Made by a program: the position numbers and the translations under genes | IMG/VR virus record: IMGVR_UViG_3300020450_000062 | Span: 1 to 31,281 of that record | Reading direction: 5' to 3' (one strand) | Length of the DNA stretch: 31,281 bases | Origin: a virus | Shown here: piece after piece, positions 1 to 31,281 of the stretch | How the letters are laid out: every line of letters begins with the position of its first letter | Numbering within the stretch: position 1 is the first letter of the stretch | Notes under the pieces: model-generated | Databases searched by the model: none | Seen by the model: only the letters and a program-made list of their open reading frames with translations | What the model was told of the DNA's origin: nothing

Positions 1-27
1 TTCGTGATAGTAATATGTTCCTAACAT
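1..27 (-). CDS. 15: gp15 tail completion / sheath terminator protein, N-terminal fragment (partial)
   Basis: Only the first nine codons are in the window; they read MLGTYYYHE and run off the left edge. The start codon shares one base with the stop of the gp14 gene (TAATG), which indicates translational coupling. T4 gp15 begins MFGYFYN, so the aromatic-rich start fits, and gene 15 follows genes 13 and 14 in T4. In that family gp15 caps the tail tube and sheath at the neck and helps join the tail to the head. The call rests on nine residues plus synteny. Confidence 0.7.
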
Positions 28-1703
28 TAGAATGTACCAAATGGATTAGACTCCGCAAAATCAATGATTGCATCTGCTTCAGTTTCAAACTCGTCGTTAT
101 CGCTGTAACTATCATATATATCTCTATCATCATATTCACGAATATTATATCCGGTAAATGATGTGCTTCCAAATGATATTGTTTTGTTGTCACCACTAGT
201 GTTAATACTCTTTTCACTCATATAAACATAACCATAATTACCGATTGAATGAACGGTAACTCCTGCACCAATAAATCCGGTTACGACACCAACTGAATCT
301 CCAACATTTACATTTGATGTATTACCTGAACCTATACTTAAAAGAGTTGATCCAGCAGAGACATATGCTGACCTTGTATAACGACTTACATGCTCAGTTT
401 TATATAATCTCTCTCCTGTGTTATTGAGACCAATTTGAATTCTAAGTTCTTCTCCCGGAGTAAATCCAAAAACAGTTGTTCCTATTCCAACATTAGATAC
501 TTTAAGAACTTTTGTATCTGCATCCCATTCTTTTACTCTTGCCTCAGTAAGTGAATTTTGACCAACAACCAAATCATTTAACTCAAAATTACCACGACCA
601 GTAATAACATTTGGATTTCCAATCGTTACATCAGGAGGATTTACGTATCCTTGACCGGGATCAACTATTCTAATGCCAGATACTTGTGCATTGTTATTAA
701 TTGTCGCAACCGCTTTAGCAGTTTTTCCACCTATACCTGCAGGACTTGAAACTGTAACTTGTGGAATTGTTGTATATCCAGTTCCTTCATCAGTAATAGT
801 AGATTGTATGACACCTCTTGACAAGCTATTAATAGTGCATGTGGCAATCGCACCACTTCCTCCACCACCTACAATATTAATATCAGGTGCCTGTGAATAT
901 CCAGCACCAGCATTTGTTAAAATAATCTCTTTAATGGAATGAACACCACCTATACTTGTTGTAATCGCAACAGCAGAAGCATTCACTCCTGCACCGTCCC
1001 TAGAAGTCGATATAAACACTGTTGGGGTTGATGTATACCCTGTACCGTCGTTTAAGACCGTCACAGACCTTATATAACCCTTTCCGCTTATCACAGGTGA
1101 TAATTGTGCAGATGCAGTTGCAGTTCTTCCTGTACCAACAAGATTAAGAGTGGTGATAAATCCTTGATCTTGAACCTGTGTATCAATTTCCTGAATTGAA
1201 GTATCAATAATCTCATCTTCATATTCAAAGAGTTCACATTGAAGTTCGTATGTGTAATTTTTTTGAAGTTGATAAAAAGGTTTTTCATGCTCAACAAACT
1301 TTACTTCAAATAATCTTTGACCTAGAGGAAAATAAACTAAATCACCCTCACGCGGCCTTGATCCTAATTCATAGTCATCTGGATCTAAAAATGGAGCGAT
1401 AAAATCTTCAAATCTCTCTCTTGATATTGTAAGTGTAACCTCATCACGTAAACTCACTCCAAATTTTGTCATTACATCACCAGCACCTGAATACCCCTCA
1501 TAAGTATTCAAGTAGGCCTCAATACTAAAATTATCATCAAATCTGGATGATTGCACCTCTTCGATGATTGTTTGTTTATTTACAAATTTTCTTGGTATGT
1601 AAGTAACCTCTAACCCATAAATTTGCAACTGCTCATTTATGAGATTTTGAACTAATCTCTGTTCATCTTGGGATCCTTGTAGAAAAAACGGATTTAATGC
1701 CAT
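27..1703 (-). CDS. 14: Neck protein gp14, enlarged by a glycine/tyrosine repeat array
   Basis: Head-completion (neck) protein that, with gp13, closes the filled head and forms the tail attachment site. Residues about 20-165 match T4 gp14 as I recall it: a YGLEVTYIPRKFV strand (29-41), AYLNTYEGYSGA (63-74), FGVSLRDEVTLTI (81-93), and REGDLVYFPLGQRLFEV followed by KPFYQLQ (118-147). The C-terminus ESNPFGTF parallels the end of T4 gp14 (ESSPFDNDF). T4 gp14 has about 256 residues and this one has 558; the extra length lies between these conserved ends. It includes four repeats of about 43 residues (roughly 186-366) with signatures GTGYTSTPTV, GAGYSQAPDI, GTGYTTIPQV and GQGYVNPPDV. The start is 5 nt after the gp13 stop. 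Identity is secure; the role of the insert is unknown. Confidence 0.93.
   Translation of the reverse strand: MALNPFFLQGSQDEQRLVQNLINEQLQIYGLEVTYIPRKFVNKQTIIEEVQSSRFDDNFSIEAYLNTYEGYSGAGDVMTKFGVSLRDEVTLTISRERFEDFIAPFLDPDDYELGSRPREGDLVYFPLGQRLFEVKFVEHEKPFYQLQKNYTYELQCELFEYEDEIIDTSIQEIDTQVQDQGFITTLNLVGTGRTATASAQLSPVISGKGYIRSVTVLNDGTGYTSTPTVFISTSRDGAGVNASAVAITTSIGGVHSIKEIILTNAGAGYSQAPDINIVGGGGSGAIATCTINSLSRGVIQSTITDEGTGYTTIPQVTVSSPAGIGGKTAKAVATINNNAQVSGIRIVDPGQGYVNPPDVTIGNPNVITGRGNFELNDLVVGQNSLTEARVKEWDADTKVLKVSNVGIGTTVFGFTPGEELRIQIGLNNTGERLYKTEHVSRYTRSAYVSAGSTLLSIGSGNTSNVNVGDSVGVVTGFIGAGVTVHSIGNYGYVYMSEKSINTSGDNKTISFGSTSFTGYNIREYDDRDIYDSYSDNDEFETEADAIIDFAESNPFGTF
606..1148 (-). repeat. Four tandem GxGYxxxPxV protein repeats inside gp14
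   Basis: This segment encodes about residues 186-366 of gp14. The motif G-x-G-Y-[TSV]-x-x-P-x-[VI] occurs at residues about 220, 266, 307 and 350, spaced 41-46 residues apart. Each copy is preceded by a short segment of the type IxSVTVLNDG or VSGIRIVDPG. The same motif recurs in the gp8, giant gp7-like and DUF4815 genes of this window. The pattern suggests stacked beta-strands exposed on the virion; that is inference. Confidence 0.85.
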
Positions 1704-1708
1704 ACATA

Positions 1709-2572
1709 TTACCCGATAAAATCAAGAGGAGGTAATTCATACTCCTCTTTAAGTTTTTGTAAGGCAAATTCAACATCCCTCATTCCATCCTCATATATTT
1801 CTCTACCATTCAATTCCAATCCACCGGGAAGTTTTGTTCCTCTAAATTTAATCAAATTCTGACCCCATTGTCTTTTTAACAATGCAGTAAAATACATTTT
1901 TAAGAACATATCATTGTAAATATCCTGATACTGATTTGGATCTAATACTCTAAGACAATCGATGACAATAAAATCACCCTCTTTCAAAGAGTCATAATTG
2001 ATATCAATATATAATCTATTCTGTTGTTTATTAAATCTTATTTGTCTTTCCGGTGTTAATAAGAAATCTATATCCTCTAAGTAACTCTTAACCATTGAGT
2101 ATTGAAGAAGTTCAACTGAGTTAAAATAATATAGATCATTTAAAAATAATTGATATTTGATACTAAACATTCCTCCAGATATTGAACTAGAGTCAAATTT
2201 AAAAATCTGTTGAATTCCAATTACAGCATCTGGTACTTGAATAAAGTTTGAGTTCTCTGTGAACACTGAGGTTGTTGTTCCATAACCAGTGATACTTGTA
2301 GAAACACCAGTTGTAGTTACGATACCAGTAGTTGTAGTAGAACTAGCACCTTGATTAGCCTTTCCTCTATCTATTTCATCCTGCGTAAATCTATGTTTGA
2401 GATACATTCTCTCAACACCATCAAAGTGTCTTTGTTGAAAGAACTGAATGGCATCATCAAGTAAATCTTCTACTTGTTCATCGGCAACATTAATCTCTAG
2501 CACAGGAGCACCAAGTCTCCTTTTTGCATAGTTAATTAATGCTCCTCGTGAATTTACTGAATGTCCAACCAT
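1709..2572 (-). CDS. 13: Neck protein gp13
   Basis: Head-completion protein that binds the portal side of the neck together with gp14. Residues 12-54 (INYAKRRLGAPVLEINV, then DEQVEDLLDDAIQFFQQRHFDG in two parts) match the T4 gp13 N-terminus (LKDVILRRLGAP, then LELYGEYHFDG). The C-terminal KLPGGLELNGREIYEDG and the final LPPLDFIG match the T4 C-terminus (MLPGGVTIDGQRL, then LLDPPFGILVG). The length of 287 residues is close to the 309 of T4. A Thr/Gly-rich stretch at residues about 75-105 looks like a flexible loop. Its ATG shares one base with the stop of the upstream 70-aa gene (TAATG), and the gp14 gene follows after 5 nt, so the three are probably made from one coupled message. Confidence 0.94.
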   Translation of the reverse strand: MVGHSVNSRGALINYAKRRLGAPVLEINVADEQVEDLLDDAIQFFQQRHFDGVERMYLKHRFTQDEIDRGKANQGASSTTTTGIVTTTGVSTSITGYGTTTSVFTENSNFIQVPDAVIGIQQIFKFDSSSISGGMFSIKYQLFLNDLYYFNSVELLQYSMVKSYLEDIDFLLTPERQIRFNKQQNRLYIDINYDSLKEGDFIVIDCLRVLDPNQYQDIYNDMFLKMYFTALLKRQWGQNLIKFRGTKLPGGLELNGREIYEDGMRDVEFALQKLKEEYELPPLDFIG

Positions 2573-2784
2573 TACTCTGCTTCAACCTCTGATGCTAAGT
2601 TTTCGTATTTTTCTTGCCATTCAAGTGCCTGTTGGGCTAACTTTGTTTTTTCATCATTAAAGTCAGTTAATACTGTTGTCAATTTTGCTTCCAAAAGAAT
2701 ATTTTGGTTTGTTAATGTAGAAATTTTTTGATTATAAATTTTAATCAAAGTGTTCACATCTACGTCATTATTTTGCATGTTCAT
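2572..2784 (-). CDS. Small coiled-coil protein (70 aa), function unknown
   Basis: Unrecognised small protein. Most of it, from about residue 10 to 65, is a heptad-like amphipathic helix with Leu/Ile spacing (LIKIYNQKISTLTNQNILLE) and an acidic end (EWQEKYENLASEVEAE), so an oligomeric coiled coil is likely. There is no signal peptide or membrane segment. The ORF is supported by its TAATG overlap with gp13 and by its tight fit after the 564-aa gene (12-nt gap). No good Shine-Dalgarno sequence lies directly before the ATG; the nearest purine run, GGAGGA, is about 21 nt upstream inside the end of the previous gene. A scaffold or bundling role near the neck or fibres is possible but is inference. 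Confidence 0.8.
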   Translation of the reverse strand: MNMQNNDVDVNTLIKIYNQKISTLTNQNILLEAKLTTVLTDFNDEKTKLAQQALEWQEKYENLASEVEAE

Positions 2785-2796
2785 GATTTTAGATAA

Positions 2797-4491
2797 TTAG
2801 AAGACTCCTCCATCTATGGTTGTTGTCCAAACGGGTTTGTCTGTGTAAACTACAGTTGGTGCAGAACTAGGTGTAATACTAGTTGTAGTTCCATTCTTAA
2901 ATAGATCTGCTGAGTTAGTGAATGTTCCTTGAACACCAATCAATGTAATTGATGTGGTGTTTGACGTTGTTTTTACAACACCCTGTTGAGATCCACCTGC
3001 CTGTGTGATTCTATCACCAGCAGTTACAGATAATGCACTTGGTAATGGAATCGTAACCTCAGTTACTGCTGTCAATACCTGTGTTGAGGTAAATGTAGCA
3101 GCACTTGGTGCATCAGATGATTTTTGTAAACCGTCACTATCAAAGTATACTATACCATGAGTTGAAAAGTCACCTGTTTGATAATAGATACCTTTAATAT
3201 CTAAGTTACCTCTGACTCCAGTAACAACTTCGTTAGTAACAGTTGCATCAGGAATATATGTAAAGGCTCTTGCTGGAGCACCACTATTTTGACCTGTGCT
3301 ATCGTTATATCCAAAGAAACCTATTTTATTATTAGCAACTCCAGTGCTTGTATTATAGTTGAAAGAAATACCACGATCAGTGTTGGTATCTTTCGCATGA
3401 GTGATGGTTAACTGAGCAGTGGTTGAAATACCTGCAGTGACGTTTGCACTTAAGGTTATTACTTTTGCACCACTGTTTATCGAACTAATTGTTGTATTAT
3501 TAGGAATACTTGTCCCTGCAACTACGTCAGCAACTTGTAATCCAGTGATTGAATCGACTGTGATTGTGTTTGCACCACTAGAAACAGTGGCCATAACTGA
3601 TCTAACACTTGTTACATCACCAACACGCATGATTGGATCATTAACTGTAACATTAGTTGAGTTAACTGCTGTGGTGGTACCATCAACTTGTAAGTTACCT
3701 TTGATGATAACATCACCTTCATTACTCGTTCCACTTGGGAATGGATCAATGAAGATCTGATTTCCTCCACCTGCTAATGTTTCAATCTTATTTGAGTGAA
3801 TACCAATATTACCCACAGTCAATGCAGCATCAGGAGGTAATATTATTCCACCAATGAATGTACCCACACCAGCAACATTTAAATCACCACCAATATTGAC
3901 ATTCTTCTCTACACCAAGTCCACCCTCAGTGACTATAGATCCAGTATCTTTATTATTTGATTGAGTAGGATCTTGTATGGTAAGTGCCACAGTATTACCG
4001 TATACCCAGTCTGCACCCGATACCTGTATCTTATCTGTACCATTCTCATCATATTCTATCTTAGCATCTTTACTTGTACCAAATGTCAAGAATGTGTCAT
4101 CAGGAATGACTATCTCACCACTACCATTTGGATCAATGTTTATATCTGCGTCTGTTGTCTGCGAAGATAAAGTATTACCATCTAGTCTTAAATCGTCTAC
4201 ATTCCACTGATCAACCTTTCTATTTTGATCTACTATTGCTACAAAACCATTTGATGCAGCAGCAGGGTTAGTTGTTCCTGCAACTAATCCGGGGGCATGT
4301 GCCATCAAATCAGTGTAATATTTACCACCAATAACATCTATATTACTAGGAGATGCATCATCACCTATAAACAGTCTTTCACCCTTATTGGCTTGGGTTC
4401 CAGCACCAATTGTTATTGCTAATTCACCGAAGTTTAGACTTGACGGGGCAGTTGCACCAGTCGATCTTTTTACTCGTATTATACTTGCCAT
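2797..4491 (-). CDS. Fibre-like virion structural protein (564 aa)
   Basis: Probable trimeric fibre or fibre-like decoration protein. The N-terminus has the LNFGELAITIG ... GERLFIGD pattern common at the head of phage fibre proteins. Residues about 180-290 carry typical triple-stranded fibre repeats: TEGGLGVEKNVNIGGDLNV, then GDVIIKGNLQVDGTTTAVNS followed by a VNDPIMRVGDV step. The C-terminal third is Thr/Ser-rich beta sequence (SGANTITVDSITGL) and ends TTIDGGVF. No enzyme motif, signal peptide or chaperone gene is seen. It lies where T4 has genes 12/wac, just before gene 13, but I see no direct similarity to gp12 or fibritin. It directly abuts the upstream 76-aa gene (no gap), whose last glycine codons supply a GGAGGA ribosome-binding site 9 nt before this ATG. 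Confidence 0.78.
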   Translation of the reverse strand: MASIIRVKRSTGATAPSSLNFGELAITIGAGTQANKGERLFIGDDASPSNIDVIGGKYYTDLMAHAPGLVAGTTNPAAASNGFVAIVDQNRKVDQWNVDDLRLDGNTLSSQTTDADINIDPNGSGEIVIPDDTFLTFGTSKDAKIEYDENGTDKIQVSGADWVYGNTVALTIQDPTQSNNKDTGSIVTEGGLGVEKNVNIGGDLNVAGVGTFIGGIILPPDAALTVGNIGIHSNKIETLAGGGNQIFIDPFPSGTSNEGDVIIKGNLQVDGTTTAVNSTNVTVNDPIMRVGDVTSVRSVMATVSSGANTITVDSITGLQVADVVAGTSIPNNTTISSINSGAKVITLSANVTAGISTTAQLTITHAKDTNTDRGISFNYNTSTGVANNKIGFFGYNDSTGQNSGAPARAFTYIPDATVTNEVVTGVRGNLDIKGIYYQTGDFSTHGIVYFDSDGLQKSSDAPSAATFTSTQVLTAVTEVTIPLPSALSVTAGDRITQAGGSQQGVVKTTSNTTSITLIGVQGTFTNSADLFKNGTTTSITPSSAPTVVYTDKPVWTTTIDGGVF

Positions 4492-4722
4492 TTAGAAGTT
4501 TCCTCCATTGATATCCAAATTTTGTACCGCACCGGGTGTAAGTTCAAGAGTCCCAGTCCATTTAGTTGTCGAGGCATCATATACAAGAACCATACCATTT
4601 TGAGGATTGGTAATTGATACGTCAGATAAACCAGCTAAGGTTCCACTAACATTTCCTGCCAAAGACGAAACGACTTTGACTGCATTTTGCGTACCAACTC
4701 TAACTTTAATGGGATCGGACAT
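4492..4722 (-). CDS. Small fibre-repeat-like structural protein (76 aa)
   Basis: Residues about 30-60 match the widespread phage fibre unit of the type LSDVSITNPQNGMVLVYDAS followed by TTKWTGT, and the protein ends NLDINGGNF, similar to the IDGGVF end of the next gene. It may be a detached fibre module or an adaptor at the fibre base; the exact role is unknown. A near-perfect Shine-Dalgarno sequence (AAGGAGGT, about 4727-4734 region) stands just before its ATG, the strongest in this part of the window. It lies 12 nt after the stop of the 116-aa gene, in the transcript that starts at the TATAAATA box near 5114-5121. Confidence 0.78.
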   Translation of the reverse strand: MSDPIKVRVGTQNAVKVVSSLAGNVSGTLAGLSDVSITNPQNGMVLVYDASTTKWTGTLELTPGAVQNLDINGGNF

Positions 4723-4734
4723 GTACCTCCTTAA

Positions 4735-5085
4735 TTAATCCTCCCTAGTGCATGCTCCACGCACTAAAACAGAACCTTCAACCACTCTTGTCACTTCACC
4801 TGCTGTATCTTTAAGAAGAACGTCATACTGATATCTTCCGGGATTTAGTTGACCAGTGATAGCACTAGTTAATCCCACTTGAATAATACCTGCATTAGCA
4901 TCAGTAATAGAGCATGTAAACGTTGCAGCAGTTCCTATACTAGAAAAATGTTTTCTCATTTTACTAGTAACTTTGAAACCAGAAATTTGAAGGGCTGAGT
5001 TTGATGAAACATTCTCAAGTTCAAATTTTTGTGTGAACGTTGACCCTTGGTTGATTACTAGGTTGCTGACATATACTGCTGCCAT
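4735..5085 (-). CDS. Small beta-sandwich-like structural protein (116 aa)
   Basis: Not firmly recognised. The N-terminal pattern VINQGSTFTQKFELEN, followed by alternating hydrophobic strands and a late PGRYQYDVLLKDTAGEVTRV segment, resembles the N-terminal domain of phage baseplate upper proteins (BppU-type), in which a beta-sandwich anchors receptor-binding proteins. A role as adaptor for the downstream fibre proteins would fit the context, but this is inference. Two cysteines (in FTCSI and in the GACTRED tail) are present; there is no signal peptide. It is the first gene after an exact TATAAATA late promoter that overlaps the end of the preceding 70-aa gene. No clear Shine-Dalgarno sequence precedes the ATG. 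Confidence 0.75.
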   Translation of the reverse strand: MAAVYVSNLVINQGSTFTQKFELENVSSNSALQISGFKVTSKMRKHFSSIGTAATFTCSITDANAGIIQVGLTSAITGQLNPGRYQYDVLLKDTAGEVTRVVEGSVLVRGACTRED

Positions 5086-5105
5086 CTAACAATAATAATG
5101 ATGAT

Positions 5106-5318
5106 CTATGATTTATTTATACTATTTTTCTTTATCAATTCACCAAGGAGTGATTTGATTTCATCTATTTCAGATCTCAACCTTTCAATCTCAGATTTTT
5201 GTGATTGATTCCGGTTCTTTGACTTTTTGTACTGAGCGTATCCGGTGGTATCACAATTAATGATAGCACCAGATTTTTGATCTCTATAAAGATTTTTGTG
5301 ACCCTCAACTCTTATCAT
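5106..5318 (-). CDS. Small protein with C-terminal coiled coil (70 aa), function unknown
   Basis: The N-terminal half is polar with aromatic residues (GHKNLYRDQKSGAIINCDTT). The C-terminal half, residues about 38-65, is a charged heptad helix (SEIERLRSEIDEIKSLLGEL), so it probably oligomerises. Its ATG overlaps the stop of the 2398-aa gene by four bases (ATGA), which supports translation and coupling. I do not recognise a function; an accessory role to the large structural protein before it is possible. The TATAAATA box for the next gene lies inside its last codons. Confidence 0.8.
   Translation of the reverse strand: MIRVEGHKNLYRDQKSGAIINCDTTGYAQYKKSKNRNQSQKSEIERLRSEIDEIKSLLGELIKKNSINKS
5114..5121 (-). 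promoter_or_regulatory. T4-type late promoter TATAAATA upstream of the 116-aa gene
   Basis: Reading on the minus strand, an exact TATAAATA lies about 30 nt before the ATG at 5085, inside the last codons of the preceding 70-aa gene. T4-like phages use this box at -10 with the gp55 sigma factor. It would start a transcript covering the fibre-like genes and the neck genes. Confidence 0.7.
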
Positions 5319-8300
5319 GCTAATGCGATTACTCTTAAATCTTTAAATACAGGAGCCTCTGCCTCATTTGTTCCACTTATATCAATCTTAATTTGGAATC
5401 CAGTAAACTCTGCAAGATCATCAATACTAAATTGATATTCAATAAATTCACCATCAACACTAGCAGGTGTTAATGCATCTGGTCTACCACTATTTTTAGA
5501 AACATCTACAACTAAATCACCAAATCCGTCACCATCAGAATCGGTAAGATTGTCAAAACCGGGGAATAAATTGAATGATTGATCAACACCCTCAGAATCT
5601 TGTCTGAATAATTTATAAAGAACACGGAAGTCAGCAGAGTTTCTACGATCAGAACTTACAAGAACTTTTAATGATGTAGCAGGTTGTTTAATATCAACTC
5701 TATTTGATATATAAACTGCTGCATGGGGATCATTATTTAATTTAATTCTATCATCAAGCACATAATCAGTTACAGGTTTATTCAATCTATTTCTGACATA
5801 GATTACGGTTCCGTTCATAGTATCTACAGCAGGAGATAAATTTTCATCCTCAGTTGTAAATCTCATTGATAAAGTACTGGATCTACTCTTTGGTAAATCT
5901 GTTAGTCTACCAATTTCATTTTGTGATGAACATATTAATCTAGTTGATGTTAATGGATTTATCTTATTCAATTCAATATCCTCAAATCCTTGATCAAGGA
6001 ATGACACTTCATTTCCTCCAGCACTTGTTCCACTCACAGATCTTAATTGTGAACTAATATTTGTTTGTGAAGGTTGAAGTGTATTGAATACAGGATAAAT
6101 GGAATTAAATTGAATATTCTTAGATGCGTGAATATTTGAACCACCACCTGATCTTTCATCAGTGAAACTAGCCTGACTATCACCACTTGATCTATTTTGT
6201 AAATTTGGTCTACCTGCACCTCTGGATATTTCAAGATAGTAATTATCAATATCCTTTTTAGACTGAAGTAAGTCTGTATTTGGCATATTATGTGCTGTAT
6301 TAATACCAGTCAAAGAAAGTCCGTTAAATTCATATTTACGCATAATACTATTTACTGCATGAGTTGTTATTAATGATCCATCCACACCTCTTTGACCTAT
6401 TCCAAGTGATGTATTTGTAATTGAATCATAGTAAATAATTTCGCTATTTAATTTAACATAACCAGTAGATGTTGTTATTCCTTCAAATGTTGCAAATTCT
6501 GATGTATTTGCAGCACCAACAACTATGGAAGAATCTTGTAGACCAACAAATGCCTCAATTTTAATTGGTTGTGTGGTGGGTTCTACATTCGATAATTCAA
6601 TAATATTATTATCAGCAGTCATTCCATGATTGTAATGAGTAACTTCAAGAACGTTTCCAGAATGTAAATCATCTAATAGTGATGATGATGTGATATTTGT
6701 ATTAGCATAAGCAACTGCAGTTCCAGAATCATCATAAACAACTAAGTCTTGACCAGCAGTAAATGCCTCACCCTGTACATTTGTAAGATATAAAGTATCA
6801 GTTCCTGTTATTGTGTTAATTGTAATTTGTGCATTTCCACCTCTCACCATATTTGATGTGGTTAAACCAACTACATCTCCAACTGCATATCCATTTCCTG
6901 CATTTTGGACACTTATAGAGTTGACTATACCACCTGATATCTGTACCTGTGCTGTTGCTCCTGATCCATTACCAGTTATAGCAAATAGTGGAACTTGAGT
7001 AAAGTTTCCATTTGAATAACCGATACCTACATTTGATATTGCAAAAGCACTGACTGGGCCACCCACTGACTCAATGAATCCAAATGGGCCAGGTTGAGTT
7101 CCTTCACTTACCTTTCTACCACTATCAAATGATTGAGCAGCAGGAAGAGATGCAGTAATATTATCAATACCAACTTTTAACTTACGTGGAAGTACTTTTA
7201 CACCATTATCAGACAAGTTAGGAACTTGATCACTTTCATAATCTACAAGGGGATTATAGAAGAATGCTGATGCATCTGTTGATGTAAACTTTGCTTTGTA
7301 TAGTTTAATCTTCATATCTTCAAACTGGCTTGGTGTCCAAATTGAACCATTCTGTGATTTAAATAAACTACCACCAATATACTGTTGAGATATGACAACA
7401 CTTTCTGAATCAGGTAGTGATTGAGTATCAATTGTTGCTTCACCCATACGAGCAATCCATGCTTCATAATTATTTGTGGTTGGAGCAAGTAAAACAATGC
7501 AATATTGTGTGCCACCTTCAAGGAATATTGGTGATGGGAATTTAACATTAGTCGCAGCAGATGCATCGTCAGATATATTAACTTGTGATGGGTCAAGAAC
7601 AACTTCTCCAAATTCCTGCACACGAATCAATGTTGGTGTTCCTAATTCCATAGTTCTAACCTGAACAGTTAGTTTTTCCTTAACATCTTTACTTCTCATG
7701 AAGATGTCAACAGAAGTTAGGAAACAACCTGTCTCATCCACAGTAAATGATTGTGCTAGAGGGTCTCCATCGTCCTCTGGCATATTATGGAATACGTTTG
7801 TAATATTAATAATTACGGGGATTGGAGGTGGTGGTAACTCTCTAATACCTATCGTTGTTTGTGAAAATGTATCTACAATACCACTTGTACTATATACTGC
7901 CTGAACACTACTTACTGCTGCTGTTCCGGGGAATGCAGTTGCGTTTGTTTCACTAGAAGTAAGTTTAAATGACTTATCTCCATTTGTAAAACGTAATGGT
8001 GGTAATGGTGTTGTTAATGGATCTCTAATAAAGAATGAACCTTGAAGATCACCTACTCTATCCGTAATTAATCTATCATTATCTACTCTTGCGATAGCAC
8101 CACTTGTTTCACCAACAATTATACAAGGATTATTAATACGTCCAAAATATTTTCCTTGTGCTTCTTCTATTAATGAAGCAAGATCAATATTTAATATCGT
8201 TGATGATGAAGAATATGATGTTGGAATACTTACTGATGGATTATATGGGTTAGTTGCGTATGTTAAAGTAGGTGCAGTATATGGCCCTTCTTTATGATTT

Positions 8301-11300
8301 GGTTGAGCAAGTCTAAAACGACCAATTCGTGTTGGATTTAAATCACCAGTGGTGCTAGTATTAATAAATGCCTGTACATTTTCACCAATAGTAAACACAC
8401 CAGAACGCATTATTATTTCAAGTAATTTTGGAACAACATCAATTCCACTTGTGCTATCTAAGAATGGATAGTATCTTGTATTTCCTTTTAAGGTAGACGC
8501 ACTGAATGATACGTTTCTTGAACGCATATGTTTTTCAGGTTCACTACTAACAAGAACTTGTGCTGCAAAACTATCTGCAGGATCTCCAAATAATGTTCGA
8601 TTACCATTATCTAATATGACATTTCTTGTCCATATATCTGAACTAGGATTAATAGTTAAATTACCACGGAAGGAAACCACATTGAATGGGTTTACATTTT
8701 CAACTCTTGATGCTAATGGTTGATCAAGAAGTGTTACCTCTTCATAATCTAAAGTTAAAATATCACCTGTTTTTCTTATTCCTGAATCTAATAAAGCTAA
8801 ATTAGAGGAAAAGTCTGCAGTTGTTGAATCAATAGATGGATCTAATGCTAATTCTGGTTTTAATGAATAAAAATCAGTTGGAGTAATTAAATTTTGATTT
8901 TCTAAATCAATATCTACTTTACAATCAGGATTATTAATATCTAATAGTGAATTATCTTTAAAATCATCTACAAAGAAACCAGTCTTAAATCTTGATAATC
9001 CATCAGCATCTTGAATTTGTAATGTTTTTGTATCTAATTCAAGTAAACTTAATGATGTGATAGTTTCTAAATTTTCAACCCTATCCTCAATCTTTCCAAT
9101 ATCTCTCATTGTATATCTACGATTATCCTTAACTATTATCTTTGCATCCTCTGGATTATAAAGATATGCTGGCATCTGAATAGTTGCGACTGTCATTCCT
9201 AATTCAATATCTTCTGGAGCAATTGGATTTTTTGATGACACGCCTTGAACAATAACAAATTCTCCAGCTGTATATCTGTTATTATTTGATCCAACATTTG
9301 GTGTAGTAGGATCAAGAACAATTTTATCTGTTCTTGGAAGATAATGGTTTATTCCAATAATTGAACTTTCATTTGGTGAAGGAACTAACGTTGGATTGGT
9401 GCCAGCAGTCGCAAAATTTCTATTAGCGAAATCAAATGGTGAACTAGTTACAACAGAAAAATCAGCAACTCTAGGTCTAAAGTCTAAAGTATCTGTTGCT
9501 CTAATTCCACCCTCAAGAATTGGAACATCTTTACTAAATCTTTCTTCATTATAAGATCCAACTGTAAACACATCACCCTTATCATTAGAGGGAACTGTGT
9601 ATCTGTTTACTATTATTTTTAATCTTCTATTTGGAACTCTGACATTATCTTTTCTGACTAATCTTGAATAATCTAGGAATCCATTTCTATGACCTTTATC
9701 AAGGTTATAACTTGATGTTATGTTTAAATATGATCCTGCTGTCACATTCTGAAGGTTTGTAATTATATTTGATTCCTCAAATGTAACCGTTTCTCCGATT
9801 TGAAAAGTTTGTTGTGTTAGGTAAGCTATTTCAACTTCAGTTGCACTTGGTCTATCAGTTATTTGGGCGATAGCTCCACTTACAGACCCTATTATCTTTT
9901 CACCTAATATCGAAGCAGTATTTAATCCAAGACCGCTTACAAATACTAATTTATCTAATACTGGATCAACGTTTGTTAATGATTCATAGACACCAACAAC
10001 ATTTACAACATCAGGTGTATTTAAAGAAATAACTTTATCATCCACACGAAGTCCAAAGAAATTATTTTGTGTTAGACCATTTGCAGTTGATATACCGGAA
10101 ATGCATTTATCAACATTTACAACATGACTTCTATCAAATGTTTTTTGTTTCGTGCTGATTGAAACTTTTTTCACAGTTGCATTTACAACCACATTTGATT
10201 GACTTGCTGTTAATCCTTTTATTGTTACAGTTGATGCATTATTTGATAAAGTAAATTGATCAGATGCTATGGATTCAATAGTTCCATTTGAAAGGTGTAC
10301 TGAGTATCTGTCATTATCAAATGTTTCAAATAAAGCACTTGTAATTCCTACTAAATTTGAAATATTGAATGACAATAAACCATTTGCATCAGTGGTTTGA
10401 CCAGTAATTTGAGTTTTAATTGTAATTTCAGAATTAGTTAAATCAACATCAGATACATTTTTTTCTTGTAATTGAGCAAATAATCCAGTATCTTCATTTT
10501 TAACTGCAGGTTTACCAACACTAACACCAGTTGGAGTCTGACTTTGTAATACAGTTCCTACACAAACTCCTGATACACTTGTCACTGCTGCTAGTGTTAT
10601 TGATTTTAAATCACTAGAAATAGTATTCACACGATTAAATCTAGGAGATGCGTCATTTGGGAAGTTAAGTATAATTATATCACCTACTCTTAGTGATCCA
10701 AATGTTTTACCTGCACAGGTTAAAACATTAGATCCATTAACATTAACCTCATCTCCAGGCCCTAATTCTTTGATTGGTGAGGGTTTTAAAACTATGTCTG
10801 CACTAAAATCAGTCTGTAAACCTAATGTTGATGCATCTTGATATACAGATTTTACATCTCTGAGTGATTTTTCACTTACAGTTACTATAGTCCTTGAAGC
10901 ACCTATTGCATTACCATCATTTCCATTAATTCTTATTTGTTCACCAGTAATAAATGTTCCTGATGTATCTCTTAATGTCACAGTTGTACTATTACCACCG
11001 GGGATAACAGCAAATCCTGTTGCACCACTTGAAAGACCCTCTACGAATGATGTATCAGGTAAATCATTGTTTGATAATGTTTTATTAACAGTTAAAATTG
11101 TATTTGTTTGAATATCAAATAAATATAGATCAAATATTGTGTTAGCAGAACCACCAGATGCATCGTGATTCTCGAATGCATATACTCTTGCACTTCCTAT
11201 CTGAGTTCCTGTTCCACTACTTGCATTATTTGTTGACCCTTTTCTTTGATCGTATAACTGAATATTTGCACTTCCATCTAAACCAATCTTTGGTGTTCCA

Positions 11301-12511
11301 GCAGCACGATTAACTTGAAATAGATTACCATTTCTAAAAGGAACTGAACTATTTTCAATGGTTTTTTTATCTCTGGGTTTATCTAAATCTAATATTGTTG
11401 TTGTTGATCTTTCAATATCATATCCTCTCACATATGCCTTTCCGGGTGATACTTTAAGTGCTAATAAGTCATCGGAAGGTGTTTTACCTTGATCAGTTGT
11501 CTCATTCGATGTAAATACACCCTCATTTGATAAACCGTCATTTAAAGATTCAAATGCCTCTAATTTGAAATTTTTTAAAGAATAATTTCCAGACTCTTCA
11601 AAGGTTCTTTTTGCAAAATAATCTTTTATTAAAGAATATTGAGTTTCATTTTGTAATTTTTTTAACTCCCCATTATCAAGACGAATTAGTTCGATAAAAT
11701 TTTTATCATTAAAATCAGTTAATCCTTTTTTTGCTAACTTTGTAGAAATTTTAAGTCTATCAGCACCGGGAGCTGCAAAATTTGAAAATCCTCTTGCATT
11801 ATCATTTAATGTTGAATCTTGATTCGCATTTACTAAATCCTCTTGAATAAAAAGACCCACTCTATATGACGGATTATTAGTATATGGATCTAAAACAATT
11901 TTATCTGCCGATACATTGACAAAATGACCACGAATAAAGAAGACTCCATCCGCAATCGCAGCCTTACAACCTATTGCTGTTGCATCAGTTTCAATAAGAT
12001 TAGCAACTGAATCTCCTGCTAGAACTGGAGTATTTCCATAAACAAATGCCTCATCTACTAATAAATTTTCACCATCTTCTAAGAAAGAGATGGTATTATC
12101 ATTTCCAGAATCCAAATATTTAATAAAAAATGTTAAATCTGTTATACCTGTAGACTCATTTTGAAGAGCATAATCATCAACAAAAACTTTAATGCCACTA
12201 TTTTGTCCTGTTAAGATTTTTCCCTTTAAACTATCTACATATACAGAAACATCTATTCCTAGATGATCAGATTCAATTTTAACTGAAAAATATTGAGAAT
12301 CATATGATATATTGCCCGGAATCACCATCGACCCCTCTTTAAACATATGACTACCAAAAGATTCAATCTGATCCTGTAAGATAGATTGAAGTGTACTTAA
12401 TTCTCTTGCTTGTACGGGTTTACCCGGATTAAACAAGACTCTATAAAAATTATTATCCTTATTAAAATCGTCGTAATAAGGACTTATATTGAGATTCGTT
12501 TTTTGTGGCAT
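5315..12511 (-). CDS. Large DUF4815-type virion structural protein (2398 aa)
   Basis: A very large baseplate or fibre-associated protein. The N-terminal ~400 residues have the features I associate with DUF4815: NISPYYDDFN, PGKPVQARELSTLQSIL, the APGADRLKISTKLAKK segment and LKVSPGKAYVRGYDIER. Around residues 1127-1150 there is RRYTMRDIGKIEDRVENLE. Residues about 1580-1700 form a probable jelly-roll (DPLAQSFTVDETG to YEAWIARMGE). Near residues 1830-1880 there are two glycine-tyrosine repeats shared with gp14, near 2010-2060 an E-I-x-Y ... QRG module, and at the end another beta domain (KDLRVIALA). It follows gp8, where T4 has genes 9-11, so a role as outer baseplate or fibre-attachment protein is likely. 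It starts 3 nt after gp8 and overlaps the next gene by ATGA. Confidence 0.85.
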   Translation of the reverse strand: MPQKTNLNISPYYDDFNKDNNFYRVLFNPGKPVQARELSTLQSILQDQIESFGSHMFKEGSMVIPGNISYDSQYFSVKIESDHLGIDVSVYVDSLKGKILTGQNSGIKVFVDDYALQNESTGITDLTFFIKYLDSGNDNTISFLEDGENLLVDEAFVYGNTPVLAGDSVANLIETDATAIGCKAAIADGVFFIRGHFVNVSADKIVLDPYTNNPSYRVGLFIQEDLVNANQDSTLNDNARGFSNFAAPGADRLKISTKLAKKGLTDFNDKNFIELIRLDNGELKKLQNETQYSLIKDYFAKRTFEESGNYSLKNFKLEAFESLNDGLSNEGVFTSNETTDQGKTPSDDLLALKVSPGKAYVRGYDIERSTTTILDLDKPRDKKTIENSSVPFRNGNLFQVNRAAGTPKIGLDGSANIQLYDQRKGSTNNASSGTGTQIGSARVYAFENHDASGGSANTIFDLYLFDIQTNTILTVNKTLSNNDLPDTSFVEGLSSGATGFAVIPGGNSTTVTLRDTSGTFITGEQIRINGNDGNAIGASRTIVTVSEKSLRDVKSVYQDASTLGLQTDFSADIVLKPSPIKELGPGDEVNVNGSNVLTCAGKTFGSLRVGDIIILNFPNDASPRFNRVNTISSDLKSITLAAVTSVSGVCVGTVLQSQTPTGVSVGKPAVKNEDTGLFAQLQEKNVSDVDLTNSEITIKTQITGQTTDANGLLSFNISNLVGITSALFETFDNDRYSVHLSNGTIESIASDQFTLSNNASTVTIKGLTASQSNVVVNATVKKVSISTKQKTFDRSHVVNVDKCISGISTANGLTQNNFFGLRVDDKVISLNTPDVVNVVGVYESLTNVDPVLDKLVFVSGLGLNTASILGEKIIGSVSGAIAQITDRPSATEVEIAYLTQQTFQIGETVTFEESNIITNLQNVTAGSYLNITSSYNLDKGHRNGFLDYSRLVRKDNVRVPNRRLKIIVNRYTVPSNDKGDVFTVGSYNEERFSKDVPILEGGIRATDTLDFRPRVADFSVVTSSPFDFANRNFATAGTNPTLVPSPNESSIIGINHYLPRTDKIVLDPTTPNVGSNNNRYTAGEFVIVQGVSSKNPIAPEDIELGMTVATIQMPAYLYNPEDAKIIVKDNRRYTMRDIGKIEDRVENLETITSLSLLELDTKTLQIQDADGLSRFKTGFFVDDFKDNSLLDINNPDCKVDIDLENQNLITPTDFYSLKPELALDPSIDSTTADFSSNLALLDSGIRKTGDILTLDYEEVTLLDQPLASRVENVNPFNVVSFRGNLTINPSSDIWTRNVILDNGNRTLFGDPADSFAAQVLVSSEPEKHMRSRNVSFSASTLKGNTRYYPFLDSTSGIDVVPKLLEIIMRSGVFTIGENVQAFINTSTTGDLNPTRIGRFRLAQPNHKEGPYTAPTLTYATNPYNPSVSIPTSYSSSSTILNIDLASLIEEAQGKYFGRINNPCIIVGETSGAIARVDNDRLITDRVGDLQGSFFIRDPLTTPLPPLRFTNGDKSFKLTSSETNATAFPGTAAVSSVQAVYSTSGIVDTFSQTTIGIRELPPPPIPVIINITNVFHNMPEDDGDPLAQSFTVDETGCFLTSVDIFMRSKDVKEKLTVQVRTMELGTPTLIRVQEFGEVVLDPSQVNISDDASAATNVKFPSPIFLEGGTQYCIVLLAPTTNNYEAWIARMGEATIDTQSLPDSESVVISQQYIGGSLFKSQNGSIWTPSQFEDMKIKLYKAKFTSTDASAFFYNPLVDYESDQVPNLSDNGVKVLPRKLKVGIDNITASLPAAQSFDSGRKVSEGTQPGPFGFIESVGGPVSAFAISNVGIGYSNGNFTQVPLFAITGNGSGATAQVQISGGIVNSISVQNAGNGYAVGDVVGLTTSNMVRGGNAQITINTITGTDTLYLTNVQGEAFTAGQDLVVYDDSGTAVAYANTNITSSSLLDDLHSGNVLEVTHYNHGMTADNNIIELSNVEPTTQPIKIEAFVGLQDSSIVVGAANTSEFATFEGITTSTGYVKLNSEIIYYDSITNTSLGIGQRGVDGSLITTHAVNSIMRKYEFNGLSLTGINTAHNMPNTDLLQSKKDIDNYYLEISRGAGRPNLQNRSSGDSQASFTDERSGGGSNIHASKNIQFNSIYPVFNTLQPSQTNISSQLRSVSGTSAGGNEVSFLDQGFEDIELNKINPLTSTRLICSSQNEIGRLTDLPKSRSSTLSMRFTTEDENLSPAVDTMNGTVIYVRNRLNKPVTDYVLDDRIKLNNDPHAAVYISNRVDIKQPATSLKVLVSSDRRNSADFRVLYKLFRQDSEGVDQSFNLFPGFDNLTDSDGDGFGDLVVDVSKNSGRPDALTPASVDGEFIEYQFSIDDLAEFTGFQIKIDISGTNEAEAPVFKDLRVIALA
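6810..7060 (-). repeat. Two GxGY-type repeats in the DUF4815 protein
   Basis: The encoded segment contains VGIGYSNGNFTQVPLFAI and AGNGYAVGDVVG, separated by a GSGATAQVQISGGIVNSISV linker. The linker-plus-GxGY layout is the same as in gp14, gp8 and the giant gp7-like protein. Limits are approximate. Confidence 0.7.
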
Positions 12512-12514
12512 TTT

Positions 12515-14077
12515 TTAGAATTCCAAAATGATTTTAATGTCTTCTTTTTGTCTAGAGTTTCTTGTAATAGTCGCTCTATTATCAATGTAGATTATATCAC
12601 CTGACCCTTTATTTATTTCAGAAGTAGCAAGTCCATTTGTGAAGTTGATACCTAAATCAACATTTTTTGTTAGAACTGTCGCGATACCTGAGTTAAATGA
12701 TGTGTCAATCGCTGCATTAAATGTTGGTGTGCTCACTTTTTTTGTTGCATCTGATACAAACTCAATAAATTGAGCTTCAGTTCCAAGACCAACAGCGTCA
12801 GTCTGATCCAAATTATTGTCAAAATACAAAGATCTATCTTGAAAATATTTTAAAACTTTTGTATCATTATCATACGATGCAACATAACCAACAGCTGAGA
12901 CAGAACCTTGTGATTGTGATAGTTTTTCACCTACTGTTGGTACTGACGTTGTTGTAGGTGGAAACTTAATTGCTTTTAATGATGAAAATGAATCATTAAA
13001 GAACGTCGATGTGGTTCCAATAGAGGTAGGATTTTTTAATAATGTCACCTGTGCAAATTTAGTATCAATAGGAAAGTCTTTATTATCCCCACCAAATCTT
13101 GCATAACATAATACACGATCAGTTCCTAATTCTTCATAAACATTATGTCCATGTCCTTTAGATGGAGGAATAATAGGTATTAATTTTGCTTTTGTAGAAG
13201 ATTGGTTATTCAAATTTGAAAGATCAACAATTCCGTAGGTGTACCCTTTTCCACCAGAAGAAACAACCGCATTAGTTATCTCACCAGCTGCATTAATATC
13301 AATTACCACTTTTGCACCTGTGCCATCACCTAATATAGGTACCTCAAGTCCTGTTACTTGTTTATAATCTTTTCCGGGATTATCAATATAAACTTTTTTA
13401 ATTTGGTTATTGTTAATATCTGAGTTACCGTTTTCACGAACTGATTGAATTGCAGCATCATTTGTAGTTTCCCAATCATTTGGTACTGATATAAACTCTG
13501 TTGAGTCAAATTTTATAATATCGCTTGGTGAAACAGTATAAAGGAATTTCCAAATATAACCATCTCCACTTTCTCCAGCTCTTGATGGTTCCAAATCTGT
13601 GAATATTGGTTGATCCTGAGACGCATTACCAGTGGTATTGATACCTGATGAACCATTATCTATACAAATATAAACATTAAAATTTTCATTCATTACATAA
13701 TATCTTGCATCATATAATCTAGCAGAGTCAGTGTTTGGTGATTTAAAATTTATGCTGTAATCATGACGATACATTTCATATTTTTGTCCCTGCGTCCAAT
13801 CAACCTTCCTTATTAAACGTCTTATGTTTTTACCTGTAACTCTTTTACCAAATAGAGTTGTATCTCCAATATGGTTATTTGTATTAATATTATCAATTGG
13901 TGCTGGAGTATCATCATCAAAACTACTATCCCTACCAAATCCTGTTGCCTCTGCATTTGGTAGTCCTAGTGTAACATAAAAAGAGTCGGTTGGATCAGCT
14001 CCTCCTATACCTGTAACTGTGTTTACAAAGTTACTAGCATTTAAAATCCTAAACTGATCGGTTACTACTGCTGGCAT
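12515..14077 (-). CDS. 8: Baseplate wedge protein gp8
   Basis: Wedge subunit that joins gp7 and gp10 in T4 baseplates. Similarity to T4 gp8 runs end to end: VTDQFRILNASNF (T4 VTSKFRTEKMLNF), DSFYVTLG, the RKVDW pattern (T4 RRDW), SGDGYIWKFLYTVSP at 170-184 (T4 GDGYVWEYLFEIPP), FAQVTLLKNP (T4 FRQISIITNP), and the C-terminus GDIIYIDNRATITR then DIKIILEF (T4 EMIYMENRPPI then INILFTF). T4 gp8 has 334 residues and this has 520; part of the excess is a repeat insert at about 226-292 with PGKDYKQ and GGKGYTYG. An exact TATAAATA stands 18 nt before the ATG, so gp8 probably begins a late transcript. The giant gene ends 35 nt upstream. Confidence 0.94.
   Translation of the reverse strand: MPAVVTDQFRILNASNFVNTVTGIGGADPTDSFYVTLGLPNAEATGFGRDSSFDDDTPAPIDNINTNNHIGDTTLFGKRVTGKNIRRLIRKVDWTQGQKYEMYRHDYSINFKSPNTDSARLYDARYYVMNENFNVYICIDNGSSGINTTGNASQDQPIFTDLEPSRAGESGDGYIWKFLYTVSPSDIIKFDSTEFISVPNDWETTNDAAIQSVRENGNSDINNNQIKKVYIDNPGKDYKQVTGLEVPILGDGTGAKVVIDINAAGEITNAVVSSGGKGYTYGIVDLSNLNNQSSTKAKLIPIIPPSKGHGHNVYEELGTDRVLCYARFGGDNKDFPIDTKFAQVTLLKNPTSIGTTSTFFNDSFSSLKAIKFPPTTTSVPTVGEKLSQSQGSVSAVGYVASYDNDTKVLKYFQDRSLYFDNNLDQTDAVGLGTEAQFIEFVSDATKKVSTPTFNAAIDTSFNSGIATVLTKNVDLGINFTNGLATSEINKGSGDIIYIDNRATITRNSRQKEDIKIILEF
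12610..12617 (-). promoter_or_regulatory. Possible weak late promoter (AATAAATA) before the 2398-aa gene
   Basis: The minus strand reads AATAAATA inside the 3' end of gp8, about 99 nt before the start of the DUF4815 gene. It differs by one base from TATAAATA but fits the NATAAATA form reported for cyanophage late promoters. A chance match in AT-rich DNA is quite possible. Confidence 0.3.
13202..13402 (-). repeat. GxGY-type repeat insert in gp8
   Basis: Encodes about residues 226-292 of gp8: a KKVYIDNPGKDYKQVTGLEV copy, a GDGTGAKVVIDINAAGEI linker and a VVSSGGKGYTYGIVDL copy. This segment has no counterpart in T4 gp8 as I recall it and carries the same motif as the gp14 array. Confidence 0.75.
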
Positions 14078-14095
14078 TTTATTACTTTTTTTCTA

Positions 14096-14103
14096 TATTT
14101 ATA
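14096..14103 (-). promoter_or_regulatory. T4-type late promoter TATAAATA upstream of gp8
   Basis: An exact TATAAATA on the minus strand lies in the only real intergenic gap of the baseplate block (35 nt between the giant gene and gp8), 18 nt before the gp8 ATG. The leader would be only a few bases long. This is the clearest promoter in the window. Confidence 0.75.
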
Positions 14104-14112
14104 CGTGAATCA

Positions 14113-17100
14113 TCATGGTAGGTCTTTACGCACTGCTCCAGTATCCCTTAAACCAAAAAGTTTTCTTTGAATCGTTGGGAAAGTTGATATCCCAACACCA
14201 GTTGATAAACCAACTGTATAACCTGTTACACCAATTGCCACAGGTTTATCTCTTCCTAATATTGTAGAATCATTTGAAAATCTACCCCATGAGAAAGATC
14301 CCTTTGGAACATTTTGCACCACATTAATAATACCATTCATACCATAATGAGATCCACACTGATAATAGTAGATACCTGCAGGAACACTTGTTGTATTCCA
14401 TGTAAGAGTACCATTCTGTTGCCCATTGTTAGTAACACCAGTATTGTAAGCACCAGTCGCACCATTTCCTAAAGCATCCTTAATATAAAGTGGATGTGCG
14501 TTCATATTATTAGTGAATATTAATGTATCACCTTTTTGGACGGTTAAAGTTGGATTTTGACCTGTTTCTGCACCGTGTCTATCAGTTCCATTTAAAATAT
14601 ATGCTACGTTTGCATTAGCAGTAACAGCAAGATTAAATGTAATAGCACTAGCTGATGCTAGATTTATTCCTACAGTATTGATTCCTGAATGTACATTGGT
14701 AACTATTTCTATACTTGCTCCAGATCCGATTATCTCTTTAACAATGTAAATATTATCAAGGAATAGAGTTCCTATGCCAACTGTATCATTATTATTACCA
14801 CTTTCATTAAGAGAAGTGACTCCATTACCTACAAAAGTATCAAAAATATAAATTGGATATCCAACTTGAAGTGTATCTAAGTTAGCTGATCCATCTCTTG
14901 TAAGTCCAAATTTTAATCCAACAGTGGATACACCAACTGTGAGAGTGCTTATACCTGTAATTGTGCCCTTAAATCCAGATACATCTTTTATACCAGTTAT
15001 TTCTTCTGATAATGGTAGTGGTGATGGAGCAATTACTGCAGGAGGATTAGATATTGTATAACCAAGGCCAATATTATTAACAGCAACTGATGCTATCGAA
15101 CCATTTGTTATGGTTGCAGTTGCAGTTGCATAAGTAGAAACACCAACTTTTGCAAATAATGTATTTGCCACGCCCACAGGAGCTGCAATGTTAACGCTTG
15201 TTGTTGATCCTACGTATCCACTACCACCATCTACGACTGTGATAGCAGAAATTGTACCTGCAGCAGATACAGTTGCTGTCAAAGCAGCAGATACCTGACC
15301 AACATTATTTACTATTTGAGCACCAAATGTATCAATAACCACAGTTGACTCATTTTCTTCATAGTTAAAGAATTGTGCATCATCAACGAATATGTCTGTC
15401 CCACTAGCATTTGAAGTTGATAAGTCACCAATTATTCTTGCAGTTGGGAAGATTAACGGTTCAATTGAATCTCTAGACTTTGAAACAACTTTACCTCTTA
15501 TTATCTTATCAATTTTTTGTTTTCTCCAGTTAACAATAGGTCTAAATGTATTTGGATCAATTCCTCCACCTGTATATAAGTCAGTTTCAAAAGTATCTGA
15601 TGTGGTAATACCAACAATTGTTCTCTCAGTTTGTGGTAGCACACCTCCACCTCTTCCAACCTCAACTACATCACCCTCTTTCAATGTGGCATTTACATCT
15701 ACAATATTTGTATCAACCCCATCAGTACCCTTATAGAAAAATACAGAAACATCATCACCATCATCTGGTGGAACTTCAAATCCAAACGTAGTGCCTCCTT
15801 CAAAATTATATGCTACACCGGGTTCTTGCAATACTCCATTAATGAATATTAATAGCAAGTTTTCCATTTTTATTAATGATGAGTCTATGTTTGAATTATT
15901 AATTTCAAAACTTAAAAATTCACCATTTAATTTTATAGGAAATCTTTTTCTAACACCGTCAATGAATGGAGTGATGGGATCAATAAAATCAAACTCACCA
16001 AAGTCCCAAGATGCAAAATTATCTGTAAATATCTCAGTAACAGTTAATTCAAAGTCACTTACTTTAGTTGATAATCCTCTTTCAGTAACTAAACCAACAG
16101 GTCTTATCACATCACCTTTTTTAAATCCAAATCCAGTGCTTGCTATTTTGAATGAACTTACTTGATGTAAGGTTGAACCTATACCCGTAGTCGGAGCAGC
16201 ATCAACATCAACTGTTAATTTTAAACCAAATCCTGTTGTAGTCGTTGGGCCTATACCTAATCTAGAAACACCAATTACATCTAAATTTTCATATGTAGGA
16301 GATTCAACATCAATTTGTGGATTAACATATCCAGTACCACCACTCACAACTGTAAATGCCAATGTTCCACCAGCACCAACGGTTGCTGTGATATTTGCAC
16401 CAGTTCCACCACCTCCACCGGGATGAACATCAATTGTAATTGTATTAGTTGTCACTGCAGTAATTGCTGTCTGAATACCTGCGATTGGATCTGGTAAACC
16501 AGTTGTTTTTGAAACTGCACGAGGATATGGATGAAGTGTTGCAAAATGATCCTTAGAGCAACTAAAAACAATACCACCAGTATCAATACCGACTGTATCA
16601 CTTGTTGTTAAACCATGATTTGGAATAGTAAGAACTAAAATACCGGTATGGGATGTGTATACTGCATTTGTTGCAGTAAATGCTTGACTTCCTGCTCCAG
16701 AAAATGCTGCTTTCTTAATTGAACCAATACCTGAACTTACAAATCTATGCTCATATGCAACGTCAGTTACACCGACTGCAACAGTTCCTCTGTATCCGGA
16801 ACCGAGTATATCACTTGTGCTAAGTCCAACAGATGTGATTGTACCATTAGCATTTTTCAATGCGGTTACAGCAGCACCTACAAGAGGAGCAACACCAAGA
16901 CCACCTGTGGATCCTAATGATACTATCATTCCACCTCTAGGTAGTTGATTTAAATTAACATCAGTTTCACTTACAATTCTTTGTCCATTTGTTGATGTTA
17001 TACCAGTAAATGTTATAGTTGTAATACCAGCTGTAGTGTCACCAGTAAAATCGTAATTATTACCTTGATTATTTGATGTGGTAGGTGTTTGGAATATACC

Positions 17101-20100
17101 ATTCAATAATACGATACTACCACCAGTTTGAATACCAGTTGCATTTGTACCAACAACTTTCATTAAATGTGTAGCACCTACTCCTGTAAATCCATCAGAA
17201 ATATCATCAAAAATTCTATTTTTTTCATAACTTTGTCTAAAATATACTCTTCCATGAAAATCTGACCTTGGAATGATTGAGTTAGATGAATCTCTTTCTG
17301 TAATATTGGAACCTTTTGGTGGATCTGTAAAATGTATCTTACTATCTACGATATTAAATGATCCTTTAAATTTTCTAACTGTAGTGTTGTCATTATGTGA
17401 TGCTGCAATCGTTCCTAATGATCCTCTTTGAACACCGACTAATTTAAAAGATCCAGTTCCAGTAATTGGGCCAACTGCAAGTGTTCCTAGACCAACAGCA
17501 GTAACTTTTAAAAATTCATCATCAATTTTTAATACATCACCCGTAGTGATAGAAGATAATCCAGCAATACTTGCAAAAGCATCAGTGGCAGATATACTTC
17601 CTCCATTATTTGATAATGTAGTATTAATTGGTGTAAATGCAATAGGAGATTGTATTAACCCATCAATAACTATTAAACTCTTTTCAAGTTTTTTAGTCAT
17701 TTCTAATTGATGTGCATTACCTGCACCAAGTGAGGTGAATGTTACAGCAGTTCCTGCATTTGCATTTGATAAAGAAGTTGCTAATCTAAATTTGTCAGAG
17801 TTATCTCTTATTACAAAAACATCAGTGGGTAAATCAGTTCCCGGTGCAGTTTCCATAGAATCTGCGGTCACTCCAATAAATGTACTCTTTGGAGTATATT
17901 TTAATTTTTCACCAGTATTGAAGAAATGTTCTTTTATTAAAAACTCACCAGTAGCTGCAACAACAATATTAGTATCAGCTGGATTAAATGTTTTTGCAAA
18001 AATTGGAATATCATTATGTTTTAAATCAAATTCAGTTTTATTTGACCTATTACCATTTACAGCATTATATAATGTTACCCCTACATTTTCAGTTACACGA
18101 CCATAAACAAAATCTGGTGGTGTATTAAATAAATCTAAATCAGTGTAAAATACTTCACTATAAGATGATACTTCTGCATTAGTAACTCCGGTATCAGGAT
18201 TAAATCTTAAATTAAATTTATTATTTGCAAAGTTTGCAACAAATGTACCTATACCAGCTGTGCTTCCAATAGAGATGAATGGATAATGAACAACAGAGGT
18301 ATCTGTACCATTATGAGTGGCTAAAACTTGATGCATTGCAATGGTTGATCCAACTGCAACTTTAACTATACTTTTTATAGTACTAAATTTATTTGAATCT
18401 ACACCAACAATAGTTGAAGTACTACTTACTCTCTTAAATGAGGATTGCAAATTAACTGTTCTTTCATTTCCTGCAGATTGAGCAGCATCTTTGAATCTAA
18501 ATGTGCCTATACCAGCAGTTGTGGTTCCAAAACCCACTACCTTAGATCTTAATGTGGCAGTGTTGATTCCTGTATTCTCAAAATCAATTGATAAAACACC
18601 TGAACTCAAATTAGATGTAAATGTACCTATAAAATTATTTGAAAAATTATCTAATGATCCAGAGTCAGCATAATATTCAGAGAAGTAAGAATTTGTTCCG
18701 TCATGAGTAGCGTATAAGTCAACCACATTTTTTTCATTAGTTACATTATCAGTAACCTCAACTGTTGCATAAAATGCCGATGTTACACCAACTTGACCAT
18801 TAATCAAAGATATTGTGGTTGATGGGTCTGCAGTTTTTGCTACACCAACAAGATTAACAAATCCGATGGAATTAGTATTAATTCCTGCTGTGGTGCTATT
18901 GAATCTACTTCTATAAATTTTGATGTCTAAATCATCATCAAATATATTTGTAGGAGTTATCCGTAAGAAGGTATTGCTTGTTGATGAATCTGCTACACCT
19001 TCAAAATCAACAATCGTTTGAGTTCCTATTCCTAATTGGTTTTTCTCAAAGGTAAATGTATCCGTATTATCTCTATAAATGACTAATTCATTTACCTGAA
19101 TTTCATTTGTTGATGGATTTTCTGTTTGTATAACAAAACTTTCATAGTCAACAAGAATTGGAACATCAACTTTTCCACTTAATGTGCTATTGGTGTTTGA
19201 AAATAAATCACTAAAATCATCAATATCGAGAACTCTGTTAGTCAAACATTGAATAAAATCAGATAATTTTGTACTTTGTAATCTTAAAAATTTAGATTGT
19301 GTTAATCCAATATTATCAGTATCTACAACAAAATCAAAATTATTAATAGTATCTACTCGTTCTTCATTTATAATATCCCTTCCTATTACTAAATTAGATA
19401 TAGAACTAATTCCTGATTTAGATTTTGACGTTATAACTGTATCAGAAAAGTTTTTTAATCCTGAAGTATGAACCAATCTATTCACAGGATCATTTATTTC
19501 TTCAAATGTTTGTGAACTTTGAATCGTATATGCTAAATTTTGATAATAATCATTATCCGCAAGCACCTGATAATCTTCACTTAATTTACCAATCTCAGTA
19601 TTCCATCCTTGTTCTTTTTCAAGTGAATAATCGATATTAAATCTTCCTCGGTTATTATTAAGAGTATTAATTGTTGCTACTGTTCCAGTGATTTCACCTC
19701 TTATAATATCACCAACTTTTAATTTTTTAGATCCAAATACCTTAATAAAATCATCAGGATTATTTTCTAATACTGTCAAATCTTCTAATACAAATCTATC
19801 ATTAAATTTAACACCTAATCTCTCACCCACTCTAAATTGAGATGATTTTTGGATAGATCTAAATTGTGGATACTTATTAAAGTTTATTATGGTTGCATAA
19901 TTTGTTTGTGATGTTTTTGCGATGCCAACAGCTGTAGATAAACCTGCTAGACTAAATTCTAATTTAGCTGGACTTGTATTTTGATAATCAGTAATTTCAA
20001 AGAAGTCATATCCATAATCAGTTGAGTTATATCCAGATCCTATTAAATCACCATTAGCATCAGGATGTAACTGTATTCCCTCCACAAATATCTTATCACC

Positions 20101-23100
20101 AACAGCAAATGGTGCAGGATTAAACCCACCTATGGGAGTTACTAAAATGCATGTAACTATACCTGTTGATGTTGAATTTGCCATTCCAACAACAGTGTTT
20201 ACATTTATGCCATTTGAATTATTGATTGTTCTTATTCTTTGCTCAACTGGTTTTAATCCCTTTGGTGTACTAAAAATTTGAACTGAAGATATAGAACTAG
20301 AAGTCAAACTTAATTCTATTACTCCTTGATCAGTTAATAATCCTGTTTCAGAATCTACTACAACTAAATCCGGTACAGAAAGATAATCTTGACCTCCAGA
20401 TAATATCTCTATATCAGATACAATATCAGAATTTATTAAAGTTATTGTAGGTGATATTCTAGCCTCTGGTCTTAATGTTTTATCTGAGTGATATTCAAAA
20501 CCGGGGTCTAATATTCTTACTTTTTTTATTTTATTAATAGATTGTGATAATGCTAAAACTTTTGAGTTAACACCAGACGCTGTTGTGACACTAGAAATAC
20601 CGGGAAATTTTTTATATCCAAAACCACCAGATGCCAAATTAAGTGCTCCTATACCACCCACAGCATTTAAAGAACTTGTCTTATAAGACAAATTATCAGT
20701 ATTACTTTGTGTATATGTTAATTTTTCAGGTATTTTTCTTAATGAAATATTAAATGATGTAGAACCAATACCAAATATTGGATATGAACCTTCATACTCA
20801 CTATCAATATAGTTAATTTTATTTCCATCTTTTACATCAACATCTGATGTGCTTATAAATCCAGATTTATCAAAAGCATAAAAAAGATTTACAGGGTTGT
20901 TTGAATTATAATTTAATATAATTGTACCACCGGCACCAATAACTCCTTGTTGTGTAACAGCAAAATTAGTTGTTGAACCACCAGAAACAAATTCATTTTT
21001 AAATTCTGAGTCATAATAAAATTTTAAATCTAAACCAGATAAAGATGAGTCTCCAACATAAAAAACAAGATCATCATTATTTACAATTGATAATGGTGGA
21101 TTAATTAGAGATAATTCTTGACCAGATCCTCCAGTATTTGTTTGTATTCCAATTATTCTTGGTGGTTCATTAATTACATCATACCTTGTTTCACCTAGCT
21201 GAAAAGAATCATCATCTATTCTATAAATGTAATAAGATCTCTGTGAAGATAATCCTGTAGCTACAGCACCACTTGTTATATCATAGTAAACTTTTTGACC
21301 TGTTACAAATCCATGATCATCTTTGAAAATTCTATTAGTACCTATATTAGATTGAACTAATGACATGGGATTTATCAAAAGTTTATCTTCTACAGAGGAG
21401 TATTTAACTATAACTGATGTGCTCACACCTGTCCCACCTGATCTGTTAGAATCAAGAGTTAAATCTATAATTTCTGAGTTAGAAAGACCATGAGCAGTTG
21501 TAAGAGTTACTTTACTAATGATTTTTTCTACTTTACCTAATACTTGTGTGTAATTTGTCTCTAATGAATATTCAAAACTATCTGTTGGTGAATTTTTGAA
21601 GAAAATAGTTTCCTCACCTCTGATTGTGGATAATCCAACTAAATCATTAGAAATTCTTTTAGCAAAGACAGTTGTGCCATCTGTTAAATTAAAACTAGCT
21701 GCAACGGCTTGTGTTACACCAGTACCAACTGATAACGCACCTACACCGGTTGGAATTTTTAATGTTAATTGTTGATTATTAGTAAAAGGATGATTTGGTA
21801 AGAAAATACTTTTAGCAGGAACACTAATTACTTTTGATAATTCACCAGTTGTAAATGATTTAGCCATAGAAACAACTGTTCCTGCAGTCAATGCTAAACC
21901 AACTTGTTCTTTAGGATTGAAAAATACTTTTTCATTTATTTTTGAATTAAATGGATCTGTCTTAAATTCAATTGTAAATTTATGTGGAACTGTTGATACT
22001 ATATCTGACAATGCATGTCCACTACCACCTACAATACCTCTTCTAACTCTTAATATTTTTCTATCATCAAATTTATTAATAACCTGTAATTTTTCAGTTC
22101 CTATTCCAATACTACTTCCAATTGATATACTTTCAGGAATTGATGAAACATAAATGTCTGTAACAACACCTGCTGTAGCGTTTGCACCTAAGGCTTTGTA
22201 TAATACAACTGATTCAGATGATACACCAACTTTAAAAGAATCGGTTAAATGAGGGATACTTGTCGTTAATCCTGATATTGCAATCTGATCATTTTGTATA
22301 AAATTATGTGATGTTGATATAAATCCACTAACTTGAGTAGCACTATCTCTGACAAATACTACATCATCATATGTTTGAACAGTTGTATTAACATTCAGAA
22401 TTGGTTTACCAGTAACCTTAGAAACAAATGCACTAGCACCTCCTCCAGAGGTGTTACTATTATCAAATGTAAGACTATCTTTTACTTTGAATCCACTACC
22501 AGACTCCACTATTTGAAATCCTTCAACATTTCCCTCTGTAACCGATTCAATGATCGCACTTTGTTCTATAATTTCATTTGATTCTGAAATAAAATCATTA
22601 TCAGAATCTGGATCAGATACTTTGTATGGGAGTGTATTTCTTATTAAATTATTTGAATTTAAATCAAAATTATTTTGATCTATTAAAAAATTATCCTCAA
22701 TAGGTGTTGATCTATAAGTATCTCCTATAAAATAAGGAAACTTAGGTTCTAATAATCCAGATAATGCAGTTGAAACACCAACAAAATAAGCATAAACACC
22801 ATTTGGATACTCAGGTGTTTTACAAAATCTTCCATTACTTTTATCTAAATCACCAGATTCATTAAAAATAAAATCTTCAACAAAAAATCCATCAGTAAAT
22901 AATGTTGATGCTGGTCTATTTGTCACGCCAGATGTATTTAATTGATAACTAGTGTCTATTATTTTTATTGATGAATTTATATCATCAGGATCAGAATAAC
23001 CATAAGGGCCATAAATTGGATTACCATCGTATGCCCAACCTACTATTGGTGAGTGTCCATTTACTGGATTAGGATCAGAAAAGGGTGATGATAACAATGA

Positions 23101-26100
23101 TGTATTATATCCAACAACTGCATATTGAAGGTTAGTATCAGATTCTTTTAAAAGTATCTCATCATCAAATCTTTCTAAATTATTTACTGTTAATGATCGA
23201 ACTGATGGTTTAAATATTAATCCAATTCCAGCTGGTTTTACCAATACTGTTGGAGATTCAGTATAACCAATTCCCGGATTTATTATTTTTACATCGGTTA
23301 TTTTTCCATTAGTAACAACTGGTCTTAATTTTGCACCTATACCTGATCCAACACCTACAAATTCTAAATCAGGTGGTGAAAAATACTCTTTACCACCAAA
23401 TCTTACATCAGCTGTGATAATTTTACCTTTTGATGCAACAACTTTTATCTCTGCATCCTTACCATTTTTTACAATAACACCCGGATCTTTTTCAAAATTT
23501 AAAATATCAGATCCATAATTTGTTCCAGATTCATACAAATAAGTATTAAGAACTGAACCTCTAACTACAGGTGTCAATACAAGATCATCAGATCTTGTTA
23601 AAGTTGTAGGTGAATAAACTGCTTGAACATTAACTGTGATTTCAGGATAGAAAAATTCCTGTAATCCTGAACCAAAACTTGTAAATCTAACATAGTTTTT
23701 TCGAGTAAAATTACTATTGTCAGATCCATCGGCACCTGCATTTGCTAATCTAAAGGTATTATTATCTAATTTAATGATATAGTATTGATTACTATTAGAT
23801 AATCCACTTATGGTTGTACCACCAGATGCAAAATCATACTTTATGATCTCTCCAGTTTCAAAACCATGATTTTTAAATGTAACAGTATTCTCTATTGTTG
23901 ATATTCCTACTGGTTTGACAAATAATTTTCTATTTGTATAATTTACACCTTTATTTTTTATAACAACTGATTTTAGGTAATTTTTTTGATTAAAAAATCT
24001 AAATTTGTGAACACCTTGATTATTAACTGTGGTGAATCCAACTGTGTTGATACCTGCGTTAAAATCATTGATTGTAGCAAATAACTTTACTGAAGTAATA
24101 CCAACTACCTTTGGATAATAAACAGACCCATCAGCAAGAAATACACCCTGATCAATGTTATTACCTGACGAGTCAGTTGCAATACCTATGGATGGAAATC
24201 CATCATTATCATAAACCAAAGGCTCTCCATCTTTAAGATTATGGGGTTTAGTAAATATAATTTGATCATTGAATATGTCTAATCCACCATTTTTAGTTGA
24301 TAGTCTACCGTCAAATGACAATTCTCTGAATCTTCTACCAACAACAGGTTCAATAATCGCATCTGCACCATTTCCTCCAGTTAAAGAAACAGATAAAATT
24401 CTTTCAATATCAAAATCTTGTTGATCAACTAATATTTCACTTAAAGTTCCTTTTATTACAGGTCTTACCAAAGCAGTGACTCCTGATCCTACTTGAGGTA
24501 GAGTAATATCAGGTAAATTTATAACATCATAATTTGATCCACCATTTAAAACTTTTACTTCATCTAATGGCCCAAAGTAAATCTTGTCAAGTGACTTGTA
24601 ATTTACTATTTCAACTCCATTTATAAGAATACCAGTTGCACCGGGATTCGTGATAGAACCAATTCCTGATTTTATATTGGGTACAGCAGGAAATTTCTTT
24701 AATATTTTTTGAACACCAATATTTTCATTTTTATGTCTTAATAATACAAAACTATGACTACCTGCTCCATCAAATTTAAATTCTAAAAAATCTGAAATTG
24801 GAATAAATGATCTTGATGCATATAATCTAATTTTCTTATTAGTAAGTCTCTCAACATAATATACATCCTCTGTGAGACCATCCATTAAGTTATTTGATGC
24901 CTTGTAAAATATAGCATCACCAGTTCTAAATTCATGTGGATTAGGAAATGCAATAATTGAAAATTTCTGTGTTAAATTGCTAAATCCTTGTAATTCATCA
25001 GGATCATTACCTGTAAGAATGCTCTTTGAAACAGTTTCAGTAATATCATATGATGGTAATGAAGATGATGCTACATAATAATTTTCTTCATCTTGATTAT
25101 AAGTATTTTGAACATTTGCAGTAATTACATTATTACCAAATTGTAATTGTGAAACTGAACTGAAAGCCCTATCCAATTTTCTACGTAAACTATATTCTTC
25201 ATCTTTATCAATATTAAAACTATTATTAAGATCTATTTTTAATGTACCATCACTTTGATTAGTAATATTGGTTACTGCCACTCCTGAAAGAACTACTTGT
25301 TGTGCACCACCCCTTTTAATAATATCTGCTTTATCATTAATTTTTAAGTTAGATTTATCTACATCTGAATTAAAAAATACAACACTAGTATTAGTTGAAA
25401 CACCTACTTTATTAATATGAAATGAACTAGATGTATTATAAATCCAAGAATTAAAAAATACTTCTTTTGGTGTATTATCAATTATCGGATTTTCAATTAC
25501 TTCACCTAAGTTTTTAACTGTAATTCTTTCACCTTCTGTAGTAACACTAGATCCCGTAGATGCTAGTAACTCAAAATTGGATAATACACCTGTAATTCTT
25601 AATTCTACCTTTTTATTGATATCACCATTTTCATAACCAAATACAAATTCATCAGATCTTATATCATCTGTTGTTGAGATGGCAGATATAATTCCTGTGC
25701 AATTTAAAAATTGATTTAATGTTTTGTCACCATAAGTTATTGTGTTTATACCTGATACTACTGTACCAGTTGTACCAAATCCTACAGTAGAATCTACAGT
25801 AATTACAGACGAACCAACCGATACATTACCAATAACTTTAGATTTTCCGGGTATGGTAAAAACTCCATTAATACCACTTCTATCATTGTATCCAACAAAT
25901 AAACTTATTTTATAGTAAGTTTTTCTATCTCTTGTTACAATTTCTACTTCAGATACAGATGCATTTGTTTGTGAATCATTTGATTTAGTGATTGTTTGTC
26001 CTACTAATTTATTAGGATCACCACTAAGAACCTCAGTTAAGATGATTTCCCTACGAACATACTCTGCACCAGATGGTTTTATTAAAAACTCCTCAGTATC

Positions 26101-26775
26101 AATTATTTTAGGTGTAATTCCGTATAAAACATTAAACAAAATACGGAAAGACTCTGCAGTTCCTTTAGATTGATATAATGATTTAGACTCTTTTATAAAA
26201 TTACTTACATCTATATTTGGTATAAATTTAGTATCCTCTAGACCCGGAGTAAAGGTTGACTTTACTTTTTTATAAAATTCTTGTAAAAAAAGTACACTTA
26301 AGTTGTTAACAGGTGCATTTATATTATGATCGGCAGCTGTTGTATTTGAAAATATTAATTCACCCGGATTGTTTGGATCTCTATATGATGTAATACCACT
26401 AAAACCTCTAATACATCCTGTGAAACTATTAGTCGTAATACCAGTATATGTAATTACCTCATCATCTATTTTTAAAAGACCATACTCATTAGGAAATCCT
26501 TTAGTTGATGATACTGTGATTGTATCAGTTGTAGTTGTCAAACCTGCTGTAAGTGTTGTTACACCAACTATTACTTCAGGTGTTAAATTATCTAATTTAA
26601 TATATTGATCTAAATTATCACTTAAATCTATTACACCTCCACGATGTTCCTGTGAGATGTAATATTGTTTTAGAAAATCAACTGTCTTTGGACTCTCTGA
26701 GAGTATAAACTCAGGAAGTTGACTTTCTATAACTTGTTGGACTTGTATACGTTTTTCGATTCCAGTTCCTATCAT
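14113..26775 (-). CDS. 7: Giant gp7-like baseplate wedge protein with repeat modules and cupredoxin-like C-terminus (4220 aa)
   Basis: A single 12.7-kb ORF between gp6 and gp8, the place of gene 7 in T4. Residues about 10-280 resemble the C-terminal part of T4 gp7: YQSKGTAESFRILFNVLY (201-218; T4 YSTKGIEASYKFLFKVLY), then KLVGQTI (256-262; T4 DLVGQTI). T4 gp7 has about 1032 residues, so some 3900 residues here are extension. They include at least nine H-[GNEPF]-[FL]-x-x-G-D type modules, many GxGYxxxPxV repeats, three E-x-[IL]-x-Y ... RG modules (near 80-150, 1575 and 3090), a YHYH-like domain (about 1225-1360) and a cupredoxin-like domain (about 4050-4158). It starts 1 nt after gp6 with an AGG seven bases before the ATG. 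A wedge role is inferred from position and the N-terminal match; the extension probably projects from the baseplate. Confidence 0.85.
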   Translation of the reverse strand: MIGTGIEKRIQVQQVIESQLPEFILSESPKTVDFLKQYYISQEHRGGVIDLSDNLDQYIKLDNLTPEVIVGVTTLTAGLTTTTDTITVSSTKGFPNEYGLLKIDDEVITYTGITTNSFTGCIRGFSGITSYRDPNNPGELIFSNTTAADHNINAPVNNLSVLFLQEFYKKVKSTFTPGLEDTKFIPNIDVSNFIKESKSLYQSKGTAESFRILFNVLYGITPKIIDTEEFLIKPSGAEYVRREIILTEVLSGDPNKLVGQTITKSNDSQTNASVSEVEIVTRDRKTYYKISLFVGYNDRSGINGVFTIPGKSKVIGNVSVGSSVITVDSTVGFGTTGTVVSGINTITYGDKTLNQFLNCTGIISAISTTDDIRSDEFVFGYENGDINKKVELRITGVLSNFELLASTGSSVTTEGERITVKNLGEVIENPIIDNTPKEVFFNSWIYNTSSSFHINKVGVSTNTSVVFFNSDVDKSNLKINDKADIIKRGGAQQVVLSGVAVTNITNQSDGTLKIDLNNSFNIDKDEEYSLRRKLDRAFSSVSQLQFGNNVITANVQNTYNQDEENYYVASSSLPSYDITETVSKSILTGNDPDELQGFSNLTQKFSIIAFPNPHEFRTGDAIFYKASNNLMDGLTEDVYYVERLTNKKIRLYASRSFIPISDFLEFKFDGAGSHSFVLLRHKNENIGVQKILKKFPAVPNIKSGIGSITNPGATGILINGVEIVNYKSLDKIYFGPLDEVKVLNGGSNYDVINLPDITLPQVGSGVTALVRPVIKGTLSEILVDQQDFDIERILSVSLTGGNGADAIIEPVVGRRFRELSFDGRLSTKNGGLDIFNDQIIFTKPHNLKDGEPLVYDNDGFPSIGIATDSSGNNIDQGVFLADGSVYYPKVVGITSVKLFATINDFNAGINTVGFTTVNNQGVHKFRFFNQKNYLKSVVIKNKGVNYTNRKLFVKPVGISTIENTVTFKNHGFETGEIIKYDFASGGTTISGLSNSNQYYIIKLDNNTFRLANAGADGSDNSNFTRKNYVRFTSFGSGLQEFFYPEITVNVQAVYSPTTLTRSDDLVLTPVVRGSVLNTYLYESGTNYGSDILNFEKDPGVIVKNGKDAEIKVVASKGKIITADVRFGGKEYFSPPDLEFVGVGSGIGAKLRPVVTNGKITDVKIINPGIGYTESPTVLVKPAGIGLIFKPSVRSLTVNNLERFDDEILLKESDTNLQYAVVGYNTSLLSSPFSDPNPVNGHSPIVGWAYDGNPIYGPYGYSDPDDINSSIKIIDTSYQLNTSGVTNRPASTLFTDGFFVEDFIFNESGDLDKSNGRFCKTPEYPNGVYAYFVGVSTALSGLLEPKFPYFIGDTYRSTPIEDNFLIDQNNFDLNSNNLIRNTLPYKVSDPDSDNDFISESNEIIEQSAIIESVTEGNVEGFQIVESGSGFKVKDSLTFDNSNTSGGGASAFVSKVTGKPILNVNTTVQTYDDVVFVRDSATQVSGFISTSHNFIQNDQIAISGLTTSIPHLTDSFKVGVSSESVVLYKALGANATAGVVTDIYVSSIPESISIGSSIGIGTEKLQVINKFDDRKILRVRRGIVGGSGHALSDIVSTVPHKFTIEFKTDPFNSKINEKVFFNPKEQVGLALTAGTVVSMAKSFTTGELSKVISVPAKSIFLPNHPFTNNQQLTLKIPTGVGALSVGTGVTQAVAASFNLTDGTTVFAKRISNDLVGLSTIRGEETIFFKNSPTDSFEYSLETNYTQVLGKVEKIISKVTLTTAHGLSNSEIIDLTLDSNRSGGTGVSTSVIVKYSSVEDKLLINPMSLVQSNIGTNRIFKDDHGFVTGQKVYYDITSGAVATGLSSQRSYYIYRIDDDSFQLGETRYDVINEPPRIIGIQTNTGGSGQELSLINPPLSIVNNDDLVFYVGDSSLSGLDLKFYYDSEFKNEFVSGGSTTNFAVTQQGVIGAGGTIILNYNSNNPVNLFYAFDKSGFISTSDVDVKDGNKINYIDSEYEGSYPIFGIGSTSFNISLRKIPEKLTYTQSNTDNLSYKTSSLNAVGGIGALNLASGGFGYKKFPGISSVTTASGVNSKVLALSQSINKIKKVRILDPGFEYHSDKTLRPEARISPTITLINSDIVSDIEILSGGQDYLSVPDLVVVDSETGLLTDQGVIELSLTSSSISSVQIFSTPKGLKPVEQRIRTINNSNGINVNTVVGMANSTSTGIVTCILVTPIGGFNPAPFAVGDKIFVEGIQLHPDANGDLIGSGYNSTDYGYDFFEITDYQNTSPAKLEFSLAGLSTAVGIAKTSQTNYATIINFNKYPQFRSIQKSSQFRVGERLGVKFNDRFVLEDLTVLENNPDDFIKVFGSKKLKVGDIIRGEITGTVATINTLNNNRGRFNIDYSLEKEQGWNTEIGKLSEDYQVLADNDYYQNLAYTIQSSQTFEEINDPVNRLVHTSGLKNFSDTVITSKSKSGISSISNLVIGRDIINEERVDTINNFDFVVDTDNIGLTQSKFLRLQSTKLSDFIQCLTNRVLDIDDFSDLFSNTNSTLSGKVDVPILVDYESFVIQTENPSTNEIQVNELVIYRDNTDTFTFEKNQLGIGTQTIVDFEGVADSSTSNTFLRITPTNIFDDDLDIKIYRSRFNSTTAGINTNSIGFVNLVGVAKTADPSTTISLINGQVGVTSAFYATVEVTDNVTNEKNVVDLYATHDGTNSYFSEYYADSGSLDNFSNNFIGTFTSNLSSGVLSIDFENTGINTATLRSKVVGFGTTTAGIGTFRFKDAAQSAGNERTVNLQSSFKRVSSTSTIVGVDSNKFSTIKSIVKVAVGSTIAMHQVLATHNGTDTSVVHYPFISIGSTAGIGTFVANFANNKFNLRFNPDTGVTNAEVSSYSEVFYTDLDLFNTPPDFVYGRVTENVGVTLYNAVNGNRSNKTEFDLKHNDIPIFAKTFNPADTNIVVAATGEFLIKEHFFNTGEKLKYTPKSTFIGVTADSMETAPGTDLPTDVFVIRDNSDKFRLATSLSNANAGTAVTFTSLGAGNAHQLEMTKKLEKSLIVIDGLIQSPIAFTPINTTLSNNGGSISATDAFASIAGLSSITTGDVLKIDDEFLKVTAVGLGTLAVGPITGTGSFKLVGVQRGSLGTIAASHNDNTTVRKFKGSFNIVDSKIHFTDPPKGSNITERDSSNSIIPRSDFHGRVYFRQSYEKNRIFDDISDGFTGVGATHLMKVVGTNATGIQTGGSIVLLNGIFQTPTTSNNQGNNYDFTGDTTAGITTITFTGITSTNGQRIVSETDVNLNQLPRGGMIVSLGSTGGLGVAPLVGAAVTALKNANGTITSVGLSTSDILGSGYRGTVAVGVTDVAYEHRFVSSGIGSIKKAAFSGAGSQAFTATNAVYTSHTGILVLTIPNHGLTTSDTVGIDTGGIVFSCSKDHFATLHPYPRAVSKTTGLPDPIAGIQTAITAVTTNTITIDVHPGGGGGTGANITATVGAGGTLAFTVVSGGTGYVNPQIDVESPTYENLDVIGVSRLGIGPTTTTGFGLKLTVDVDAAPTTGIGSTLHQVSSFKIASTGFGFKKGDVIRPVGLVTERGLSTKVSDFELTVTEIFTDNFASWDFGEFDFIDPITPFIDGVRKRFPIKLNGEFLSFEINNSNIDSSLIKMENLLLIFINGVLQEPGVAYNFEGGTTFGFEVPPDDGDDVSVFFYKGTDGVDTNIVDVNATLKEGDVVEVGRGGGVLPQTERTIVGITTSDTFETDLYTGGGIDPNTFRPIVNWRKQKIDKIIRGKVVSKSRDSIEPLIFPTARIIGDLSTSNASGTDIFVDDAQFFNYEENESTVVIDTFGAQIVNNVGQVSAALTATVSAAGTISAITVVDGGSGYVGSTTSVNIAAPVGVANTLFAKVGVSTYATATATITNGSIASVAVNNIGLGYTISNPPAVIAPSPLPLSEEITGIKDVSGFKGTITGISTLTVGVSTVGLKFGLTRDGSANLDTLQVGYPIYIFDTFVGNGVTSLNESGNNNDTVGIGTLFLDNIYIVKEIIGSGASIEIVTNVHSGINTVGINLASASAITFNLAVTANANVAYILNGTDRHGAETGQNPTLTVQKGDTLIFTNNMNAHPLYIKDALGNGATGAYNTGVTNNGQQNGTLTWNTTSVPAGIYYYQCGSHYGMNGIINVVQNVPKGSFSWGRFSNDSTILGRDKPVAIGVTGYTVGLSTGVGISTFPTIQRKLFGLRDTGAVRKDLP
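14302..14628 (-). other. Cupredoxin-like (type-1 copper) domain at the C-terminus of the giant protein
   Basis: Encodes about residues 4050-4158. The segment reads PTLTVQKGDTLIFTNN, then NAHPLYIKD, then PAGIYYYQCGSHYGMNGIINV, the usual order of a plastocyanin/pseudoazurin-like fold. Candidate copper ligands are His4094, Cys4140, His4143 and Met4146. The C-x2-H-x2-M spacing is shorter than the C-x2-H-x4-M of plastocyanin and pseudoazurin, so the axial Met is uncertain. Copper binding is inference. Confidence 0.8.
22696..23103 (-). other. Degenerate YHYH-like domain inside the giant protein
   Basis: Encodes about residues 1225-1360. The core GWAYDGNPIYGPYGYSD (1246-1262) and the later LDKSNGRF (1310-1317) with PNGVYAYFVG (1324-1333) match the YHYH family layout (GWALDGFPIYGP, then D-x-x-NG, then DG-x-YHYH). 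The signature YHYH is replaced by Tyr1328-Ala-Tyr-Phe1331, so both histidines are lost. The function of YHYH domains is not established; here a purely structural role is plausible. Confidence 0.75.
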
Positions 26776-26776
26776 T

Positions 26777-28699
26777 TTATGACCTGTTTAGTTCTCCGTT
26801 AGAGTAGGATGATGTTACTTTATAACCAACACCAGAAATTTGTTCACCAGATGTAATAGTGTCTTTCACCATATTTATGGAACTACTGGGGATGTTAAAA
26901 TCTAAGTATAAATCCTGTAAACCTATGACATCATTTGATTCTGGGAATGCTTGCACCTCAACAACATTATTTGGTTTCTCAGTTTCCGTTATATTAATCG
27001 TAGTCAGATTAACCTCTCCATGAATGTAATCAACTGTTCCAGCAGACTTAACCACAATAACATTAGTTCCAGTTACTAAATCTTTTCTGACTACTGATAT
27101 GACACCAGTTAATTGATCCTCGTTAGGTGTATCAGTTATATACACAGTCTCATTTGTGCCTTGAATTTTAAATCCTGTGCTTTTAATATTTAATCCACCA
27201 GGCTTTACATTAAACTGATTACCAAAACATAACTCATATTGAGCAAATTTATTAATCAAGGCATTCAAATTTCTTCGTATTTTTACTCTTGTAATATTAG
27301 ATGTTATTGATCTATCTATGTTATCAATTACATTTAATACTTTACTATACTTAAATCTTCCACCAAACCTATTTACATCACCTGATTTTGAGTAAGTTGT
27401 TAATGCTCCAGTGATCTTCGTCCTTAAATCATTTACATTTTCAACAGATGTTGAATTGTAGTAAATAAATGATTCAATCTCAACAAATAAAACTTGTAGA
27501 TCTACAATTTTTTGATTGATTCCAGTTAATGAATAATTCTTTAACTTTTGTAGAATTTGTGTTTTATCAAAATCAGATACAAAATCACCATTCTTTGGTT
27601 TAATTGTGATGAAAACCGTACCAAATTGAGGCGGATCTAACTCTTCACCACCCACGACTGATACACTTTCTGTGTTAGGATATACAGTCTGTATAATTGA
27701 TTCATAATCTCTTGCTGTAACTGCTCTATACTGTGCTGAATAAAGTCTTGGAGCAAAGTATTTAACTGAATCAAGGGATTCTATATTTCCCCCATTAGAG
27801 GCACGTTGAATAGTATCTACGATTGGTGTGGATGTAGGGACTACAACATTCACTTTAGACTCATCTTTAGTTATTTCATCTTTATCCGCAAAACTACCTG
27901 CAAATGTAAATACTTCCGGCCCATTTCCATCTTCACCTGAAGTAATAATATATTGAACTGTTATTTGCTCTCCATTTTGTAATTTTCTTCCAAATACACC
28001 ATCTCCAAATAATATCTCATACTTTTCATCTTGTATCTCTTGTATAAGGTAAGTTTCTGATATTGATGTAACATTCACAATATTATCAACTAATTTATAT
28101 TGTTTTCCTAAACCATCCTCATCTGCATGCTTAACATAAACAACAATCGATGATGTATCGATTGATGAATTATCAAGTATGAATCTTTGCTCTAATGATC
28201 CATCTACAACAAATGTAGTCCTTAGATATGTACCCTCCAAGACATTAATTGGATCTTCAACAGTCCCAAATTGAGCAAAACCATTATTAACAGTTGTGGT
28301 GATACTCTCAGATATGGAGAATACAAAATCAGTGTCGTCCTCTGTGCCTACACACACTATACCGGGTTGTAGGGTTAATGTAGGACTACTGGTAGTGGTT
28401 GCAACCTGAAACTTAATTGATGCTCTGGCTGCCGTTTTAGAGCGTGGTACATACCCTATGTTCCTTGCAAGTGATACTACATTCTCTCTTAATGTTGCAG
28501 AGTCAAGGAATGACTCATTTACCACGAGATTTGAGTTAAATGCAGAAATATATGTATTATATGCAAGGGTATCAATCAATACAGAGAAGTTTGACCCTTC
28601 AAAATCAAAGTCTGTAAAGTTAGAATTTGCTCTCAGATAAGATTTTATCTGCTCTCTTATCTGATCAAAGTCTAAATTGGTGAATTTTGTAAATGGCAT
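26777..28699 (-). CDS. 6: Baseplate wedge protein gp6
   Basis: Core wedge protein; in T4, gp6 dimers form the continuous inner ring of the baseplate. The N-terminal 100 residues match T4 gp6 closely: FTDFDFEGSNFSVLIDTLAY (28-47; T4 LDYDFEGSRLNVLCDLLAYN), NESFLDSATLRENVV (61-75; T4 YESFMRTANLRSSVV) and NIGYVPRSKTAA (80-91; T4 NGYLPTSKSAA). Further on there are ILFGDGVFGRKLQNG, SGEDGNG and AVTARDYESII (T4 CVTATDYDTFV), as expected for the J-type baseplate fold. The length of 640 compares with 660 in T4. The ATG shares a base with the gp25 stop (TAATG), and the giant gp7-like gene follows after 1 nt, so gp25, gp6 and the giant form one coupled unit. Confidence 0.96.
   Translation of the reverse strand: MPFTKFTNLDFDQIREQIKSYLRANSNFTDFDFEGSNFSVLIDTLAYNTYISAFNSNLVVNESFLDSATLRENVVSLARNIGYVPRSKTAARASIKFQVATTTSSPTLTLQPGIVCVGTEDDTDFVFSISESITTTVNNGFAQFGTVEDPINVLEGTYLRTTFVVDGSLEQRFILDNSSIDTSSIVVYVKHADEDGLGKQYKLVDNIVNVTSISETYLIQEIQDEKYEILFGDGVFGRKLQNGEQITVQYIITSGEDGNGPEVFTFAGSFADKDEITKDESKVNVVVPTSTPIVDTIQRASNGGNIESLDSVKYFAPRLYSAQYRAVTARDYESIIQTVYPNTESVSVVGGEELDPPQFGTVFITIKPKNGDFVSDFDKTQILQKLKNYSLTGINQKIVDLQVLFVEIESFIYYNSTSVENVNDLRTKITGALTTYSKSGDVNRFGGRFKYSKVLNVIDNIDRSITSNITRVKIRRNLNALINKFAQYELCFGNQFNVKPGGLNIKSTGFKIQGTNETVYITDTPNEDQLTGVISVVRKDLVTGTNVIVVKSAGTVDYIHGEVNLTTINITETEKPNNVVEVQAFPESNDVIGLQDLYLDFNIPSSSINMVKDTITSGEQISGVGYKVTSSYSNGELNRS
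26872..26879 (-). promoter_or_regulatory. Possible weak late promoter (CATAAATA) before the giant gene
   Basis: The minus strand reads CATAAATA within the 3' end of gp6, about 97 nt before the giant gene's ATG. It fits NATAAATA but not the full T4 consensus, and chance is possible. The distance is almost the same as for the box before the other giant gene. Confidence 0.3.
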
Positions 28700-29103
28700 T
28701 ATCTTGTTGCTTGTAATATGAACGTAAAGTCTTGTGTTGGGAACTCTTGACCAATAATATCAAATATAACATTCACCTCAAATTCATTTTGATCAGGTCT
28801 TGGTTCAACATTCACTTCTAAATTATCCACTCTAGGTTCAAAATTTTCTATTGATATTTTAATTTGATCTTCAATAGCTGATGCTGTACCAAAGTCTATA
28901 AAGTTATCAAAAAGTAAATCACGTACATCTGATCCTAAAATGGAGTTAAAAAACCTCTCAGTTGGTATGGTTTGCACAATATTTCTCACAGACCTCTTAA
29001 TTGCGTCATCATTACGCAAAACAGTAAGATCTTTTGTTATAGGATGGGGTGTAAAAGACAAATTTACGTCTTTAAACGACCTTGATATACGTTTAACCGC
29101 CAT
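28699..29103 (-). CDS. 25: Baseplate wedge protein gp25
   Basis: Small wedge subunit of the GPW/gp25 family, which forms the core bundle with gp6 and has a lysozyme-like fold without lytic activity. The mid-region NSILGSDVRDLLFDNF (about 54-69) parallels T4 FDPEFGCDLSDQLFEN, and the family hallmark NFEPRVDNLEVNV (about 87-99; T4 NYEPRIDKLAVNV) is intact with its Glu-Pro-Arg. The length of 134 equals the family norm (T4 132). An exact TATAAATA lies 18 nt upstream of the ATG, so it heads a late transcript. Its stop is fused to the gp6 start. No strong Shine-Dalgarno sequence is visible. Confidence 0.96.
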   Translation of the reverse strand: MAVKRISRSFKDVNLSFTPHPITKDLTVLRNDDAIKRSVRNIVQTIPTERFFNSILGSDVRDLLFDNFIDFGTASAIEDQIKISIENFEPRVDNLEVNVEPRPDQNEFEVNVIFDIIGQEFPTQDFTFILQATR

Positions 29104-29121
29104 TTATTAGAGTTTTTTTAT

Positions 29122-29129
29122 TATTTATA
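29122..29129 (-). promoter_or_regulatory. T4-type late promoter TATAAATA upstream of gp25
   Basis: An exact TATAAATA on the minus strand sits between the speD stop (29131-29133) and the gp25 ATG, 18 nt before the ATG. The position relative to the start is nearly identical to the box before gp8, which argues for function. Confidence 0.75.
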
Positions 29130-29130
29130 C

Positions 29131-29481
29131 CTATCTTGCCAACTCGTTCATATTATAATCATCAGAATCAAAATAATTAAGGATCCACCATGCTAATGAA
29201 CGTGGATTTTTAGTACCACAAGTGAAAATATCGAATGCAACACACTGTTTTTCAGGCCATGTATGCAAAGCAAAGTGACTTTCAGCAAGTGTTACGTTCA
29301 CAGTGACCCCTTGAGGTTCAAATTCATGAACAAAACAATTTAAAAGTGAATATTTTTCAGTTTTAACTGCACTTACCATCTTATTTGCGATTTCAGTCGC
29401 ATTATTTAACTTTTCAAAGGGCACATTGTACACTTCGACAAATAAATGAGTGCCCATATGAGCATTTTTCACGTTTTTCAT
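29131..29481 (-). CDS. speD: S-adenosylmethionine decarboxylase proenzyme
   Basis: Auxiliary metabolic gene. The enzyme decarboxylates S-adenosylmethionine to supply the aminopropyl group for spermidine synthesis. It belongs to the short prokaryotic class (116 aa here, family about 115-130). The self-cleavage site is LAESHFALHTWPE (65-77): cleavage between Glu67 and Ser68 would make the pyruvoyl group on Ser68. His73 and Cys88 in FDIFTCGT (83-90) are the expected processing and catalytic residues, and the earlier FEPQGVTVNVTL strand is typical. All key residues are intact, so the enzyme is probably active. Its ATG overlaps the stop of the 46-aa ORF (ATGA). speD is known in T4-like cyanophages; here it sits directly before gp25 and is likely expressed late. 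Confidence 0.96.
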   Translation of the reverse strand: MKNVKNAHMGTHLFVEVYNVPFEKLNNATEIANKMVSAVKTEKYSLLNCFVHEFEPQGVTVNVTLAESHFALHTWPEKQCVAFDIFTCGTKNPRSLAWWILNYFDSDDYNMNELAR

Positions 29482-29618
29482 GTAGTTTTTGAATTTTCAT
29501 TTAAAAATTGAGGTTTTTCTTCCTCTTTTTCGTCATAATATTCATGTCCATCATATTCACTGATCAATTTACGACCAGTTTTCTTAAATTCTTCTGATTT
29601 ATCCACTTTAATAACCAT
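29478..29618 (-). CDS. Small acidic/charged protein (46 aa) coupled to speD
   Basis: A short ORF starting MVIKVDKSEEFKKTGRK and continuing through an acidic, Tyr-rich middle (EYDGHEYYDEKEEEK). Not recognised. Evidence that it is real: an AAGG six bases before the ATG, a NATAAATA-type box just upstream, and a stop codon that overlaps the speD start as ATGA. There is no membrane segment. It may be a leader ORF that couples ribosomes into speD or a small phage protein of its own. Confidence 0.65.
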   Translation of the reverse strand: MVIKVDKSEEFKKTGRKLISEYDGHEYYDEKEEEKPQFLNENSKTT

Positions 29619-29637
29619 TTTATGCCTTAAAAAATAA

Positions 29638-29645
29638 TATTTATC
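29638..29645 (-). promoter_or_regulatory. Probable late promoter variant GATAAATA upstream of the 46-aa ORF and speD
   Basis: The minus strand reads GATAAATA across the stop codon of the 229-aa gene, 19 nt before the 46-aa ORF start. The spacing matches the exact TATAAATA boxes before gp8 and gp25. One base differs from the T4 consensus, but it fits NATAAATA. Confidence 0.5.
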
Positions 29646-30330
29646 CTAATTCTGGTTCAATATTGATCTCAACATTGCCAGATTTACGTTCTTTTGCAGT
29701 TTTCCAGAAATAATTCTCCTCTGAACCCAATCCGTCACGATCATGACCGTTCTCTACCTGATAATACACGGTTGAAACCTTAAAATCAGGTGTCTTAGGT
29801 GTCTCAGGAGTGATACTGTTGTCATAAATCCTCATTCTGTTGTTTGGATAGAGGCAAAACTGTCCATTATCCAATTCTAAGAGGTTATGAGACTTATGTT
29901 CAGCTGGTTGTTCACTTGTTGAGTAGTCGATTGCGTCTACACTCTCGTGATAATTGTCTAAAGTACAAATATATGTGCCTGTTTGGTTGCCAAAGTCCCT
30001 TGTCATCACTTCATAATGCATTGAACCGATAAATTGCTTCTGAACAGCAACCACACCATAGTCCATACAGTTCCAAAACTGTAAATTATGCAGTGTCATG
30101 TCCGGTGTAGGAGTCTCTGGGTCGGTTGTAAACGCAGAAATCGGTAATTTATCGAACATTGCAGCATATTCTGGTAAATATGTCTCAAAATAAAATGCTC
30201 TTCCGGGTATTGACTTGGCAGATACCCAGACTCCCTTTACAAATTCACCATGACCACTCTTATGATCGGTCAAATATTCCTTTCTCACCCATACTTCATA
30301 AGATGGTAGGTTTGCAATTAGTGTACTCAT
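29641..30330 (-). CDS. Conserved-looking phage protein of unknown function (229 aa)
   Basis: I do not recognise a domain. The protein is soluble-looking, without signal peptide or membrane segments, rich in aromatic residues (NLQFWNCMDYGVVAV, FYFETYLPEYAAMF) and has a Pro-Glu-Thr rich stretch near residue 176 (ITPETPKTPDFKVS) that looks like a linker. The C-terminal part contains VENGHDRDGLGSEENYFWK and an acidic tail. The N-terminal EVWVRKEYLTDHKSGHGEFV is distinctive enough for a search. Its ATG overlaps the stop of the preceding 55-57-aa ORF (ATGA), with no good ribosome-binding site of its own, so it depends on coupling. It is not an obvious virion protein; position alone (next to speD and baseplate genes) does not settle its role. 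Confidence 0.75.
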   Translation of the reverse strand: MSTLIANLPSYEVWVRKEYLTDHKSGHGEFVKGVWVSAKSIPGRAFYFETYLPEYAAMFDKLPISAFTTDPETPTPDMTLHNLQFWNCMDYGVVAVQKQFIGSMHYEVMTRDFGNQTGTYICTLDNYHESVDAIDYSTSEQPAEHKSHNLLELDNGQFCLYPNNRMRIYDNSITPETPKTPDFKVSTVYYQVENGHDRDGLGSEENYFWKTAKERKSGNVEINIEPELG

Positions 30331-30500
30331 CGTTTTAGTTTGCGTTTTAGTTCTTTGGACATCTGTTTTGTAAGTTCCGAATCAAGATAAATTAAATGTT
30401 CCTTTAATCGTTCTTCGTCTTCGTTCTCTTCAATTAGATCATATAAATGGTCGATATGCTCTAAGGCATACATTAGTTTAGTTTGTTTATTCATCTTCAT
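30327..30500 (-). CDS. Small charged helical protein (55-57 aa)
   Basis: Encodes MKMNKQTKLMYALEHIDHLY followed by an acidic segment (LIEENEDEERLKEHL) and a basic tail (KELKRKLKR), probably all alpha-helical. Function unknown. Two in-frame starts are possible, at 30500 and 30494. The first overlaps the stop of the 41-aa ORF as ATGA, and the second has the AAGG at a better distance (9 nt), so the start is not settled. The stop overlaps the 229-aa start as ATGA, which is good evidence for real translation. Confidence 0.7.
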   Translation of the reverse strand: MKMNKQTKLMYALEHIDHLYDLIEENEDEERLKEHLIYLDSELTKQMSKELKRKLKR

Positions 30501-30622
30501 CGGCCTTGCCCTCTTTTCCTTTTACGAGCCGAGTTACGCGAGGTGGAAGCAAATTTTGAGTGCTTTCCATTGCCTTGTCGAGACCTCTTCGGGCGACCTT
30601 GAACATGTGATCCATTAGTCAT
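30497..30622 (-). CDS. Small very basic protein (41 aa)
   Basis: Reads MTNGSHVQGRPKRSRQGNGK, then a Ser/Asn/Arg-rich stretch, and ends RKRKRGQGR. The strong positive charge suggests nucleic-acid or ribosome binding, but that is inference. A good GGAGG Shine-Dalgarno sequence sits six bases before the ATG, and the stop overlaps the next start as ATGA. A second reading frame of 42 codons (30615 down to 30487, MDHMFKVARRGLDKAMES...) covers the same DNA and begins on a TAATG overlap; I prefer the basic frame because of the ribosome-binding site and a slightly higher share of A/T third positions (about 61% against 52%). Overlaps the 56-aa gene by 8 nt. Confidence 0.6.
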   Translation of the reverse strand: MTNGSHVQGRPKRSRQGNGKHSKFASTSRNSARKRKRGQGR

Positions 30623-30785
30623 TGTCTTCCTCCTTCATTTGAATAGTAAAATTGTCAGGGTTGTTCTCACCAGTAAGGTAAAATTCAACCGCAAAATCCT
30701 CCATGCGATCAAAACACTCAGATTGTGTCATGTCGCTGAAGATTTCCTTGCCATCTTTAAGTATTGAATACTTTGTAATCTTCAT
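30615..30785 (-). CDS. Small acidic protein (56 aa), function unknown
   Basis: Reads MKITKYSILKDGKEIFSDMT, then SECFDRMEDFAVEFYLTGE, and ends in KEEDND. The mix of a beta-hairpin-like start and a short helix around ECFDRMEDFA suggests a compact fold of the type seen in many T4-like cyanophage small proteins, but no function is known to me. The ATG overlaps the stop of the 26-aa membrane peptide gene (ATGA). Near its end the GGAGG for the next ORF is embedded in its codons. Confidence 0.75.
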   Translation of the reverse strand: MKITKYSILKDGKEIFSDMTQSECFDRMEDFAVEFYLTGENNPDNFTIQMKEEDND

Positions 30786-30862
30786 AGATTCGGATCGTAC
30801 TTAAAGATGATATAAAGCACCACGATGAATGCAATTACAAGTAGTGATAGAAAAGTAATCAT
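30782..30862 (-). CDS. Single-pass membrane micropeptide (26 aa)
   Basis: Reads MITFLSLLVIAFIVVLYIIF followed by KYDPNL. Residues 3-20 form one clear transmembrane helix with a short charged end. It starts 3 nt after the glycosyltransferase-like gene stop and ends on an ATGA overlap with the 56-aa gene, so it fits the coupled chain. Short single-helix proteins are common in T4-like phages, with unknown roles. A short ORF of hydrophobic codons can arise by chance, but the two junctions argue that it is real. Confidence 0.6.
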   Translation of the reverse strand: MITFLSLLVIAFIVVLYIIFKYDPNL

Positions 30863-30865
30863 AAT

Positions 30866-31281
30866 TTAAATAATACGAGTTTTTTCATGTCCTACGCGAA
30901 TTCGAGGATCGCACCAGATTTCATAACCAGCCTCTTTGGCATCGAGACAGAACGAGACATCTTCGCCACACATATCCTGTACATTACCAGACTCAAAGAC
31001 CTGCATCTTTGGAGCAAACCAAGGATAAGGCATCTTTTTCTTACCGTTTTCATCAAAGTCTTCAAAGACTCCTTTCTCTATGAGTAACCAACCGAATCCT
31101 GCATAGTCAACAGTGAAAGGTTTGGTGCGTTTCTGTATTGTATCGACTGTTTCATGATTCATGACTCCACCATTATTTGAGAAATCTTCCTCATCTAACC
31201 AGTGTGCAACTGATGTAGTACGACCATCTTCAGTACAATACCAACCAGATACGATTGGTCTTACCTTTTTATCATCAACAA
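30866..31281 (-). CDS. Glycosyltransferase-like protein, C-terminal part (partial)
   Basis: The frame is open to the right edge, so the true start lies outside the window; the internal Met at 31162 is not the likely start. About 138 residues are visible. They include VSGWYCTEDGRTTSVAHWL, DYAGFGWLLIEKGVFEDF, MPYPWFAPKMQVF and GEDVSFCLDAKEAGYEIWCD followed by a RVGHEK tail. The GFGWLLI, YPWF and GEDVSFC ... G-x-x-I ... D ... VGH pattern is that of GT-A fold (family 2 type) transferases in phages and cyanobacteria; the Glu-Asp pair would be near the active site. The donor-binding DxD region is expected upstream and cannot be seen. The substrate, host glycan or phage virion, is unknown. Confidence 0.7.
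   Translation of the reverse strand, partial: VDDKKVRPIVSGWYCTEDGRTTSVAHWLDEEDFSNNGGVMNHETVDTIQKRTKPFTVDYAGFGWLLIEKGVFEDFDENGKKKMPYPWFAPKMQVFESGNVQDMCGEDVSFCLDAKEAGYEIWCDPRIRVGHEKTRII

Follow-up and report, generated by a model that had tools for sequence, protein, structure and literature searches.

A predicted cupredoxin module with a candidate copper site inserted in the giant baseplate protein gp7 of a marine T4-like cyanophage

Introduction

Cyanophages rank among the most abundant viruses of the ocean, and to our knowledge no function has been assigned to most of their tail proteins. In the open-access literature without preprints, for the most part in its titles and abstracts, we found no description of a cupredoxin, plastocyanin or copper-binding domain on phage virions. 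The closest described systems include copper proteins of cells; those of the blue copper type typically have an Asn following the first His ligand. Amicyanin, a blue copper protein of PF00127, carries electrons as a free protein in the periplasm and has HN at the first ligand and a C-x2-H-x2-M ligand loop. The profile of the phage domain analyzed here matches it over most of the domain (E about 1e-4) and the loop is of the same form, but the phage domain has HP instead of HN and is part of a virion protein. Plastocyanin belongs to the same superfamily and uses the same four ligand types (profile E of 4.4e-6 to 2plt), although its loop, C-x2-H-x4-M in the 2plt alignment, is two residues longer than that of the phage domain. 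Copper nitrite reductases contain cupredoxins as enzyme domains (6hbe, 9cck, 2dv6), and the stretches YICSIHPYMKGIIRV and YICTLHPWMKGTISV of 6hbe and 9cck have a loop identical to that of the phage family, while both align with only part of the phage profile.

Among phages, a plastocyanin gene, petE, is present in P-SSM2 (PSSM2_230) as a separate small gene, apart from the tail copies. The tail family PHROG 677 (baseplate wedge tail fiber connector, the gp9/10 of cyanophages) is without cupredoxin annotation; its C-terminal ~100 positions correspond to the domain described here, with 35 of its 35 members matching, but the copy that we analyzed sits in gp7 instead.

Results and Discussion

Carrier gene and genomic context

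The window, that is, the whole stretch of DNA analyzed, is a virus record of 31,281 bases, in which three baseplate genes are relevant to the domain:

12515-14077, minus strand: gp8-like baseplate wedge protein (PF09215, E 5e-11; PHROG 438)
14113-26775, minus strand: gp7-type giant baseplate wedge protein of 4,220 amino acids (PHROG 2885 baseplate wedge, E 0; gp6 and gp8 as neighbors; orthologue in P-SSM2)
26777-28699, minus strand: gp6-like baseplate wedge protein (PF21379, E 7e-17; PHROG 219; 61% identity to Synechococcus phage S-SRM01)

The order around the giant protein is T4-like (gp25, gp6, giant protein, gp8), the nearest relatives of the window gp6 are those of the Synechococcus phages S-SRM01 and ACG-2014f, and the P-SSM2 orthologue of the giant protein is annotated as gp7 baseplate wedge initiator. 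The giant protein thus resembles T4 gp7 both in lying between gp6 and gp8 and in its homology to an annotated gp7, and because of this gene order, these relatives and this orthologue it can be assigned to gp7 of a T4-like cyanophage. The original prediction had placed the domain on a phage baseplate protein, which agrees with this position and with the gp7 annotation in P-SSM2. Over its 4,220 residues, the protein contains only 7 Cys and 13 Met.

The same giant protein contains a YHYH domain (PF14240, E 1.5e-25; 22771-23061, minus strand; amino acids 1239-1335). YHYH has been predicted to be a tail-associated metal-dependent hydrolase (PMC7824862) and is among the domains catalogued in the structural operons of pelagimyophages and cyanophages (PMC7029224). 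PHROG 460 (head closure Hc2) matches parts of the gp14-like protein (27-1703), the gp8-like protein (12515-14077) and gp7 (14113-26775, minus strand), so a small module seems to be common to neck and baseplate proteins. The baseplate genes are adjoined by an S-adenosylmethionine decarboxylase gene (speD) and a PHROG 3704 "ferredoxin" gene (29131-29481 and 29641-30330, minus strand).

Domain boundaries and ligands

The domain, its predicted ligands and the region that follows it are located as follows:

14317-14640, minus strand: cupredoxin-like domain, about amino acids 4046-4153 (profile match 14320-14640; AF2 pLDDT of 95 for amino acids 4044-4162; profile matches to PDB)
14494-14496, minus strand: His4094, first predicted copper ligand, just before model strand 53-56, in the motif HPL (sequence, conservation, model)
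14356-14358, minus strand: Cys4140, predicted copper thiolate ligand, last residue of model strand 91-97 (sequence, conservation, model)
14347-14349, minus strand: His4143, second predicted His ligand, C-x2-H (sequence, conservation)
14338-14340, minus strand: Met4146, predicted axial ligand, C-x2-H-x2-M (sequence, conservation)
14116-14301, minus strand: conserved gp7 C-terminal tail, amino acids 4159-4220 (~62 residues), after the insertion (aligned with six domain-less orthologues)

The cupredoxin domain is an insertion in the C-terminal part of gp7. In six gp7 orthologues (P-SSM2, S-SRM01, ACG-2014f, S-T4, Sf-CH8 and AG-345-F15) both flanks align and the domain is skipped, the skipped stretch being of ~115 residues, and the only gp7 relatives with the domain among the sequences compared are the metagenomic L001 and L002. 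The location given originally, the last ~110 residues of the protein, is inexact, since about 62 conserved tail residues come after the domain. That the domain forms the C-terminus of gp7 is ruled out by this tail, which aligns across orthologues. A model of the gp7 C-terminal region, built with three sequences, reached a pLDDT of 26 and was set aside.

The four residues named in the original prediction are exactly where it had put them in the translation of 14113-26775. The motif C-x2-H-x2-M occurs a single time in the 4,220 residues, and it was absent from the 208,341 amino acids of carrier proteins searched outside the domain. At the first His, the HPL of the window corresponds to HPF in most relatives.

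Predicted fold

Searched alone against PDB, the window sequence gave marginal matches (best E 0.0018, to plastocyanin). With a profile of 35 phage relatives the best match was plastocyanin 2plt, followed by copper nitrite reductase, amicyanin and rusticyanin, and the ligand columns of the profile coincide with the ligands in the 2plt alignment. Because the 35-row profile finds copper proteins in PDB with the ligand columns aligned to those of 2plt, the resemblance to blue-copper proteins exceeds chance. Against PF00127 (Copper-bind), the window scored 20.6 bits (E 6e-4), just below the curated cut-off of 21.2, and a P-SSM2 relative scored 23.3 bits.

The AF2 model of amino acids 4044-4162, built on a 46-row alignment, is all-beta with nine strands (pTM 0.88). 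The predicted ligands are model residues 51, 97, 100 and 103, and the strands near them are 41-47, 53-56, 91-97 and 104-110; residue 51 lies just ahead of strand 53-56, residue 97 ends strand 91-97, and residues 100 and 103 are in the loop preceding strand 104-110. This is the layout of type-1 sites, with a His near strand 4, the Cys ending the penultimate strand and the His and Met in the next loop, so that the predicted ligands have a blue-copper arrangement in the model. The model also agrees with the Greek-key beta-sandwich of the cupredoxin superfamily, to which all 50 Foldseek matches listed from PDB belong, with a probability of 1.00 and E values from 8.6e-6 to 8e-5, 2dv6 being the best. 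Solved cupredoxins superpose loosely on the model (TMq 0.38-0.55 and rmsd 4.7-9 A among the matches listed), and predicted phage proteins, from the search of predicted viral proteins, superpose tightly (TMq 0.86, rmsd 1.0 A). The cupredoxin layout read originally from the letters alone is therefore borne out by a confident structure prediction in which the ligands take blue-copper positions, although the superpositions are loose.

As to the spacing of the loop, the original prediction was right that it differs from that of plastocyanin, and none of 72 representatives below 70% identity has the x4 spacing (C-x2-H-x4-M). The spacing is nevertheless not odd, since it is found in copper nitrite reductase domains and in amicyanin; an abnormal ligand spacing was rejected on the basis of 6hbe and 9cck, which share C-x2-H-x2-M.

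Conservation of the ligands

The 35-row alignment has a mean column identity of 35%, its rows other than L001 and L002 being 24-49% identical to the query, and no column in it is invariant except those of the four ligands. The set H-C-H-M is intact in 203 of 215 distinct near-complete copies and in 66 of the 72 representatives, for which the median column conservation is 46%; among the positions that come next in conservation in the representatives are one Gly and two Tyr, together with the Pro that directly follows the first His in 67/72. The 12 exceptions among the 215 comprise seven copies ending before the ligand loop, two A---, one TS--, one HTSR and one HCHQ, and partial ligand loss, leaving out matches that stop before the loop, amounts to 5 of 208 distinct copies. 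In the degenerate copies L177, L178, L152, L097 and L099, some or all ligands are gone or changed, and an intact copy is present in the same loci. L099 is the HCHQ copy, with Gln as the predicted axial ligand, in a stellacyanin-like manner.

Circular permutation accounts for at least part of the copies that end before the ligand loop. S-CAM1 (L032, AOV57849) codes for a circularly permuted cupredoxin, with profile positions 68-107 ahead of 2-85, whose pieces jointly retain all four ligands in a protein that also has a subtilase domain, and L113 has two circularly permuted units.

Selection on a metal site accounts for this pattern better than selection on a bare scaffold would. As the ligands are near universal in the phage copies and are kept in secreted bacterial relatives, retained metal binding is likely, though predicted, and the original argument for kept metal binding over pure scaffold use gains from the four invariant columns and the intact set in most distinct copies.

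Distribution among phages

The gp9-type query matched 345 phage records, nearly all cyanophages and many of them near-identical isolates (as listed, 270 Synechococcus, 50 "Cyanophage," 19 Prochlorococcus, 4 marine virus, 1 Pelagibacter and 1 uncultured); for scale, gp6 matched 373 Synechococcus and 61 "Cyanophage" records. The subtilase-type query gave 47 matches, one of them an Actinomycetia phage. Most marine cyanophages have relatives of the domain on their tail proteins. The carriers are proteins with a T4 gp9/10 N-domain, in which the cupredoxin domain is at the C-terminus, subtilases (S8), fibers with an endosialidase chaperone (S74), a YHYH protein, collagen fibers and podovirus fiber-like proteins. 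Carrier types are intermixed in a tree of 68 domains, with few forks resolved, and the gp7 copy (represented by L002) groups with subtilase-type copies. The domain thus looks like a mobile module not confined to gp7. It also appears dispensable for T4-like cyanophages, because S-SRM01, ACG-2014f and S-T4 gave no copy at an E value of 1e-3.

Cellular relatives

In one gammaproteobacterial order, 9 of 200 genomes match the profile at an E value of 1e-8 or better. Most of these matches are small proteins, whose N-termini resemble signal peptides and whose C-termini are of the GFE type; HPF and C-x2-H-x2-M are kept in all 13 distinct sequences collected from gammaproteobacterial genomes. The secreted proteins (L281, L282, L287-L295) belong to the same subfamily as the phage domain, but they are mostly small, single-domain and apparently secreted, and not virion proteins. 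A Pfam scan of three of the small proteins (one L281, two L282) gave no match at an E value of 0.01. A subtilase-type protein with a cupredoxin domain was seen on contig C5 of the MAG TMED78 (L280/L284); L280, one of the 13, is probably of phage origin, its DNA having the look of a phage contig that was binned with this gammaproteobacterial MAG. No relatives were found among 151 genomes from the phylum to which genome G010 belongs, nor did an 8-mer scan of genome contigs with the subtilase-type consensus find any, a result of little weight because bacterial relatives turned up later.

Proposed role and alternatives

We consider it probable, with considerable room for doubt, that the domain is a virion-surface adhesion or assembly module stabilized by a predicted type-1-like copper ion. 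A mobile cupredoxin module would have entered the gp7 of this marine T4-like cyanophage, in the C-terminal part of that protein, and the two His, the Cys and the Met of the module would most likely form together one type-1-like copper site. Cyanobacteria hold their cytosol nearly copper-free, and since virions assemble there, the site would take up its copper from the medium, once the cell has lysed. The module would most likely give baseplate and tail-fiber proteins an additional folded unit at the surface, which may contact the host envelope or neighboring tail parts, while the metal would lock the ligand loop and stabilize the fold. The sequence, gene context, insertion, spread of the module, ligand conservation and predicted fold are backed by the computations; copper as the metal, its time of loading, the surface exposure and the adhesion or assembly role we infer, the adhesion role purely from the company that the domain keeps. 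Counting against this reading are the loose Foldseek fits to solved cupredoxins, the Pro after the first His and the absence from some cyanophages. For two roles suggested in the original prediction, attachment to an outer-membrane protein that binds copper and sensing of the periplasm, the analysis gave no support.

The domain could instead be a metal-free beta-sandwich for protein or glycan binding, with the ligands kept for folding or through recent ancestry. Cupredoxin folds without metal exist, as in ephrins, and ligands are missing from a few copies (L177, L178, L152, L097), but we regard this as unlikely, given that in so divergent a family the invariant columns are those of the four ligands, that part of the set is missing in so few copies once loop-less matches are set aside, and that the circularly permuted form retains all four. 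The same retention of the full set across diverse carriers could point to a redox, electron-transfer or redox-sensing center on the tail that acts upon contact with the host envelope, as could the profile relatives, which are electron-transfer cupredoxins and copper nitrite reductases, and the single HCHQ variant, an axial Gln being a known type-1 variant in stellacyanins. The carriers share nothing redox, however, no partner oxidoreductase is linked to the domain and some close relatives lack it, so such a center seems quite improbable. Another metal, such as Zn, bound as a purely structural ion is more doubtful still: the identity of the metal is not fixed by sequence alone and apo cupredoxins can take up Zn, but both the ligand pattern, a Cys-His-Met loop with a distant His, and the kinship with copper proteins favor copper.

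Implications

The spread of the domain over cyanophage tail proteins, nearly always with the four predicted ligands, suggests that cyanophage particles carry a copper site that seems not to have been described before. A domain name is gained for tail proteins currently labeled hypothetical, tail fiber or connector, and a recurrent copper-type site on baseplate and fibers would be a virion metal cofactor new to the open-access literature searched. A bolder proposal, to which we give little credence, is that genuine type-1 sites exist on the virion surface of most T4-like cyanophages of the sea and of some podoviruses, and that the copper occupancy of these sites, or the redox state of the copper, governs adsorption or the firing of the baseplate; if true, this control would tie infection to the copper chemistry of seawater or of the cell surface.
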